Shown here: piece by piece, positions 1 to 64,000 of the stretch
Numbering within the stretch: position 1 is the first letter of the stretch
Layout of the letters: every line of letters starts with the position of its first letter
From: Mycobacterium marseillense
Lineage (GTDB): Bacteria > Actinomycetota > Actinomycetes > Mycobacteriales > Mycobacteriaceae
DNA length: 64,000 bases
NCBI RefSeq assembly: GCF_010731675.1
Contig: NZ_AP022584.1
Span: 4,960,001 to 5,024,000 of the forward strand
Direction of reading: 5' to 3'
Position numbers and translations under genes: made by a program
Notes under the pieces: generated by a model
What the model was told of the DNA's origin: nothing
The model's input: the letters and a program-made list of their open reading frames with translations, nothing else
Databases searched by the model: none

Positions 1-417
1 GACGTGGCCACTGGGGAACTGGCCGTCTTCGACCGCGAGTCCGGCGTCGACCTCGTCGACGCCGTGGCGGCCAGCTGCGCGGTGCCCGGGGCGTGGCCGC
101 CGGTGACGATCGCGGATCGCGACTACATGGACGGCGGGGTCGCCAGCTCGGTCAACCTCGTGGTGGCCGCCGACTGTGACGTCGCGGTGGTGCTGGTGCC
201 CTCGGGCGTCGACGCGCCGTCGCCGTTCGGCGCCGGACCCGCCGCCGAGATCTCCTCGTTCGCCGGTGCCGCGTTCGCGGTGTTCGCCGACGCCGAATCG
301 CTGGCCGCCTTCGGGCCCAACGCCCTTGATCCGGGCTGCCGCATCCCCTCGGCCCTGGCCGGGCGCGGGCAGGGTCGCCGCGAGGCCGCGGCCATCGCCC
401 GGTTCCTGGGCCTGTGA
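1..417 (+). CDS. patatin-like phospholipase, C-terminal part (5' end outside window)
   Basis: The reading frame is open from the first base, so about 138 C-terminal residues of a larger protein are visible. They contain the patatin DGG element (DGGVASS, Asp at about visible residue 44), which supplies the Asp of the Ser-Asp catalytic dyad; the GxSxG nucleophile must lie to the left of the window. Patatin-fold enzymes hydrolyse acyl esters of phospholipids or neutral lipids; the substrate here is unknown. It runs tail-to-tail, 25 bp away, into a second patatin gene, which matches my recollection of Rv1062 and Rv1063c. The GTG at position 4 is just an internal codon. Confidence 0.85.
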   Translation, partial: DVATGELAVFDRESGVDLVDAVAASCAVPGAWPPVTIADRDYMDGGVASSVNLVVAADCDVAVVLVPSGVDAPSPFGAGPAAEISSFAGAAFAVFADAESLAAFGPNALDPGCRIPSALAGRGQGRREAAAIARFLGL

Positions 418-442
418 CGGGTTCGCTTGGCGCGCAATATCT

Positions 443-1513
443 TTAGCGGTCTATCGCGGGTGGGGCGGCGTCGTCGCGCTCGGCTTCCAAAGAGTCCAGG
501 GCGTCGTCGGCGAGCGCCCGGCCGGTGGCGATCACCTCCACTGCCCGGTGAAACTCCAGGGCCCGGCACGTCGACCGCGGAACCTCGATGAGCAGGTCGG
601 GCGGGTAGACCGCCAGGCTGTGGCGCGCGAGCGCTGCCTGGGCGATGTCGATCGTCCGGTTCATCACCTCGAAGCTGCCCAACTTCGGGACATCGATCAC
701 CGCGCCGGGCAGCACACCCGCGTCGGCGTCGGCCGGGGGTTGCTCGTCGTCGGGGTCCTCCGACCAGTCGTCGGACTCGCCACCGGGCCCGCCCAGCCTG
801 CTCAGCACCGCCCGGGCGGTCCGCCGGTCGAGCAGCGAGCGGGCCGCGGCCGTGTCGAGCAGCGCGGAGGTGCTGCGCACCATGCGGGTCAACCATTCGG
901 CGGTGGCCCCCGGCTCCGCTTCGCGGGTGGTGATCGCCTCACTGCCGGACAGGCTCACCGCGATGGTCAGGTCGGCGTTGACGGCCGAAAGGGGCGCCAT
1001 CGGCAGCGGATCGAGGATGCCGCCGTCGGCCAACAGCCGGCCGTCGACCGCGTGCGGCGCGATCACCCCCGGGATGGCGATCGACGCGCGGATCGCCTCG
1101 TCGAGGGGCCCGCGCTGAAACCACACCGACTTGCCCGCCAGCAGGTCGGTCGCCACCGCGGTGTAGGGGATCAGCAGGTCTTCGATGGCGACGGGGCCCA
1201 GGATGTCGCGCACGGCGTCCAGGATCTTTCCGGCGCGCATCACGCCCGCCGCGCTGATCGACGGGTCCAGCAGTCGCAGGATGGTGCGCTGGGTCAGCGA
1301 CTTCGCCCACTCGGAGAACTCGTCGAGCCGCCCGGCCGCGTGCAGTCCGCCGACCAGCGCGCCCATCGACGAGCCGGAGACGCCGACGACCTCGTAGTCG
1401 CGGGCGCGCAGGGCCTCGATCACCCCGACGTGGGCGTAGCCGCGGGCGCCACCGCTGCCGAGGGCGAGTGCCACCCGAGTCGGCGCTGAGCGACGCGGAA
1501 GTTCGTCAGGCAC
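443..1513 (-). CDS. patatin-like phospholipase (Rv1063c type)
   Basis: A 356-residue protein with a complete patatin signature: Gly-rich oxyanion loop GSGGARG (19-25), nucleophile elbow GSSMG with Ser49, and DGG with Asp163. This predicts a Ser-Asp dyad lipid acyl hydrolase. There is no signal peptide or obvious membrane helix, so it is probably cytosolic or peripheral. The C-terminal 110 residues are acidic, with a stretch rich in Asp, Glu and Pro around residues 260-275. The start is a GTG without a clear Shine-Dalgarno site. It is convergent with the other patatin fragment. Family assignment is firm; the physiological lipid substrate is unknown. Confidence 0.9.
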   Translation of the reverse strand: MPDELPRRSAPTRVALALGSGGARGYAHVGVIEALRARDYEVVGVSGSSMGALVGGLHAAGRLDEFSEWAKSLTQRTILRLLDPSISAAGVMRAGKILDAVRDILGPVAIEDLLIPYTAVATDLLAGKSVWFQRGPLDEAIRASIAIPGVIAPHAVDGRLLADGGILDPLPMAPLSAVNADLTIAVSLSGSEAITTREAEPGATAEWLTRMVRSTSALLDTAAARSLLDRRTARAVLSRLGGPGGESDDWSEDPDDEQPPADADAGVLPGAVIDVPKLGSFEVMNRTIDIAQAALARHSLAVYPPDLLIEVPRSTCRALEFHRAVEVIATGRALADDALDSLEAERDDAAPPAIDR

Positions 1514-1615
1514 CCCACCATTTTGCGCGGCGGCGCCTCGCTGCCGGGCCGGGCGGGGACTTTTTTCCGCCGTGATCGCAATTACCCCGCGGGGAGGACG
1601 CCGGCGCGCGCGGCG

Positions 1616-2071
1616 CTACCCGCACTCGTCGTCGGCCGCCGCCCGCGCGGCGACGATCACCGCCGCCTGCCGGGCCGGCGTCAACGCCGACCAGGGGGCG
1701 TTCCAGCTGCCCGCGGTGCCCGACGGTGATGCCTGCACCATCGCCAAATAGGGCTCGAACAGCGACGCGCCGGTCTTGGGTTGGCCGTCCATCCACACTT
1801 TTGCGGCGTGACAGGCCTGGTAGTACTCCTCCTCGGTCGAGTGTGCGGGGACATCGACCCTGGTCGTCACGCCGCCGGGGGACACGCCGATGGCCCCCGC
1901 GGGGGCCGAGCCCGGGCCGCCGGCGACGCCGGATTGCCGCGCCGAGGAGGGGGCCGGCGCACCCTGCTGGTCGCCGTGCGAGCAGCCCATGACCGCCACC
2001 AGGACGCCCACCACGGGGGCCGCGGCAACCACCGCGCCCCGCCGCCGGGGTCGACCACCGCGCCAGCGCAC
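1616..2071 (-). CDS. lpqV: lipoprotein LpqV
   Basis: A 151-residue precursor with an Arg-rich n-region, a hydrophobic core at about residues 13-28 and a lipobox V-M-G-C with Cys30, so it should be lipidated and anchored on the outer face of the plasma membrane. The mature part has a Ser/Pro/Ala-rich spacer followed by a compact domain with one Cys near the middle and one near the C-terminus. The GTG start lies 6 nt after a TAGATT hexamer, suggesting a leaderless mRNA. It is divergent from the cysteine dioxygenase gene. The name rests on synteny (Rv1064c) and the lipobox; the function is unknown. Confidence 0.85.
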   Translation of the reverse strand: MRWRGGRPRRRGAVVAAAPVVGVLVAVMGCSHGDQQGAPAPSSARQSGVAGGPGSAPAGAIGVSPGGVTTRVDVPAHSTEEEYYQACHAAKVWMDGQPKTGASLFEPYLAMVQASPSGTAGSWNAPWSALTPARQAAVIVAARAAADDECG

Positions 2072-2077
2072 GGTCTC

Positions 2078-2083
2078 AATCTA
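2078..2083 (-). promoter_or_regulatory. candidate -10 (TAGATT) for leaderless lpqV
   Basis: On the minus strand TAGATT is followed by 6 nt and then the lpqV GTG at 2071, so transcription would start at or within a base of the start codon. No -35 element is evident. Confidence 0.5.
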
Positions 2084-2185
2084 TGCAACACTGGCTGCCG
2101 TGATGGAGCGCTTCGGATTTTGCGAGTGTTGTCGGCCGTAACACGCCGCCGCCTGTCCGATCCCATTTCGCTCTGGAGTTCCCCC

Positions 2186-2800
2186 ATGACTTTGTCCCTT
2201 GCCGGGGCAGCGCCCGTCGCCGCCACGCTCACGCGCCCCCAAACCCTGTCGTCCCCGGCGGCGGGGCCGAGCCGGCTGCGGGTGCCCGACTTGCTGCACG
2301 CCACCGACCAGGCCGCCGACGATGTGCTCAGCGGGCGCTGCGACCACCTGCTGCCCCAGGGCGGCATCCCCGAGACGCAACGCTGGTTCACCCGCATCCA
2401 CGGCGACGACGAACTCGACGTCTGGCTGATCAGCTGGGTGCCCGGTCATCCGACCGAGTTACACGATCATGGCGGGTCGCTGGGCGCGTTGACCGTCGTG
2501 TCCGGCTCGCTCAACGAATACCGTTGGGACGGTAGGGCTTTGCGGCGCCGTCGGCTCGACGCCGGCGATCAGGCCGGATTCCCACTGGGCTGGGTGCACG
2601 ACGTGGTCTGGGCGCCGCGGCCGGTCACCGTTCCGGTCACGGGGTTGCCGGGCGCGGGCGCCGGACCGGCGCGGCCGACGCTGAGCGTGCATGCGTACTC
2701 GCCGCCCCTGACCGCCATGTCGTACTACGACGTCACCGACCGCAAGACGTTGCGCCGGCAACGCACCGAACTGACCGACCAGCCGGAGGGATCGTCGTGA
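2186..2800 (+). CDS. cysteine dioxygenase type I-like cupin protein (Rv1065 type)
   Basis: The 204-residue product has the cupin HxH pair (His93, His95), a third candidate metal ligand at His138, and a C-terminal SVHAYSPP segment. That segment matches the Ser-His-Tyr triad of cysteine dioxygenases (His169, Tyr171). Such enzymes use non-haem iron to oxidise L-cysteine to cysteine sulfinate. The ATG at 2186 is preceded by GGAG with 7-8 nt spacing; the frame stays open far upstream, but that part is not protein-like. The stop overlaps the start of the rhodanese gene (GTGA), so the two are translationally coupled and probably act together in sulfur metabolism. A related thiol dioxygenase substrate is possible. 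Confidence 0.85.
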   Translation: MTLSLAGAAPVAATLTRPQTLSSPAAGPSRLRVPDLLHATDQAADDVLSGRCDHLLPQGGIPETQRWFTRIHGDDELDVWLISWVPGHPTELHDHGGSLGALTVVSGSLNEYRWDGRALRRRRLDAGDQAGFPLGWVHDVVWAPRPVTVPVTGLPGAGAGPARPTLSVHAYSPPLTAMSYYDVTDRKTLRRQRTELTDQPEGSS

Positions 2801-3234
2801 GCCGCATCGACGTCGTCTTGAGATCCGCCCGGCGCCGGTATCGCCGCCTGCCCGCCATCGAAGTGCCCGACGCGCTGCGGCGCGGCGCGGTCCTCGTCGA
2901 CATCCGGCCCCAGGCCCAGCGGTTCCGCGAGGGCGAGGTGCCCGGTGCGCTGGTGATCGAGCGCAACGTCCTGGAGTGGCGCTGCGACCCCACTAGCGAG
3001 GCCAAACTGCCCGAAGCCGTCGGCGACGACGTCGAATGGGTGATTCTGTGCTCGGAGGGCTACACGTCCAGCCTGGCGGCGGCCGCGCTGCTGGACATCG
3101 GCCTGCACCGCGCCACCGACGTCATCGGCGGCTATCACGCGTTGGCCGCCGCGGGCGTGCTCACCGAGCTGACCGGCGGTGCGCCCGATGCCCCGCTGGC
3201 GGACACGGCCGCCGGCGGGCGTCGCTGGATCTAG
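2797..3234 (+). CDS. rhodanese-domain protein (Rv1066 type)
   Basis: A single rhodanese domain of 145 residues. The active-site loop C-S-E-G-Y-T-S-S places the persulfide-forming Cys at residue 85, and the DIRP motif at 35-38 is the usual structural Asp/Arg element. The loop lacks the Arg residues of classical thiosulfate sulfurtransferases, so the acceptor may differ. The GTG start overlaps the cysteine dioxygenase stop. The stop codon interlocks with that of the convergent gene through a CTAG tetramer at 3231-3234, leaving no room for a terminator. A role in moving sulfane sulfur next to cysteine oxidation is an inference from the coupling. Confidence 0.85.
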   Translation: MSRIDVVLRSARRRYRRLPAIEVPDALRRGAVLVDIRPQAQRFREGEVPGALVIERNVLEWRCDPTSEAKLPEAVGDDVEWVILCSEGYTSSLAAAALLDIGLHRATDVIGGYHALAAAGVLTELTGGAPDAPLADTAAGGRRWI

Positions 3235-5015
3235 TCGCCGGCGTGCAGCAGCGGCCGCAGCTTGGCCGTCTTCTCCGGCGTCCACCCAGGCGGCGACATC
3301 ACCGCCGCCCAGCCGTCGGCGACGTCGGCGACGTACCGGTGACCGTGCCCGTCGGGGACGTCCACCGCCACCGCCATGTCGGCCGACACCTGGAGGAAGG
3401 TGACGACCGGGATCCACCGCGTCTGGGGCAACACGTCATAGCCGCGCCGCTCCCGCAGCCAGTCGGGCTTGCTGAACACCAGGTCCGGTGTCCACCAGGC
3501 GATCGGATCCGAGGCGTGCTGCAGGTAGACCACCCGCGGGTGGTCCCACGGATCCTTGGGGCGCGCCAAGTTGCCCGAGCGGGCCACGAAGCGCACGTAG
3601 CGACCGTCGTCGTAGATCGGCAGCCACTCGGGGGATCCGGCGTCACGCGTGGTGGTCAGATCGGTCCAGATGGTGTTTTGGAACGTCGGCCCGCTGAACA
3701 GGGCGCCGTCGGTGCGGGCGAGGACGTTGTTGAGACTCATGAACGATGCCTCGCCGCCGAAGGAGCCGAGGCTTTCCCCGAACACGACCAGCTTGGGGCG
3801 CTGCCCTTCGGGCATCTGGCGGATCAGCCGGTCGACGGCCTCGAACAGCGCCTGGCCGGCGTGCCGGGCGTTCTCCTTGTCCACCAGGAACGACAGCCAG
3901 CTCGGCAGGAACGAATACTGCATGCTGACGATCGCGGTGTTGCCGTTGTACATGTACTCGAGCGCGGTGGCCTCCGCCTCGTTGATCCAGCCGGTGCCGG
4001 TGGTGGTCGCGACCGCGACGACCGCGCGCCGCAGCCCGCCGGTGCGTTGCAATTCGCGCGCGGCGAGCTCGGCGGTCGCGGTGATGCCGTCGGCGGAGTT
4101 CAGCCCCGCGTAGGCCCGGATCGGTTCGGCCGCGGGGGCGCCGTTGAACGCGGTCAGATCGTCGACCTTGGGACCGCCTTCGACGAAGACACGCCCTTGG
4201 TGGCCAAGGGATTCCCAGGACACCAGCGACTCCGGCCCGCCGGAGCGCAGCGCGGTCTTCGGCGGCGCGCTGTCGGGGTTCATCTCGTTGTTCGCCGAGG
4301 CGAAGGTGTCGTTCATGGTGCGCATGGCGAACTTGAGCACGACCCCGTTGAGCACGGTGACGGTCAGGACTGCCAGCGTGACCACCACGATGGTTGCCGA
4401 GAGCCGAAACGGTACGAACCGGTCGACCTGATTGACCAGGAAGCGGACCAGCCAGCGGGTGAACTGGCCTATTTCGACCACCGTGAACAGCACCACCAGC
4501 GAGAGGACTCCCGACAGCGGGTAGTCGTACCACTTCAGGTGCGCGACGCCCATCAGGTCGCGCACGTCGTCCTGCCAGACGTGGAACCAGATCGCCATCA
4601 GCACCTGGCCGACCACACCGATCGGGATCAGCACCTTCCACGCCCAGCGTGGCGGCGGCGGGCTGTGATCCTTCTCCCGCATGAATCGCACCAGCCAGAC
4701 CGAAAAGACGCCCAGCCCATAGCCGATGGCGCCGGAGAGCCCGCTCACCAGTCCCTGGAACAACGGGCCGCGCGGCAGCAGCGACGGTGTCAGCGAAAGC
4801 CAGATGAAGATCAGGCCGACCGTGGTGCCGGTGAACGTGTAATGCCGTACCCACCAAGGTTTTTCAGTCCATGGCAGGGTGGGCGCGGCGCGCCCGGCCC
4901 GCGGGGCGGGCGCGGGTTCCGGCGCGGCTTCGGGGCCGGCGCCCGGCGACTCCTCGATGTCATCCGCCGGCTTGTCGCCGGTGTCGATGTTCGTCGCGGA
5001 ACCCGGTTCGCTCAT
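3231..5015 (-). CDS. membrane-anchored alpha/beta-hydrolase family protein (Rv1069c type)
   Basis: 594 residues: an acidic/Pro-rich N-terminal tail (1-50), about five hydrophobic helices between roughly 60 and 230, then a large C-terminal hydrolase domain. The nucleophile elbow is GESLG with Ser415 in the context VVFGESLGSFGG. This matches the mycobacterial family that pairs an N-terminal membrane region with a serine-hydrolase domain. The substrate is unknown; an ester or thioester of an envelope lipid would suit the membrane location. The ATG start is 9 bp from the echA8 stop, so it is probably the distal gene of an echA9-echA8 operon. Its stop interlocks with the rhodanese gene. Confidence 0.85.
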   Translation of the reverse strand: MSEPGSATNIDTGDKPADDIEESPGAGPEAAPEPAPAPRAGRAAPTLPWTEKPWWVRHYTFTGTTVGLIFIWLSLTPSLLPRGPLFQGLVSGLSGAIGYGLGVFSVWLVRFMREKDHSPPPPRWAWKVLIPIGVVGQVLMAIWFHVWQDDVRDLMGVAHLKWYDYPLSGVLSLVVLFTVVEIGQFTRWLVRFLVNQVDRFVPFRLSATIVVVTLAVLTVTVLNGVVLKFAMRTMNDTFASANNEMNPDSAPPKTALRSGGPESLVSWESLGHQGRVFVEGGPKVDDLTAFNGAPAAEPIRAYAGLNSADGITATAELAARELQRTGGLRRAVVAVATTTGTGWINEAEATALEYMYNGNTAIVSMQYSFLPSWLSFLVDKENARHAGQALFEAVDRLIRQMPEGQRPKLVVFGESLGSFGGEASFMSLNNVLARTDGALFSGPTFQNTIWTDLTTTRDAGSPEWLPIYDDGRYVRFVARSGNLARPKDPWDHPRVVYLQHASDPIAWWTPDLVFSKPDWLRERRGYDVLPQTRWIPVVTFLQVSADMAVAVDVPDGHGHRYVADVADGWAAVMSPPGWTPEKTAKLRPLLHAGD

Positions 5016-5024
5016 GGAAGCGTC

Positions 5025-5807
5025 CTAGCGGTGCGTGAAGTTCGGCGGGCGCTTCTCGACGAAGGCCGCCATTCCCTCGGACTGGTCCTCGGTCGCGAAA
5101 GTCGAGTGGAACAGCCGGCGTTCGTAGAGAAGTCCCTCGGCCAGCGTGGATTCGAACGCGCGGTTGACGGCCTCTTTGGCCATCCTGGATGCCGAGCGCG
5201 ACATCTGCGAGATCGTGGTGGCGACCTTCTTCGCCTCGGTCAGCAGGTCGTCGGCGGGCACCACGCGCGAGACCAGGCCGCTGCGTTCGGCTTCGGCGGC
5301 GTCGATGGTGCGCCCGGTCAGGATGAGGTCCATGGCCTTGGCCTTGCCGATGGCGCGGGTCAGGCGCTGCGAACCGCCCATGCCGGGCAGCACCCCGAGT
5401 TTGATCTCGGGCTGGCCGAATTTCGCTGTGTCGGCGGCGATCAGCAGGTCGCACATCATGGCCAGCTCGCAGCCGCCACCAAGGGCGTGCCCGGCCACCG
5501 CGGCGATCGTCGGAGTGCGCACGTCGGCGAGTCTGCCCCAGGGGGCGAAGAAGTCGGCGCCGAAGGCGTCGGCGAACGTCAGCGCGGTCATCTCCTTGAT
5601 GTCGGCGCCGGCGGCGAACGCTTTAGCCGAGCCCGTGATGATGATGGCGCCGATGCCGGGGTCGTCATCGAAATCCGCTGCCGCACTGGTGACCTCGTTC
5701 ATCACCTGGGTGTTCAGCGCGTTGAGGGCCTTGGGCCGGTTCAGGGTGATGATGCCGACGCGCTCCTCGCGCTCGACGAGGATGGTCTCGTACTGTGCGT
5801 CCGCCAT
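5025..5807 (-). CDS. echA8: enoyl-CoA hydratase EchA8
   Basis: A crotonase-fold protein of 260 residues. Both catalytic glutamates of true enoyl-CoA hydratases are present with the usual 20-residue spacing: Glu114 in GGGCELAM and Glu134 in GQPEIKLG. The oxyanion-hole segments AAGADI and ALGGG are intact. It should hydrate trans-2-enoyl-CoA to 3-hydroxyacyl-CoA in beta-oxidation. An in-frame TTG two codons upstream (5813) is possible, but the ATG at 5807 has an AGGCGG ribosome site at proper distance. It lies 15 bp after echA9, in a probable operon. It is very similar to remembered M. tuberculosis EchA8. Confidence 0.95.
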
Positions 5808-5822
5808 ATCCAAACCGCCTTT

Positions 5823-6860
5823 CTAGAAACTCAGGTCGTCGTCGACCGGGGCGAAATACGCCTCGACGTCCGCCGCCGTGACGGCGGCCAGCTGTGCCGG
5901 CGACCACTTCGGATTGCGATCCTTGTCGATCAGTTGTGCGCGAATACCTTCGACCAGGTCGTGTGAGCGCAGCGACGCCGAGGACACCCGATAGTCCTGC
6001 ACGAGAACGTCTTTCAGCGTTTCCAGGTCGGCCGCGCGGCGCACCGCCTCCAGTGTGACCGACAGCGCGATCGGGGAGCGGGTGGCGATCAGGTTGGCGG
6101 CGTCGTTCGCCGGGCCGGCGTCGTGGTCCCGCAAGGCCGCGACGATGTCCTCCGCGGTGTCGCGCGCAAAGCAGCCGTCGATCCAATCGCGTTGTGCCGC
6201 AAGCTCGCTCGGTGGTGGCTCGACGGCGTATTTGGCGAGCGCGTTCTCGACGCCGTCGCTGACGATCGCCCGGCGGAATGCCTCGACGTCCGCGTGCGGC
6301 ACGTAGTGGTCGGCGAAGCCCATGGCGATGGCGTCGGCCCCGGAGAACGGCGCTCCGGTCAGCGCGGCGTGCAGGCCGAGGCCGCCGGGGGCGCGTGACA
6401 GCAGGTAAACGCCGCCGACGTCCGGAATGAAGCCGATGCCGACCTCGGGCATGGCGATCTTGGAGGTGTCGGTCACCACGCGGGTGTTGGCGTGCGCGCT
6501 CACCCCCACGCCGCCGCCCATCACGATGCCGTCCATCACCGCGACGTACGGCTTGGAGAAGTCGGCGATCTGGGCGTTGAGCAAGTATTCGTCGCGCCAG
6601 AAGCGTCGCGCCTCGGCGCCGTCCTTGCGCGCGCTGTGGTAGATCGAGACCACGTCGCCACCCGCGCACAGTCCGCGCTCCCCGGCGCCGGAGAGCACCA
6701 CCGCGCGCACCGCGTCGTCGTCGGCCCAGCCGGTGAGGATGGCGGTCAGATCGTCCACCATCCGCTGGTTCAGCGAGTTGATCGCCTTGGGGCGGTTGAG
6801 CGTGATCAGGCCGACGCTTCCGTCAACCTCGGTGAGAACCTCATCGGATCCGTCGGTCAC
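5823..6860 (-). CDS. echA9: EchA9, 3-hydroxyisobutyryl-CoA hydrolase-like crotonase
   Basis: 345 residues, longer than a standard enoyl-CoA hydratase. It carries the 3-hydroxyisobutyryl-CoA hydrolase signature MPEVGIGFIPDVGG (catalytic Glu and Asp within that motif) and the long C-terminal extension of that subgroup. The expected reaction is hydrolysis of a beta-hydroxyacyl-CoA thioester, as in valine catabolism; annotation simply as enoyl-CoA hydratase would miss this. The GTG start is preceded by a good AAGGGAGG site. It is the first gene of a run with echA8 and the membrane hydrolase, divergent from the BI-1 protein. Confidence 0.88.
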   Translation of the reverse strand: MTDGSDEVLTEVDGSVGLITLNRPKAINSLNQRMVDDLTAILTGWADDDAVRAVVLSGAGERGLCAGGDVVSIYHSARKDGAEARRFWRDEYLLNAQIADFSKPYVAVMDGIVMGGGVGVSAHANTRVVTDTSKIAMPEVGIGFIPDVGGVYLLSRAPGGLGLHAALTGAPFSGADAIAMGFADHYVPHADVEAFRRAIVSDGVENALAKYAVEPPPSELAAQRDWIDGCFARDTAEDIVAALRDHDAGPANDAANLIATRSPIALSVTLEAVRRAADLETLKDVLVQDYRVSSASLRSHDLVEGIRAQLIDKDRNPKWSPAQLAAVTAADVEAYFAPVDDDLSF

Positions 6861-6942
6861 GCCCTAGCCTCCCTTGCTCCGGTCCAGCCCCGAGGAAGAA
6901 ATCTAGATCGTCACGACCGGCGCGGTATGCGCGGGTAAGGGT

Positions 6943-6948
6943 TATCTT
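6943..6948 (+). promoter_or_regulatory. candidate -10 (TATCTT) and structured leader of the BI-1 family gene
   Basis: TATCTT in the 225-bp divergent region would give a transcript with a leader of about 130 nt. Inside that leader a perfect 6-bp hairpin, CCCAGC-TCG-GCTGGG, sits at 7001-7015. No convincing -35 was seen. Confidence 0.35.
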
Positions 6949-7085
6949 TAACGCGACGACAACGGCGGAAGCCTTCAAGGCTCGAGAACTTCACAAAATG
7001 CCCAGCTCGGCTGGGAACCAGGGTGGGCCGCTGATCGTTGAGATGGTGTTCGCACAGCTCGAAGCCAATAAGAGAGGATCCGACG

Positions 7086-7937
7086 GTGCGGGAGACAAGC
7101 AACCCGGTATTTCGTTCGCTGCCTAAGCAGAGTGGCGGATACGCGCAATTCGGCACTGGCGCGGCCCCGATGCAGGGCTACCAGGCCGACCCCTATGCGG
7201 CTCCCTACCAGGCTCCGTACCAGGAGACCAGGGCTTCTCGCCCGCTGACGATCGACGACGTCGTCACCAAGACCGGCATCACGCTGGCCGTGCTCGCGGC
7301 CTCCGCCGTGGTCTCCTACTTCTTGGTGGTCTCCAACCTCGCGCTGGCGATGCCGCTGACCTTGATCGGCGCGCTCGGCGGCCTGGGCCTAGTGCTGGTG
7401 GCGACCTTCGGTCGCAAGCAGGACAGCCCGGCGATCGTGCTCAGCTACGCCGTCCTCGAGGGTCTGTTCCTGGGTGCGCTTTCGTTCGTCTTCGCCCACT
7501 TCTCGGTGTCGAGCGCCAACGCCGGCGTGCTGATCGGTGAGGCCGTCATGGGCACCTTCGGGGTGTTCTTCGGCATGTTGGTCGTCTACAAGACCGGCGC
7601 CATCCGGGTCACGCCCAAGTTCACCCGCATGGTGGTCGCCGCGCTGTTCGGCGTGTTGGCCCTGATGCTGGGCAACTTCGTGTTGGCAATGTTCGGTGTC
7701 GGCGGCGGTGCGGGCCTGGGCCTGCGCAGCGGCGGCCCGCTGGCGATCATCTTCTCGCTGGTGTGCATCGGCATCGCGGCGTTCAGCTTCCTGATCGACT
7801 TCGACGCGGCCGACCAGATGGTTCGCGCCGGTGCGCCGGAGAAGGCCGCGTGGGGCATCGCGCTGGGCCTGACCGTGACGCTGGTCTGGCTGTACATCGA
7901 GATCCTGCGCCTGCTCAGCTATCTACAAAACGATTAG
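7086..7937 (+). CDS. BAX-inhibitor-1 (BI-1/YccA-like) family membrane protein (Rv1072 type)
   Basis: 283 residues with a short Tyr/Pro/Gln-rich cytoplasmic N-terminus and about seven hydrophobic helices from residue 60 to the end; the last helix ends close to the C-terminus. This topology and the FLIDFDAADQMV segment fit the bacterial Bax1-I family of integral membrane proteins. Homologues in other organisms act as pH-sensitive calcium leak channels, but the mycobacterial role is unknown. The GTG at 7086 was chosen because GAGAGG lies 8-9 nt upstream and the MRETSNPVF start is conserved from memory; the longer open frame upstream is not protein-like. It ends at a strong intrinsic terminator. 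Confidence 0.85.
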   Translation: MRETSNPVFRSLPKQSGGYAQFGTGAAPMQGYQADPYAAPYQAPYQETRASRPLTIDDVVTKTGITLAVLAASAVVSYFLVVSNLALAMPLTLIGALGGLGLVLVATFGRKQDSPAIVLSYAVLEGLFLGALSFVFAHFSVSSANAGVLIGEAVMGTFGVFFGMLVVYKTGAIRVTPKFTRMVVAALFGVLALMLGNFVLAMFGVGGGAGLGLRSGGPLAIIFSLVCIGIAAFSFLIDFDAADQMVRAGAPEKAAWGIALGLTVTLVWLYIEILRLLSYLQND

Positions 7938-7948
7938 CTTTGCCACCC

Positions 7949-7982
7949 AAAAACCGGCACGCCGATGGGCGTGCCGGTTTTT
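7949..7982 (+). terminator. strong intrinsic terminator, 15-bp perfect stem
   Basis: The left arm (7949-7963) and right arm (7968-7982) are perfect reverse complements around a GATG loop. The stem carries A residues on the left and T residues on the right, so it can end transcription in either direction between the convergent BI-1 and fadA3 genes. Confidence 0.9.
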
Positions 7983-7993
7983 TGTCTGTCGTG

Positions 7994-8116
7994 CGTCGAG
8001 TGTGAGCCGGTGGCGTTGAGTGTGAACCAGCGGTGGGCTTGCTCGGCGGTTCACCGCCCGGGCTTCACACTCGAGGCCCGGAATTCACACTCAACGCCGA
8101 GGTTTCACGCTCGACG
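7994..8116. repeat. nested inverted repeats built on a GAGTGTGAA core
   Basis: Five copies of a short motif lie between the terminator and fadA3. Two read forward (GTCGAGTGTGAG at 7995-8006, GGCGTTGAGTGTGAA at 8012-8026). Three read in reverse (CTTCACACTCGAG at 8063-8075, TTCACACTCAACGCC at 8084-8098, TCACGCTCGACG at 8105-8116). The pair 8012-8026/8084-8098 is a perfect 15-bp inverted repeat, and 7994-8005 pairs with 8105-8116 with one mismatch, giving concentric arms. The function is unknown; it could be a small palindromic intergenic element. Confidence 0.75.
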
Positions 8117-8126
8117 GCCGCGCGGC

Positions 8127-9344
8127 TCAGCTGAGCCGCTCGATCACCATCGCCATGCCTTGTCCGCCGCCGACGCACATGGTCTCCAGACCGAACGTCT
8201 TGTCGTGCGTCTGCAGGTTGTTCAGCAGCGTGGTGGCGATGCGGGCGCCGGTCATGCCGAACGGGTGGCCCAGCGCGATCGCCCCACCGGACACGTTCAG
8301 CTTGTCCTCGTCGATGCCCAACTCCCGGGCCGAGCCCAGCACCTGCACGGCGAACGCCTCGTTGATCTCGAACAGGTCGATGTCGCTGACCGACAGCTTG
8401 GCCCGCGCCAGCGCCTTCTTGGTCGCCTCGATGGGGCCCAGGCCCATGATCTCCGGCGAAAGGCCGCTGACCCCGGTGGACACGATGCGCGCGAGCGGCG
8501 TCAGGCCCAGTTCCTTGGCCTTGGTGTCGCTGGTGATCACCACCGCGGCGGCGCCGTCGTTGAGCGGGCACGCGTTGCCCGCGGTCACCGTGCCGTTGGG
8601 CCGAAAGACCGGCTTGAGCTGGCTGATCTTCTCGTACGTGGTGCCGGGGCGGGGGCCGTCGTCGGTGCTCACCGTGGTGCCGTCGGGCAGGGTCACCGGG
8701 GTGATCTCCCGCTCGAAGAACCCGCTCTTGATCGCCTCCTCGGCGCGGTTCTGGCTGCGCACTCCCCAGTGGTCCTGGTCTTCGCGGCTGATGCCGGTCA
8801 GCAAAGCAACGTTCTCGGCCGTCTGCCCCATCGCGATGTACACGTCGGGCAGGTTGCCGTCGGCGCGAGGGTCGTGCCATTCGTCGGCGCCTTCGGCCGC
8901 GGCGGCCGAGCGCTCCTGGGCCTCACCGAACAGCGAGTTCTTGCTGTCGGGCCATGAGTCGGCGCTGCCCTTGGCGAACCGCGACACGGTTTCCACACCC
9001 GCCGAGATGAACGCGTCGCCCTCACCGGCCTTGATCGCATGGAAGGCCATCCGGGAGGTCTGCAGCGACGACGAGCAGTACCGGTTGACGGTGGTGCCCG
9101 GCAAGAAGTCGAAGCCGAGCTCGACGGCGATGACCCGCGCCAGGTTGTAACCGGATTCACCCGCGGGCTGCCCACAGCCCAGGATCAGGTCGTCGATCTG
9201 GTGCGGGTTCAGGGCGGGCACCTTGTCCAGCGCGGCCTTCACGATCTGGACGGTCAGGTCGTCGGGGCGCATGTTGACCAGCGACCCCTTCATCGCGCGG
9301 CCGATCGGCGAGCGAGCAGTTGAGACAATGACGGCTTCAGGCAT
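8127..9344 (-). CDS. fadA3: acetyl-CoA acyltransferase (thiolase) FadA3
   Basis: 405 residues with all thiolase landmarks: nucleophilic Cys90 in NRYCSSSLQT, the GHPFGMTGAR segment with His360, and the C-terminal CVGGGQG loop with Cys390. It should cleave 3-ketoacyl-CoA to acetyl-CoA and a shortened acyl-CoA, the last step of beta-oxidation, or run in the condensing direction. The frame extends 19 codons further upstream, but the ATG at 9344 has AAGGGA at the right distance and gives the family length. It is convergent with the BI-1 gene and followed by the SGNH esterase gene on the same strand. Confidence 0.95.
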   Translation of the reverse strand: MPEAVIVSTARSPIGRAMKGSLVNMRPDDLTVQIVKAALDKVPALNPHQIDDLILGCGQPAGESGYNLARVIAVELGFDFLPGTTVNRYCSSSLQTSRMAFHAIKAGEGDAFISAGVETVSRFAKGSADSWPDSKNSLFGEAQERSAAAAEGADEWHDPRADGNLPDVYIAMGQTAENVALLTGISREDQDHWGVRSQNRAEEAIKSGFFEREITPVTLPDGTTVSTDDGPRPGTTYEKISQLKPVFRPNGTVTAGNACPLNDGAAAVVITSDTKAKELGLTPLARIVSTGVSGLSPEIMGLGPIEATKKALARAKLSVSDIDLFEINEAFAVQVLGSARELGIDEDKLNVSGGAIALGHPFGMTGARIATTLLNNLQTHDKTFGLETMCVGGGQGMAMVIERLS

Positions 9345-9437
9345 GGTGGTTCCCTTCAGATCCCTGCAGATCCCACAGATGGGGCTGGCTCGCTTCACCA
9401 TCGGGCGGTGGGCCCACGCCGACGGGCGAACACAAAT

Positions 9438-10412
9438 CTAGTCGCTGCCGACCTCGGGGCACGAAGACGGGGCAGGTCCGGGTGCCGGGCGCCGCCACAG
9501 CCGCGACATCACGCTGGCCCGCGTGTGGCGCTGCCCGAGGACCGGCTCGGCCGGAAGTACCGGCGGGCTCAGCGGTGGGCGCTCCACCTTCTCGCCCAGC
9601 GCGTCGCACAGGGCGAGCAGCAGCGCGTCGGCGGCCAGTGCATACGCGGGCGGCGACGGGTGATAGCCGTCGGCGGAGAACATCGCGTCGGGCGTGGCCC
9701 GGAACTGCGGCGCCATCAGCTGCGCTAGCGGCACCGGCACCCCGCCGGCCGAGCGGACCGCGGCGGTCTGGGCGCGGGCGAGCTGCAGGCAACGCTCGTG
9801 CGCGAGCGAACGCAGCGGTTGCGGAATCGCGCTGATGAAGCCGAGATCCGGGCAGGTGCCGACGATCACCACCGCGCCTCGGGCCCGCAGCTTGCGGACG
9901 ATCAACGCCAGCCGTTGCGCCGACTGGCTCACCCCGTTGAGCGCGGTCACGTCGTTGGCGCCGACCATGATCACCGCCACGTCCGGCGGTGGGCCGGCCA
10001 CGAACATCGCGTCGACTTGGCCGCACACGCCCTTGGAGGTGGCGCCGACAATGGCCTTGGTGCTCAGCCGGATTCGCTTGCCGGTCTGCTCGGCCAGGCC
10101 GCGCGCGATCCGTACCCCCGGCACCTCGTCGGCGCTCATGCAGCCGTATCCGGCGGCGGTCGAATCGCCGAAGATCATCAGGTGCAGGTCGGCCGCCAGG
10201 CCGCGATGCCACCGTTCCACGGGTCCGCCGCCGCGCGTGTACACGCCGTCGGCGCGGGGCGGGATGTCCCATGCCTTGGGGATGATGGTGCGCGCGTGGG
10301 TCGCCTGGCCGACCAACAGACTACGTGCCCCCAGGTAGGCGGTTCCTGTCGAGGCCAGCGCGCCCGCTGTGGCCAGGGCGATCGCCGAACGACGTGGCAC
10401 CCGAATGGTCAC
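9438..10412 (-). CDS. SGNH/GDSL-type secreted or membrane-tethered esterase (Rv1075c type)
   Basis: 324 residues. A basic N-terminus plus a hydrophobic stretch (10-28) forms a signal peptide or anchor. Block I is FGDSTAAGYG, with the nucleophilic Ser in FGDS. Block III is VGANDVT, with the oxyanion Asn. Block V is DGYHPSPPAY, with the catalytic Asp and His. These define an SGNH hydrolase acting on acyl or carbohydrate esters outside the cytoplasm. The GTG start sits 7 nt after TAAACT, a leaderless arrangement. It is divergent from lipU, another esterase; any joint role in envelope lipid turnover is inference. Confidence 0.88.
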   Translation of the reverse strand: MTIRVPRRSAIALATAGALASTGTAYLGARSLLVGQATHARTIIPKAWDIPPRADGVYTRGGGPVERWHRGLAADLHLMIFGDSTAAGYGCMSADEVPGVRIARGLAEQTGKRIRLSTKAIVGATSKGVCGQVDAMFVAGPPPDVAVIMVGANDVTALNGVSQSAQRLALIVRKLRARGAVVIVGTCPDLGFISAIPQPLRSLAHERCLQLARAQTAAVRSAGGVPVPLAQLMAPQFRATPDAMFSADGYHPSPPAYALAADALLLALCDALGEKVERPPLSPPVLPAEPVLGQRHTRASVMSRLWRRPAPGPAPSSCPEVGSD

Positions 10413-10419
10413 CCCCTCA

Positions 10420-10425
10420 AGTTTA
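10420..10425 (-). promoter_or_regulatory. candidate -10 (TAAACT) for the SGNH esterase
   Basis: On the minus strand TAAACT is followed by 7 nt and the GTG at 10412, compatible with a leaderless transcript. The rest of the 233-bp divergent gap to lipU is less GC-rich than its surroundings but shows no further clear motif. Confidence 0.5.
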
Positions 10426-10645
10426 GGGGCGCTTCGGGGTTTGCGCGGGCGGTGCGAAAAAACGAACTGATCACGGTGCGAAGCAAAACTGGTATCAACT
10501 CAGAGATTTCATACGTTGCACTAAGCGATGGCTGTCAAGCTGAGAACAAGGGGATGGCTGAGCGCTTTGGCAAACGGCTGAACCAGACGCTCAACAGCCT
10601 CGTCACATGCTGTATCGCACTACAACGGCGTAGGAAGTGTTGAGC

Positions 10646-11725
10646 ATGACCGCACCTAGCAAGGTATCGGGGTCGCCTGAGGCCACCGTTCGTGCCCATG
10701 ATGTCCTCAAAGCCCGCCGGGCCCAGACGCGCAAGTTCGCGATCAGCGACGGCGCACCCGTCGAGGTCCTCGAATCCGGCCCCAGCGTTGCTGCGCGATT
10801 GGCCAACCTGACGTCACGGCTGACGATCCGGCCGATTTTGACCGTCGGCAGCCACGTCCCCAACCTGCCGTGGCCGTGGGGTCTCATCGACCTCACCGCG
10901 CGCGTGCTCATCCCGGCGTCGGCCACCGTCCGCGAGACCGTGCAGCTGCCGCACGCCTGCGCGCAGCTGGTGCGCGCGCCCGGGGTGCTGCCCGCCGACG
11001 GCAGCCGCCGGGTCGTCGTCTACCTGCACGGCGGCGCGTTTCTGACCTGCGGGGCGAACTCTCACGGCAGGCTCGTCGAAGCCCTCTCGAAGTTCGCCGA
11101 TTCGCCGGTGTTGGTGGTCAATTACCGTCTGCTGCCCAAGAATTCGGTCGGCATGGCGATCGACGATTGCCACGACGCCTGCCGATGGCTGCGGCAGCGC
11201 GGTTACCAGCCCGACCAGATCGTGCTGGCGGGCGACTCCGCGGGCGGCTACCTGGCGCTCACGCTGGCGCAGCGCCTGCAGGCGGAAGGGCACGGAGAAG
11301 GGGACGCGCCCGCCGCGCTCGTCTTGATCTCGCCGCTGCTGCAGCTGGCGAAGGAACCCAAGCAGGCCCACCCCAACATCGACACCGACGCGATGTTCTC
11401 CGCCGAGGCGTTCGACGCCCTCGCCGAGCTGGTTGCCGGGGCGGCCGGGAAGAACAAAGTCGACGGCAAGGCCGAAGAGATCTACGAGCCGCTGGAACAC
11501 ATCAAGCCGGGCCTGCCGCGCACGCTGATTCACGTGTCGGGCTCCGAGGTCTTGCTGCACGACGCGCGGTTGGCGGCGAGCCGGCTGGCCGCGGCCGGGG
11601 TGCCCGCCGAGGTACGGGTGTGGCCCGGCCAGATCCACGATTTCCAGCTGGCCGCGCCGATGGTGCCGGAGGCCATGCGCTCGCTGCGCCAGATCGGCGA
11701 TTACATCCGCGAGGCCACCGAGTAG
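10646..11725 (+). CDS. lipU: HSL-family esterase/lipase LipU
   Basis: 359 residues of the hormone-sensitive-lipase group. The oxyanion motif HGGAF and the nucleophile elbow GDSAGG with Ser198 are present, and the catalytic His is probably in GQIHDFQ near the C-terminus. No signal peptide is evident, so it is likely cytoplasmic or peripheral, hydrolysing short- to medium-chain acyl esters. The ATG at 10646 follows AGGAAG by 8 nt; a GTG three codons upstream overlaps that ribosome site and is less likely. The N-terminal 60 residues precede the core hydrolase fold. It lies 65 bp upstream of cbs on the same strand. Confidence 0.88.
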   Translation: MTAPSKVSGSPEATVRAHDVLKARRAQTRKFAISDGAPVEVLESGPSVAARLANLTSRLTIRPILTVGSHVPNLPWPWGLIDLTARVLIPASATVRETVQLPHACAQLVRAPGVLPADGSRRVVVYLHGGAFLTCGANSHGRLVEALSKFADSPVLVVNYRLLPKNSVGMAIDDCHDACRWLRQRGYQPDQIVLAGDSAGGYLALTLAQRLQAEGHGEGDAPAALVLISPLLQLAKEPKQAHPNIDTDAMFSAEAFDALAELVAGAAGKNKVDGKAEEIYEPLEHIKPGLPRTLIHVSGSEVLLHDARLAASRLAAAGVPAEVRVWPGQIHDFQLAAPMVPEAMRSLRQIGDYIREATE

Positions 11726-11790
11726 CACCGGCGCGGGCAACGCGCAGAGTAGTTGCGCGCCGCGCCAAACCGCCTGAGACGATGTGACGC

Positions 11791-13197
11791 ATGCGGATCG
11801 CGCAGCACATCAGTGACCTCATCGGCGGCACGCCGCTGGTGCGCCTGAACTCCGTCGTTCCCGACGGTGCCGGCGTCGTGGCGGCCAAGGTCGAATACCT
11901 CAACCCCGGCGGCAGCTCCAAGGACCGGATCGCGGCGAAGATGATCGACGCCGCCGAAGCCAGCGGAGCGCTGCGCCCCGGCGGCACGATCGTCGAACCC
12001 ACCTCCGGCAACACCGGCGTCGGGCTGGCCCTGGTCGCCCAGCACCGCGGGTACAAGTGCGTGTTCGTCTGCCCGGACAAGGTCAGCGAGGACAAGCGCA
12101 ACGTGCTGATCGCGTACGGCGCCGAGGTGGTCGTCTGCCCGACGGCCGTGCCCCCCGAGCACCCGGACAGCTACTACAGCGTCTCCGACCGGCTGGTCAC
12201 CGAGATCGACGGCGCGTGGAAACCGGACCAGTACGCCAACCCGGAAGGCCCGGCCAGCCATTACGCCACCACCGGCCCGGAGATCTGGGCCGACACCGAC
12301 GGCAAAGTCACCCACTTCGTCGCGGGCATCGGCACCGGCGGCACGATCACCGGCGCGGGCCGCTACCTCAAAGAGGTATCGAACGGGGCGGTGCGCATCA
12401 TCGGCGCCGACCCCGAGGGGTCGGTGTATTCGGGCGGCACCGGCCGGCCCTATCTGGTGGAAGGCGTCGGCGAGGACTTCTGGCCCCAGGCCTACGACCG
12501 CACCGTGCCCGACGAGATCATCGCGGTGTCCGACTCCGATTCGTTCGACATGACCCGGCGCCTGGCCCGCGAGGAGGCGATGCTGGTCGGGGGGTCGTGC
12601 GGGATGGCGGTGGTCGCCGCGCTGCGCGTCGCCGAAGAAGCCGGGCCCGACGCGCTCGTCGTGGTGCTGCTGCCCGACGGCGGGCGGGGCTACATGTCGA
12701 AGATCTTCAACGACGCGTGGATGTCGTCATACGGATTCCTGCGCAGCCGGCTCGACGGGTCGACCGAGCAGTCCAGGGTCGGCGACGTGCTGCGCCGCAA
12801 GTCCGGCGCGCTGCCCGACCTGGTGCACACCCACCCGTCGGAAACCGTGCGCGACGCCATCGGCATCCTGCGCGAGTACGGGGTGTCCCAGATGCCGGTG
12901 GTCGGTGCCGAGCCGCCGGTGATGGCGGGGGAGGTCGCCGGCAGCGTCTCCGAGCGCGAATTGCTCTCAGCCGTGTTCGAGGGCCGGGCGAAACTGGCCG
13001 ACGCGGTCGCCCAGCACATGAGCCCCCCGCTGCCGATGATCGGCGCGGGGGAACTGGTCAGCGCGGCGGGCGCGGCGCTGCGCGACTGGGACGCGTTGAT
13101 GGTGGTCGAAGAGGGCAAACCGGTGGGTGTGATCACCCGTTATGACCTGCTGGGCTTCCTCTCCGAAGGGCCGCGTGGACTGAGCGGGCGCCGGTAG
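11791..13197 (+). CDS. cbs: cystathionine beta-synthase Cbs
   Basis: 468 residues: a fold-type-II PLP domain (1-320) followed by paired CBS domains (335-460). The PLP lysine is Lys44 in GGSSKDR, the phosphate loop is GTGGT at about 180, and SGNTG binds the substrate carboxylate. It condenses serine with homocysteine to cystathionine in the reverse transsulfuration route. Together with metB 0.8 kb downstream it forms a homocysteine-to-cysteine path, interrupted only by pra. The CBS pair suggests allosteric control, as in other family members. The start is an ATG without a clear Shine-Dalgarno site. Confidence 0.93.
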   Translation: MRIAQHISDLIGGTPLVRLNSVVPDGAGVVAAKVEYLNPGGSSKDRIAAKMIDAAEASGALRPGGTIVEPTSGNTGVGLALVAQHRGYKCVFVCPDKVSEDKRNVLIAYGAEVVVCPTAVPPEHPDSYYSVSDRLVTEIDGAWKPDQYANPEGPASHYATTGPEIWADTDGKVTHFVAGIGTGGTITGAGRYLKEVSNGAVRIIGADPEGSVYSGGTGRPYLVEGVGEDFWPQAYDRTVPDEIIAVSDSDSFDMTRRLAREEAMLVGGSCGMAVVAALRVAEEAGPDALVVVLLPDGGRGYMSKIFNDAWMSSYGFLRSRLDGSTEQSRVGDVLRRKSGALPDLVHTHPSETVRDAIGILREYGVSQMPVVGAEPPVMAGEVAGSVSERELLSAVFEGRAKLADAVAQHMSPPLPMIGAGELVSAAGAALRDWDALMVVEEGKPVGVITRYDLLGFLSEGPRGLSGRR

Positions 13198-13287
13198 CGC
13201 GCGGCGCCCGTCGGTGAAACGCTCAGGTACGGTAATTCGGCTAATCCCGCTAGAGATGTCCGGCTGTTCCGCAGTGGAAGGTTGCCC

Positions 13288-14034
13288 ATGACCGATCAAC
13301 CGCCGCCCGGCGGCGCTTACCCGCCGCCTCCCCCGTCGCCCGGTCCCTCCGGCGGGCAACAGCCGCCCTCCGGCGGCCAGGAGTTCCCGCCGCCGCCTCC
13401 GTCGGCACCCGCCGGCGCGTCCTACCCCCCGCCGCCACCCATCCCTCCGGCGCCCGGTGGGTCCTATCCGCCACCCCCGCCGTCGTCAGGCGGCTACGCG
13501 CCGCCACCGCCGGGACCGGCGATCCGCACCCTGCCGACGCAGGAGTACACGCCCTGGTTGACCCGCGCGCTGGCATTCGTCATCGACATCCTCCCGTACG
13601 TCGTCGTGCATGGCATCGGCACCGCGATTCTGCTCGCGACGCAACAGACGGCCTGCATCACCGACATCACCCAGTACGCCGTCAACCAGTACTGCGCCAC
13701 CCAGAACTCGACCATCGGCATGGTGGCGCAGTGGTTGGCGTCGATCGTCGGGCTGTTCTACCTGATCTGGAATTACGGCTACCAGCAGGGCACGACCGGG
13801 TCGAGCGTCGGCAAATCGGTGATGAAGTTCAAAGTGGTCAGCGAGGTCACCGGCCAACCCCTGGGCTTCGGCATGTCCGTGGTGCGCGCGCTGGCGCACT
13901 TCATCGACGCGGTCATCTGCTTCATCGGTTTCCTTTTCCCGCTGTGGGATTCGAAGCGTCAGACGCTGGCGGACAAGATCATGACGACCGTGTGCTTGCC
14001 GATCGACGGCGCCGAGAGGCAACCCGTCACCTAG
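13288..14034 (+). CDS. pra: proline-rich antigen Pra, RDD-domain membrane protein
   Basis: 248 residues. The first 80 or so are almost entirely Pro, Gly, Ser and Tyr, in PPPP-containing repeats. After that comes an RDD domain whose hallmark R-A-L-A-F-V-I-D pattern begins the first membrane helix, with two further helices. The homologue in M. leprae is a known 36-kDa antigen. The RDD domain may transport small solutes, but this is unproven here. The ATG at 13288 follows GGAAGG by 6 nt; a TTG two codons upstream is less likely. It sits between cbs and metB, 11 bp before metB, so it is probably co-transcribed with transsulfuration genes. Confidence 0.88.
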   Translation: MTDQPPPGGAYPPPPPSPGPSGGQQPPSGGQEFPPPPPSAPAGASYPPPPPIPPAPGGSYPPPPPSSGGYAPPPPGPAIRTLPTQEYTPWLTRALAFVIDILPYVVVHGIGTAILLATQQTACITDITQYAVNQYCATQNSTIGMVAQWLASIVGLFYLIWNYGYQQGTTGSSVGKSVMKFKVVSEVTGQPLGFGMSVVRALAHFIDAVICFIGFLFPLWDSKRQTLADKIMTTVCLPIDGAERQPVT

Positions 14035-14045
14035 GCTGATCGTCG

Positions 14046-15212
14046 ATGAGCGACGACCGCAACCCACACCCCGAGTTCACCGGACTGGCCACCAAAGCGA
14101 TTCACGCCGGCTACCGGCCGGACCCGGCGACCGGAGCGGTCAACGCCCCGATCTATGCCAGCAGCACCTTCGCCCAGGACGGCGTCGGCGCGTTGCGGAG
14201 CGGATTCGAATACGCGCGCACCGGCAACCCGACCCGCGCCGCGCTGGAGGCCGCGCTGGCCGCGGTCGAGGAGGGCCGCCACGGGCGGGCCTTCGCCTCG
14301 GGAATGGCCGCCACCGACTGCGCCCTGCGGGCGGTGCTGCGCCCGGGTGACCACGTGGTGATCCCGAATGACGCGTACGGCGGCACGTTTCGGCTGATCG
14401 ACAAGGTCTTCACCCAGTGGAACGTCGAGTACACGCCCGTCGCGCTGCACGATCCGGACGCCGTCGCCGCCGCGATCACGCCGCGAACCCGGATGGTCTG
14501 GGTGGAAACCCCGACCAACCCGTTGTTGTCCATCGCCGATATCGCCGCCATTGCCGATCTGGGCCGGCATTATTCGGCAAAAGTGTTGGTGGACAACACG
14601 TTTGCTTCTCCCGCGCTGCAGCAGCCGCTGACGCTGGGGGCGGACATCGTGCTGCACTCGACCACCAAATACATCGGCGGGCATTCCGACGTGGTGGGCG
14701 GCGCGCTGGTCACCAATGACGAAGAACTGGACGACGCGTTCGGCTTCCTGCAGAACGGGGCCGGCGCGGTGCCCGGCCCGTTCGACGCCTACCTGACGAT
14801 GCGCGGCCTGAAGACCCTGGTGCTGCGCATGCAGCGGCACAGCGAAAACGCCACGGCCATCGCGGAATTCCTCGCGGGCCATCCCGCGGTGAGCGCGGTG
14901 CTCTACCCCGGCCTGCCCACCCACCCCGGGCACGACGTAGCCGCCCGACAGATGCGCGGGTTCGGCGGCATGGTCTCGGTGCGCATGCGGGGCGGCCGGG
15001 ACGCCGCCCGCGATCTGTGCGCCAAAACCAAGGTGTTCATCCTGGCCGAATCGCTGGGCGGGGTGGAGTCGCTGATCGAGCACCCCAGCGCGATGACGCA
15101 CGCGTCGACCGCCGGGTCGCAATTGGAGGTGCCCGACGACCTGGTGCGGCTGTCGGTCGGCATCGAGGACGTCGCCGACCTGTTGGCCGACCTCGAACAA
15201 GCGCTGGCCTAG
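14046..15212 (+). CDS. metB: cystathionine gamma-synthase/lyase MetB
   Basis: 388 residues, the usual length of the Cys/Met-metabolism PLP family. The Schiff-base lysine is Lys208 in HSTTKYIGGHSD, and the N-terminal YARTGNPT motif, which contacts PLP phosphate from the neighbouring subunit, is present. It may form cystathionine from an O-acylhomoserine, or cleave cystathionine to cysteine; sequence alone does not settle direction, but pairing with cbs favours reverse transsulfuration. A TAGGCT hexamer overlapping the pra stop lies 8 nt before the ATG, so a separate leaderless transcript is also possible. Confidence 0.93.
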   Translation: MSDDRNPHPEFTGLATKAIHAGYRPDPATGAVNAPIYASSTFAQDGVGALRSGFEYARTGNPTRAALEAALAAVEEGRHGRAFASGMAATDCALRAVLRPGDHVVIPNDAYGGTFRLIDKVFTQWNVEYTPVALHDPDAVAAAITPRTRMVWVETPTNPLLSIADIAAIADLGRHYSAKVLVDNTFASPALQQPLTLGADIVLHSTTKYIGGHSDVVGGALVTNDEELDDAFGFLQNGAGAVPGPFDAYLTMRGLKTLVLRMQRHSENATAIAEFLAGHPAVSAVLYPGLPTHPGHDVAARQMRGFGGMVSVRMRGGRDAARDLCAKTKVFILAESLGGVESLIEHPSAMTHASTAGSQLEVPDDLVRLSVGIEDVADLLADLEQALA

Positions 15213-15286
15213 TTACGGCGGGCGTGAATGTGACGACGCAACGGGCCGTCACGCCGTCGCGGAATCCACCCTCGCGGGAGAAAAGC

Positions 15287-15781
15287 TCAGGAGTGGTACG
15301 GCTCCGCGCTGACGAGGGTGACCTCGACGGTGTTGCCGTTGGGCACCACATAGCTGCGGGTCTCGCCCACCTTGGCGTCGATCAGGGCGCCGCCCAGCGG
15401 TGAGTTCGGCGAGTACACCTCGAGCTTGCCGTCGTTGACGCCCTCCTGGCGGGTCGCGATGAGGAACGTCTCGCTGTCGGACTTGTCGCCGTTGTAGTAG
15501 ACCTTGACCACCGAACCGGGCAGCGCGACCCCGGACTGCTTGGGCGCTTCGCCGACCTTGGCGTTGTTGAGCAGATCCTGCAGCTGGCGAATCCGGGCCT
15601 CCTGCTGACCCTGCTCTTCGCGGGCGGCGTGGTAGCCGCCGTTTTCGCGCAGGTCACCCTCCTCGCGGCGGTCGTTGATCTCCGCGGCGATGACCGGACG
15701 ATTCGCGATCAACTGGTCGAGCTCGGCCTTGAGTCGGTCATGTGACTCTTGCGTCAGCCAGGTCACCGAAGTGTCCGTCAT
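15287..15781 (-). CDS. greA: transcription elongation factor GreA
   Basis: 164 residues with the two-part Gre structure: an N-terminal antiparallel coiled coil (about 1-78) carrying the acidic tip segment [12 protein letters not shown], and a C-terminal globular domain. It rescues backtracked RNA polymerase by stimulating transcript cleavage through the secondary channel. The ATG start is preceded by GAGGAGC with 9-10 nt spacing. It is convergent with metB across 74 bp. The 219-bp gap to the next minus-strand gene should hold its promoter, but no clear hexamers were found. Confidence 0.95.
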
Positions 15782-16000
15782 CTCGTCGTGCTCCTCGTAT
15801 GTTGTTCCGCGAGTTCGCGTAAGTCCTGTTAACTCCGCCGTCGAAAGCGTGCGGGTCCATCCCCGTGTGCTGCGGCGCCGTTCTGCTGACGGCCGCTAAT
15901 GCAGCAACACGGTCCCAATCGGAACCGTGCATTCACCCATGTTACCACCGCGCGAACAGTTGATGACTCCATATTCGCTGTTCGGCGTCGATGGCAGCGG

Positions 16001-16435
16001 TCAGGACGGGCGCAGGTAGGCGGGCACATCGGTGCCGCAACCATAGATGTCGGCCACCGCCGGCGGCTGCGAGGATTTGACCGTCGTCGTCACCTGCACC
16101 GTGGCCGCGTCTGACGGCGAGACCAGCAGTTCACGCCGTCCCGTCTCGCTGCCGTCGGCGGAGCGGACCCGCACGATGCAGTCCACCGGGCGCGACGGAT
16201 CCGATCGGGTCACGCTGATCGTGATCGACGCCGTCTGGTCGTCGATCACCCGGTAACCGCCCAGCGTCCCCTTGACGTCACTGGTGCCGAACCGGTGGTA
16301 GCCGACGGCGGCCACGGCCAGGCCGGCCGCAACGACCAGCACGCCCAGCGCGACGAGCACCCATCGCCGCGGGATGCGCGACAGCCGGGAACGCCCGTAG
16401 CGGGCCTCCGGACGCGGAGTAGGAATGTCGGTCAT
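16001..16435 (-). CDS. single-pass membrane protein, DUF4307-like (Rv1081c type)
   Basis: 144 residues: a basic N-terminal segment, one strong membrane helix (about 26-47), then an external beta-rich domain of about 95 residues with two cysteines (in DCIVRVRS and YGCGTDVP) that could form a disulfide outside the membrane. The overall pattern matches the actinobacterial DUF4307 family as I remember it. No enzymatic motif is visible. It is divergent from mca and upstream of greA on the same strand; a functional tie to either is not shown. Confidence 0.75.
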   Translation of the reverse strand: MTDIPTPRPEARYGRSRLSRIPRRWVLVALGVLVVAAGLAVAAVGYHRFGTSDVKGTLGGYRVIDDQTASITISVTRSDPSRPVDCIVRVRSADGSETGRRELLVSPSDAATVQVTTTVKSSQPPAVADIYGCGTDVPAYLRPS

Positions 16436-16547
16436 GCCTGGTTATGCCTGGCTGTCGGCTGCCGGGCACCGGCCGACAGCATGCAACGATGTGGAACTGG
16501 AATTATAGGGTCAGACCGGGCGACCACCCGAGGTGACAAGGGAGCAC

Positions 16548-17420
16548 GTGAGCGAATTGCGGTTGATGGCGGTGCACGCCCACCCCGACGACGAGTCCAG
16601 CAAGGGCGCGGCCACCCTGGCCCGCTACGCGGACGAGGGCCATCGGGTGCTGGTGGTGACGTTGACCGGCGGTGAGCGCGGCGACATCCTCAACCCGGCG
16701 ATGGACCTGCCCGAGGTGCACGGGCACATCGCCGAGATCCGCCGCGACGAGATGGCCAAGGCCGCCGAGATCCTCGGGGTGGAGCACACCTGGCTCGGCT
16801 TCGTCGACTCCGGATTGCCCAAGGGCGACCCACCGCCGCCGCTGCCCGAGGGATGTTTCGCGCTGGTGCCGCTGGAGGAGTCGATCGAGGCGCTGGTGCG
16901 CGCGGTGCGCGAGTTCCGCCCGCACGTGATGACCACGTACGACGAAAACGGCGGCTACCCCCACCCCGATCACATTCGCTGCCACCAGGTTTCGGTCGGC
17001 GCGTTCGAAGCCGCCGGCGATTACCGGCGTTTCCCCGACGCCGGCGAGCCCTGGACCGTGTCCAAGCTGTACTACAACCACGGCTTCCTGCGGGCCCGGA
17101 TGCAGCTGCTGCACGACGAGGCCCTCAAGCACGGTCACGAACCCCCGTTCAAGAAGTGGCTCGAGCACTGGGACGCCGCGCACGACCCGTTCGAGTCCCG
17201 GGTCACCACGCGCGTCGAGTGCTCGGCCTATTTCAGCCAGCGTGACGACGCGCTGCGGGCGCACACCACGCAGATCGACCCCGACCACGACTTCTTCGCG
17301 GCCCCGATCGAATGGCAGCAACGGCTTTGGCCCACCGAGGAATTCGAGTTGGCCCGCTCGCGGGTCCCGGCCCGGCTGCCCGAAGACGACCTGTTCGCCG
17401 GAATCGAGACCGACGCGTGA
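16548..17420 (+). CDS. mca: mycothiol S-conjugate amidase Mca
   Basis: 290 residues of the LmbE/PIG-L zinc amidase family. The zinc site is formed by HAHPDDE at 10-16 and a downstream HPDH segment at about 140. Mca cleaves mycothiol S-conjugates to a mercapturic acid and glucosaminyl-inositol, a detoxification route specific to mycothiol-producing actinobacteria. The GTG at 16548 gives the family length; GGAG lies only 3 nt upstream, so the ribosome site is cramped, and an upstream GTG (16533) remains possible. Its TGA overlaps the GTG of the next gene, so the two are translationally coupled. Confidence 0.93.
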
Positions 17421-17734
17421 ATCACCTCGTTCTCCTCGTGAGCGCCGCCCGTTGGCAGGCCGACAACGCGCCGCAGCACACCGGGCCCGACTTCGGCAAG
17501 GCCAGCCCGGTCGGACTGCTGATCGTCGTGTTGCTCTTGATCAGCACGCTGTTTTTGCTGCGCTCGATGAACCGGCAGCTGAAGAAGGTGCCCGAGTCGT
17601 TTGATCCCAAGCATCCCGAGCCGGACCAGGCCGCGGACGAGGGCACCGACGCCGGTGGTCCCGGTGCCGGGCAGGCCCCGGATCAGGCGGACGGGTCGCC
17701 GCGACCCCCGGGATCCGGCGATGAGCCAGGCTGA
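17417..17734 (+). CDS. small single-pass membrane protein (Rv1083 type)
   Basis: 105 residues. A short N-terminus, one membrane helix (about 32-51, Leu/Val/Ile-rich) with a positively charged flank, then an acidic Pro/Gly/Asp-rich cytoplasmic tail. The GTG start overlaps the mca stop (GTGA), and the tail of this gene overlaps the next gene by 14 bp, so all three are probably one coupled operon. No enzymatic motif. It may help localise or assemble a partner, but that is only suggested by the coupling. Confidence 0.8.
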
Positions 17735-19736
17735 TTCGTCGGCCACGAACACTCTGGGGCTGGCCACCAGCCCGTATCTGCGCCAGCACGCCAACAATCC
17801 GGTGCACTGGCAGCAGTGGACACCGGAGGCACTGGCCGACGCCGCCGCCCGCGACGTGCCGATCCTGCTGTCGGTCGGTTACGCGGCCTGTCACTGGTGC
17901 CACGTCATGGCGCACGAGTCGTTCGAGGACGACGACGTCGCCGCCGCGATGAACGCGGGATTCGTGTGCATCAAGGTCGACCGCGAGGAACGGCCCGATA
18001 TCGACGCGGTGTACATGAACGCCACGGTGGCCCTCACCGGGCAGGGCGGTTGGCCGATGACGTGCTTCCTCACGCCGGACGGGCGGCCCTTCTTCTGCGG
18101 TACCTACTATCCGAAAGAGGGCTTCCTGCAACTTCTTTCGGCTGTGTCCGCCACCTGGCGGGAGCGGCGTGGTGAGGTGGAGGAAGCGTCCGACCACATC
18201 GCCGGCGAGTTGCGCAAGATGGCTGGCGGTGTACCGGGCGGCGGCCCCGCGGTGGCGCCGGACCTGTGCGACCATGCCGTCGCCTCGCTGCTCGGGGACG
18301 AGGACACCACGCACGGCGGGTTCGGCGGTGCGCCCAAGTTCCCGCCCTCGGCGCTGCTCGAGGCGCTGCTGCGCAACTACGAACGCACCGGGTCGCCGCC
18401 GGCGCTCGACGCGGTGTCGCGCGCGGGCAACGCGATGGCCCGCGGCGGCATCTACGACCAACTCGGCGGCGGCTTCGCCCGGTACAGCGTCGACAACGCT
18501 TGGGTGGTACCGCATTTCGAGAAGATGCTGTACGACAACGCGCTGCTGCTGCGCGCCTACGCGCACTGGGCCCGGCGGACCGGCGATCCGCTGGCGCGCC
18601 GGATCACCGACCAGACCGCCCGGTTTTTGCTCGACGACCTCGCCGACGGCGCCATGTTCACCTCGTCGCTGGACGCCGACGCCGATGGCCGCGAGGGCTC
18701 GACCTATGTGTGGACGCCCGAACAGCTCGACGACGTGCTGGGGCCCGACGACGGCCGTTGGGCCGCAGGCGTTTTCGCGGTCACCCCGGCCGGAACGTTC
18801 GAGCACGGCGCCTCGGTGCTGCAGCTGCCCGCCGACCCGGAGGACCCGCAGCGGGCCGAACGCGTGCGGACGCAGTTGTTGATCGCCCGTCACGGCCGGG
18901 TCCAGCCAGGACGTGACGACAAGGTCGTCACGTCCTGGAACGGGCTGGCGATCACCGCCTTGGCCGAGGCCAGCGTGGCGCTCGACGAACCCGAGTTCGC
19001 CCACGCCGCAAGCCGTTGCGCGCGGGCGCTGCTCGACCTGCACGTCGTCGATGGTCGGCTGCGGCGCGCCAGCCTGGGCGGGGTGGTCGGCGACAGCGTC
19101 GCCATCCTCGAGGACCACGCGATGCTGTCCACCGGACTGCTGGCGCTCTACCAGCTGACCGCCGAGGCGGCCTGGCTGACCAAGGCGACCGAGCTGCTGG
19201 ACACCGCGCTGGCGCACTTCGCCGATCCGGATCGGCCCGGCCGCTGGTTCGACACCGCCGACGATGCCGAGCAGCTGATGCTGCGGCCCGCCGACCCGCT
19301 GGACGGGGCGACCCCGTCGGGCGCGTCGTCGATCACCGAGGCGCTGCTGACCGCGGCGCATGTGGTCGACGGGGAGCGCGCCGAGCGGTACCTGCGGGCG
19401 TCGGACGACGCGCTGCGCGCGCACTCGGTGCTGCTGGAACGGGCGCCACGCTCGGCCGGACATTGGCTGGCCGTGGCGGAGGCCGCGATCCGCGGACCGC
19501 TGCAGATCGCGGTCGCCTGCGACCCGTCGTGGTCGCCGCTGCTGGCCGAGGCGCGGCGGCTGGCGCCCGGCGGGACGATCGTCGTGGGCGGGGAAGTGGA
19601 TTCCTCGGCGCTGCTGGCGGGCCGGGACCGGGTGGCCGGCGCCGACGCCGCGTACGTGTGTCGTGGCCGGGCGTGCGACTTGCCGGTGACCACCGCGGCC
19701 GAACTGGCCGCCGCCCTGGGTGTTTCCGGTCACTGA
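17721..19736 (+). CDS. thioredoxin-domain (DUF255) / YyaL-like protein (Rv1084 type)
   Basis: 671 residues. The N-terminal 170 form a thioredoxin-like domain with a CHWC redox motif (Cys57, Cys60) in the context SVGYAACHWCHVMAHESF. The rest is an alpha/alpha toroid resembling six-hairpin glycosidases, as in YyaL and mammalian SPATA20. The biochemical role of the family is not established; a redox or glycan-related function is possible. The ATG at 17721 lies inside the end of the preceding gene (14-bp overlap); the open frame further upstream belongs to the shadow of that gene. It is coupled with mca, which deals with thiols, so a thiol-redox role would fit. Confidence 0.85.
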   Translation: MSQADSSATNTLGLATSPYLRQHANNPVHWQQWTPEALADAAARDVPILLSVGYAACHWCHVMAHESFEDDDVAAAMNAGFVCIKVDREERPDIDAVYMNATVALTGQGGWPMTCFLTPDGRPFFCGTYYPKEGFLQLLSAVSATWRERRGEVEEASDHIAGELRKMAGGVPGGGPAVAPDLCDHAVASLLGDEDTTHGGFGGAPKFPPSALLEALLRNYERTGSPPALDAVSRAGNAMARGGIYDQLGGGFARYSVDNAWVVPHFEKMLYDNALLLRAYAHWARRTGDPLARRITDQTARFLLDDLADGAMFTSSLDADADGREGSTYVWTPEQLDDVLGPDDGRWAAGVFAVTPAGTFEHGASVLQLPADPEDPQRAERVRTQLLIARHGRVQPGRDDKVVTSWNGLAITALAEASVALDEPEFAHAASRCARALLDLHVVDGRLRRASLGGVVGDSVAILEDHAMLSTGLLALYQLTAEAAWLTKATELLDTALAHFADPDRPGRWFDTADDAEQLMLRPADPLDGATPSGASSITEALLTAAHVVDGERAERYLRASDDALRAHSVLLERAPRSAGHWLAVAEAAIRGPLQIAVACDPSWSPLLAEARRLAPGGTIVVGGEVDSSALLAGRDRVAGADAAYVCRGRACDLPVTTAAELAAALGVSGH

Positions 19737-19820
19737 GCCGATGGTGGCGACCCGCTGCGCCCGGCTACGCCGCGCTGGCGATCGCCGCGGCCGCGCTGGC
19801 GATCACCATCGACACGGGGT

Positions 19821-19826
19821 TACCCT
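19821..19826 (+). promoter_or_regulatory. candidate -10 (TACCCT) for the ketosteroid isomerase gene
   Basis: TACCCT is followed by exactly 7 nt and then the ATG at 19834, predicting a leaderless transcript separate from the mca operon. Confidence 0.5.
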
Positions 19827-19833
19827 GCCTCCC

Positions 19834-20217
19834 ATGCCGAATGCCGCCAAGACCGAAGCGATCAGAAGCACGGTCCACCGCTACATCGAGTTGGTCGCCA
19901 AGGGCAGCGCCGACGATTTGGTCGAGTTGTACGCCGATGACGCCACGGTCGAGGACCCGGTCGGCGGCGAGGTGCACATCGGGCGCCAGGCGATCCACGG
20001 CTTCTACTCCGCGGTCGACAACCTGCAGCGCGAATGCGAACTGAAGACGTTGCGCGTCGCCGGCAACGAGGCGGCCTTCCAGTTCCGGCTGACCGTGACC
20101 GCCGGCGAGCACCGGATGGTGATCGAGCCGATCGACGTCATGGTCTTCGACGGCAGCGGGAAGATCGCCGCGATGAAGGCGTACTGGTCACCCGAGGACG
20201 AGGTCGCCCCGAGCTAG
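19834..20217 (+). CDS. steroid delta-isomerase (ketosteroid isomerase) family protein
   Basis: 127 residues, the size of bacterial delta-5-3-ketosteroid isomerases. The catalytic Tyr-Asp-Asp set seems complete: Tyr17 in HRYIELV, Asp41 in VEDPVGG and Asp101 in EPIDVMVF, each in the sequence context of the characterised enzymes. It could therefore shift a steroid 5,6 double bond to 4,5, fitting with the 3-beta-HSD gene elsewhere in the window. Substrate identity remains inference because the NTF2-like fold has many members. The ATG at 19834 follows a probable leaderless promoter. The stop interlocks with the convergent hemolysin III-like gene (CTAG). I do not recall this gene at the same place in M. 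tuberculosis. Confidence 0.82.
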
Positions 20218-20987
20218 CCGCCCAGCAGCCACGCTTTGTCCTCCGTGTAGAACACGGCGAACCACATGGCGATGTAATGCAAGATTGCCGCGATCGCGGT
20301 GAAGGCGTGGAAGAACTCGTGATAGCCGAACGTCCGCGGCCACGGGTCGGGCCAACGTAAGCCGTAGAAAATGCCGCCGACGCTGTAGAACACACCGCCC
20401 ACGGCCAGCAGCACCATCGCGGCCACCCCGGCCTGGTGCAGGATCGTCGGCGCGTACCAGATCGCCACCCAGCCCAGCAGCAAGTAGAGCGGCACGCCGA
20501 GCCAGCGCGGCGCCGTCGGCCAGCACACCTTCAGCAAGATGCCCGCGAGCGCCCCGCCCCACACGATGCACAGCACCACCACGCCGGTCTCCTGCGGCAT
20601 CACCAGCCGCGCGAACGGCGTATAGCTGCCGGCGATGAAGACGAAGATCATCGAATGGTCGAGTCGCTTCATCCGGATCCGGGCCAGATCTGACTTCCAG
20701 TGCACCCGGTGATAGGTGGAGCTGACCGCGAACAGCGCCACGGTGCACGCGGCGTAGATCAGCGTCGAATGACCGGCGCGGGCCGAGGAGGCGGCCCACG
20801 ACACCGACACCAGCGTGGCGCCCGTGATGACGGCCAGCCACGCCGAATAGAAGTGGATCCAACCGCGCAGCCGGGGCTTGGTCAGAACCTGGGCGGCACC
20901 TTCGACGAGCTGCTCGACGGTGTTGCCCGGAACGATCGATTCGTTGTCAGGCTCCGGATTGGGGGCGGTGCTGGTCTGGCTGCTCAT
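20214..20987 (-). CDS. hemolysin III / PAQR-like seven-helix membrane protein (Rv1085c type)
   Basis: 257 residues with an acidic N-terminal tail of about 40 residues and seven hydrophobic helices. Conserved family residues are visible: SSTYHRVHW and RLDHSMIF in the first half, and [12 protein letters not shown] in the last helix. These His/Asp/Ser residues form the proposed zinc-hydrolase-like site of the CREST superfamily. Its cellular role in mycobacteria is unknown. The ATG at 20987 has GGGAG just upstream; a TACTGT hexamer (21027-21032, minus strand) may be its -10. The stop codon interlocks with the ketosteroid isomerase gene. Confidence 0.85.
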
Positions 20988-21125
20988 GTCTCCCGGGATT
21001 TGTCTCGGCGGGCCGCGTAAGAGCCCACAGTAGTCAGGAATGGTTACGGCGCCGGCTCGGCTTCTCAGGAGACTTCTCCGATGACCAGGCCGAAATTGCA
21101 ACCCGGAATCCATCCGCGCTGGCAG

Positions 21126-21131
21126 TAGGGT
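21126..21131 (+). promoter_or_regulatory. candidate -10 (TAGGGT) for the Z-prenyl synthase gene
   Basis: TAGGGT lies 8 nt before the GTG at 21140. A leaderless start there agrees with the N-terminus I remember for the M. tuberculosis homologue and argues against the GTG two codons upstream. Confidence 0.45.
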
Positions 21132-21139
21132 GGGTGTTC

Positions 21140-21928
21140 GTGGAAATCATCCCGCGGCGACTCAAAGAGCCGCTGTATCGGATCTACGAATTGCGGTTGC
21201 GGCAGGGTCTGACCGCTTCCAAGTCGGAACTGCCCCGCCACATCGCGGTGCTGTGCGACGGGAACCGGCGCTGGGCGCGCGACGCGGGATACGACGACGT
21301 GAGCTACGGCTACCGGATGGGTGCCCTCAAGATCGCCGAGATGTTGCGCTGGTGTCAGGAAGCCGGCATCGAAATGACCACCGTCTACCTGCTTTCCACG
21401 GAGAACCTGCAGCGCGATCCCGAGGAGCTGGCGGGCCTCATCGAAATCATCACCGACGTCGTCGAGGAGATCTGCGCGCCGGCCAACCGCTGGAGCGTGC
21501 GCACCGTCGGCGACCTCGAGCTGCTCGGCGAGCAACCGGCCCGCCGGCTGCGCGGGGCCGTGGAGTCCACCCCGGTGGTGGCGCCCTTCCACGTCAACGT
21601 CGCCGTCGGCTACGGCGGGCGCCGCGAAATCGTCGACGCGGTGCGTTCGCTGTTGAGCAAGGAACTCGCCAACGGCGCGACCGCCGAAGAGCTGATCGAC
21701 ACGGTCACCGTCGATGCGATCTCGGAAAACCTCTACACCTCGGGTCAGCCGGATCCCGACCTGGTGATCCGCACCTCGGGCGAGCAACGACTCTCCGGTT
21801 TCCTGCTGTGGCAGAGCGCGTACTCGGAGATGTGGTTCACCGAGGCGCACTGGCCCGCGTTCCGCCGGGTCGACTTCCTGCGCGCGCTGCGTGACTACAG
21901 CCAGCGGCACCGCCGCTACGGCAAGTAA
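21140..21928 (+). CDS. short-chain Z-isoprenyl diphosphate synthase (Rv1086 type, UppS family)
   Basis: 262 residues of the cis-prenyltransferase family. The diphosphate/Mg-binding signature [14 protein letters not shown] places the catalytic Asp at residue 40, and the C-terminal [15 protein letters not shown] and W(F)TEAHWP segments are intact. The M. tuberculosis homologue makes omega,E,Z-farnesyl diphosphate, which is then extended to decaprenyl phosphate, the carrier for arabinogalactan and peptidoglycan precursors. The GTG at 21140 is preferred. The next gene on the same strand is 159 bp away, so it is likely monocistronic. Confidence 0.93.
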
Positions 21929-22087
21929 GCCCACTCCGCCCGGCTACCCCTGTGACCCATGGGACGGTTGATCCCGCCGGGGCTGGCGCGTGTCAAATAT
22001 TTACCCGATAACGGGAATAGCCGGATGAACTGCCTCGTCGTTGTATCCGTGGCAATAGCCAACACCGCCATCGCGAGGAGTTATCAC

Positions 22088-22513
22088 ATGATGTCTGTTT
22101 CTGGTGTATCCGGCCTCACCACGCGGCCCCTCTACGACTCGACCGACTCACTGTTGCGTTTTGCCGTTCGCGCCGACGCGACACTGACGGGATTGTTCGG
22201 CTTGGTGATCGCGTTCCTCGCCGACTCGCTCTCATCGCTCACCGGCCTCACGTCCTTCCAGAATTACGCCATGGGGGCGTTCTTCGTGATCTACGGCCTG
22301 GTGGTGTTCAGCCTCGGGGCGATGCCGGACCTGCGCGGTGTCGGTGTTGGCGTCATCGTGGCCAATGTCGTTTTCACGCTGGGCGCGATTGTGGCGGCCG
22401 AGGCGCTCCCGCTGTCGGTCACCGGGGTTGCGCTGACGCTGGCCGGCGGCGCCTACGCCGCGGCGTTCGCCGCGCTGCAATACCTGGGCGTGCGCCGCCT
22501 CGAGACGGCGTAG
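22088..22513 (+). CDS. four-helix integral membrane protein, unknown function
   Basis: 141 residues; after a 25-residue N-terminus come four hydrophobic helices covering most of the protein, with the short loop MPDLRG between helices 2 and 3. No catalytic motif was recognised. The ATG-ATG at 22088 has GGAG about 8 nt upstream, giving a convincing start, while the longer open frame upstream has no protein character. It occupies the place where, from memory, M. tuberculosis carries a group of PE/PPE-family genes between the Rv1086 and Rv1092c homologues. The 159-bp upstream gap is AT-richer than average. Confidence 0.7.
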   Translation: MMSVSGVSGLTTRPLYDSTDSLLRFAVRADATLTGLFGLVIAFLADSLSSLTGLTSFQNYAMGAFFVIYGLVVFSLGAMPDLRGVGVGVIVANVVFTLGAIVAAEALPLSVTGVALTLAGGAYAAAFAALQYLGVRRLETA

Positions 22514-22519
22514 TCGCGG

Positions 22520-24854
<2,335 letters not shown>

Positions 24855-24961
24855 CCCGGTACCGTCGCACGCCGAGCAGCCAATCCGGGCGGCCGTGAGG
24901 ACCAAAGTCACCAGTTGCCGCGACACGACCCCGGCGATTTCATGAACCTGTGTACGCGGGT

Positions 24962-24967
24962 TACAGT
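24962..24967 (+). promoter_or_regulatory. candidate -10 (TACAGT) for leaderless desA2
   Basis: TACAGT is followed by 6 nt and the desA2 ATG at 24974. It rules against the upstream in-frame GTG at 24950, which would lie ahead of the promoter. Confidence 0.6.
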
Positions 24968-24973
24968 TATCTC

Positions 24974-25801
24974 ATGGCACAGAGACCCGTCGCGAACGCG
25001 CTAACCCTCGAACTCGAGCCGGTCGTCGAAGCCAATATGGATCGTCACCTGTCCACCGAGGACATCTGGTTCGCCCACGACTACGTGCCGTTCGAGCGCG
25101 GCGAGAACTTCGCCTTCCTTGGTGGACGCGACTGGGATTCGTCGTCGATGACGCTGCCCAGGCCGTTGACGGACGCCTGCGAGATCATGCTGCTGCTCAA
25201 GGACAACCTCGCGGCACACCACCGCGAGTTCGTCGAGCACTTCATCCTCGAGGAGTGGTGGGGGCGCTGGATCGGTCGTTGGACCGCCGAGGAGCACCTG
25301 CACGCCATCGCGCTGCGCGAATACCTGGTGGTCACCCGCGAGGTCGACCCGACGGCCAATGAGGAGGCCCGCGTCCAGTACGTGATGAAGGGCTACCGCG
25401 CCGACACCTACTCCCAGGTGGAAACCCTGGTGCACATGGCGTTCACCGAACGCAACCACGCGGTGCTCTGCGAGAACCTGGCCGCCAAGCTCGAAGAGCC
25501 GATCCTGGCCGGCCTCGTCGACCGGATCGCACGCGACGAGCGGCGGCACGAGGTGTTCTTCTCCAACCTCATCGCGCACTGCCTGGATTACACCCGCGAC
25601 GAGACAATCGCGGCGATCGCCGCCCGCGCGGCCGAGCTGGACGTGCCCGGCGCCGACATCGACGCCTATGCGGACAAGGTGCGAAACGTCGCCGAGGCAG
25701 GCATTTTCGGTCCGGAACACCTGCGGCAGGCGATTTCGGACCGCATCACCGCGTGGGGGCTCGCGGACGAGCCCGCGCTGCGGCAATTCATCGTCGCCTG
25801 A
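24974..25801 (+). CDS. desA2: acyl-ACP desaturase DesA2
   Basis: 275 residues of the soluble ferritin-like acyl-ACP desaturase family. Metal-ligand motifs are visible as EEH within TAEEHLH and ExxH within RDERRHEVF, on helices expected to form a di-metal site. It may desaturate acyl chains on a carrier protein in mycolic acid or fatty acid synthesis; family knowledge leaves the true DesA2 reaction uncertain. The ATG at 24974 gives the known mycobacterial length and lies 6 nt from a -10-like hexamer. A GC-rich hairpin follows 22 bp after the stop. Confidence 0.9.
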
Positions 25802-25822
25802 TCCGGCACCCCTCTTCGCGCT

Positions 25823-25839
25823 GACCCCCTGCGGGGGTC
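25823..25839 (+). terminator. GC hairpin after desA2 without a U-tract
   Basis: GACCCCC (25823-25829) and GGGGGTC (25833-25839) form a perfect 7-bp stem with a 3-nt loop. No T-run follows, so it is at best a mycobacterial-type non-canonical terminator, or it may separate desA2 from the phoAT-phoH2 transcript. Confidence 0.45.
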
Positions 25840-25891
25840 GTCGCGCTCGTCATGTCGGCGCGCCTGCACAGCGGGCACGCAACCACGGGAG

Positions 25892-25897
25892 TAGCGT
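25892..25897 (+). promoter_or_regulatory. candidate -10 (TAGCGT) for the phoAT-phoH2 transcript
   Basis: TAGCGT is followed by 8 nt and the ATG at 25906, which opens a 47-codon frame overlapping phoH2; a leaderless start is predicted. Confidence 0.45.
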
Positions 25898-25905
25898 CGT
25901 TCTCG

Positions 25906-26049
25906 ATGGTCAGCGTCATGCTCTGCTGCCAGGGCGGCACCTCCCGTCACCACAACGGAAGGACCGGCCCCGGTCCTGGTGCTGCGGTTCCCGTCGACAT
26001 GCCTGTGCGGGTCCGCGCGGGCTCATCCCGCTCGAGGAGCGCTACGTGA
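25906..26049 (+). CDS. phoAT: candidate PhoAT antitoxin, small ORF overlapping phoH2
   Basis: A 47-codon ORF rich in Gly, Pro, Arg and Ser with a Cys-Cys pair near the N-terminus. Its TGA overlaps the phoH2 GTG (GTGA at 26046-26049). A short gene called phoAT, upstream of and overlapping phoH2, has been described in mycobacteria as an antitoxin, and this ORF has that exact layout. The same frame is open from an ATG at 25852 (65 codons), but the ATG at 25906 is 8 nt from TAGCGT and needs no ribosome site. The sequence itself is low-complexity, so identity rests on position and coupling. Confidence 0.55.
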
Positions 26050-27347
26050 CCGATATCCGGACCTACGTGATCGACACTTCCGTGCTGCTATCCGACCCGT
26101 GGGCGTGCAGCCGGTTCGCCGAACACGAGGTGGTTGTTCCGTTGGTGGTGATCAGCGAGCTGGAGGCTAAACGCCACCATCACGAGCTGGGATGGTTCGC
26201 CCGTCAGGCGCTGCGCCTGTTCGACGATCTTCGGCTCGTGCACGGCCGTCTCGATCAGCCCATTCCCATTGGGGCACAAGGCGGTACGCTCCACGTCGAA
26301 CTCAACCACACCGACCCGGCGGTGCTGCCCGCCGGTTTCCGCAACGACAACAACGACTGCCGGATCCTGAGTTGCGCCGCTAACCTGGCCGCCGAAGGCA
26401 AACGAGTCACGTTGGTCAGCAAGGACATTCCGCTTCGGGTCAAGGCTGCGGCGGTGGGGTTGGCCGCCGACGAGTACCACGCGCAAGACGTCGTGGCTTC
26501 CGGTTGGTCGGGCATGCACGAGATCGAAACCGCCACCGAGGATATCGACGCCTTGTTCACCGACGGCGAGATCGATCTGGCCGAAGCCCGAGACCTGCCC
26601 TGCCACACCGGCATTCGGCTGCTCGGTGGCAGCTCGCACGCGCTGGGCAGGGTCAACGCGGACAAGCGCGTTCAGCTGGTCCGCGGTGATCGCGAAGTGT
26701 TCGGGTTGCGCGGCCGGTCCGCCGAACAGCGCGTCGCCCTGGACTTGCTGCTCGACGAGTCGGTCGGCATCGTGTCGCTGGGCGGCAAGGCCGGCACCGG
26801 CAAGTCGGCGCTGGCGCTGTGTGCCGGGCTGGAGGCCGTGCTGGAGCGGCGAACCCAGCGCAAGGTGGTGGTCTTCCGCCCGCTGTACGCCGTCGGTGGC
26901 CAGGAATTGGGGTACCTGCCCGGCAGCGAGAGCGAAAAGATGGGCCCCTGGGCGCAGGCCGTCTTCGACACGCTCGAGGGCCTGGCCAGTCCCGCGGTCC
27001 TCGAGGAGGTGCTCTCGCGCGGCATGCTCGAAGTGCTGCCGCTGACCCACATCCGGGGCCGCTCGCTGCACGACTCGTTCGTCATCGTCGATGAGGCGCA
27101 GTCGCTGGAGCGCAACGTGTTGCTCACGGTGTTGTCCAGGCTGGGCACCGGGTCGCGGGTGGTCCTGACCCACGACATCGCCCAGCGCGACAACTTGCGG
27201 GTGGGCCGCCACGACGGGGTCGCCGCGGTGATCGAGAAGCTCAAGGGCCATCCGCTGTTCGCCCACATCACGCTGTTGCGCAGCGAGCGATCGCCGATCG
27301 CCGCGCTGGTCACCGAGATGCTCGAGGAGATCGCCGGGCCGCACTGA
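26046..27347 (+). CDS. phoH2: PhoH2, PIN-PhoH fusion (RNase/RNA helicase)
   Basis: 433 residues. The N-terminal PIN-type RNase domain (1-150) begins with the acidic residue Asp10 in YVIDTSVLL. The C-terminal PhoH ATPase domain carries Walker A GKAGTGKS (247-254) and Walker B FVIVDEAQ. PhoH2 proteins unwind and cleave RNA, and are regarded as toxin modules coupled to the upstream phoAT. The GTG at 26046 has GAGGAG about 7 nt upstream and overlaps the phoAT stop, implying tight translational coupling. Sequence is very close to remembered Rv1095. Confidence 0.93.
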
Positions 27348-27425
27348 CGGCTTTTTGCCGCGAAACGGCTATTCCACGACAGCTCCACTCGCGATACGTG
27401 TCGCTAGCTGCCGTCTCACGGTGAG

Positions 27426-27431
27426 TACGCT
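27426..27431 (+). promoter_or_regulatory. candidate -10 (TACGCT) for the deacetylase gene
   Basis: TACGCT lies 6 nt before the GTG at 27438, again a leaderless arrangement; it lies in the 90-bp gap after phoH2. Confidence 0.5.
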
Positions 27432-27437
27432 TTTACC

Positions 27438-28313
27438 GTGGCGAAACGACCCGACACTTTGGCCTGGCGCTACGGGCGCACGCTGGTCGGTGTCATCGCG
27501 GCCGTCGCGGTGCTGGTGATCGGCGGGCTGACCGGTCACGTGACACGCGCCGACAACCTGAGCTGCGGGGTCATCAAATGCGTGGCGTTGACGTTCGACG
27601 ATGGCCCCGGCCCCTTCGACGAGCGGCTGCTGCAGATCCTGAAGGACAACGACGCGAAGGCCACCTTCTTTCTGATCGGCAACAAGGTGGCCGCCAACCC
27701 GGCGGGGGCCAAGCGCATCGCTGACGCGGGAATGGAAATCGGCAGCCACACCTGGGAACACCCCAACATGACCACCATCCCGCGGGAGGACATCGCCGCG
27801 CAGTTCTCCAAGGCGAACGACGCGATCACCGCCGCGACCGGCCGCACGCCGACGCTGTACCGGCCCGCGGGCGGCTTGTCCGACCCCGTCGTGCGCCAGA
27901 CCGCCGGGCAATTCGGGTTGGCCGAAATCCTGTGGGACGTCATCCCTTTCGACTGGGCCAATGATTCGAACACGGCGGCGACGCGATCGATGCTGATGAC
28001 CTACATCAAGCCGGGTTCGGTGGTGCTGTTCCATAACACCTACTCGAGCACCGTCGATCTGGTCTATCAGTTCATCCCGGTGCTCAAGGCCAACGGCTAC
28101 CGGATGGTGACGGTCAGCGAACTGCTGGGACCACGCGCCCCCGGCAGCAGTTACGGCAGCCGGGAGAACGGGACACCCGTCAACGGTCTGCGCGACATCC
28201 CCGCCAGTGACATCCCCACGCTGCCCAACACGCCCTCACCCAAGCCGATGCCCAACTTCCCGATCACCGACATTCCCGGGCAGAACTCCGGCGGGCCGAA
28301 CAACGGTGCCTAG
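27438..28313 (+). CDS. polysaccharide deacetylase, NodB-type (Rv1096 type)
   Basis: 291 residues with an N-terminal membrane anchor or signal (13-33) and a NodB catalytic domain. Motif 1 TFDDGPGP gives the catalytic Asp54 and metal ligand Asp55; motif 2 SHTWEHP gives His104 and His108. RPAGG and the C-terminal VVLFHN motif follow. The enzyme should deacetylate N-acetylated sugars of peptidoglycan or a related wall glycan outside the membrane, using a divalent metal. The C-terminal 45 residues are Pro/Gly/Asn-rich. The stop lies within the start region of the downstream cyclase gene (8-bp overlap). Confidence 0.9.
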   Translation: MAKRPDTLAWRYGRTLVGVIAAVAVLVIGGLTGHVTRADNLSCGVIKCVALTFDDGPGPFDERLLQILKDNDAKATFFLIGNKVAANPAGAKRIADAGMEIGSHTWEHPNMTTIPREDIAAQFSKANDAITAATGRTPTLYRPAGGLSDPVVRQTAGQFGLAEILWDVIPFDWANDSNTAATRSMLMTYIKPGSVVLFHNTYSSTVDLVYQFIPVLKANGYRMVTVSELLGPRAPGSSYGSRENGTPVNGLRDIPASDIPTLPNTPSPKPMPNFPITDIPGQNSGGPNNGA

Positions 28314-29826
28314 CGCGACGAGCGGGCCCGCGACGAAAGGACGAAAGTCCGCTCGACGGTGGATGTTTCACTACGGGCTCGACCTGAGTCTGTCGTATGT
28401 TCTGGCGGTCGTCGAAGCGGCCGCCATCTTGATCCCGTTGCGCGGCCACACGTCCGTCGGGGCCAACGCCGACTTCGCGCGGCACAGCACGGGGCCGGTG
28501 GTACTGCTGGTCGTGCTCGGCATCGTCGGCGTCTCGGTAGCCGGCGCCGTGAGCCTGGCGCCCACGCTGCGCTGGTTTGTGGCGGGCGACGAACCGACGC
28601 CACACCAGCGCGAGATCGTGATGAAACTGGCCGGACGCCAATCGGCGATCCTGGTGACGGCGTGGGCGCTGAGCGGCGGAACCTTCGTCCTGCTCAATCT
28701 CGGTGGCGGGGCCCGGCTCCTGCTGCCCATCGTGCTCGGGGTGCTGCTCGGCGGCACGGCCGCCGCCGGCACGGGAATGCTGCTCGCGCAACGCACCCTG
28801 CGGCCCATCATGCGTGCCGCCACGCTGGGCGCCGAGCCACGGCTGGCCGTGCCCAGCGTGTACGCGCGACTGGTTCTGCTGTGGTTCCTCTGCAGCGCCT
28901 TTCCGATCACGGTCATCGCGGCGCTGGTGGTGTTGCGCTCCTACGGATGGCTGATCGAGAAGTCGGCATCGCTGGACGTGCCGATCCTGGTGGTGTCGCT
29001 GGCGGCGCTGGTGTTGGGACTGCCGACGATGATCCTGACTTCGCGGTCCATTTCGGACCCGATCGGGGAGGTCGTCGACGCCATGGCGGAGGTCGAACAC
29101 GGCCGGATGGAAACCTACGTCGGCGCCTACGAACGCTCCCAAATCGGGCGGCTGCAAACGGGTTTCAACCGAATGGTGACCGGGCTCGCCGAACGCGACC
29201 GGCTGCGCGATCTGTTCGGGCGTCATGTCGGGGCCGACGTCGCGCAGCGCGCGGTCGAAGAGGGCGCATCCCTGTCCGGCGACGTGGTCGAGGCGGCGGT
29301 TCTCTTCATCGACCTGGTCGGCTCCACGCAGCTCGCGGAAAGCCGCCCGCCGCAAGAGGTTGCCGTGGTGCTCAACGACTTCTTCCGGATCGTCGTCAAC
29401 GCCGTCGACGAACACCACGGCATGATCAACAAGTTCGCCGGCGACGCCGCGCTGGCCGTCTTCGGGGTGCCGTTGCCGACAAGCGAGCCGGCGTCGTCGG
29501 CTCTGGCGACGGCCCGTGCCCTGGCGACTCAACTGCAGCGGTTGCCAGTCGATTTCGGCATCGGCGTCTCCGCGGGGCGCGTTTTCGCCGGCAACGTCGG
29601 CGCCGAGAACCGATACGAATACACCGTGATCGGCGACGCCGTCAACGAAGCCGCGCGGCTGGCCGACCTGGCCAAGACGTCCGACCGGCGAATCCTGTGT
29701 TCGGCGGCCGCAATCGACGCGGCCGGTGAGGCCGAGTGCGGGCACTGGGCCGAATGCTATTCCACCGTATTGCGCGGGCGATCCGAGGCCACCCACGTCT
29801 CGGCGCCGACCGGCCCGACCGGTTAG
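28306..29826 (+). CDS. membrane class III adenylyl cyclase with HAMP domain (Rv1318c/1319c/1320c-like)
   Basis: 506 residues: six probable membrane helices (about 18-245), a HAMP linker beginning SRSISDPIGEVVDAM, and a C-terminal class III catalytic domain. Metal-binding Asp residues are in FIDLVGST and KFAGDAAL; the purine-specifying Lys (NKFAGD) and Asp (IGDAVNEAAR) and the transition-state Asn and Arg of that last motif are all present, so it should make cAMP. The GTG at 28306 overlaps the deacetylase stop; an ATG at 28363 is the alternative. From memory the related M. tuberculosis genes lie elsewhere, so this location looks like a rearrangement or gain. Convergent with the next gene across 7 bp. 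Confidence 0.85.
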   Translation: MPSATSGPATKGRKSARRWMFHYGLDLSLSYVLAVVEAAAILIPLRGHTSVGANADFARHSTGPVVLLVVLGIVGVSVAGAVSLAPTLRWFVAGDEPTPHQREIVMKLAGRQSAILVTAWALSGGTFVLLNLGGGARLLLPIVLGVLLGGTAAAGTGMLLAQRTLRPIMRAATLGAEPRLAVPSVYARLVLLWFLCSAFPITVIAALVVLRSYGWLIEKSASLDVPILVVSLAALVLGLPTMILTSRSISDPIGEVVDAMAEVEHGRMETYVGAYERSQIGRLQTGFNRMVTGLAERDRLRDLFGRHVGADVAQRAVEEGASLSGDVVEAAVLFIDLVGSTQLAESRPPQEVAVVLNDFFRIVVNAVDEHHGMINKFAGDAALAVFGVPLPTSEPASSALATARALATQLQRLPVDFGIGVSAGRVFAGNVGAENRYEYTVIGDAVNEAARLADLAKTSDRRILCSAAAIDAAGEAECGHWAECYSTVLRGRSEATHVSAPTGPTG

Positions 29827-29833
29827 GGCCGGG

Positions 29834-30823
29834 TCAGGATTTCGCGACCTTCAGCGCGGCGATGATCTTGCCGACAAGATCCGCCGACGCGGTGTCACCG
29901 ATGGGTGTGCTGCCGATGAAGACGGTGACCGGCTTGGTGTCGACCGCGATGACGCTGACCGAGTCGCCTTTGACGTTGCGGGTCGGGTCGGCGATCGTGA
30001 CGTCAGCGTCGGCCCGCACCGCCTTGGTCCCGTCGACGGTGATCGACGACGTCTTGACCGGTCCCAACGTGGGTGACGCGTTCGCATATCCGGGCCCGTT
30101 GACGACGCACTGCATCAGCTTGGTGGCTTGCGCCGAGAGGTCCATGCTGGCAACGAAATTGGTGACGCCGACCTCGGCCGTCATCATCCACTGATTGGCC
30201 CCCGGCACGTCCTGGGCGACCCCGAGCCCGCCGATCAGGTTCGGGCCCTGGTCGTCGGAGAACACCGTCCACCCGGACGGCGCCGCGCTGGCCGGGAACG
30301 AGAGCTTGCCGGCGGCGATCGAGTCGCTCCGGGGTGGTTCCCCGCCGGACACGTTCGGCGTGCAATCGGTGGCGTTCTGCGCCGAATTCTTCGGTTGCGA
30401 GACCGAGGTGCTCGTGGACGACGGTGCGGCGCCCGATGGCTTGTTGCCGTGGCCGCCCTTCATCACCACGAGGGTCGCCACCAGCGCGATCACGGCCAGC
30501 GCGACCAGACCAGCGACGATCAGCCAGGGCAGTTTCGAGCCGCCGGGGGGAGGACCAGGTGGGTAGGGTCCGCCGGGCGGAAATGGTTGCCCCGGTGGGG
30601 GATACTGCGGGCTCTGGTACGGGTTGACGGCGGGACCACCCGGCGGCGGATACGGGTATTGGCCGCCCGGTGGGTAGGCGTACGGACCCCCCTGCGGGTA
30701 CGGGCCTTGCGGGTAAGGGCCCGGGCCGCCGGCCTGTGGCTGGCCGCCCCAATTCGGGTCCTGCCCATACGGATTGCTTCCGTAAGGCCCCTGACCGTAG
30801 GGGCCGCCGGGAGGAGCCGTCAT
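29834..30823 (-). CDS. Gly/Pro/Tyr-rich membrane protein (Rv1097c type)
   Basis: 329 residues. The N-terminal 105 are a low-complexity region of Gly, Pro, Tyr and Gln repeats. One membrane helix follows (about 108-132), then a Ser/Thr-rich linker and an external domain of about 160 residues with a Cys near its start and another near its middle. The pattern is type II membrane topology with a cytoplasmic Pro-rich tail. Function is unknown. The ATG at 30823 follows AAGGGTGG by 7 nt; an upstream in-frame start at 30856 lacks a ribosome site. It could be co-transcribed with the fum-glpX genes located behind it. Confidence 0.8.
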   Translation of the reverse strand: MTAPPGGPYGQGPYGSNPYGQDPNWGGQPQAGGPGPYPQGPYPQGGPYAYPPGGQYPYPPPGGPAVNPYQSPQYPPPGQPFPPGGPYPPGPPPGGSKLPWLIVAGLVALAVIALVATLVVMKGGHGNKPSGAAPSSTSTSVSQPKNSAQNATDCTPNVSGGEPPRSDSIAAGKLSFPASAAPSGWTVFSDDQGPNLIGGLGVAQDVPGANQWMMTAEVGVTNFVASMDLSAQATKLMQCVVNGPGYANASPTLGPVKTSSITVDGTKAVRADADVTIADPTRNVKGDSVSVIAVDTKPVTVFIGSTPIGDTASADLVGKIIAALKVAKS

Positions 30824-30875
30824 GGAAAAACCACCCTTACACTCATCGACCACCACCGCCGCACGACGGTCGGGC

Positions 30876-32291
30876 CTAGTCTTGCGGCTTGACCTTCGCC
30901 ATGGCCAGCACGTCGAGCCGGCGGTCGAGCTCCTCGATCGACAGCTTGTCGCCGATCAGGCCGCGGTCGATCACGGTCTGGCGAATCGTCTTGCGCTCCT
31001 TAAGAGCTTGCTTGGCGACCGCAGCGGCCTCCTCGTAGCCGATCGCCGAATTCAGCGGCGTCACGATGGACGGCGACGATTCGGCGAGCTCGCGCAGGTG
31101 CTCCACATTGGCCGCCAACCCGCTGATGCAGCGCTCCGCGAACAGCTTCGACACGTTGGTCAGCAGCTTGAACGACTCGAGGATGTTGCGGGCCATCATC
31201 GGGATGTACACGTTGAGCTCGAACGCGCCGTTCCCGCCGCCCCAGGCGACCGCGGCGTCGTTGCCGATCACCTGCGCGGCGACCTGCGTAACCGCTTCGG
31301 GGAGAACCGGGTTCACCTTCCCCGGCATGATCGAACTGCCCGGCTGCAGATCGGGCAGCTGAATTTCGGCCAGGCCGGTCAGCGGGCCCGAGCCCATCCA
31401 GCGGACGTCGTTGGCGATCTTGGTCAGTGACACCGCGATGGTGCGCAGCGCGCCGGACGCCTCGACCAACCCGTCGCGCGCCGCCTGGGCCTCGAAGGAG
31501 TTTGCCGCCGTGCGCAATTCGCTCAGGCCGGTGGAGGCGACCAACGTTTCGACCACCTTCGCACCAAAGCCGTCGGGAGCGTTGAGGCCGGTGCCCACCG
31601 CGGTCCCGCCGATCGCCAGCTCACCGAGCCGGGGCAGCGTGGCGCGCACGCGCTCGATGCCGGCCTCGATCTGGCGGGCGTACCCGCTGAATTCCTGGCC
31701 GAGCGTCACGGGAACGGCGTCCATGAGGTGGGTGCGGCCCGACTTGACCACGGTGTGCCATTCGCGGGCCTTGCCCGCCAGCGCGTCGTGCAGCACCTCG
31801 AGCGCCGGGATGAGGTGGCGCACGGCGGCTTCGGTGGCCGCGATGTGGGTTGCGGTGGGGAACGTGTCATTCGACGACTGCGACATGTTGACGTCGTCGT
31901 TGGGGTGCACCGTGACGCCGTTGGCGCCCGCGATGCTGGCGATCACCTCGTTGGTGTTCATGTTGGAGCTGGTGCCCGAACCGGTCTGGAAGACGTCGAT
32001 CGGGAACTGGTCGTCGTGGCGGCCGTCGGCGATCTCGGCGGCCGCGGCGATGATCGCGTCGGCCTTTTCCGGATCTAGCAGCCCGAGGTCCTTGTTGACC
32101 TGCGCGCAGGCGCCCTTCAGCAGGCCCAGCGCGCGGATCTGGGTGCGCTCCAGCCCCCGGCCCGAGATCGGAAAGTTCTCGACCGCACGCTGGGTTTGCG
32201 CGCGCCACAACGCTTTTGCGGGGACGCGAACCTCGCCCATGGTGTCGTGCTCGATGCGGTACTCGGCGTCTTCCGTGTTGTTCAAGGCCAT
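30876..32291 (-). CDS. fum: fumarate hydratase class II
   Basis: 471 residues of the fumarase/aspartase superfamily with the signature [11 protein letters not shown] (flexible catalytic loop Ser), plus [11 protein letters not shown] and [14 protein letters not shown] segments that form the shared active site. It interconverts fumarate and malate in the TCA cycle without an iron-sulfur cluster. The ATG start is preceded by GAGGAAG. It lies 34 bp downstream of glpX on the same strand, so glpX-fum is a probable operon. Length and sequence match the M. tuberculosis enzyme. Confidence 0.95.
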
Positions 32292-32325
32292 AGAGTGCTG
32301 GCTTCCTCGTTCTTCGTTCTGGTGG

Positions 32326-33405
32326 TCAGGGCAGGGGATAGGCGGCAGAGCTGTCGCCGGTGAAGTCGATGGCGGAGTATTCGTTGAGCTTCGAAAGCCG
32401 GTGGTAGGCCTCGATCATCCGGACGGTGCCCGACTTCGACCGCATGACGATCGACTGGGTGGTGCACCCTCCGGGGTAGTACTGCACGCCCTTGAGCAGG
32501 TCCCCGTTGGTGACCCCGGTGGCGCAGAAGAAGACGTTCTCGCCGGACACGAGGTCCTCGGTGGTCAAGATCTGATCGAGGTCATAGCCGGCGTCGATGG
32601 CCTTCTGGCGTTCGTCGTCGTCGGTGGGGGCCAGCTGCGCCTGGATGGCGCCACCCATGCACCGGATCGCGGCGGCGGCGATGATGCCTTCCGGGGTGCC
32701 GCCGATGCCGGCCAGCATGTCGGTGCCCGAGTGCGGCCGACAGGCCGAGATCGCGCCGGCGACGTCGCCGTCGGTGATCAGCCGGATGCGGGCTCCGGTG
32801 GCCCGGACGTCTTCGATCAGCTGGGCGTGCCGCGGCCGGTCCAGGATGCACACGGTCATGTCGCGCACCGACAACGCCTTCACCTTGGCGACGGCCTTGA
32901 TGTTCTCGGCGATCGGCGCGGTGATGTCGAGCACGTGCGCCGCCTCGGGGCCGACGGCGATCTTGTTCATGTAGAACACCGCCGACGGGTCGAACATCGC
33001 GCCGCGGTCGGCCACCGCCAGCACGGAGATGGCGTTGGGCATGCCCTTGCTCATCAGCGTGGTGCCGTCGATCGGGTCGACGGCGAAGTCGCACTCCGCG
33101 CCGTCGCCGTTGCCGACCTCTTCGCCGTTGTAGAGCATCGGCGCGTGGTCTTTCTCGCCCTCGCCGATGACGACCACGCCGCGCATCGATACCGAGTTGA
33201 CCAGCTCGCGCATCGCGTCGACGGCCGCGCCGTCACCGCCCTCTTTGTCGCCGCGGCCGACCCAGCGGCCGGCGGCCATGGCGCCGGCCTCGGTGACCCG
33301 GACCAGTTCCAAGGCCAGGTTGCGGTCTGGAGCCTCACCGCGCGGCCGCGTCTGCGCTGGAGCTCGGCCGTTGGCGGTGGACGAGCGGTCGCCCTCAACT
33401 GTCAT
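32326..33405 (-). CDS. glpX: fructose-1,6-bisphosphatase class II GlpX
   Basis: 359 residues with the class II FBPase motifs GEGEKD and DPIDGTT, the acidic residues of which bind the catalytic metal. It dephosphorylates fructose 1,6-bisphosphate and is the key gluconeogenic phosphatase in mycobacteria growing on lipids. The first 28 residues are a poorly conserved Ser/Thr/Arg-rich extension, so a later start cannot be excluded, but the ATG at 33405 agrees with the known homologue length. First gene of the glpX-fum unit, divergent from the DUF4245 gene. Confidence 0.95.
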
Positions 33406-33460
33406 GGTTGGTGATTGTCCCAGAAGCGGATCGGTTAGCTGGAACTGGGATACTCGGGGG

Positions 33461-34162
33461 ATGACCGAGAAGCCGCCGCTGAACGCCAGCTCGGACGGCT
33501 ATGTGGCCGAGGAGCCGGGCCCGGCCGCCGGGCCCGCGCCCAGGCCGGCGAAGCCCCGGCTGCTGCAGGACGGCCGGGACATGTTCTGGTCCCTGATTCC
33601 GCTGGTCATCGGCTGCGTGGTGCTGGCCGGGATGCTGGGCATGTGTTCGTTTCAGCTCGACAGCCACAAGGGGCCCATCCCGTCCTACGACGCCGCGGCG
33701 GCCCTGCGGGCGGACGCGCAGACCCTCGGCTTTCCGATCCGCCAACCGCAGCTGCCGGGCGGCTGGCAGGCCAACTCCGGGCACCGCGGCGGGATCCCCA
33801 ACGGGCGATCCGACCCGGCGACCGGTCAACGGGTGAACGCGCCCCTCTCGGTGGTCGGATACATCAGCCCGAGCGGAATGTATCTGAGCCTGACTCAGAG
33901 CAACGCCGATGAGGACAAGCTGATCAATTCGATCCATCCGGCGGCGTATCCGACCGGGGCGGTCGACGTCGCCGGGACGAGCTGGGTCGTCTACCAGGGT
34001 TCAGGTGAGAGCGGCGCGGACGCCGAGGCCGTGTGGACGACCCGGCTCAGCGGCCCGGGCGGCGCGACGCAGATCGCGATCACCGGCGCCGGGAACAGTG
34101 ATCAGTTTCGTACGCTGGCCTCGGCGACCCAGTCGCAGCCGCCGCTGCCGACCAGCCGATAG
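33461..34162 (+). CDS. DUF4245-like single-pass membrane protein (Rv1100 type)
   Basis: 233 residues: a Pro/Ala-rich cytoplasmic N-terminus (1-40), one membrane helix (about 45-65), and an external domain of about 165 residues containing [24 protein letters not shown] and SWVVYQG. This agrees with the actinobacterial DUF4245 family as I remember it; function is unknown. The ATG at 33461 lies 6 nt after GATACT, a weak -10 that would again give a leaderless start. The open frame upstream of it is antisense to glpX and not used. Confidence 0.78.
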
Positions 34163-34174
34163 AAGGGGACTCGC

Positions 34175-34972
34175 ATGGGTGCACCAGAGGCCGATCTTGC
34201 CGGATGGTCGGCGGCGCCGTTCAGCGGCGGCGGTTACACCCACGACGTCTACCGCAAGGGCGCCGGCCCCGGCGTGGTGCTGATCCCGGAGCTGCCCGGG
34301 ATTCATCCCGGGGTGTTGGGTTTGGGTAATCACCTGGTGGACAACGGTTTCACCGTTGCCATCCCGTCACTGTTCGGTGAACCGGGCCGGACCGCGACGG
34401 CCGGTTACCTCGTCGGCGCCATCGCGCGAGCCTGTGTGACAAGGGAATTCGCGGCGTTGGCGCTGAACAAGCAGCGGCCGGTGGCGTCGTTCCTGCGCGC
34501 GCTGGCGCGCGACCTCAACGCCTCGACGCCGGGCAAGGGCGTCGGCGTGATCGGCCAATGCTTCACCGGCGGATTCGCGCTCGCCGCCGCGGTCGACGAC
34601 AGCGTGCTGGCGCCGGTGCTGTCGCAGCCGTCGGTGCCGTTCCCGCTCGGCGCCGCTCGCCGCCGCGACCCCGGCCTCAGCGAGTCCGAGCTGGCCACCG
34701 TGGCCGACCGCTGCGCCACCGACGGCTTGTGCGCCGTGGGATTGCGGTTCAGCGAGGACAAACTCGCGCCGGGCGAACGGTTCGCGACGCTCAAGGAGCG
34801 CCTGGGCGACGCCTTCGAGGTGATCGACATCGATTCGGGTCCGAACAATCAGCACGACTTCGCCAAGGCGGCGCACTCGGTGCTCACCGACGAGGTCCGC
34901 GAGGTCGACGGTCACCCCGCCTACGAGGCCCGCAAACGGGTCGTCGAATTCCTCACCGAGCGGCTCAGCTAG
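34175..34972 (+). CDS. dienelactone hydrolase family protein
   Basis: 265 residues of the alpha/beta-hydrolase superfamily. The nucleophile is a Cys (Cys129 in GVIGQCFTGG), as in dienelactone hydrolases rather than Ser esterases, and the C-terminal NNQHDF segment probably holds the catalytic His. The ATG at 34175 follows GAAGGGGA at good spacing, 12 bp after the DUF4245 gene, so the two may be co-transcribed. The substrate is unknown; the family opens lactones and related esters. I do not recall it at this place in M. tuberculosis, where toxin-antitoxin genes follow. Confidence 0.83.
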   Translation: MGAPEADLAGWSAAPFSGGGYTHDVYRKGAGPGVVLIPELPGIHPGVLGLGNHLVDNGFTVAIPSLFGEPGRTATAGYLVGAIARACVTREFAALALNKQRPVASFLRALARDLNASTPGKGVGVIGQCFTGGFALAAAVDDSVLAPVLSQPSVPFPLGAARRRDPGLSESELATVADRCATDGLCAVGLRFSEDKLAPGERFATLKERLGDAFEVIDIDSGPNNQHDFAKAAHSVLTDEVREVDGHPAYEARKRVVEFLTERLS

Positions 34973-34979
34973 TCGCCTT

Positions 34980-36251
34980 CTAGGCAAACCGCCTCGAGCC
35001 CGCGAAATTCTCGGTGAGATCGGCGGCCTTGGCGACGCTTTCGGCGGGCGTCGTCATCCGCGCGGCTAGCTCGCGCGCTCGGATTGCGTACTCAGGTGCC
35101 AAGATTCGGCGTAGGTCCGCTACAAGTGATTTTCGCGTGGTGGCCGATAGGCGGCGGTGGGTGCCTACCTTGAGGCGTCGTTTCACCTGAGCTCCCCAGA
35201 TGATCTGATTACCGTCCACGGAAAGGACCAGCGTCGGAATTCCGGCGCGCAGACTAGCGGCCGTCGTGCCCGAACCGCCGTGGTGCACGGCCGCGCGGCA
35301 GAGCGGAAAGATGGACGCGTAGTTCACCGTGCCGACAATTTTGACGTGATCGGAATGCGGGAGGTCGCCGAAGTCGCTCCAGCCGGCGCAAATCAACGCC
35401 CGCTCACCCAACTGCGCGCACGCTTCCGTGATCATCCCGACCGTGTCAGACGGAGATTCCACCGGCATGCTGCCGAAGCCGAAGAAAATTGGCGGTGCTC
35501 CACCGGCAATCCACGAGGCGACGTCGTCGTCGGCGCTCGTCGCCAACTCCATCGTCAGTGCGCCGACAAAGGGGCGCCGGTCCTGCCGTTCCGCCCATTC
35601 AGCGGCCAAGCCCGGGAACGCAACCTCGTCGTATGCCTGAATTTCCAATGCTCGCAATGCGGCAATCCGCCGCGGTGAGGAAGATGTTGTCTTCGGTAGG
35701 CCGAGCTCGCTTCGCTGAGTGTCTTCGAGCTTTTTGCTTAGCCGCCAAGTCAGCCAGTCGAACACCCGCACCGCGAAGCGAGACGCCGGTGCCGGCAAGA
35801 TCGCCACAACCTGGCCGTTGGGACGCATCGGGACGTGGTGCAGCGTGACCAGCGGAAGACCGTGATATTCCGCCACATTGGCGGCGATCTCCTGGTAGGT
35901 CTGCCCCGCGAGCACCAGGTCGGCCCCCTCCGCCAACGACTTCATCGTCTCGCTCATATGCGCCCACGACTGGTTGGTGACCTCCTTGATTTGGCGCCCC
36001 GACCGCGATATGTCCCGAACTCTCCAGAAGTTGCTGAACAGGGTCGTACTGAATTTGCGGAACGCATCCATCCAAGCGTTCGTCTCCGCCCCGTACGGCA
36101 CTGCGGAAAGGCCGGCCGATTGCGCGAAGCCGACCAGGTCGGGTGGGACCGCGATGCACACGTCATGCCCTCTGAGCTGCAGTTCGCGGCCAACGACGAC
36201 AGAAGGCTCGATATCGCCTCGAGTTCCATAGCTCGCCAGCGCAAATCTCAT
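34980..36251 (-). CDS. glycosyltransferase, GT1/GT28-type (Rv1524 and glycopeptidolipid Gtf-like)
   Basis: 423 residues. The N-terminal half starts MRFALASYGTRGDIEP, the acceptor-domain hallmark of sterol- and glycopeptidolipid-type glycosyltransferases. The C-terminal half has FGFGSMP and the nucleotide-sugar-binding stretch VHHGGSGTTAASLRAGIP. From memory it is strikingly similar to Rv1524 of M. tuberculosis and to the Gtf/Rtf enzymes that add sugars to glycopeptidolipids. The ATG at 36251 matches that family N-terminus; an ATG eight codons upstream also exists. It is less GC-rich than its neighbours and is divergent from the NRPS module across 261 bp, suggesting a shared accessory locus. 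Confidence 0.85.
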   Translation of the reverse strand: MRFALASYGTRGDIEPSVVVGRELQLRGHDVCIAVPPDLVGFAQSAGLSAVPYGAETNAWMDAFRKFSTTLFSNFWRVRDISRSGRQIKEVTNQSWAHMSETMKSLAEGADLVLAGQTYQEIAANVAEYHGLPLVTLHHVPMRPNGQVVAILPAPASRFAVRVFDWLTWRLSKKLEDTQRSELGLPKTTSSSPRRIAALRALEIQAYDEVAFPGLAAEWAERQDRRPFVGALTMELATSADDDVASWIAGGAPPIFFGFGSMPVESPSDTVGMITEACAQLGERALICAGWSDFGDLPHSDHVKIVGTVNYASIFPLCRAAVHHGGSGTTAASLRAGIPTLVLSVDGNQIIWGAQVKRRLKVGTHRRLSATTRKSLVADLRRILAPEYAIRARELAARMTTPAESVAKAADLTENFAGSRRFA

Positions 36252-36415
36252 GACGGATCTCAAACTTTCAGTCATCGTGTCCGGGCGCCGACGCGTCCGT
36301 GTCGCGGGTCCGGAACGAGCCTATGGCTTCGCCTGGGACTTGACAGGTGAACGACGACTCTTCCGCGCGGACTCCGGCGAGCCGGAAAACGAGGACGGGA
36401 CACGTTAGTTCTGAG

Positions 36416-36421
36416 TACTAT
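36416..36421 (+). promoter_or_regulatory. candidate -10 (TACTAT) for the NRPS module gene
   Basis: TACTAT is the only good TANNNT in the divergent region pointing at the NRPS; the leader would be about 85 nt. A perfect TTGACA stands at 36340-36345, too far upstream to pair with it and lacking its own -10. Confidence 0.3.
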
Positions 36422-36512
36422 TCGGGCATTTCACTATGTCGTCCAGGGGGCTGAGGAAATCGGTGTGCCTGATACCGCTGCGCCCTATGGGGGCCTCCTC
36501 GGTGGGTGAACG

Positions 36513-39500
36513 GTGAAGATGGAATCTGATTGCGGCGCGTTGCCGGCTGCCAATGCCGCCGACCCCGCCAAGAGGTTGTTGTCTATCGACTGGCTCGATG
36601 CCGATGAACACGGCCAGCTGGACGAATGGGGCAACCGAGCGGTCCTGGCGCAGCCCGCCCGCCCGCCGGTCTCGATTCCGGATATGTTCGCGGCGCGGGT
36701 GGCCCGCGACGCGGATGCGGTAGCGATCACCTGCGGAAGCCGCTCGATGACCTACGGCGAGCTGGACGTGGCATCTAATCGGTTGGCGCACCTGCTCGTT
36801 GGCCGCGGCGCCGCCCCCGGTGAGCGCGTGGCGATGCTGCTGCCGCGCTGCGCCGAGGCCATCGTGGCGGTCCTGGCGGTGATCAAGACCGGGGCGGCAT
36901 ACGTGCCGATGGATCCAGCACATCCCGACGCGCGCATCGGGCTGGTCGTCGGTGACGCCGCACCGATCGCCGTGATCACCACGGCGGATCTACGTCTGCG
37001 GGTGGATGCATCCGACGTGCCCGTTATCGACATCGCTGACCCGGCCATCGACGCGCAGTCCGGCGACGCGTTGCCAGTCCCCGCCGCCGACAACCTCGCC
37101 TACCTCGTCTATACCTCGGGCACCACCGGCATGCCCAAGGGTGTGGGGGTCACGCACCATAATGTGACCCGGCTCCTCGAATCACTCGGTGCCGAGCTGG
37201 CGCCGGGACAGGTGTGGACGCAATGTCATTCCCTGGCCTTCGATTACTCCGTCTGGGAGATCTGGGCTCCGCTTCTGTACGGCGGGCGGCTGCTGATGGT
37301 GCCGGATGGTGTCGTTCGTTCGTCGGAAGAATTCCACGCCCTGCTCGTGCGCGAACAGGTCAGCGTCTTGAGCCAGACTCCGTCGGCGTTCCACGCCCTG
37401 CAAACCGCCGACGCGCTGCACTCCGAGATGGGGCAGCTGAACCTGACGACGGTGGTCTTCGGCGGCGAAGCGCTTGAACCGCAACGCCTTGCGTCGTGGT
37501 TCCGTAATCATCCGGAGCTGCCGCGGATGATCAACATGTACGGCATCACCGAGACGACTGTGCACGCCTCGTTCCGGCAGATCGTCGCCCGCGACGTCGA
37601 CAACAGCGTCAGCCCGATCGGCGTGCCGTTGGAGCATCTGGCCTTCTTCGTACTGGACAAATTCCTGCGTCGGGTCTCGGTGGGAGCCGTCGGTGAGCTC
37701 TATGTGGCCGGTGCTGGAGTGGCCTCCGGGTACTGGGGCCGGTCCGGATTGACGGCGTCGCGGTTCGTGGCGTGCCCGTTCGGCGGTACGGACGCGTCTG
37801 GACAACGGATGTATCGCACCGGTGATCTGGTGCGCTGGGATGCCGACGGTGAGCTGCAGTATGTGGGCCGCGCGGATGAGCAGGTCAAAATCCGCGGATA
37901 CCGCATCGAGTTGGGCGAGATCAAGGCCGCCTTCGGTGAGCTGGATGGCGTGGATCAGGTGGCCGTGATCGCCCGTGAGGACCGCCCCGGTGACAGACGC
38001 CTGGTCGGCTATGTCACCGGGACCGCCGATCCGGTGAAAGTGCGCGCGCAACTGGCAGATCGCTTGCCGGAATACATGGTGCCTGCCGCGGTCGTGGGCC
38101 TGGCGGCTCTGCCGCTGACGGTCAACGGCAAACTCGACACACGCGCCTTGCCGCCGCCGGAATACTGGGACGCCGATCGTTACCGTGCACCGGGAGACGC
38201 GATCGAACAGGTTCTGGCCGATATTTACGCCCAAGTCCTCGGTGTCGAGCGGGTCGGCGTGGACGACCCGTTTTTCGACCTGGGTGGGGACAGCGTCTTG
38301 TCGATGCAGGTGGTGGCCCGGGCGCGGGCGGCCGGCGTGGCGTGTCGGCAACGGGATGTCTTCGTTGAGCAGACGGTGGCCCGACTTGCGCAGGTGGCCG
38401 TATTGCTCGATGGCGACCCGGCAGAAATCGATGAGGGCGCCGGCGCGGTGGTGGCCACCCCGATCATGCGCTGGCTACACGGTTTTGACGGTCCGGTCGA
38501 CGAGTACAACCAGACGGTGGTGGTGCAAGCTCCCGCCGGGGTGACCGAGGCCGACGTCGTCGTCGTGTTGCAAGCGCTGCTGGACCGGCACGCCATGTTG
38601 CGCCTGCGCGCCGAGGACACCGGGGAGGGCGATTGGTCGCTGTGGGTGCCCGAAGTAGGGGCCGTGGACGCCCGCGCCTGCCTGCGGGCGGTGGATGCGC
38701 TGTCCGATGAGGCGCTGGTGGCCGCGCGGTCACGGCTGAATCCGGCGGCGGGGGCGATGTTCACTGCGCTGTGGGTGCCAGACACGGGCCAGTTGGCTTT
38801 GATGATTCACCACCTGTCCGTGGATGTGCCGTCGTGGCGAATCCTGTTCGAAGACCTGAACATTGCTTGGGCGCAACATCATCACGGGCAGCCGGTGGAA
38901 TTGCCCACGGGCGGAACGTCGTTTGCCCGGTGGGGGTCGGTACTGAGTGAGCACGCACGAAGCGCGGCGGTCGTGGAACTGGCCGACACGTGGCGGCAAT
39001 TGCTGGAGACCCCCGCCGTATTGCCCGCGGTGCAACCGGCGGTCGACACCTATGCCGGCGCGGGTCACCTGTTGGCAGCGTTGGATATCGAGACCACTCA
39101 CCAGTTGTTGGGCGAGGTGTCGGCCGCGTTTCACGCTGGGGTGCAAGACATTCTGTTGATCGCATTCGGATTGGCGTGGAATGAATTCCTCGGCGCGGAT
39201 GGCGCCCCGATCGGCATCAACGTCAAAGGTCACGGCCGCGCCGAAGAACTGCGGCGCGACGTGGATCTGTCGCGCACCGTGGGGTGGTTCACCAGCAAGT
39301 ACCCGGTGGCGTTGACGGTGGGCGACCTGCCGTGGACGCTCGTGGCCGCCGGCGGCGCCGCGCTGGGGCCGTTGATAACGGCCGCTTTGGAACGGCTTCG
39401 CGCCATGCCTGACGGCCTGACCTACGGTCTGCTGCGCTATCTGAATCCCGAAGTGGGACTGGACGGTTCGGAGCCGGCCATCGAATTCAACTACCTCGGG

Positions 39501-39800
39501 CGGTTTGACGCCGATGCCGCCGGTCTCTCCGAAAATCTGTGGCGGGTCGACGAGGATGCCATGGCGGCCATCCCGGCGGCCTCGGCGATACCCACGCCGC
39601 TCGGCCACACCGTGGAATTCAACGCCGCCCTCCTGGACACCGGCACCGGCCAGCGCCTGCACGCGACGTGGACGTGGGCACCTTCGGCGCTGGACGACGA
39701 ACAGATCCAGCGGCTGAACCGGCTGTTGTTCGAGGCGCTGACCGGCATCTGCGCGCAGGTGCGGCAGGGTACGGGTGCTCAGCCGACATCGTCGAGCTGA
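36513..39800 (+). CDS. stand-alone NRPS module: adenylation - peptidyl carrier - epimerization
   Basis: 1095 residues. A domain (about 50-550) with the P-loop-like [44 protein letters not shown] and the C-terminal NGKLD lysine motif. PCP (565-640) with LGGDS and the phosphopantetheine Ser594. E domain (655-1085) with TPIMRW, HHLSVD (catalytic His767), [23 protein letters not shown] and FNYLGRFD. There is no condensation or thioesterase domain. Hand alignment to GrsA gives a pocket code near D-Y-W-S-V-G-M-V-H-K, closest to threonine-type codes. It should load one amino acid and epimerize it to D. The N-terminal RLLSIDWLD linker is typical of a lost upstream C domain. GTG 36513 or ATG 36519 may start it; an in-frame TGA at 36507 blocks anything longer. 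Confidence 0.9.
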
Positions 39801-39859
39801 CTGTCGACGATAATGACGTAACGACCCCTTTGAGCTCACTCGGGAGATTGTGCACGCGC

Positions 39860-41404
39860 ATGGCGATCGATGACCTGGTGATGGAAACCAGCTACGGCCC
39901 GGTCCGCGGTGTCGACGAGGGCCGCGTCACGGCGTGGAAGGGCATTCGCTACGCGGCGGCGCCGGTGGGCGACTTACGTTTTCGGGCGCCGCAACCGCCC
40001 GAGCGCTGGACCGAGATCGCCGACGCCACCGTGTTCGGGCCGGCCTGCCCGCAACCGATCTTTCCCAACATGCCGCTGGATCTGGGCGCACCGCAGGGCG
40101 AAGACTGCCTGCGGCTCAACGTCTGGGCATCCTCTGAGACCCGGCCCGGCGACGCCAAACCGGTGCTGGTGTGGCTGCACGGCGGCGCCTACGTCCTGGG
40201 ATCGAGCAGCCAGACGCTCTATGACGGCAGCAGGCTGGTCAGCCACGGCGACGTCGTCGTGGTGACCGTCAACTATCGGCTCGGGGTGCTCGGCTTTCTC
40301 GACCTGGCGTCATTCGACACGGCAGGGCGACGGTTCGACTCGAACGTGGGGCTGCGCGACGCGATCGCGGCGTTGGAGTGGGTGCGCGACAACATCGCCG
40401 CCTTCGGCGGCGACCCGCGACGGGTCACCCTGTTCGGTGAGTCCGCCGGGGCGGGCATCGTCACGACGCTGTTGGCCAGCCCGGCGGCCGAGGGCCTGTT
40501 CGCCGGCGCGATCGCGCAGAGTTCGCCGGCCACCTCGGTGTATGACCGCGACCGTGCGCATCGGGTCACCCAAGCGTTCCTCGACAAACTGGGAATCGCG
40601 CCGTCGGAGTCGCAGCGGCTGGTCGACATGCCGATGGCGGCGATCCTGGCCGCGTCGCAACAGGTCTTCGACGAAGTGCCGGCGCGCAACCCGGGAACTC
40701 TGGCGTTCGTGCCGATCGTCGACGGTGACCTGCTGGGCGACTACCCGGTCAAGCTTGCGCAAGAGGGCCGCACCCATCCGGTGCCGTTGATCATCGGCAC
40801 CAACAAACACGAGGCGGCCCTCTTCCGGCTGATGCGCTCGCCATTGATGCCGATCACCCCGAGCGCGATCACCTCGATGTTCAACCAGATCGCGGCGGAA
40901 CAACCCGATTTGCAGTTGCCCACCGAGGAAGTGATCGGCTCGGCGTATTCGCGATTGCGGCGCAAGGCACGGAGTCTGCGCATCGCGACCGACGTCGGCT
41001 TCCGGATGCCCTCGGTGTGGCTGGCCGAGGGGCACGCCCGGGTGGCGAAGGTGTATCTGTACCGGTTCGATTACGCCAGCCCGTTGTTGAAGCTGCTGAC
41101 GGTCGGGGCCGCGCACGCCACCGAATTGCCTTACGTCTGGGGAACTCTCGGTGCGCCCAAGGATCCCACGCTGAAACTCGGTGGCACCAGAACCGCCAAG
41201 GCGGTCTCCAAACGGGTGCGTGCCCGATGGATCAACTTCGCCGCGCACGCCAACCCCGCGGGCCCCGCGGGCGAGCCGGAATGGCCGCCGTACCGGACGA
41301 GCGATCGTGCCTGCCTGCTCATCGGCAAGAAGGACGCCCTCGCGCATGACGTCGACGCGAACATCCGCGCCGCGTGGGGCAGCGAGATGGTGAGCTTTCG
41401 CTAG
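39860..41404 (+). CDS. type-B carboxylesterase, full length (PnbA-like)
   Basis: 514 residues of the acetylcholinesterase/type-B family. Oxyanion motif LHGGAY, nucleophile Ser195 in FGESAGAG, and His419 in GAAHATELPYVWG are in place; the acidic member probably lies around residue 310. It should hydrolyse carboxylic esters; no signal peptide is visible. The ATG at 39860 is the first sensible start; CGGGAGA is 13 nt upstream, so the ribosome site is loose, and an ATG seven codons later is possible. From memory M. tuberculosis carries this gene as two adjacent fragments (Rv1104, Rv1105), so this is the intact form. It lies 59 bp after the NRPS module, and its stop interlocks with 3-beta-HSD. Confidence 0.88.
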   Translation: MAIDDLVMETSYGPVRGVDEGRVTAWKGIRYAAAPVGDLRFRAPQPPERWTEIADATVFGPACPQPIFPNMPLDLGAPQGEDCLRLNVWASSETRPGDAKPVLVWLHGGAYVLGSSSQTLYDGSRLVSHGDVVVVTVNYRLGVLGFLDLASFDTAGRRFDSNVGLRDAIAALEWVRDNIAAFGGDPRRVTLFGESAGAGIVTTLLASPAAEGLFAGAIAQSSPATSVYDRDRAHRVTQAFLDKLGIAPSESQRLVDMPMAAILAASQQVFDEVPARNPGTLAFVPIVDGDLLGDYPVKLAQEGRTHPVPLIIGTNKHEAALFRLMRSPLMPITPSAITSMFNQIAAEQPDLQLPTEEVIGSAYSRLRRKARSLRIATDVGFRMPSVWLAEGHARVAKVYLYRFDYASPLLKLLTVGAAHATELPYVWGTLGAPKDPTLKLGGTRTAKAVSKRVRARWINFAAHANPAGPAGEPEWPPYRTSDRACLLIGKKDALAHDVDANIRAAWGSEMVSFR

Positions 41405-42501
41405 ACGGACGCCTTGCCCGCCAACGCTTCTCGCTTCATCTGGTCGAACATCCCCACGTAGTAGGGCAGACATTCCGACAGCGCCTGCTCCGTGGTGAAC
41501 AGGGGCTGATAGCCGAGGTCGCGAGACGCCTTGGCGATCGAGAAGAAGTTGTCCAGATACAACCGCTCGACGGCCAGCGGCTCGAGCAGCGGCGCGGGTA
41601 TCCCAAACCGGAAATGCAGCCGCTGCCAACCCGTCATCGCCGCGCGCACGACGGGACCGTTCACCCGGACCCGGGGCCAATTCTCGCCGCAGGCCTCGAT
41701 CACCGGCCGGGCGAACTCGAACATGTTGATCGGCTCGGCGTCGTTGATGAAGTACGCCTGGCCGGGCGCGGTGCCGCCGGGAACCAGATGCTGGGCCGCC
41801 AGGATGAAACCGTGAATCAGGTTGTGCACGTAGGAGTTGTCCAACCGCGCCGACTTGCGACCGATCAGCACCTTGACGTGACCGGCGATCACGCTTTCGA
41901 ACAGCTTGCGGAACATCGTCTGGTCACCGCGGCCCCAGATGCCGCTGGGCCGAATCGCACATGTGAGCAGGCCGGCCCCACCATTCGGGGAGCCGTTCTG
42001 GCCCAATACAAATCGCTCGGCGATCACTTTGGTCTCGGTGTAAAGATCGTTGAACCGGCCGGTGTAGGGCAAGGTCTCGTCGCCGCTGGCGATGTTCTGT
42101 CCGCCCATCACGACGCTGTTCGACGAGGTGTAGACGAAGCGCTGCACCCCGGCCGCCTGCCCGGCGCGGATCAGGTTCTCGGTACCCCCGACGTTGACCC
42201 CGAAGCTGCGCTGCCGGTACTCCTCGGTCACCGACGCGCCACCCATCAGGTCGATGATCGCCGCGGTGTGAAACACCGTGTCGATGCCATCGACCGCTTC
42301 GGCGCACACGGCCGTGTCGGTGATGTCTCCTTGCAGCACCTCGAGCGCAGGATGCTCCGGCAGCGGCGAGGGGGCGCGGTCAAACGAGCGGACCTGATGC
42401 CCGCGGTCGAGCAAGGTGGTCACCAGGTTGGCGCCGACGAATCCGGACCCCCCGGTGACCAGGACGCGGCCGAGTTCGGCCGTCAGCGATGCATCACCCA
42501 T
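41401..42501 (-). CDS. 3-beta-hydroxysteroid dehydrogenase / delta-5-4 isomerase (Rv1106c type)
   Basis: 366 residues of the extended SDR family. The NAD-binding motif TGGSGFVG is at 17-24, and the YTETK pair supplies the catalytic Tyr and Lys; the SSN segment just before (YTSSNSVVMGG) gives the Ser. The homologue oxidises cholesterol to cholestenone, the opening step of sterol catabolism. I place the start at the ATG at 42501 because TATGAT lies 7 nt upstream of it (leaderless); the ATG at 42513 lies inside that -10. A palindrome fitting the KstR operator consensus overlaps the promoter. The stop interlocks with the carboxylesterase gene (CTAG). Confidence 0.92.
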   Translation of the reverse strand: MGDASLTAELGRVLVTGGSGFVGANLVTTLLDRGHQVRSFDRAPSPLPEHPALEVLQGDITDTAVCAEAVDGIDTVFHTAAIIDLMGGASVTEEYRQRSFGVNVGGTENLIRAGQAAGVQRFVYTSSNSVVMGGQNIASGDETLPYTGRFNDLYTETKVIAERFVLGQNGSPNGGAGLLTCAIRPSGIWGRGDQTMFRKLFESVIAGHVKVLIGRKSARLDNSYVHNLIHGFILAAQHLVPGGTAPGQAYFINDAEPINMFEFARPVIEACGENWPRVRVNGPVVRAAMTGWQRLHFRFGIPAPLLEPLAVERLYLDNFFSIAKASRDLGYQPLFTTEQALSECLPYYVGMFDQMKREALAGKASV

Positions 42502-42508
42502 GGGGCAA

Positions 42509-42514
42509 ATCATA
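42509..42514 (-). promoter_or_regulatory. -10 hexamer TATGAT of the 3-beta-HSD gene
   Basis: On the minus strand TATGAT is followed by 7 nt and the ATG at 42501. It is the best -10 match in the window and fixes the start four codons later than the longest frame. Confidence 0.65.
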
Positions 42515-42516
42515 AC

Positions 42517-42530
42517 TGAAACGTGTTCCA
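42517..42530 (-). promoter_or_regulatory. KstR-type operator (TnnAACnnGTTnnA)
   Basis: The plus strand reads TGAAACGTGTTCCA, the minus strand TGGAACACGTTTCA; both fit TnnAACnnGTTnnA, the consensus I know for the cholesterol-responsive repressor KstR, with no mismatch at the seven-plus fixed positions. It ends 2 bp from the -10 hexamer, where a bound repressor would block RNA polymerase. Confidence 0.65.
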
Positions 42531-42574
42531 GTTCGGAAAAAAACTTTCAACGCAGCCCTCCGATGTCGCGCGAT

Positions 42575-42844
42575 TCAGGCGCCGTCGCCATCGCCGGACG
42601 CGAGTGCGTCCTCAATTCGCTTGCGGGCTCCAGCTAAATGCTCTTCACAGCGTTTGGCCAGCTGCTCGCCCCTTTCCCATAGCTGCAGCGACGCGTCTAG
42701 GTCCAGGCCACCCTGCTCTAGTTGGCGCACGACCTCGATCAGTTCGTCCCGGCACGCTTCATAGCCGAGGTTACTAATAGGTGTAATGGATTCGGTCTCC
42801 TCCGGGCCGGCGGGGCCGTCCCCGCCGTCGTTCTTACGCGCCAT
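42575..42844 (-). CDS. xseB: exodeoxyribonuclease VII small subunit XseB
   Basis: 89 residues. After a Gly/Asp/Glu-rich N-terminus comes the XseB helical hairpin [18 protein letters not shown]...[13 protein letters not shown], which is characteristic of the family. Several XseB copies bind one XseA to form the nuclease that trims single-stranded DNA. The ATG at 42844 lies inside the end of xseA (11-bp overlap), so the pair is translationally coupled. The gene is followed by the HSD promoter region 60 bp downstream. Confidence 0.92.
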
Positions 42845-44081
42845 CGGCCGGTCCTTCGCTGACCGCGGCCACGGCGCCGTCGGCCACCCGCACCCGCAGC
42901 CGGGCACCCGCCGGCGCGTCGTCGACCGACCGCAACACCTGGCTCTCGGTGGGACCGACCGTCTGCACGACCGCATAGCCGCGCGCCAGGGTGGCCGCTG
43001 GCCCCAACGTCGCCAACCGCGCGCCGAGATGGCCGATCCGTTCGGTTTCGGTGGCGGCCAGCCGGGTGATGTCGCGGCGAATCGCCGACCGCGCGCGGTG
43101 AATCTCCTCCCCGCGCGCCGTCAGCGCCGCCAGCGGTTCGGCCAGCACCGGCCGGCTGCGGATCTGGGCCAGGGCCCGTTGTTCGCGAGATACCCAGTTG
43201 CGCAGCGCCTGTGCGCTGCGCCGGCGCAGGTCGTCGATCAGCCGCTGTTCGGCCGCGGTGTCGGGAACCACCTTCTTGGCCGCGTCGGTTGGGGTGGCCG
43301 CACGCAGATCGGCGACCAGATCGCACAGCGGATTGTCGGGTTCGTGACCGACCGCGCTGATCACCGGGGTGCGGCACGCGGCGATCGTGCGGCACAGCGT
43401 CTCGTCGGAGAACGGCAACAGGTCCTCGACGCTGCCGCCGCCGCGGGCGAGCACGATGACGTCGACGTCGGCGTCGCCGTCGAGCTCGCGCAGGGCGTCG
43501 ACGATCTGCGCGACCGCGTTGGGCCCCTGGACCGCGGTGTTGCGGACGGCGAAACGCACCGCCGGCCAGCGCCCCGCCGCCACCGTTTTCACGTCGCGCT
43601 CGGCTGCGCTGGCGCGGCCGGTGATCAGGCCGATCAGGTTGGGCAGGAACGGGATTGGCCGCTTGAGCCGGGGATCGAAGAGCCCTTCGGCGTCCAACAG
43701 CCTGCGCAGCCGATCGATGCGTGCCAGCAGCTCGCCCACTCCCACCGCGCGAATCTCGCTGAGCCGCAATGAAAATGTGCCACGGCCGGTGTAAAACGAC
43801 GGCTTTCCACGCACCACCACCTGGGTGCCCTCAGCCAGCTTCACCGGCGCGTTGAGCACCAGGTCGCGCGGGCACGTCACGGTCAGTGACATGTCGGCGG
43901 CGGGGTCACGCAGCACCATGAACACGGTCTTGGAATCGGGGCGCATCGAGACCTGGGCGAGCTGGCCCTCCACCCAGACGGTGCCCAGCTTGTCGATCCA
44001 GCCGGCCACCCGGATCGCCACCGCGCGCACCGGAAAAGGGTTCTCGGCGGAATTCGGTTCGGACGTCGCGGCCGGGGTCAC
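42834..44081 (-). CDS. xseA: exodeoxyribonuclease VII large subunit XseA
   Basis: 415 residues: an N-terminal OB-fold (about 20-115, with [10 protein letters not shown]), a central catalytic domain with [14 protein letters not shown] and the [11 protein letters not shown] motif, and a helical C-terminal region that binds XseB. Single-strand exonuclease in DNA repair. The GTG start overlaps the stop of the upstream gene (GTGA), and the end overlaps xseB, so three genes form a tightly coupled operon. GTG start is otherwise without an independent ribosome site. Confidence 0.95.
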
Positions 44082-44677
44082 TTCGCGTTCGCGCGGGTGA
44101 TCCTGTTGGCGAGCAGCGTCTGGAACGGCGCGCGGCCCTTGGTCGCCTGCTCGTAGGCCAGCAGGGCTTCGAGTTCATCCACGCTCAGCGATTGCAGACG
44201 GGCCCGCAGCTGGGCCAGCGTCAGGGCCGCGTAGTCCAGTTCGGTGGCCACCGCGGGTTGCGACACCGCCGAGCTCGCGGGCGGCTTCTTCGCGGGGCGG
44301 GCGGGTTTGGTCAGGGCGCTGGCGTCTTCGTGCGCGTCGGCCACCGAGTACAGCGCGAACCGTCCCTCGGCCCTGCGCTCGCCCTCGCTGCCGTCGGTCA
44401 CCGCGGCAAATGCCCCGTCGATCGCGTCGTCCACGTCTTCGTCGAACGTCGCCCATTCCGGCTTCTCGTCCTTGGGCGGGAAAATCGACTCGAGGGTGCT
44501 GTCCCCCTTGATCACCAGCTCGGCGAGGTTCTGTTGGAAACGCATCACGATGTGTGCCGCCTGACTGGCCAGTGTCATGGGGTACATCAGGATGGTTTTC
44601 GGCAGCCTGATGGTCTCCTCAACGGCGACCGTCGCCGCGCCGACCAGCAGCCGAACCCCATACGGTGCAGTAGCCAT
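44078..44677 (-). CDS. conserved protein, possibly lipid-droplet associated (Rv1109c type)
   Basis: 199 residues. The first 60 are amphipathic and hydrophobic ([19 protein letters not shown]...), without a clean membrane helix; then an acidic middle containing [18 protein letters not shown], and an Ala/Pro-rich linker to a C-terminal [19 protein letters not shown] helix pair. The amphipathic N-terminus reminds me of actinobacterial lipid-droplet proteins (rhodococcal MLDS), but this is recollection, not proof. It heads the operon with xseA and xseB through a GTGA overlap. Divergent from ispH by 89 bp. Confidence 0.75.
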
Positions 44678-44753
44678 GGGTCCAAGATTGCCTTAAGCGG
44701 CGGCTAACTCCAAGCCCGCTGCCGCGAGCTGGCAACCCCGTGTCGGCAGAACG

Positions 44754-44759
44754 TACCCT
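44754..44759 (+). promoter_or_regulatory. candidate -10 (TACCCT) for leaderless ispH
   Basis: TACCCT is followed by 7 nt and the ATG at 44767, the same spacing seen at the ketosteroid isomerase gene. It argues against the longer in-frame start at 44740. Confidence 0.55.
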
Positions 44760-44766
44760 GGGGGAC

Positions 44767-45765
44767 ATGCCCTCGACCGTCGACATGGGGATTCCCGGCG
44801 CAGCCAGCTCGGTAGCCGTCACCCCGACCCGCAAGCGCGTGCTCCTGGCCGAGCCGCGCGGTTACTGCGCGGGCGTGGACAGGGCCGTCGAGACCGTCGA
44901 GCGCGCGCTGGAGAAGCACGGCCCGCCGGTCTATGTGCGTCACGAGATCGTGCACAACCGGCACGTGGTCAGCACGCTGGAGAAGGCCGGTGCGGTGTTC
45001 GTCGAGGAGACCGACGAGGTGCCCGAAGGCGCCATCGTGGTGTTCTCCGCGCACGGCGTCGCGCCCTCGGTGCACTCGGCGGCCGCCGAGCGCAACCTAC
45101 ACACCATCGACGCCACCTGCCCTCTGGTCACCAAGGTGCACAACGAGGCCCGGCGCTTCGCCCGCAACGACTACGACATCCTGCTCATCGGCCACGAGGG
45201 CCACGAGGAGGTGGTCGGCACCGCCGGGGAGGCGCCCGACCATGTGCAGCTGGTCGACGGGGTGGCCGCCGTCGACAACGTGACGGTCCGCGACGAGGAC
45301 AAGGTGGTTTGGCTCTCGCAGACCACGCTGTCGGTCGACGAGACCATGGAAATCGTCGAGCGGCTGCGGCAACGATTCCCGAAGCTGCAGGACCCGCCCA
45401 GCGACGACATCTGCTATGCGACGCAAAACCGGCAGGTCGCGGTCAAGGCGATGGCGCCGGAATGCGAGCTGGTGATCGTCGTCGGGTCGCGCAATTCGTC
45501 GAACTCGGTGCGGCTGGTGGAAGTGGCGCTGGGCGGCGGGGCCGCCGCCGCACACCTGGTCGACTGGGCCGACGACATCGACCCGGCATGGCTCGAGGGC
45601 GTCACCACGGTCGGCGTCACGTCCGGGGCGTCTGTCCCCGAGGTCTTGGTGCAAGGCGTGCTCGAGCGGCTCGCCGAGTGCGGCTTCGACCTGGTGCAAC
45701 CGGTCACCACCGCGCAGGAAACCCTCGTGTTCGCCCTGCCGCGCGAGATCCGCTCAGCCCGCTGA
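44767..45765 (+). CDS. ispH: 4-hydroxy-3-methylbut-2-enyl diphosphate reductase IspH (LytB2)
   Basis: 332 residues. Three cysteines that hold the [4Fe-4S] cluster are in place: Cys34 (PRGYCAGV), Cys118 ([11 protein letters not shown]) and Cys216 ([11 protein letters not shown]), along with the active-site His residues of VRHEIVHN and SAHGVAP. It makes isopentenyl and dimethylallyl diphosphate, the last step of the MEP pathway. The ATG at 44767 fits a leaderless promoter. It is convergent with the basic-tailed membrane protein gene, 5 bp apart. Confidence 0.95.
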
Positions 45766-45770
45766 GGGCC

Positions 45771-46895
45771 TCAGCCGTCGTATTCCCAGGATTCCGCCGG
45801 GGATCGTCCGTGTGCGCGGCCCGGCGTCCGTGAGCGACCCCGCCGCTCGGTGTGCGGCTCCCGCGGCTGGTCCTGGGTGCCGCCGCGGTAGCGGACCTGC
45901 GAGATGGGGTGATGCGTCCCGCCGCTCCCGGTCGACGGGGGGCGCCGTCGCCGCGGCTCGTAGGGCTCGCGGCTGTCGTCGTACCTGTCGCCGTAGGACT
46001 CAAAGCCATCGAAACGGCTACTGCGTGGCGCGGGGCGGTCGTAGGGACGCTCGTAGGGATTGCGGCGGGTGCGCGGCTCGCGTCGCGGCTCCGGGTCGCC
46101 CTCGGGGCGGGGGCGTCGGCGTGACCGACGCGGCGGTTCGGCGGCGTCGTAATCGCGGGCGGCCGCCGGGCTTCGACGGGCGCTGCGCCGTGGCCGCTCG
46201 GGCCGCTCGACCGACTCGTCGTCGAGGGGTGGCCGCGCGTGCCGGGAGCGGGCCCGCGCTGAACGCGTCGAGGAGCGACCGTCTCGGGCCGTCCGGCGGG
46301 TCCGGTCCGACGAGCCCGACGTGCGACCGCGGCGCGGCTCGGAGGCCTCGTCGGTGTCGTCGGCATCGGGCTGTAGCACCGACTGCAGTTTGGCGCCGAT
46401 GGTGTTGAAGAAGGACTTGACGTCGACGCTGGTGGCGCCGGAGGACGTGCTCGCCGTGGTTGCGCCCTGGGCGTTTCCGAAATACCAGCGGGCCAGTCCG
46501 ATCGCCAGCACGGCGCCGGCGGTGCCCAGCATGAGGGGGAAGCGCTCGATCAGCGGATAGCCGCAGTTGATCAGCAGGTCTTTGAGGCGGCCGATTTTGG
46601 CGTCGTGGAACAGCCAGTAGGCGCCGGGCACCGCGCAGAACAGGATCAGTGGCGGCTGGATGATCGTGGTGAAGATGCCGTCCTGGCGCACCGCGAGCAC
46701 CGCCGCCACACAACCCGCTATATAGAAGCCCGCGAAAACATGGGTCAGTTCCTTGTGACCAGCGTCGATTCCGTACCCGATAGCGGTCGCCGTGACGGCG
46801 ATGAGCAGGGCTGCGTACCAGGGGGCGCCTGGGATGTTGGGGTGGACCGAACGGTGGGCACTGTCCACCGTCGCACTAGCCCGCTGTGCTGACAC
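45771..46895 (-). CDS. membrane protein with long basic C-terminal tail, DUF6542-like (Rv1111c type)
   Basis: 374 residues. Four membrane helices lie between about 22 and 145; the C-terminal 210 residues are highly charged, dominated by Arg, Ser, Pro, Asp and Glu, and probably disordered in the cytoplasm. The frame stays open for another kilobase upstream, but that is antisense to ychF. The GTG at 46895 is 6 nt after TACGGT, a leaderless start, and gives a sensible N-terminus MSAQRAS. The tail could bind nucleic acid or acidic phospholipid, but that is speculation. Function unknown. Confidence 0.8.
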   Translation of the reverse strand: MSAQRASATVDSAHRSVHPNIPGAPWYAALLIAVTATAIGYGIDAGHKELTHVFAGFYIAGCVAAVLAVRQDGIFTTIIQPPLILFCAVPGAYWLFHDAKIGRLKDLLINCGYPLIERFPLMLGTAGAVLAIGLARWYFGNAQGATTASTSSGATSVDVKSFFNTIGAKLQSVLQPDADDTDEASEPRRGRTSGSSDRTRRTARDGRSSTRSARARSRHARPPLDDESVERPERPRRSARRSPAAARDYDAAEPPRRSRRRPRPEGDPEPRREPRTRRNPYERPYDRPAPRSSRFDGFESYGDRYDDSREPYEPRRRRPPSTGSGGTHHPISQVRYRGGTQDQPREPHTERRGRSRTPGRAHGRSPAESWEYDG

Positions 46896-46901
46896 ATGTA
46901 G

Positions 46902-46907
46902 ACCGTA
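46902..46907 (-). promoter_or_regulatory. candidate -10 (TACGGT) for the basic-tailed membrane protein
   Basis: On the minus strand TACGGT precedes the GTG at 46895 by 6 nt. It decides the start within a frame that is otherwise open to 47945. Confidence 0.55.
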
Positions 46908-47036
46908 CCGGGAATGGACCGAAAGGCCCGTAAATACCTCGTAGCGATCCTGTGGCGTGCCCCGCTCTCGCGCACGATCGGCCGCGTGCCGGTCCCGATC
47001 GTCCGACGCCGCGATGACCCCTAGACTTGGCTCCCT

Positions 47037-48110
47037 GTGAGCCTGAGCCTGGGAATAGTCGGCCTGCCCAATGTCGGCAAGTCGACGTTGTTCAACGCGC
47101 TGACCCGGAACAACGTAGTGGCGGCCAACTATCCGTTCGCGACGATCGAACCCAACGAGGGCGTCGTTCCGCTGCCCGATCCGCGGCTGGACAAACTGGC
47201 GGAGCTGTTCGACTCCGAGAAGATCGTGCCGGCGCCGGTGACGTTCGTCGACATCGCCGGAATCGTGAAGGGCGCCTCCGAGGGTGCGGGGCTGGGCAAC
47301 AAGTTCCTGGCCAACATCCGCGAGTGTGACGCGATCTGCCAGGTCGTGCGGGTGTTCGCCGACAACGACGTGGTGCACGTCGACGGCAAGGTCGATCCGG
47401 CCTCCGACATCGAGGTGATCGAGACCGAGTTGATCCTCGCCGACATGCAGACGCTGGAGAAGGCCGTCCCGCGGCTGGAGAAAGAGGCCCGCAACAACAA
47501 GGAGCGTAAGCCCGTGCACGAGGCGGCCGTCGCCGCGGAGGCGGTGCTGAACTCGGGCAAGACGCTCTTCGCGGCGGGTGTCGACACGTCCCTGCTGCGC
47601 GAGCTGAACCTGATGACCACCAAGCCGTTCCTGTACGTGTTCAACGCCGACGAGTCCGTGCTGACCGACGACGCGCGCAAGGCCGAGCTGTCCGCGATGG
47701 TCGCCCCCGCCGACGCGGTATTCCTGGACGCGAAGATCGAGGCCGAGCTGCAGGAGTTGGACGACGAGTCGGCCGCCGAACTGCTGGAGTCCATCGGCCA
47801 AACCGAGCGTGGGCTGGATGCGTTGGCGCGGGCCGGGTTTCACACCCTCAAACTGCAGACCTATCTCACAGCGGGGCCAAAAGAGGCGCGCGCGTGGGTG
47901 ATTCACCAGGGGGATACCGCGCCCAAGGCCGCCGGGGTGATCCACACCGACTTCGAAAAGGGCTTCATCAAGGCCGAGATCGTCTCCTACGACGACCTGA
48001 TCGCCGCGGGTTCGATGGCGGCGGCCAAGGCCGCCGGCAAGGTCCGCATGGAGGGCAAGGACTACGTCATGGCCGACGGTGATGTGGTGGAGTTCCGGTT
48101 CAACGTGTAG
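47037..48110 (+). CDS. ychF: ribosome-binding ATPase YchF (OBG family)
   Basis: 357 residues. P-loop GLPNVGKST (9-17), switch region [13 protein letters not shown], the noncanonical NADE in place of NKxD (which favours ATP over GTP in this family), and a C-terminal TGS domain. It is a translation-associated P-loop ATPase. The GTG start is 9 nt after TAGACT (47022-47027), so the mRNA should have almost no leader. Just after the stop, an imperfect copy of the last 18 coding bases is repeated. Confidence 0.95.
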
Positions 48111-48130
48111 GCGAGTTCCAGTTCAACGCG
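48090..48130 (+). repeat. tandem near-duplicate of the ychF 3' end
   Basis: GAGTTCCGGTTCAACGTG (48090-48107, last codons of ychF) is followed after TAGGC by GAGTTCCAGTTCAACGCG (48113-48130); 16 of 18 bases match. It marks the junction with the accessory stretch that starts here. Confidence 0.7.
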
Positions 48131-48186
48131 AACAAGCATCGCGCAGAATCGAGATTCGGCGACACGGGTTTTCAGCAGCTGGTCTA

Positions 48187-48831
48187 ATGATCGCCATGCC
48201 GCTGGTTGAACGTGCGCTTACCGCGCTGGCTCGCCAGCTCGGTGAACCAACCGGGTTCGCAGGCCGGGTTGTCGGACGGCTACTCAACCGTGGCAATCGG
48301 TCAATTGTCGTCGCTGCGGTCGCCGCCACGGGTTGCGGACCAGCGACCGAAGTCGCCGACATCGGATTTGGAGGAGGCGTCGGACTCGACATCTTGCTCG
48401 ATTGCGACGGCACGGTTGTGCACGGCATCGAGATGTCGGAGACGATGCTCACTGAGGCAAAGCGCCGGTTCTCTGACCACATTGCTCGTGGGCGGTTACG
48501 TCTGTATTCCGGTCGGATGGAGAGCCTGCCTCTTGACGATTCCGCACTGGACGCGATCATCTCGACGAACACGATCTATTTCGTGCCGGACCTGGCCGCA
48601 GCACTGAGCGAGCTAGTTCGAGTGCTGCGACCGGGCGGGCGACTGGTACTCGGGGTTGGTGATCCGGATCAGATGTCCAAGATGCCCTTCACCCGCCATG
48701 GATTCCGGCTGCGCCCCATCGACGAACTTGTGCCGCTTATCCGCGAGGCGGGTTTCGGTCAGATTGAGGACAGGCGCGTCGGTCGGGGCCAACGCGCCTC
48801 CCATCTTCTGGTGTGCGAGTTGCCGGGCTGA
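48187..48831 (+). CDS. class I SAM-dependent methyltransferase
   Basis: 214 residues with a Rossmann methyltransferase core: motif I VADIGFGGGVG, the acidic ribose-binding Glu in HGIEMSE, and the post-I region LDAIISTNTIYFVPD, followed by LRPGGRLVLGV. The substrate is unknown. An ATG at 48187 or 48196 may start it; neither has a ribosome site or a clean -10. The gene uses more A/T-ending codons than its neighbours, and from memory it replaces a toxin-antitoxin pair here in M. tuberculosis, so it may be acquired. Confidence 0.78.
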   Translation: MIAMPLVERALTALARQLGEPTGFAGRVVGRLLNRGNRSIVVAAVAATGCGPATEVADIGFGGGVGLDILLDCDGTVVHGIEMSETMLTEAKRRFSDHIARGRLRLYSGRMESLPLDDSALDAIISTNTIYFVPDLAAALSELVRVLRPGGRLVLGVGDPDQMSKMPFTRHGFRLRPIDELVPLIREAGFGQIEDRRVGRGQRASHLLVCELPG

Positions 48832-48878
48832 CGTGGCGACTCCCGAGTTCGCTGCAATGCCAACAAGGAGGAGGCACG

Positions 48879-49430
48879 ATGCGCTGGCGGGGTGTGTGTC
48901 ACGTCGAGTTCGCGGTGTTGGACTACGACGACTCGATCGCGTTCTACGACGCGCTGTTCGGCTGGCTCGGCTACAGCAGTTTCTCGTCGCTCAACATGGA
49001 ATACCAGTCGACGTATTACATGACGCGTAATGTCAACCCGCACAGCTACATCGGCATCCAGCCCGCCCGCACCGGCGAAAAGTTGACGCATTCCGACCAG
49101 GCGGTCGGCATCAACCACATCGCGTTGTGGGCGCGCAGCAGGGCAGAGGTCGACCGCTTCCATCGTGAATTCTTGGTCGAACGCGCGATCCCCGTCACCG
49201 ACGAGCCGAAGGACTACCCGCAGTACTGGCCCGGCTACTACGCGGTGTTCTTCGACGACCCGATCAATGGGATTCACTGGGAATTGGCCTGGCTGCCGAA
49301 AGTTCCCACGCCTCGCCAGCTTTGGGCGTTCTATCGCGCGATTCGTTCCTTCGCGAAGAGCCGGCCGGACCTGGCGAACACGGTTCCGGGCGTCACGTTG
49401 CAGGCCAGGAGAATCCTGCCGGCCCGATGA
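48879..49430 (+). CDS. VOC (glyoxalase/bleomycin resistance) family protein
   Basis: 183 residues. A vicinal-oxygen-chelate fold is indicated by CHVEFAVLDYDDSIAFYDALFGWLG at the start (first metal His), INHIALWA in the second half, and HWELAWLP near the end with the usual metal Glu. The reaction is unknown. The ATG at 48879 has an excellent AAGGAGGAG site. It is the first of two VOC genes in a row (next one 100 bp on). Confidence 0.82.
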   Translation: MRWRGVCHVEFAVLDYDDSIAFYDALFGWLGYSSFSSLNMEYQSTYYMTRNVNPHSYIGIQPARTGEKLTHSDQAVGINHIALWARSRAEVDRFHREFLVERAIPVTDEPKDYPQYWPGYYAVFFDDPINGIHWELAWLPKVPTPRQLWAFYRAIRSFAKSRPDLANTVPGVTLQARRILPAR

Positions 49431-49529
49431 CCGGGCGGCGGCGTCGAGTTCCGCGGTCGTTGTCGGAGGCGGCGGTTAGCATCCTTCGCGCACGACACCC
49501 ACACCCACCATGGCCTGCAGGAGGATCGT

Positions 49530-49928
49530 ATGAAGTTCGTATCGACCCGCATCATCACCGCCGACGTGAAGCGGCTGGTGGGTTTCTACGAGACGGTCAC
49601 CCAGATTGCGGCCGTGTGGGGCAACGAGTTGTTCGCGGAGATTCCGACCCCGGCCGGCACGTTGGCCATCGGTAGCGACAAGACGGTGCCGCTGTTCGGG
49701 GCCGGATCCGCCGAGCCGGCAGCGAACCGGAGCGCCATTGTGGAATTCCTCGTCGAGGACGTGGACGCCGAATACGAGCGGCTCCGCCAGCATGTCACCG
49801 AGGTCGTGACGACGCCGACGACCATGCCGTGGGGCAACCGCGCGCTGCTGTTCCGGGATCCGGACGGAAACCTCGTCAACCTCTTCACTCCGGTCACCGA
49901 TGAGGCGTGCGCCAAGTTCGGGCTCTGA
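49530..49928 (+). CDS. VOC family protein, small
   Basis: 132 residues with the single-domain VOC pattern: MKFVSTRIITADVKRLVGFYE at the N-terminus and RALLFRDPDGNLVNLFTP near the C-terminus. The first metal position of the classical fold (His) appears to be Arg or absent, so a non-metal role is possible. The ATG follows GGAGG well; a TAGCAT hexamer at 49477-49482 may be its -10, giving a 41-nt leader. Probably a binding or resistance protein rather than true glyoxalase I. Confidence 0.78.
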   Translation: MKFVSTRIITADVKRLVGFYETVTQIAAVWGNELFAEIPTPAGTLAIGSDKTVPLFGAGSAEPAANRSAIVEFLVEDVDAEYERLRQHVTEVVTTPTTMPWGNRALLFRDPDGNLVNLFTPVTDEACAKFGL

Positions 49929-49990
49929 TCGCAGTCCACAAATCCGAACAACTACTTGCCCGGAGTCCGGTCCAGGGAAATCCTTGGGAG

Positions 49991-50374
49991 ATGACGACTG
50001 TCAAGCGAACGGGAACGCGGCTGCGGCGGGCAACGAGCGCGCTGGTGGGCAGCGCGTGGGCGCTGTCGGTGCTGGGCCTGTCCGGCGGCCCGGGCGCGCA
50101 GGCGGCGCCGGCACCCACCGATCACTGGTGCCCGGGCGATCCATGGAATCCGGCCTGGGGCAACGTCTTGGACTGGGACTGGCATCGCTGCCACGACTGG
50201 CAACACCCGGGCGGCCCGACCGCCCCCTCGGGCTGGGGACCCTGGGGACCCCCGCCGGCGTGGGCACCGCCGCAGCCGCCTCAACCGGCGTGGGCGCCCG
50301 GGGCCCAACTGATGTGGAACCCGACCGACGCGGATTGGGGCCTATGGAACAACGGAATATGGACGCCCATCTGA
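49991..50374 (+). CDS. small secreted Trp/Pro-rich protein
   Basis: 127-residue precursor. A Sec signal peptide (basic 1-16, hydrophobic 17-33, cleavage after GAQA-A near residue 40) is followed by a mature part of about 87 residues with many Trp and Pro and two Cys (DHWCPGDPW...HRCHDW), which may form one disulfide. This resembles a group of small exported mycobacterial proteins of unknown function. GGGAG lies directly against the ATG, so translation initiation is unusual. The reading frame downstream of its stop continues as a coiled-coil remnant. Confidence 0.75.
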   Translation: MTTVKRTGTRLRRATSALVGSAWALSVLGLSGGPGAQAAPAPTDHWCPGDPWNPAWGNVLDWDWHRCHDWQHPGGPTAPSGWGPWGPPPAWAPPQPPQPAWAPGAQLMWNPTDADWGLWNNGIWTPI

Positions 50375-50727
50375 GCGGGCACCGCGCCGAGCCCGTCCGA
50401 GGAGCTGGAACACCGGGTCGACGCGCTCGAGGAGCGCGAAAGAACCCTGGCCCAGCGGGAGTCTGAGCTCTAAAGCGCGAATTTCTGGCCGGCAGACGGG
50501 ACCGGGTCGCCGATCAGCGCGACCAGATTGCCGACGAACGCGAGCGGGCGGCGGACGAACGAGAGCATCGCGCGGACGAACGCGAGGGAACGAGCGCAGA
50601 GCGCGAACGCACGCGATTGCAGCGCGCCCATGAAGGAGCGCAACGCGTAGAGGCGCGCGCGAAGCGGGAGCAGGCCGACGTGGACCGTGAGAGCGCCCAA
50701 AGCGAATGGGGCCGCGAGCCGGCCTGA
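50375..50727 (+). pseudogene. frameshifted remnant of an Arg/Glu-rich coiled-coil gene
   Basis: No intact ORF with a start exists, yet translation shows a clear coiled coil in two frames. In the frame of the preceding gene, after its stop, codons 50399-50470 read EELEHRVDALEERERTLAQR and then SEL up to a TAA at 50471. In the -1 frame, 50476-50727 reads REFLAGRRDRVADQRDQIAD, then ERERAADEREHRADEREG, to a TGA at 50725. Joined, these give about 115 residues of RDxxAD(E/Q)RE repeats like those in actinobacterial coiled-coil proteins. A frameshift and loss of the start are the simplest reading; sequencing error is possible. Confidence 0.65.
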
Positions 50728-50903
50728 TGGGTGAGGCGACGAGCCAGTGGGTACTCCCGCGAAACGGGATCGCTTAAATGCGAGCAATTTGCCGCCAAAA
50801 ATATACCCGTGTGTAATAAGTTTCCTCTAGCTGCGGCACAGGTCATTGTGGGTTTACCGAATGACGTGCGCCACAAATTTTGGTTTGCGATAAATGTTAT
50901 TGC
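50728..50903 (+). other. AT-rich stretch upstream of the NlpC/P60 gene
   Basis: About 175 bp markedly less GC-rich than the rest of the window, with runs such as AAATATACCC and ACAAATTTTGG. No complete gene was seen. The TAGCCT hexamer at its right edge may be the promoter of the next gene. Confidence 0.55.
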
Positions 50904-50909
50904 TAGCCT
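50904..50909 (+). promoter_or_regulatory. candidate extended -10 (TGC-TAGCCT) for the NlpC/P60 gene
   Basis: TAGCCT preceded by TGC lies 8 nt before the ATG at 50918, a leaderless arrangement that favours that ATG over the in-frame one at 50894. Confidence 0.45.
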
Positions 50910-50917
50910 CGCTGCCC

Positions 50918-51481
50918 ATGGTCGTTATTGCAACATTGATGTCGTTGATCAATCAGGTCTCCGGCACCCCGTATATTTCGGGCGGAGATTCTCCCGCCGG
51001 GACTGATTGTTCGGGACTCGCTTCGTGGATTGCGAATGCCGCAACCGATAGGCCAGTTTTTGGAGATCGATTTAATACCGGAAACGAAGAAGCCGCGCTG
51101 TTGGCGCGTGGGTTCCAATACGGGACGGCGCCCAACGCCTTGGTCATCGGCTGGAACGGTGGCCACACCGCGGTGACGCTGCCCGACGGAACGTCGGTGG
51201 CCAGCGGTGAGCGTGGCGGTGTGCACCTCGGCGGGCCAGGCGCCTACCAGGCGGGATTCACCCATCACATGTTTCTCCCGATGGAACTGGAGGACGGTGG
51301 TGCGCCGCCGCCCGACGCTTTGCCGCCTCCGCCGGAGGATCTGCCGCCCGCGCCGGAGGATTTGCCGCCTGCGCCGGACGCACCTCCGCCTGCGCCGGAC
51401 GCGCCACCCCCGCCGCCGGAAGAGCCCGCCGTTTTAATCGATGCGCCGGCGCCGGCGATGGATGCACCACCGGAACTCTGA
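50918..51481 (+). CDS. NlpC/P60-family cysteine peptidase-like protein without signal peptide
   Basis: 187 residues. The papain-like core has GTPYISGGDSPAGTDCSGLASW (catalytic Cys in DCSG), NGGHTAVTLPDG with the catalytic His, and a following GFTHHMF. No Sec signal is visible, since the N-terminal helix belongs to the fold, so export would need another route. The C-terminal 55 residues are Pro-rich repeats with Asp and Glu (PPPDALPPPPEDLPPAPED). A peptidoglycan endopeptidase role is likely by family. An ATG eight codons earlier (50894) is possible. AT-rich surroundings suggest it may be acquired, possibly phage-derived. Confidence 0.75.
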   Translation: MVVIATLMSLINQVSGTPYISGGDSPAGTDCSGLASWIANAATDRPVFGDRFNTGNEEAALLARGFQYGTAPNALVIGWNGGHTAVTLPDGTSVASGERGGVHLGGPGAYQAGFTHHMFLPMELEDGGAPPPDALPPPPEDLPPAPEDLPPAPDAPPPAPDAPPPPPEEPAVLIDAPAPAMDAPPEL

Positions 51482-51525
51482 TTGTTTTTATCCGGCGACG
51501 CGATAATTGCGGATTAATAACAAAT

Positions 51526-51585
51526 GGGATGGGCGCCGCTAACCATTCTGTCGGTTCATTCGGACCGATTTGCGACACCCATCCC
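51526..51585. repeat. inverted repeat with inner stem in the 363-bp gap
   Basis: GGGATGGG (51526-51533) and CCCATCCC (51578-51585) are complementary; between them TCGGT (51551-51555) and ACCGA (51564-51568) form an inner stem. It lies just after the NlpC/P60 gene and may be a terminator or a small structured RNA. The remainder of the 51482-51844 gap shows no gene. Confidence 0.4.
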
Positions 51586-51783
51586 GCTGGGCCGCGGAAG
51601 AGTGAAATGACACCGGCGTCAGGCCGTTTGTGAGCTGCGACACTTTTCGCGGGAGTGGCGGATGTGCGTGCCGCGACGAAAGTTCACTAATGGTTTGTTT
51701 GTGACTCGTGAGGGCACTTTGCTGGGGCTCTCGCTGACCGGAAATCGCGCCCGGCGTCCCGCCGCGGCCTTGCCCGCCGCCGG

Positions 51784-51812
51784 ATAAGCTGGCGCTGCCC
51801 GCGGTGCGGGCA
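51784..51812 (+). promoter_or_regulatory. candidate -10 and 5'-terminal hairpin of the monooxygenase transcript
   Basis: TAAGCT at 51784-51789 predicts a transcript start near 51796, which is the first base of a perfect hairpin TGCCCGC-GGT-GCGGGCA (51796-51812). A stem right at the 5' end could stabilise the mRNA or act in regulation; leader length is about 50 nt. Confidence 0.4.
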
Positions 51813-51844
51813 CATGGCAATCGGCGAACCGAGGTGGGGCCGCA

Positions 51845-52168
51845 ATGATCTTCATCGTCGTCAAGTTCGAAACCAAGCCCGAGTGGACCGACCGGTGGCC
51901 CGAACTCGTCGCTGCGTTCACGGCAGCGACGCGTGCCGAGGAAGGCAACCTGTGGTTCGAGTGGTCGCGCAGTCTGGACAACCCGGCCGAGTACGTCCTG
52001 GTGGAGGCGTTCCGGGACGATGAGGCGGGCGGCGCCCACGTCAACAGCGATCACTTCAAGCGTGCCATGCAAGAACTTCCGCAGGCGCTGAAATCCACGC
52101 CCAAGATCATCAACCAGACTCTCGCGGCCACCGGCTGGTCCGAGATGGGCGAGATGGCGATCGGCTAA
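51845..52168 (+). CDS. antibiotic biosynthesis monooxygenase (ABM) domain protein (Rv1117 type)
   Basis: 107 residues forming a single ferredoxin-like ABM domain: IFIVVKFETKPEWTDRWPEL, EGNLWFEWSRSLDNP and EYVLVEAFRDDEAGGAHVNS segments. Family members are small dimeric oxygenases, quinol-handling enzymes or haem degraders; the substrate here is unknown. The ATG follows GAGGTGG. The stop interlocks with the convergent gene (CTAA, 52165-52168). Confidence 0.88.
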   Translation: MIFIVVKFETKPEWTDRWPELVAAFTAATRAEEGNLWFEWSRSLDNPAEYVLVEAFRDDEAGGAHVNSDHFKRAMQELPQALKSTPKIINQTLAATGWSEMGEMAIG

Positions 52169-52953
52169 CCGCCGGCCACCGCGATCTCGATCTCGTCGCC
52201 CAGCGCGTATCCCGGTGTGAGCGGCAGGCTGTCACCGCTCCAGAACGAACCGGGGTCGAACCAATTCGAGTACTTGTCCGTGGCCATCAAGCCCATTTCT
52301 TCGTAGGTGATGGCCACCGTTTCTGCGCAGTAGGCCGCCTCCAGACCGAGGCGCTGGCGCTCCTTGCGTCGCTGTGCCGACTCGCGAACCTTCTTGTCCA
52401 CGAACGGGATTCCGCGTGCCCAGTCGTAGCGGTTTGGCAGGCGACCGCGCAGCCACCGGCCGGTCAGGCGCATGGTGGTCGGAAACGCGGTGCCGTCCAT
52501 GCGGGCGATGACGCGCAGCAGCTTGCTCTCCTGCTCGCGGTTGGCCGGCGGAGTCAGCTGGCGCAGCCAGCACCGCTGGTGGTAGCGCTGAGTCCACTGC
52601 AAGACGGACTGCTGCAGATCGTTGAGCTGCACTCCACGGTGGTTCGTCCCCGTCCACAGATCGACGAGCTTGTCACCCAGTTCGGCGTGCCAGATCAGCG
52701 GCGGCAAATCGTCGATGGCCACCGTCATGCCGACGTGGTTCACCGGCGCGTTCGTCAGAGTCTGGATGGCACGGTCGGGTCCCGAGCCGCCGCGAAACAG
52801 CCAAAGATCGCCCGTGCGGGTTTCCTCGAGCGCTTGGTTCAAGGTGAGCATGTCCGTGTAAGCCCGTTCGCCGCTGCGGCTTTCGCCGATCTCGTCGTCA
52901 TCTTGTTCCCGCCTGCGCGTCGCGGTGCCGTGCGTCGCGGGCACACCAGTCAA
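52165..52953 (-). CDS. permuted papain-like amidase (YiiX/C92-type) (Rv1118c type)
   Basis: 262 residues. The order His first, Cys later (NHVGMTVAI, then EAAYCAETVAI) and TGDLWLFRGG at the start of the domain match the circularly permuted NlpC/P60 fold of the YaeF/YiiX group. The substrate could be an amide or thioester of lipid or peptide; unknown. The start is uncertain: TTG at 52953, GTG at 52944, or an ATG at 52851 directly before the conserved domain. The N-terminal 34 residues are charged and not conserved-looking. Divergent from a small membrane gene by 45 bp. The stop interlocks with the ABM gene. Confidence 0.75.
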   Translation of the reverse strand: MTGVPATHGTATRRREQDDDEIGESRSGERAYTDMLTLNQALEETRTGDLWLFRGGSGPDRAIQTLTNAPVNHVGMTVAIDDLPPLIWHAELGDKLVDLWTGTNHRGVQLNDLQQSVLQWTQRYHQRCWLRQLTPPANREQESKLLRVIARMDGTAFPTTMRLTGRWLRGRLPNRYDWARGIPFVDKKVRESAQRRKERQRLGLEAAYCAETVAITYEEMGLMATDKYSNWFDPGSFWSGDSLPLTPGYALGDEIEIAVAGG

Positions 52954-52986
52954 TCACAACCAGCGCGCGACGACGGGGACTACGCA

Positions 52987-52992
52987 TAGCCT
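52987..52992 (+). promoter_or_regulatory. candidate -10 (TAGCCT) for the small membrane protein gene
   Basis: TAGCCT is followed by 6 nt and the ATG at 52999. Confidence 0.5.
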
Positions 52993-52998
52993 GGTGTC

Positions 52999-53208
52999 AT
53001 GCGCAATGTGTGGAAGTGGCTGGGACTGGCCGGTGCCGCCGGTGTGGTCGCCGGGGGCGTGCTGGTGGCTCGCGATCAGCGCAAGCGGCGGGCCTACACC
53101 GCCGACGAGGTCCGGGATCGGCTCCATCAGCGGTTGGCCGAATACGAAAGGGGAGGCCGTCAGTCCGGTCCGGGATCGGCCGAAGGCGCAGCGGCGAACA
53201 ACCGATAA
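52999..53208 (+). CDS. small membrane protein, 69 residues
   Basis: One N-terminal membrane helix (about 7-24, Gly/Ala/Val-rich) followed by a basic, helical cytoplasmic part ([21 protein letters not shown]) and a Gly/Ser tail. No known motif. A leaderless promoter directly before the ATG, and sensible topology, support it as a real gene. Its last 49 bp overlap the 3' end of the cyclase gene on the opposite strand. Confidence 0.65.
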
Positions 53209-53984
53209 CTGCCCGAAAAGCCCTTCAGCTCCACGTCGCGGCCGCCGTCGAACCGGATGCCGTCGGAGTCCGAAAGCGCGTCCCGCACCGGCTGACTCAC
53301 CAGAATCTCACCACCGGCGGCTTGGGCCGCGACCCGCGCCGCCATAGCGACGTTGCGACCGAACAAATCATCCCCGCGGCGCACCGACCGGCCCATATGG
53401 ATACCGATTCGCACGCGAATCTCCTCGTGCCGCTTGCGGTTTGCGTCTCTGCGCAACGCACTCTGCAGGTCGATGCCGCATCGCACCGCCTGTTCGGCTC
53501 GCGCGAAGGCGATCATGAATCCGTCGCCCTGACTCTTCACCACATGCCCGGACCGCCGCTGCACGAGATCCGAGACCAGCTTGTCGTGCGAACTGATCAG
53601 TTTGACCCAGGCTCGGTCACCGATCCGCTCGTTCAGCGCGGTGGATTCCTCGATGTCGGAGAACAGGATCACCACTCGGCCGTCCGGCGTGACCCGCGCA
53701 AGGTCGGGCCGTTCGACTTCGGCCCAATCCGCGAGGTCCTCGATCGAGCTGCGCACCGCCGCACCGAAGCCCTCCTTGCGCACCAGGTTGGCGGTGTTCC
53801 ACACCGTCTTCACGGCCTCGCGGCCGCCCGACAGCAACCAACTGCGGGCGTCGTTTCGCTGGCGCAGATCGTCGAGCTCGCGCTGACTGCGCGCCAGCAG
53901 CTGCCACAGGACTACCAACCCGATCGCCTCGAGGGCAGCAAACCCGGCCAGAATGTAGACCGAGACATGTAGCGCGTCACCCAT
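53160..53984 (-). CDS. class III adenylyl/guanylyl cyclase, single membrane anchor (intact Rv1120c relative)
   Basis: 274 residues: one N-terminal membrane helix (about 6-28), a short helical linker, and a cyclase homology domain. Metal-binding Asp residues are in LFSDIEEST and SQGDGFMI; the purine-binding Lys is in VVKSQGD, and Asn and Arg of [10 protein letters not shown] complete the transition-state pair. It should be active as a dimer. The ATG at 53984 has AAGGA about 8 nt upstream, better than the ATG three codons earlier. From memory M. tuberculosis has only short fragments here (Rv1119c, Rv1120c), so this is the full gene. Confidence 0.83.
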
Positions 53985-54115
53985 GCCGGTCATCCTTGCA
54001 AGGCTGCGGTTCGCCGAGGTTGTCGGCCCTGTGCGCAGTGTCTAGGGTTGAGTCCGCCGGCCGCGGGTAGAGATCTCAGGGGCGTCCCCTCAGGTGACTT
54101 TCGGGAGGAGCGGTT

Positions 54116-55525
54116 TTGGCCGACGGCGACGGTAATCCATCTGACCTGTTGGTGATCTTCGGGATCACCGGTGACTTGGCACGCAAGATGACGTTTCGAG
54201 CCCTGTACCGCCTCGAGCGCCGCGACGAGCTGCATCACCCGATCATCGGTGTGGCCAGCGATGACATCACCACCGAGGAATTGCTGGACCGGGCGCGCGA
54301 CGCCGTCAAGAAATCGGGCGAGAAGTTCGACGACGCGGTGTTCGACCGGCTGGCCGGCCGGCTGTCCTATTTGCACGGCGACGTCACCGATGCCGATCTC
54401 TACAAGCAGCTCGCCAAGAAGATCGATTCGGACGCTCATCCGCTCTATTACCTCGAGATGCCGCCGGCGTTGTTCGCGCCCATCGTCGAGAACCTGGCGA
54501 AGGCCGACCTGCTGGAGCGGGCGCGGGTGGCGATCGAAAAGCCGTTCGGCCACGACCTGGAGTCGGCGCGCGACCTCAATGCCCGGCTGCGCGCGGTGCT
54601 CGACGAAGACCAAATCCTGCGCGTGGACCACTTTTTGGGCAAACAACCCGTCGAGGAACTGCAGTACCTGCGCTTCGCCAACAACGGCCTGGCGAAGCTG
54701 TGGGACCGTGAGAGCATCTCCGAGATCCACATCACCATGGCCGAGGACTTCGGGATCGAGGACCGCGGCAAGTTCTACGACGCGGTGGGAGCGCTTCGCG
54801 ACGTCGTGCAAAACCATCTGCTCCAGGTGCTAGCGCTGGTCGCCATGGAGCCCCCGGTCGGCGCCGGCGACGATGATCTCAACGACAAGAAGGCCGAGGT
54901 TTTCCGGGCCATGCCCGCGTTGGACCCGGAGCGCTGCGTCCGCGGCCAGTACCGCGGTTACACCGAAGTTGCCGGAGTGGCAAAGGATTCCACCACCGAG
55001 ACCTACATCGCGCTGCGCACCGAGATCGACAACTGGCGCTGGGCCGGAGTGCCGATCTTCCTGCGCGCCGGCAAGGCGCTGCCCGAAAAGGTCACCGAGG
55101 TCCGGATGTTCCTGCATCACGTTCCCGGGTTTTCGTTCCTGCCCAACCGCCGGCCGCCCGATCCCAACCAGATCGTGTTGCGCATCGACCCCGACCCCGG
55201 GATGCGGTTGCAGCTGTCCGCGCAAGTCGGCGATTCGTGGCACGACGTTCACCTGGACTCGTCGTTCGCCGAAGATCTCGGCGAACCGGTGCGCCCCTAC
55301 GAACGACTGCTTTACGCCGCGTTCAACGGGGATCGCCAGCTGTTCGCCCGCGAGGACGCCATCGAAGAGACGTGGCGAATCGTGCAGCCGGTGCTGGACA
55401 AGCCGCGGCGAATCCACCCCTACGACCAAGGCTCCTGGGGGCCGGAGGCGGCCGAAGCACTGGTGCGCGGCCACCACAACTGGCAGGAGCCGTGGCTGCC
55501 GCACAGCGCGGCCACGAAACAGTAA
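54116..55525 (+). CDS. zwf: glucose-6-phosphate 1-dehydrogenase Zwf
   Basis: 469 residues. NADP-binding motif GITGDLARKM near the N-terminus and the active-site RVDHFLGK with His172. It oxidises glucose 6-phosphate to 6-phosphogluconolactone in the pentose phosphate pathway. The start is a TTG (54116) with an excellent GGGAGGAG site 5 nt upstream; no better start exists. It lies 17 bp before gnd, so the two oxidative pentose phosphate enzymes form an operon. Confidence 0.95.
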   Translation: MADGDGNPSDLLVIFGITGDLARKMTFRALYRLERRDELHHPIIGVASDDITTEELLDRARDAVKKSGEKFDDAVFDRLAGRLSYLHGDVTDADLYKQLAKKIDSDAHPLYYLEMPPALFAPIVENLAKADLLERARVAIEKPFGHDLESARDLNARLRAVLDEDQILRVDHFLGKQPVEELQYLRFANNGLAKLWDRESISEIHITMAEDFGIEDRGKFYDAVGALRDVVQNHLLQVLALVAMEPPVGAGDDDLNDKKAEVFRAMPALDPERCVRGQYRGYTEVAGVAKDSTTETYIALRTEIDNWRWAGVPIFLRAGKALPEKVTEVRMFLHHVPGFSFLPNRRPPDPNQIVLRIDPDPGMRLQLSAQVGDSWHDVHLDSSFAEDLGEPVRPYERLLYAAFNGDRQLFAREDAIEETWRIVQPVLDKPRRIHPYDQGSWGPEAAEALVRGHHNWQEPWLPHSAATKQ

Positions 55526-55542
55526 AGGAGACATGAGACACG

Positions 55543-56565
55543 ATGCAGCTTGGGATGATCGGCCTCGGCCGGATGGGCGCCAACATCGTCCGGCGCGTGG
55601 TCACCGGCGGACATGACTGCGTGGTCTACGACCACAACCCCGACGCCGTGGAGTCGATGGCGGGGGAGGACAACACCACCGGGGTGTCCTCGCTGCAAGA
55701 GCTCGCCGAGAAGATGACGGCGCCCCGCGTCGTGTGGGTGATGGTGCCGGCCGGAACGATCACCACCGGAGTGATCGACGAGCTGGCCAAAACGCTCGAG
55801 CCCGGCGACATCGTCATCGACGGCGGCAACTCCTACTACCGCGACGACATCACCCACGCAAAGACGCTGTCGGAGAAGGGAATCCACTTCCTGGATTGCG
55901 GCACCAGTGGCGGGGTGTGGGGCCGCGAGCGTGGGTACTGCCTCATGATCGGCGGCGACGACGAGGCATTCGCGCAGGCCGAGCCGATCTTCGCCACCGT
56001 CGCCCCGGGCGTCGACGCGGCCGCCCGCACACCGGGCCGTGAGGGTGAGGTCGCGACGTCGGAGCAGGGGTACCTGCATTGTGGGCCGGCCGGCGCCGGA
56101 CACTTCGTGAAGATGGTCCACAACGGCATCGAGTACGGCATGATGGCCTCGCTCGCCGAGGGGCTGAACATCTTGCGCAACGCCGACATCGGCAAGCACG
56201 TCCAGGAGGGTGACGCGGAAACCGCGCCGCTGTCGAACCCGGAGTTCTACCAGTACGACTTCGACATCCCCGAGGTCGCCGAGGTGTGGCGGCGCGGCAG
56301 CGTCATCGGCTCCTGGCTCCTGGACCTGACCGCGATCGCGCTGCACGAATCGCCGGAGCTGAAGGAATTCTCCGGGCGCGTCTCGGACTCCGGCGAGGGC
56401 CGCTGGACCTCCATCGCCGCGATCGACGAGGGAGTCCCGTCCCCGGTGCTGACCACCGCGTTGCAGTCGCGATTCGCCTCGCGTTCGCTCGACGACTTCG
56501 CCAACAAGGCGCTCTCGGCGATGCGTAAGCAATTCGGCGGGCACGCGGAGAAGCCCGCGAACTAG
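55543..56565 (+). CDS. gnd: 6-phosphogluconate dehydrogenase, short decarboxylating type (Gnd2)
   Basis: 340 residues, the short bacterial form rather than the 470-residue enzyme. It has GLGRMGANIVRR as dinucleotide motif, GTSGGVWGRERGY in the substrate region and HNGIEYGMM in the catalytic helix. It converts 6-phosphogluconate to ribulose 5-phosphate and CO2; short forms often use NAD. AAAGGAGA lies 11 nt before the ATG. It shares the zwf operon. Convergent with bpoB across 22 bp. Confidence 0.93.
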   Translation: MQLGMIGLGRMGANIVRRVVTGGHDCVVYDHNPDAVESMAGEDNTTGVSSLQELAEKMTAPRVVWVMVPAGTITTGVIDELAKTLEPGDIVIDGGNSYYRDDITHAKTLSEKGIHFLDCGTSGGVWGRERGYCLMIGGDDEAFAQAEPIFATVAPGVDAAARTPGREGEVATSEQGYLHCGPAGAGHFVKMVHNGIEYGMMASLAEGLNILRNADIGKHVQEGDAETAPLSNPEFYQYDFDIPEVAEVWRRGSVIGSWLLDLTAIALHESPELKEFSGRVSDSGEGRWTSIAAIDEGVPSPVLTTALQSRFASRSLDDFANKALSAMRKQFGGHAEKPAN

Positions 56566-56587
56566 CCCGGCCGGCTTGACCGACCGG

Positions 56588-57451
56588 TCAGTGGCGTTTG
56601 ACGAATTTCACCACAGCGTCGCTGAACGCGTCGTTGTCGTCGCCGGCCGCGGTGTGCCCGGCGTTGGACAGCTCGACGAACTCCGCGCGCGGCACGGTGG
56701 CCAGGAAGTGCCGCACGCCCTCGGGGCTCACCACGTCGGACAGCTTGCCGCGGATCAGCAGGACGGGAATCCTCAGGTTCTTGGCGGCCTGCTCGAAGCT
56801 CTCGGTGCGCAGTTCGGGATCGTCACCGGGCTTGGTCATGAACGCCGGGTCCCAGTGCCAGTACCAGCGGCCGTCGCGCAGGCGCAGGTTCTTCTTCAGC
56901 CCCTCGGGGCTGCGGGGCTTGCTGCGGTAGGGCAGGTAGGCGGCGACGGCGTCGGCCGCTTCCTCCAGCGACTCGAAGCCCTCGAGGCCGCTGAACATGA
57001 AATCGCGGATGCGGGCGCTGCCGCCCTTCTCGAAGCGGGGCACCACGTCGACGAGGACCAAGCGGGTCACCTTCGCCGGGCCCGCCCGGTGCGCGGCGAG
57101 GATGCCGGTCAGCCCGCCCATGCTCGCCCCGATGATCGTCACCGGCCGCCCGATCGTGTCCAGCACCTTCAGGACGTCGGTCGTCAACGTCTCGATTTCG
57201 TAGTCGGCGTTGGGTGAGCGATCGCTGTCACCGTGCCCGCGGGAGTCCAGGGCCACCACGTGCAGCCCCTCATCGGCCAGCGTCTGGCCGGTGTTCTTCC
57301 AGGAAAACCGGTTTTGGCCGCCCCCGTGCAGCATCAGGATGCTCGGCCGGCCGGCGCCGTCGGTGCCCCGATTCCATTCGTCGGCGATCAGGGTGATGCC
57401 CTTGGCGCCGGCAAACTCAACCGTCCGGGGGCTGCTGCTGACGGTACTCAT
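56588..57451 (-). CDS. bpoB: alpha/beta hydrolase BpoB (non-haem peroxidase family)
   Basis: 287 residues. Oxyanion HGGGQN, nucleophile Ser110 in IGASMGG, Asp likely in the RGKLSDVV loop, and His in SNAGHTAAGD. Named as a bromoperoxidase by family, but more probably an esterase or C-C hydrolase. The frame is open for 680 bp upstream, but that is antisense to other genes. The ATG at 57451 lies 8 nt after TAACGT, consistent with a leaderless mRNA. Divergent from the VOC gene. Confidence 0.88.
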   Translation of the reverse strand: MSTVSSSPRTVEFAGAKGITLIADEWNRGTDGAGRPSILMLHGGGQNRFSWKNTGQTLADEGLHVVALDSRGHGDSDRSPNADYEIETLTTDVLKVLDTIGRPVTIIGASMGGLTGILAAHRAGPAKVTRLVLVDVVPRFEKGGSARIRDFMFSGLEGFESLEEAADAVAAYLPYRSKPRSPEGLKKNLRLRDGRWYWHWDPAFMTKPGDDPELRTESFEQAAKNLRIPVLLIRGKLSDVVSPEGVRHFLATVPRAEFVELSNAGHTAAGDDNDAFSDAVVKFVKRH

Positions 57452-57459
57452 GCGTCCTG

Positions 57460-57465
57460 ACGTTA
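57460..57465 (-). promoter_or_regulatory. candidate -10 (TAACGT) for bpoB
   Basis: On the minus strand TAACGT precedes the ATG at 57451 by 8 nt and fixes that start. Confidence 0.45.
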
Positions 57466-57571
57466 CATAGGTCGCATAAGCACTCTTGCGCGGGTCGACG
57501 ACGCGATGACTTTCCGTCTTCGTGGGGGTCTGTCTGACAAACCCGCACGAGCGACCCAGGAGGCCACGCAC

Positions 57572-58048
57572 ATGCCATCGATCACCCCGTCGTTGTGGTT
57601 CGACGACAACCTGGAGGAAGCCGCCGGCTTCTACACCTCGGTCTTTCCGAACTCCCACATCGAGGGCTTCAACCGGACCACCGACGCGGGCCCGGGGGAG
57701 CCGGGCACCGTCCTGTCGGGCAGCTTCGTGCTCGACGGCGCCCGGTTCATCGGCATCAACGGCGGACCCCACTTCCAGTTCAGCGAGGCGGTGTCGTTCA
57801 CGGTCCACTGCAAGGACCAGGACGAGGTCGACTACTACTGGGACCGGTTGACCGACGGCGGCGAGGAATCCCAGTGCGGGTGGCTCAAGGATCGCTTCGG
57901 CCTGAGCTGGCAAATCGTCCCCGATCGGCTCTACGAATTGATCAGCGATCCCGATCGCGCGCGGGCGGCGGCGGCCACCCGGGCAATGTATGGCATGCGC
58001 AAGATCGTCATCGCCGAGCTGGAACGGGCCGCCGATCCGGTCCGCTGA
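57572..58048 (+). CDS. VOC family protein, PhnB/3-demethylubiquinone methyltransferase-like
   Basis: 158 residues. The pattern TPSLWFDDNLEEAAGFYTSVFPNS, FIGINGGPHFQFSEAVSF and DRFGLSWQIVPDRL is that of the PhnB-like subgroup, often misannotated as a methyltransferase; no SAM motif is present. The last 30 residues are a helical tail. Function unknown. The ATG at 57572 has CAGGAGG at 8-9 nt. Confidence 0.85.
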   Translation: MPSITPSLWFDDNLEEAAGFYTSVFPNSHIEGFNRTTDAGPGEPGTVLSGSFVLDGARFIGINGGPHFQFSEAVSFTVHCKDQDEVDYYWDRLTDGGEESQCGWLKDRFGLSWQIVPDRLYELISDPDRARAAAATRAMYGMRKIVIAELERAADPVR

Positions 58049-58174
58049 CGGCTCGTGCCGCCTCCGAAAACCTTTGGTGGGGGCGGCATTCGAGAGATTC
58101 CCCGCTCCGGTCGGTGCGCGTGGAAGTCCCACGGGTTAGGTTTGTCCGTGCGGACGCGCCGAACAGGAGTGGAT

Positions 58175-58195
58175 ATGGCGGACAACGCGAGATGA
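58175..58195 (+). CDS. six-codon upstream ORF overlapping the ephC start
   Basis: ATG at 58175, with AGGAG 5 nt upstream, encodes M-A-D-N-A-R and stops at TGA 58193-58195, which overlaps the ephC ATG as ATGA. ephC has no ribosome site of its own, so ribosomes that finish this peptide may restart on ephC. It may be a coupling leader, or the scar of a frameshift in a once longer EphC N-terminus. Confidence 0.45.
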   Translation: MADNAR

Positions 58196-59094
58196 CTGAG
58201 CCGCGGTGGATCGACGTGCCCGGCCCGCCCGGGGATCTCAAGGCGCTGACGTGGGGACCCGCCGACGGCCCGATCGCCATCTGCCTGCACGGCTTTCCGG
58301 ACACGGCCTACGGCTGGCGCAAGATGGCCCCGCTCCTTGCGGCGGCGGGTTGGCGGGTCATCGCGCCGTTCATGCGCGGATACGCGCCCTCGTCCATTCC
58401 CGACGACGGCAGCTATCACGTCGGGGCGATCATGGACGACGCCCTGCGGGTGCGGGCGGCCGCGGGAGGAACCGACCGCGACGTGGTGATCGGTCATGAC
58501 TGGGGTGCGCTGGCGGCCACCGGCCTGGCGGCGATGCCCAACAGCCCGTTCACCAAAGCCGTGATCATGTCGGTGCCGGTCTCGGCCGCATTCCGGGGCC
58601 AGGTCAGCGAGCGGGGCCGGTTGGCCCGTCAGTTGCCGCGCCAGCTGCTGCGCAGCTGGTACATGTTCTACTTCCAATTGCCTTTGCTGCCAGAGCGTTC
58701 CGCGCGCTGGATCCTGCCGCTGTTGTGGCGGCGATGGTCACCGGGCTATCGCGGCGCCGACGAGGATTTGCGGCACGTCGACGCCGCGATCGGCACACCG
58801 GAAAGTTGGCGCGCGGCGCTGGGCACCTACCGGGCCACGCTGCGCAACACCAAGCCCCCGCAGCGGTACGCCGAGTTGAACGAGCGCTGGACCGAGGCGC
58901 CGATCCTGCCGAGCCTGTATCTGCACGGCCGCGACGACGGCTGCATGACCCCGGCGTTCGCGCACTGGACGGAGAAGGTTCTGCCCGCCGGCAGCGACGT
59001 GGCCATCATCGACCACGCCGGGCATTTCCTGCAGCTCGAACAGCCAGAGAAGGTCGCCGAGCGGGTGCTTGCGTTCGTCGGCTCACCCGGCTGA
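58192..59094 (+). CDS. ephC: epoxide hydrolase EphC-like
   Basis: 300 residues. HGFPDTAYGW is the family oxyanion motif, Asp103 in IGHDWGA the nucleophile (Asp is typical of epoxide hydrolases, and dehalogenases), and His278 in HAGHFLQLEQPE the general base. A pair of cap-domain Tyr residues around 160-165 may hold the epoxide oxygen. It should convert epoxides to diols. No Shine-Dalgarno site precedes the ATG, but a six-codon upstream ORF with a strong one overlaps it. The homologue in M. tuberculosis is some 16 residues longer at the N-terminus from memory. 4 bp before the next gene. Confidence 0.85.
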   Translation: MTEPRWIDVPGPPGDLKALTWGPADGPIAICLHGFPDTAYGWRKMAPLLAAAGWRVIAPFMRGYAPSSIPDDGSYHVGAIMDDALRVRAAAGGTDRDVVIGHDWGALAATGLAAMPNSPFTKAVIMSVPVSAAFRGQVSERGRLARQLPRQLLRSWYMFYFQLPLLPERSARWILPLLWRRWSPGYRGADEDLRHVDAAIGTPESWRAALGTYRATLRNTKPPQRYAELNERWTEAPILPSLYLHGRDDGCMTPAFAHWTEKVLPAGSDVAIIDHAGHFLQLEQPEKVAERVLAFVGSPG

Positions 59095-59098
59095 CGCC

Positions 59099-60340
59099 AT
59101 GAGCGCGCGCCGAATGGCCGCCGTCGATGCACAGTTCTACTGGATGTCGGCGCGGATCCCCAGCGACGAGTTCCTGCTCTACGCCTTCGCCGGCGAGCCC
59201 GCCGACCTCGGCCGTGCCGTCGAACAGGTCCGCGGCCGGGCCGAGAAATGCCCCGGCCTGTCGGTGCGGGTCCACGACCGGTCCGTCCTGAGGTATCCGC
59301 AGTGGGTTCCCGCGCGGGTGGTGCCGGAGCAGATCGTGCGCCACGAGCTCGCCGAGCACAGCTGGGAGGGCTGCCTGGCAGCGGTGGCCGCCCTCGCCGA
59401 CAGCCAGCTGGACGTCCGCCGCATGCCCTGGCGGCTGCACGTGTTCACGCCGGTCCTCGGCATCCCGGGCGTCGACGGCCCGGGGGCCGTCGCAGTCGTG
59501 CAGATCGCGCATGCGCTGGCCGACGGGGGTCGCGGTGCGGCGATGGCGGCCTGGCTGTTCGGCCGGGACGTCCCGGTGCCCGAGGTGCGACGGCTATCGG
59601 TGGGGTTCCTGCCGTGGCGGGCCGCGCGGGCGGCCCGCGCCCACCGCCGCCAGGTCCGCGATATCGGCGCGGGCCTGCTGACACCCGCGGCCGGGCCCCG
59701 GCCGGTGCTGGCGACGAATGCCCGCCCGGAGGGCGCGCGCTCGGTGCGCACGCTGGTGCGTCCCCGCGCGCGGCTGCGTGGGCCCACCGTCACCGTCGGG
59801 GCGCTGGCCGCCGTGTCCACCGCGCTGTCTCGTCTGCTCGGACCCGGATCCGAGACGCTGGGCGCGGAAGTTCCGATGGCCAAACCCGGTGCGTCCCATG
59901 CCAATAACCATTTTGGGAACGTGGTCGTCGGGCTGTACCCCCAGCTCGATCTGGATGCGCGCCTGGACCGGATCGCGGCCGACCTGGCCAACGGCCGGCG
60001 CCGCTTCGAGCATCCGGCCACCCGCGCGGCCGACCGGGCCTTCGCCGCGGTGCCCGCACCGCTGTTGCGTTGGGGCATCAACCAATTCGACCTCGACCAG
60101 CGTCCTATGCAAGTGGCCGGCAATACCGTGGTGTCCAGCGTGTACCGCGGGGCGGCCGACCTGCGCTTCGGGGGCGCCCCGGTGGCGCTGACGGCCGGGT
60201 ATCCGGCGCTGTCGCCGATGATGGGTCTGACGCACGGCGTGCACGGCATCGGCGACACCATCGCGATCAGCGTGCACGCGGCGGCCTCGGCTGTTGCCGA
60301 CATCGACGCGTACCTGGCGCTGCTCGACGCGGCCCTCTAA
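59099..60340 (+). CDS. WS/DGAT-fold (wax ester synthase-like) protein (Rv1125 type)
   Basis: 413 residues. VDAQFYWM at the N-terminus and QIAHALADGGRGAA correspond to the acyltransferase pattern HxxxDG of WS/DGAT and condensation-type folds, with the active His in AHALADG. C-terminal segments NHFGNVVVGLYPQL and VSSVYRGAADLRFGG match the DUF1298-like half. It could transfer an acyl group from acyl-CoA to an alcohol or diacylglycerol, but the sequence is divergent and activity is unproven. The ATG at 59099 lies 4 bp after ephC; the two are probably co-transcribed. Confidence 0.75.
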   Translation: MSARRMAAVDAQFYWMSARIPSDEFLLYAFAGEPADLGRAVEQVRGRAEKCPGLSVRVHDRSVLRYPQWVPARVVPEQIVRHELAEHSWEGCLAAVAALADSQLDVRRMPWRLHVFTPVLGIPGVDGPGAVAVVQIAHALADGGRGAAMAAWLFGRDVPVPEVRRLSVGFLPWRAARAARAHRRQVRDIGAGLLTPAAGPRPVLATNARPEGARSVRTLVRPRARLRGPTVTVGALAAVSTALSRLLGPGSETLGAEVPMAKPGASHANNHFGNVVVGLYPQLDLDARLDRIAADLANGRRRFEHPATRAADRAFAAVPAPLLRWGINQFDLDQRPMQVAGNTVVSSVYRGAADLRFGGAPVALTAGYPALSPMMGLTHGVHGIGDTIAISVHAAASAVADIDAYLALLDAAL

Positions 60341-60955
60341 CTAGTGGGCGTCCCCGGATCTGGCCGCTTCCTCGCGGGTCAGGCCGACAGCGACGATGAG
60401 TTCTTCGTGCAGCTCGAACCACACCGTGTGGTAGGAATCGATCAGCGGCCTGGTCAGCCAGGCCGTCTCCCCGATCTTGATCTTGTCCAGTGCCGCAGCC
60501 AGTTTCGTCGCGTAGGCGTGCAGCCGGGGCAGTTGAGCCGCGGCGGCCTCGACGATCGGCACGGCGCGGGCGTGTACGTCGTCGAGGCGGGAAAGCACCG
60601 CGGCGTCATACTCGGCGTCGTCGTGGGAGTTGGGGACGCCGCCCGGGCCGCCCCTGAGTTGCCAATCCGTCACGAGGCGTTTGAAGTCGGCGTTGACGGC
60701 GCGAAAATCGCCGTACACAGCGGCCATCGCGCCCGCATCGATGCCCTCGCGCTCCTCGGCCAGCAGCGTCGCCAACCTCTCGCTGCCGCTGCGGGTGATC
60801 TGCACGCTCGCGCCCTCGGCCAGCAGACCCGCCGCGGCGAGCTTTTCGACGACGGGGCCGATGTCGCCGGGATTCACTCCCATTGTCGCGGCCAGATCGG
60901 TTCTGCTCACCCGGCCCTTGAGCCGGACCGCTTGCAGCACATCCAGTTCGGTCAT
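60341..60955 (-). CDS. winged-helix protein coupled to PpdK (Rv1126c type)
   Basis: 204 residues. The N-terminal 70 residues form a winged helix-turn-helix (LKGRVSRTDLAATMGVNPGDIGPVVEKLAAAGLL); the rest is helical and of unknown fold. The ATG overlaps the ppdK stop (ATGA at 60952-60955), so both proteins are made together. A regulator of, or partner for, the phosphotransferase is the obvious guess. Its stop abuts that of the WS/DGAT-like gene (TAA followed directly by CTA). Confidence 0.75.
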   Translation of the reverse strand: MTELDVLQAVRLKGRVSRTDLAATMGVNPGDIGPVVEKLAAAGLLAEGASVQITRSGSERLATLLAEEREGIDAGAMAAVYGDFRAVNADFKRLVTDWQLRGGPGGVPNSHDDAEYDAAVLSRLDDVHARAVPIVEAAAAQLPRLHAYATKLAAALDKIKIGETAWLTRPLIDSYHTVWFELHEELIVAVGLTREEAARSGDAH

Positions 60956-62529
60956 GACGCCGCCCCGGCGGCCAGCCGCACCGCGGTCAGCATGACGATC
61001 AACGGGGTCGCCGAGACCACGTCGGTGTGTCCGCTGTCGAGGGCGACGCGCACCGTGGCCTCGGCGTTGTCGTCCAGCCGCGGATGGTCGCCGGTGACGT
61101 GGGCGCGCAGCGGGCTGACCCGTCGCGCGATGTCGGCCAGCTCGCGCAGCTCCGGCGAATCGTCTTCCGACCACGCGGACAAGCGCAAAAGGCCCTCGCG
61201 CACTTCGCCTTCGGCGCCATCGACGGTGATCTGCCTGCCGGCCAGCGCTGCCGCCACGCCCTGGCCGCAGCCCACCACCGCCACCCGGCCCAATTCGCGG
61301 CTGACCACCGCCGCATGGCTGGCGGCACCGCCGACCTCGGTGACGATGCCCTGCGCGGCCAGCATGCCCGACACGTCTTCGGGCCGGGTGTGATCGCGCA
61401 CCAGGATCACCCGTTCGCCCCGGTCGGCGGCGCGCAGCGCCTCGTCGACGTCGGTGTACGCCGTGCCCGAAGCCACGCCCGGACAGGCCGGCAGTCCCTT
61501 AGCCAAAAGCGGTGCCGCCAAGCGTATTTCGGGCTGAAGTGCGGGAAGCAGCAGAGTCTGCACGTGCGCGGGGGTCACGCGCCGCAGTGTTTCCAGGTCG
61601 TCGATGAGTCCCTCGTGCCGCAGCTGTAGCGCCGTGCGCACCGCCGCCTGCGCCGACCGTTCCGCTGACCGGGTCTGCAGCAGCCACAGTTTGCCGTTTT
61701 CGACGGTGAATTCGATTTCTTGAACGTCGGAATCCAGCCGCTCCAGGGTGCCGGCCGCAGCGAGAAGTTCGTCGTAGACGGCCGGCTGCTCGTCGCGCAG
61801 CGCGGTGATCGGTTCCACGTCAACCGATCCCGATACCACGTCGTCGCCCTGGCCCCCGGGCAGCCACTCGCCGAACGGCTCGTTGTCGCCGGTGATCGGG
61901 TTGCGTGAAATGAATGCCCCGGCACCGGAATTGGGGCCGCGGTTGCCGAACACCATGGCCTGCACGACCACGGCCGTGCCGTGCTGATCGCCGAAACCGT
62001 AGTGGTTGCGGTAGGCGACCGCCCGCGGCGAATTCCACGACGCGAACACCGCCTCGATGCCGGCACGCAACTGCGCGTGCGGGTCCGACGGCACCTCTCG
62101 TTCGCCGCTACTCACGATGCGCCGGTACATGTCGCGGAACCGGCGGCGGGTGTCGCGGGCGAACGCCGGGTTGCCGGCCGCCGCCAGCGCCTGCTCGACG
62201 TCGTCGTTGATGCCCAGGTCCAAGATGGTGTCCATCATGCCCGGCATGGACTGGGTGGCTCCCGAGCGCACGCTGACCAGCAGCGGCCGCGGGCCCCGGC
62301 CGAATGTGCGCGAGGTCTGCGTCTGTAGCCAGCCCATCCGGTCGAGCACGCCGTCCCAGATGGCGTCCATCGTCGCCGCGGGGTCGGCGAGATAGCGCAA
62401 CCCCACCGCGGTGGTGATGCAGAACGCGGGGGGAACCGGCAGATGGTGGCGGCGCATCGTCTGGATGCCGTGGCCCTTGTTGCCCAGCAACTCGCGCGGG
62501 TGGCTCGATGTGCCGTCCAGCAACACCAC
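60952..62529 (-). CDS. ppdK: PpdK-like phosphotransferase lacking the PEP/pyruvate barrel
   Basis: About 525 residues, compared with roughly 880 for complete pyruvate phosphate dikinase. It has an ATP-grasp nucleotide domain (about 1-310, with LLVSVRSGATQSMPGMMDT and GEWLPGGQGDDVVSG) and the swivelling phospho-His domain (GGAASHAAVVSREL, His405). The C-terminal TIM barrel that binds pyruvate/PEP is absent. It can presumably phosphorylate its own His from ATP, but the acceptor is unclear. The start is uncertain: the GTG at 62529 lies just before the conserved VVLLDG; upstream frame is not protein-like. Coupled to the winged-helix gene. From memory the M. tuberculosis gene is similarly short. 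Confidence 0.85.
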   Translation of the reverse strand: MVLLDGTSSHPRELLGNKGHGIQTMRRHHLPVPPAFCITTAVGLRYLADPAATMDAIWDGVLDRMGWLQTQTSRTFGRGPRPLLVSVRSGATQSMPGMMDTILDLGINDDVEQALAAAGNPAFARDTRRRFRDMYRRIVSSGEREVPSDPHAQLRAGIEAVFASWNSPRAVAYRNHYGFGDQHGTAVVVQAMVFGNRGPNSGAGAFISRNPITGDNEPFGEWLPGGQGDDVVSGSVDVEPITALRDEQPAVYDELLAAAGTLERLDSDVQEIEFTVENGKLWLLQTRSAERSAQAAVRTALQLRHEGLIDDLETLRRVTPAHVQTLLLPALQPEIRLAAPLLAKGLPACPGVASGTAYTDVDEALRAADRGERVILVRDHTRPEDVSGMLAAQGIVTEVGGAASHAAVVSRELGRVAVVGCGQGVAAALAGRQITVDGAEGEVREGLLRLSAWSEDDSPELRELADIARRVSPLRAHVTGDHPRLDDNAEATVRVALDSGHTDVVSATPLIVMLTAVRLAAGAAS

Positions 62530-62737
62530 GGAATGCTCGGCAGGCGTGTCCCCGCGGGCGCTTGGCGCATCGCGATGGGCGCCGCTACCTGGTGCGGTGC
62601 GAGCCGTGGTGCACCCCCTTGGTGGTGTCGCTACCGATCGGGCCGACGTCGGAACGCCAGCAATGCTCCCACACGAACCAGCGGATCGAGCGACGTAGCT
62701 GCCCGGCGGCTCTTGTCGTGCGACCCCACCCATGATC

Positions 62738-62743
62738 TAGGTT
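62738..62743 (+). promoter_or_regulatory. candidate -10 (TAGGTT) for the DoxX gene
   Basis: TAGGTT is followed by 7 nt and the ATG at 62751, predicting a leaderless mRNA. It is in the divergent region with ppdK. Confidence 0.5.
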
Positions 62744-62750
62744 TACAGAT

Positions 62751-63272
62751 ATGACTTCTTATGACACGTTCCATGACGTCGGATTACTGATCCTTCGGCT
62801 GGTGTTGGGCGTGACGTTGGCCGCACATGGCTACAACAAGTTCTTCGGCGGTGGCCGCATCCCCGGCACCGCGCGGTGGTTCGAGAGCATTGGCATGAAA
62901 CCCGGAAAGTTCCACGCCACCGTCGCGGCGACCACGGAGATGGCCGCCGGCCTGGGCCTGGCGGTCGGATTACTCACCCCCATCCCGGCGGCGGGCTTCG
63001 TCTCGCTGATGCTGGTCGCGGCCTGGACCGTGCACCGCGCCAACGGCTTCTTCATCGTCAAGGAGGGCTGGGAGTACAACCTGGTGCTGGCGGTCAGCGC
63101 GATCGTCGTGGCCACGCTGGGCGCCGGCAAGTACAGCCTGGACTACCTGGTTTTCGGGAAGAACTGGATGGACGGCTGGCACGGCCTGCTGATCTCGGCG
63201 GTGCTCGGCCTGGCCGGGGCCATCGGCCAGCTGGTCATCTTCTACCGGCCGCCGGCCAAGCAAGCCGGCTAG
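62751..63272 (+). CDS. DoxX family membrane protein
   Basis: 173 residues with four hydrophobic helices and the DoxX pattern: LRLVLGVTLAAHGYNKFFGG in helix 1, MAAGLGLAVGLLTPIPA in helix 2, LVLAVSAIVVATLGAGKYSLD in helix 3. Members of this family take part in redox or thiosulfate-related complexes in other organisms (in M. tuberculosis a DoxX protein joins a superoxide dismutase-associated complex); this copy has no such neighbours. Leaderless start. Convergent with the amine oxidase gene over 55 bp; a 7-bp hairpin (63285-63291/63303-63309) lies between. Confidence 0.85.
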   Translation: MTSYDTFHDVGLLILRLVLGVTLAAHGYNKFFGGGRIPGTARWFESIGMKPGKFHATVAATTEMAAGLGLAVGLLTPIPAAGFVSLMLVAAWTVHRANGFFIVKEGWEYNLVLAVSAIVVATLGAGKYSLDYLVFGKNWMDGWHGLLISAVLGLAGAIGQLVIFYRPPAKQAG

Positions 63273-63327
63273 CTCGGGGGCCCCTTCGCCCAACCTCGAA
63301 TGGGGCGAACACGCGGGCGAGGCACCC

Positions 63328-64000
63328 CTAGTCGAGGCTCGAGGCCGCCACGGCGGCCGTTTCCGCGGCGGTCACCTCGGCCGCGGCGCGCTCGCCGGAG
63401 CGAATCGCGCCGTCGACCCACCCGCACATGACGGCCGAGCTCTCGGTGCCGGCCCAGTGGATGCGGCCGCAGGGTTCGCGCAGGGTGTAACCGAATTCGG
63501 TCAGCACGCCGGTGGGCGCGTGGCTGATCATGCCGCCGCCGGAGTAGCGCTCCACCGTCCAGTTCTGCTCGTGGAATTCGCGATACTCGTTCGCCTTGCT
63601 CCCGAAGCGATCGACGAGCTCACCGATGATGACCGCTTGGCGTTCGGCCTCGCCGAGCCTGCCGAGCCGTCGCGCGGCCGGTCCCTCACTGATGACGCAC
63701 ATGACGCCCGGGTTTCCGGTGTCCGTGCAGGCGTCGATGGTCAGGGTCGCCGGGCATCCCGGCGCGGCCGACTGGCCCGACAGCCCGTCGGCCCGCCAGA
63801 ACGGCTCGTCGTAGACGACCGAGATCTTGACGACCGCGCCGCTCGGCATGCGCTGGTGCAGGAAGGCCCGATCCACCGGCAGCATCGGTTCGTAGGCGAT
63901 CGACGTCGCGATCGCCAGCGGGATCGCGACGATCACCCGCCGCGCCCGCACCGTCATGCCCTCCGCGCTGACGGTGACGCCCTCGGCGTCCTGCGTGATT
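63328..64000 (-). CDS. flavin-containing amine oxidase, C-terminal part (start outside window)
   Basis: About 224 residues; the frame is open through the right edge of the window, so the N-terminal FAD-binding Rossmann domain is missing. The visible part has RRVIVAIPLAIATSIAYEPMLP, a beta strand typical of the family, the segment GRIHWAGTESS, close to the FAD/substrate-binding GRIYFAGTETA consensus, and GWVDGAIRSGERAAAEV at the end. It should oxidise a primary or polyamine to aldehyde with H2O2. The methionine at 63957 is internal. Confidence 0.88.
   Translation of the reverse strand, partial: ITQDAEGVTVSAEGMTVRARRVIVAIPLAIATSIAYEPMLPVDRAFLHQRMPSGAVVKISVVYDEPFWRADGLSGQSAAPGCPATLTIDACTDTGNPGVMCVISEGPAARRLGRLGEAERQAVIIGELVDRFGSKANEYREFHEQNWTVERYSGGGMISHAPTGVLTEFGYTLREPCGRIHWAGTESSAVMCGWVDGAIRSGERAAAEVTAAETAAVAASSLD

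What the first reader, a model, noticed from the sequence alone, without database searches (positions are those of the whole stretch)
34980..41404. Orphan A-PCP-E NRPS module beside a glycopeptidolipid-type glycosyltransferase
The 1095-residue enzyme has all the adenylation, carrier (GGDS) and epimerization motifs but no condensation or release domain, and no second module in the window. Its layout equals initiation enzymes such as GrsA/TycA. However, its N-terminus keeps a C-to-A linker typical of elongation modules, so it may derive from a larger synthetase. The hand-read pocket code (about DYWSVGMVHK) resembles threonine codes. Divergent to it is a glycosyltransferase of the group that glycosylates glycopeptidolipids, where D-allo-threonine is the glycosylated residue, and a type-B esterase lies just downstream. 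Together they could make a small D-amino-acid conjugate, feed a trans-acting NRPS, or be a GPL locus remnant.
Basis: partly seen in the sequence, partly recalled or inferred. Interest (0 to 1): 0.75.

Follow-up and report, generated by a model that had tools for sequence, protein, structure and literature searches.

The report
Mobile threonine-loading and glycosylating gene pair
Two neighbouring genes, both related to the machinery that makes a mycobacterial surface glycolipid, form a small unit that probably loads threonine onto a carrier protein and attaches a sugar to it; the pair sits at different places in different mycobacteria, and its epimerization domain has lost a key catalytic residue.

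Summary
The A-PCP-E protein (36513-39800) and the divergent glycosyltransferase (34980-36275) are real and belong together; the type-B esterase does not. In 6 of 6 genomes found to hold the stand-alone NRPS the two genes are neighbours, at three unrelated sites and in three orientations. In the window they form a ~4.85-kb insertion; 22 of the 30 closest flank loci have the esterase directly after the upstream gene. The NRPS forms a clade (support 1.0) beside module 2 of the GPL synthetase Mps1, the D-allo-threonine module, with the same pocket code; the host's own Mps1 is not in the sister group. The glycosyltransferase falls with Gtf1/GtfA, which glycosylates that threonine. Both genes are under purifying selection. 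The COM docking region is also missing. Best reading: a mobile GPL-derived cassette that makes carrier-bound, glycosylated L-threonine without epimerization. Product and acceptor are unknown.

The parts
34973..39851 (.). inserted cassette (about 4.83-4.88 kb) between the DLH-family gene and the carboxylesterase
   Evidence: left homology to empty sites ends at 34972 in 4 of 4 loci compared; right homology resumes at 39852 in L214 and L210, 39856 in L200, 39803 in L199; in L214 the two flanks are contiguous; empty sites
34980..36275 (-). glycosyltransferase of the Gtf1/GtfA group (431 aa)
   Evidence: Pfam; tree and identities; next to the NRPS in 6 of 6 genomes
36276..36512 (.). divergent intergenic region of the pair
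   Evidence: between the two start codons; no sigma-70-type or terminator-like site found
36513..39800 (+). stand-alone A-PCP-E* NRPS protein (1095 aa)
   Evidence: clade support 1.0
36672..38162 (+). adenylation domain (residues 54-550), code DYWSVGMVHK, threonine type
38175..38432 (+). carrier (PCP) domain, residues 555-640, LGGDS serine present
38433..39755 (+). epimerization-fold domain E* (residues 641-1081): HHxxxD kept, E4 glutamate replaced by K905
   Evidence: fold
39225..39227 (+). codon of K905, at the position of TycA E882

Best explanation
The GT and the A-PCP-E* protein are a mobile two-gene cassette derived from glycopeptidolipid (GPL) biosynthesis. Shown by sequence: common descent of the NRPS with Mps1 module 2 (the D-allo-Thr module) and grouping of the GT with Gtf1/GtfA (which glycosylates that Thr); persistent pairing at different genomic sites; purifying selection on both genes and on the E domain; replacement of the E-domain catalytic Glu by Lys in the whole clade seen; absence of C, COM and release domains. 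Inferred: the A domain (with an MbtH-type protein in trans) loads L-Thr onto the PCP. E* no longer epimerizes. It keeps the fold and holds or presents the aminoacyl-PCP, possibly as a platform for the GT, as the inactive X domain does for Oxy enzymes in glycopeptide synthesis. The GT adds a deoxysugar from the host's GPL sugar pool to the Thr hydroxyl. The carrier-bound glycosyl-threonine is then released or passed to an unknown acceptor, probably in the envelope.
For: Pairing: GT next to NRPS in 6 of 6 genomes (window, G246, G364, G117, G086, G108); in G117, G086 and G108 none of 16 other window ORFs tested has a match; three arrangements. Three more pairs are suggested by equal contig lengths: P0010/P0136, P0013/P0161, P0062/P0164. 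Empty site: 27 of 30 loci lack the pair; contiguous flanks in L214. Thr: the window's code is that of 50 of 148 other modules, and 16 of 16 stand-alone rows are within one residue of it; Mps1/Mps2 make D-Phe-D-alloThr-D-Ala-L-alaninol (PMC3537567, passages). Descent: (support 1.0 in full, A-only and E-only trees). gtf1 is listed as D-allo-threonine 6-deoxytalosyltransferase in PMC1885439 (passages). Lost Glu: 15 of 15 distinct stand-alone sequences K, 147 of 148 others E; 13 K and 108 E among 121 database proteins. The residue is called key catalytic, and its mutation used to inactivate E, in BacC4 (PMC12402864, passages); a deposited TycA construct (9bfg) carries Ala there. Constraint: dN/dS A 0.208, T 0.219, E 0.208 over 15 pairs. 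All 6 genomes also hold an Mps1-size ORF of 3429-3531 aa.
Against: No product, acceptor, sugar donor or expression is known. GPL Gtfs, to my knowledge (recalled), act on the finished lipopeptide, not on a carrier-bound amino acid. G234 (M. ahvazicum) has a GT of the group (75%) without the NRPS, so the pairing is not absolute. Lys can act as an acid/base, so loss of epimerization is not proven. The excess of clade-specific changes in E is weak (8 of 11 sites, p = 0.037). GT substrate is inferred from 65% identity to Gtf1 against 61% and 60% to Gtf2 and Gtf3, and the node uniting it directly with G091 Gtf1 has support 0.0 (the next node out, 0.997).
Confidence: 0.5

Rival explanations
1. E* has become a transferase: it keeps the His of the C superfamily and moves (glycosyl-)threonine from its own PCP to a lipid, sugar or amine acceptor, so the protein is self-sufficient without a C or TE domain.
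For: HHxxxD His and Asp kept in 16 of 16 stand-alone rows; E* as constrained as A; no other release domain; C-superfamily fold; in G117 an SfLAP (lipid-addressing, PF11139) gene lies between NRPS and GT.
Confidence: 0.2
2. One reading: an initiation module that makes D-allo-Thr and hands it to a DCL-type C domain of another NRPS of the genome.
For: A-T-E layout; many NRPSs in the genome (56 Condensation-family matches); Thr code. A 1093-aa A-T-E protein with Glu and a TPSD/COM tail (P0085) shows that such a layout exists near this family.
Against: Catalytic Glu replaced. The protein ends at the E/COM boundary: none of 13 Lys proteins has TPSD with a COM helix, while 22 of 25 Glu proteins that end within 212 residues of the motif do. 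COM is reported to accompany E domains always (PMC12402864, passages). The constant partner is a GT, not an NRPS.
Confidence: 0.1
3. E* still epimerizes, with Lys as the second acid/base, so the unit makes glycosylated D-allo-Thr as in GPLs.
For: The His and Asp of HHxxxD and the whole domain are conserved; its GT groups with an enzyme acting on D-allo-Thr.
Against: Glu at this position in 147 of 148 other modules; its mutation is used to inactivate E in BacC4.
Confidence: 0.13
4. A decaying GPL fragment without function, carried along by horizontal transfer.
For: GC3 lower than in the flanks (0.80 and 0.745 against 0.87), which fits acquisition from outside; lost catalytic Glu.
Against: Open frames in six genomes, dN/dS 0.17-0.27 (NRPS) and 0.07-0.18 (GT), pairing kept at three sites.
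Confidence: 0.05

Closest known systems
Mps1 module 2 (D-allo-Thr module) of the mycobacterial GPL synthetase
   Same: Sister clade; same A-T-E order; same pocket code; 69-72% identity to the 28 sister modules (row names)
   Different: Stand-alone; no upstream or downstream C domain; Lys for the catalytic Glu; V773P; no TPSD/COM region
Gtf1/GtfA (D-allo-Thr 6-deoxytalosyltransferase of GPLs)
   Same: Same GT group; 65% identity to G091 Gtf1
   Different: Outside the GPL locus and beside the stand-alone NRPS in 6 genomes; unpaired in G234
GrsA/TycA initiation modules
   Different: E882 equivalent is Lys; no COM donor region; no partner synthetase known
X domain of glycopeptide NRPSs (teicoplanin)
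   Different: X recruits P450s (recalled; PDB titles); here the partner would be a GT; not tested
GL8P locus of M. abscessus
   Same: A second GPL-like unit with NRPS and GT genes outside the GPL locus; glycosylated Thr
   Different: Two large synthetases making an octapeptide (PMC11978893, abstract and passages)

Membership tests
NRPS initiation module of the GrsA/TycA kind | A-PCP-E domain order | tested here: met
NRPS initiation module of the GrsA/TycA kind | catalytic His and Glu of the E domain | tested here: not met
   H767 present, Glu replaced by K905
NRPS initiation module of the GrsA/TycA kind | C-terminal COM donor region | tested here: not met
   C-terminal comparisons
NRPS initiation module of the GrsA/TycA kind | partner synthetase with N-terminal C domain | tested here: inconclusive
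   none in the window; docking to the other NRPSs of the genome was not tested
GPL synthetase Mps1 module 2 | common descent | tested here: met
   sister clade, support 0.963 in the full tree
GPL synthetase Mps1 module 2 | threonine pocket code | tested here: met
GPL synthetase Mps1 module 2 | C domains on both sides in one polypeptide, in the GPL locus | tested here: not met
   the window lies far from the Mps1-size ORF at C1:1567016-1577332
Gtf1/GtfA glycosyltransferases | falls with Gtf1, not Gtf2 or Gtf3 | tested here: met
   0.997 for the group that leaves out Gtf2 and Gtf3; 1.0 with the host's GtfA-like GT; 0.0 at the node joining G091 Gtf1
Gtf1/GtfA glycosyltransferases | transfers 6-deoxytalose to threonine | not testable with these tools
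   needs biochemistry
X-domain-like recruitment platform | C-superfamily fold after a PCP, with a lost catalytic residue | tested here: met
X-domain-like recruitment platform | binds the tailoring enzyme | not tested
   no complex was predicted

The most novel reading that the evidence does not exclude
An epimerization domain was converted, by fixed loss of its catalytic glutamate, into a non-epimerizing domain with a new job (docking platform for a glycosyltransferase, or a transferase that releases glycosyl-threonine). With its GT it forms a minimal self-standing glyco-amino-acid synthetase that spreads between mycobacteria as a cassette and draws on the GPL sugar pool.
Probability: 0.35. 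Interest if true: 0.8.

Novelty: new variant of a known kind. Interest (0 to 1): 0.62.

Why it matters
Two enzymes related to those that act in succession on one residue of a large lipopeptide have been cut out of their pathway, paired and kept together at several genomic sites. If they work as proposed, there is an undescribed glycosylated amino acid (or conjugate) in M. intracellulare- and M. colombiense-related and other mycobacteria, and a natural case of an E domain given a new function. It is directly testable with two purified proteins.

Tried and rejected
Esterase as part of the unit: rejected, it is a flank. Recent truncation of the host's own Mps1: rejected, the host's modules are 68% identical and not in the sister group. 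Mobile-element ends: no convincing terminal repeats; the means of movement is unknown. SfLAP partner near the window: no match at E 1e-3 in the window or in nine other loci, only in its own locus L129. Defence-system models: none. Promoter scan of the divergent region: nothing. The first AlphaFold model (21 rows, mean pLDDT 62.9) was too weak and was not searched; the second (105 rows, P0062 entered twice; pLDDT 82.0) was used. Families missing from the structure lists are not excluded. Literature: searches listed no paper whose title or abstract start names a stand-alone A-T-E/GT pair in mycobacteria; only open-licence papers are held, and I read outlines or passages, no whole paper. Passages of PMC5808125, PMC11212132, PMC11012974, PMC13372681 and PMC13324335 gave nothing on the E-domain glutamate. 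The GrsA mutagenesis paper (Stachelhaus and Walsh 2000) was seen only in reference lists; the GrsA residue number is recalled.

Against a simple rule 'A-T-E length means Lys': P0085 (1093 aa) is an A-T-E protein with Glu and a TPSD/COM tail; it may be real or a gene-prediction fragment. P0009, a Lys protein, ends in a TPST remnant without the helix.
Full report
What is there. The window is C1:4960001-5024000 of a 5.5-Mb mycobacterial genome. The ORF at 36513-39800(+) encodes 1095 residues with an adenylation domain, a carrier domain with LGGDS and one C-superfamily domain of the epimerization type; Pfam shows no second C, TE or reductase domain. It is the only one of the genome's 56 Condensation-family matches that lies in the window. 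The GT at 34980-36275(-) has Glyco_transf_28 and EryCIII-like domains.

The two genes are a unit. Among 198 genomes of the genus, the best matches to the NRPS outside the window are stand-alone proteins of 75-80% identity in G117, G086 and G108; the next are modules inside ORFs of about 3440 residues. By equal contig length G117 is M. colombiense GF76, G108 is Mycobacterium sp. 852013-50091_SCH5140682 and G234 (below) is M. ahvazicum. In all three the GT is next door, while none of 16 other window ORFs tested (some of them overlapping frames) has a match at E 1e-10 in those 20-kb loci. A GT search over 396 genomes added G246 and G364, where the pair sits at the window's own site, and G234, where a 75% GT has no such NRPS in the 20 kb around it. 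A search with the most divergent stand-alone protein (P0062) over 396 genomes returned the same six genomes at the top; only two candidates per genome were scored, so rarer copies may be missed. The arrangement differs: divergent in the window, G246 and G364; same strand in G117; convergent with a 4-base overlap in G086 and G108. In G117 an SfLAP-family gene lies between them. Equal contig lengths suggest three more pairs, P0010/P0136, P0013/P0161 and P0062/P0164.

The window copy is an insertion. Of the 30 best loci of the upstream DLH-family gene from 396 genomes, 3 (window, G364, G246) carry the GT after it. In 22 the carboxylesterase follows directly, in 4 the 3beta-HSD-like gene comes instead, and in 1 neither is seen in 1.5 kb. 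In four loci compared closely, homology stops at 34972 and resumes at 39852 (L214, L210), 39856 (L200) or 39803 (L199); in L214 the two ends are contiguous. M. colombiense G117 has the empty site here (L202) and the pair elsewhere. So the esterase is a flank, not a partner. GC3 of the cassette (0.80, 0.745) is below that of the flanks (0.87). No terminal repeats stand out.

Where the parts come from. In a tree of 161 A-T-E modules the 15 stand-alone sequences are one clade with support 1.0 in the whole-module, A-only and E-only trees. The sister group of the full tree is 28 modules, all with the code DYWSVGMVHK (support 0.963), among them those of M. chelonae, M. septicum, M. lehmannii and M. 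frederiksbergense; the host's own modules are not in it. I read these as module 2 of Mps1: they are the second of the modules in Mps1-size ORFs, the host's being C1:1567016-1577332, 3439 aa, and Mps1/Mps2 build D-Phe-D-alloThr-D-Ala-L-alaninol (PMC3537567, passages). In a GT tree the paired GTs fall with the host's GtfA-like enzyme (support 1.0) and with Gtf1 to the exclusion of Gtf2 and Gtf3 (0.997; the node joining G091 Gtf1 itself has 0.0). Identity to G091 Gtf1, Gtf2 and Gtf3 is 65, 61 and 60%. The G091 genes were named by matching their order and strand to the table of PMC1885439, where gtf1 is the D-allo-threonine 6-deoxytalosyltransferase, gtf the alaninol rhamnosyltransferase and gap the export protein (passages). 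Both members of the pair are thus related to enzymes that act on the same threonine.

The E domain has changed. K905 aligns with position 882 of TycA chain 9bfd_A (counted from the printed range) and with the Glu of the EGHGR motif in GrsA, TycB and PvdL. A TycA PCP-E construct in the PDB (9bfg) has Ala there. In BacC4, H4755A and E4893A are used as mutations of 'key catalytic residues' that inactivate the E domain (PMC12402864, passages); the His-Glu spacing there, 138, is that of H767-K905. Of 121 proteins kept from the database search (the 120 listed of 2812, plus the window's), 13 have Lys and 108 Glu; the 13 are twelve A-T-E proteins of 1047-1109 residues and one 756-residue fragment. One A-T-E protein of similar length, P0085, has Glu. 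In the module alignment Lys is found in 16 of 16 stand-alone rows (15 distinct), Glu in 147 of 148 others; the exception, from M. szulgai, has Val and has also lost the His. The His and Asp of HHxxxD are kept in 16 of 16. A Pro two residues after that Asp (V773P) accompanies the Lys in 13 of 13 proteins, but G364 has Ser. Of 11 sites that separate the clade from Thr-code modules, 8 lie in E (p = 0.037, weak). The Lys proteins end 185-204 residues after the Lys, without TPSD and COM helix (P0009 keeps a TPST remnant); of 25 Glu proteins that end within 212 residues of the motif, 22 carry TPSD and the following stretch, P0085 among them. COM domains are reported to accompany E domains always (PMC12402864; TPSD boundary PMC11546977; passages).

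How it may work. Shown: descent, pairing, insertion, constraint, residue loss. Inferred: L-Thr is loaded on the PCP, is not epimerized, is glycosylated by the GT with a sugar from the GPL pool (all six genomes also hold an Mps1-size ORF), and leaves to an unknown acceptor. Two jobs for E* seem open: a platform for the GT, like the X domain that recruits Oxy enzymes (recalled; PDB titles), or a transferase that keeps the C-superfamily His. Against this stand the lack of any product, the possibility that Lys can replace Glu, the unpaired GT in M. ahvazicum, and the modest margin between Gtf1 and the other Gtfs.

Verdict. A real, conserved and mobile two-gene unit; a new variant of known kinds (GPL module 2 and Gtf1) rather than a new kind of system. 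Interest 0.62.

Noticed in passing
G000:C1:1633786-1644039 (L133): A second Mps1-size synthetase (3441 aa) besides the one at C1:1567016-1577332; its module at 1639483-1642722 has code DFWSVGLVHK.
   Followed up: partly
G000:C1:1195720-1224495 and 1537130-1558747: Very large NRPS frames of 10449 and 8291 aa. Product unknown to me.
   Followed up: no
L178:5246-17376 (M. ahvazicum): A GT of the paired group (75%) beside two further GTs and an ORF with only a condensation domain (542 aa), next to a restriction-helicase gene; no stand-alone NRPS.
   Followed up: partly
L129:9084-9920 (M. colombiense GF76): SfLAP (sulfolipid-1-addressing, PF11139) gene between the stand-alone NRPS and the GT on the same strand, suggesting an exported lipid-like product.
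   Followed up: partly
L102:10001 (M. szulgai): A Thr-code module whose E domain has lost both the His (Q) and the Glu (V): a separate change of an E domain.
   Followed up: no
P0085: A 1093-aa A-T-E protein with Glu and a TPSD/COM tail on a 1.16-Mb contig: possibly a real one-module initiation-type protein related to this family.
   Followed up: no
window 39539-41404: The listed GTG start of the esterase ORF overlaps the NRPS; homology suggests the real start is near 39860.
   Followed up: partly
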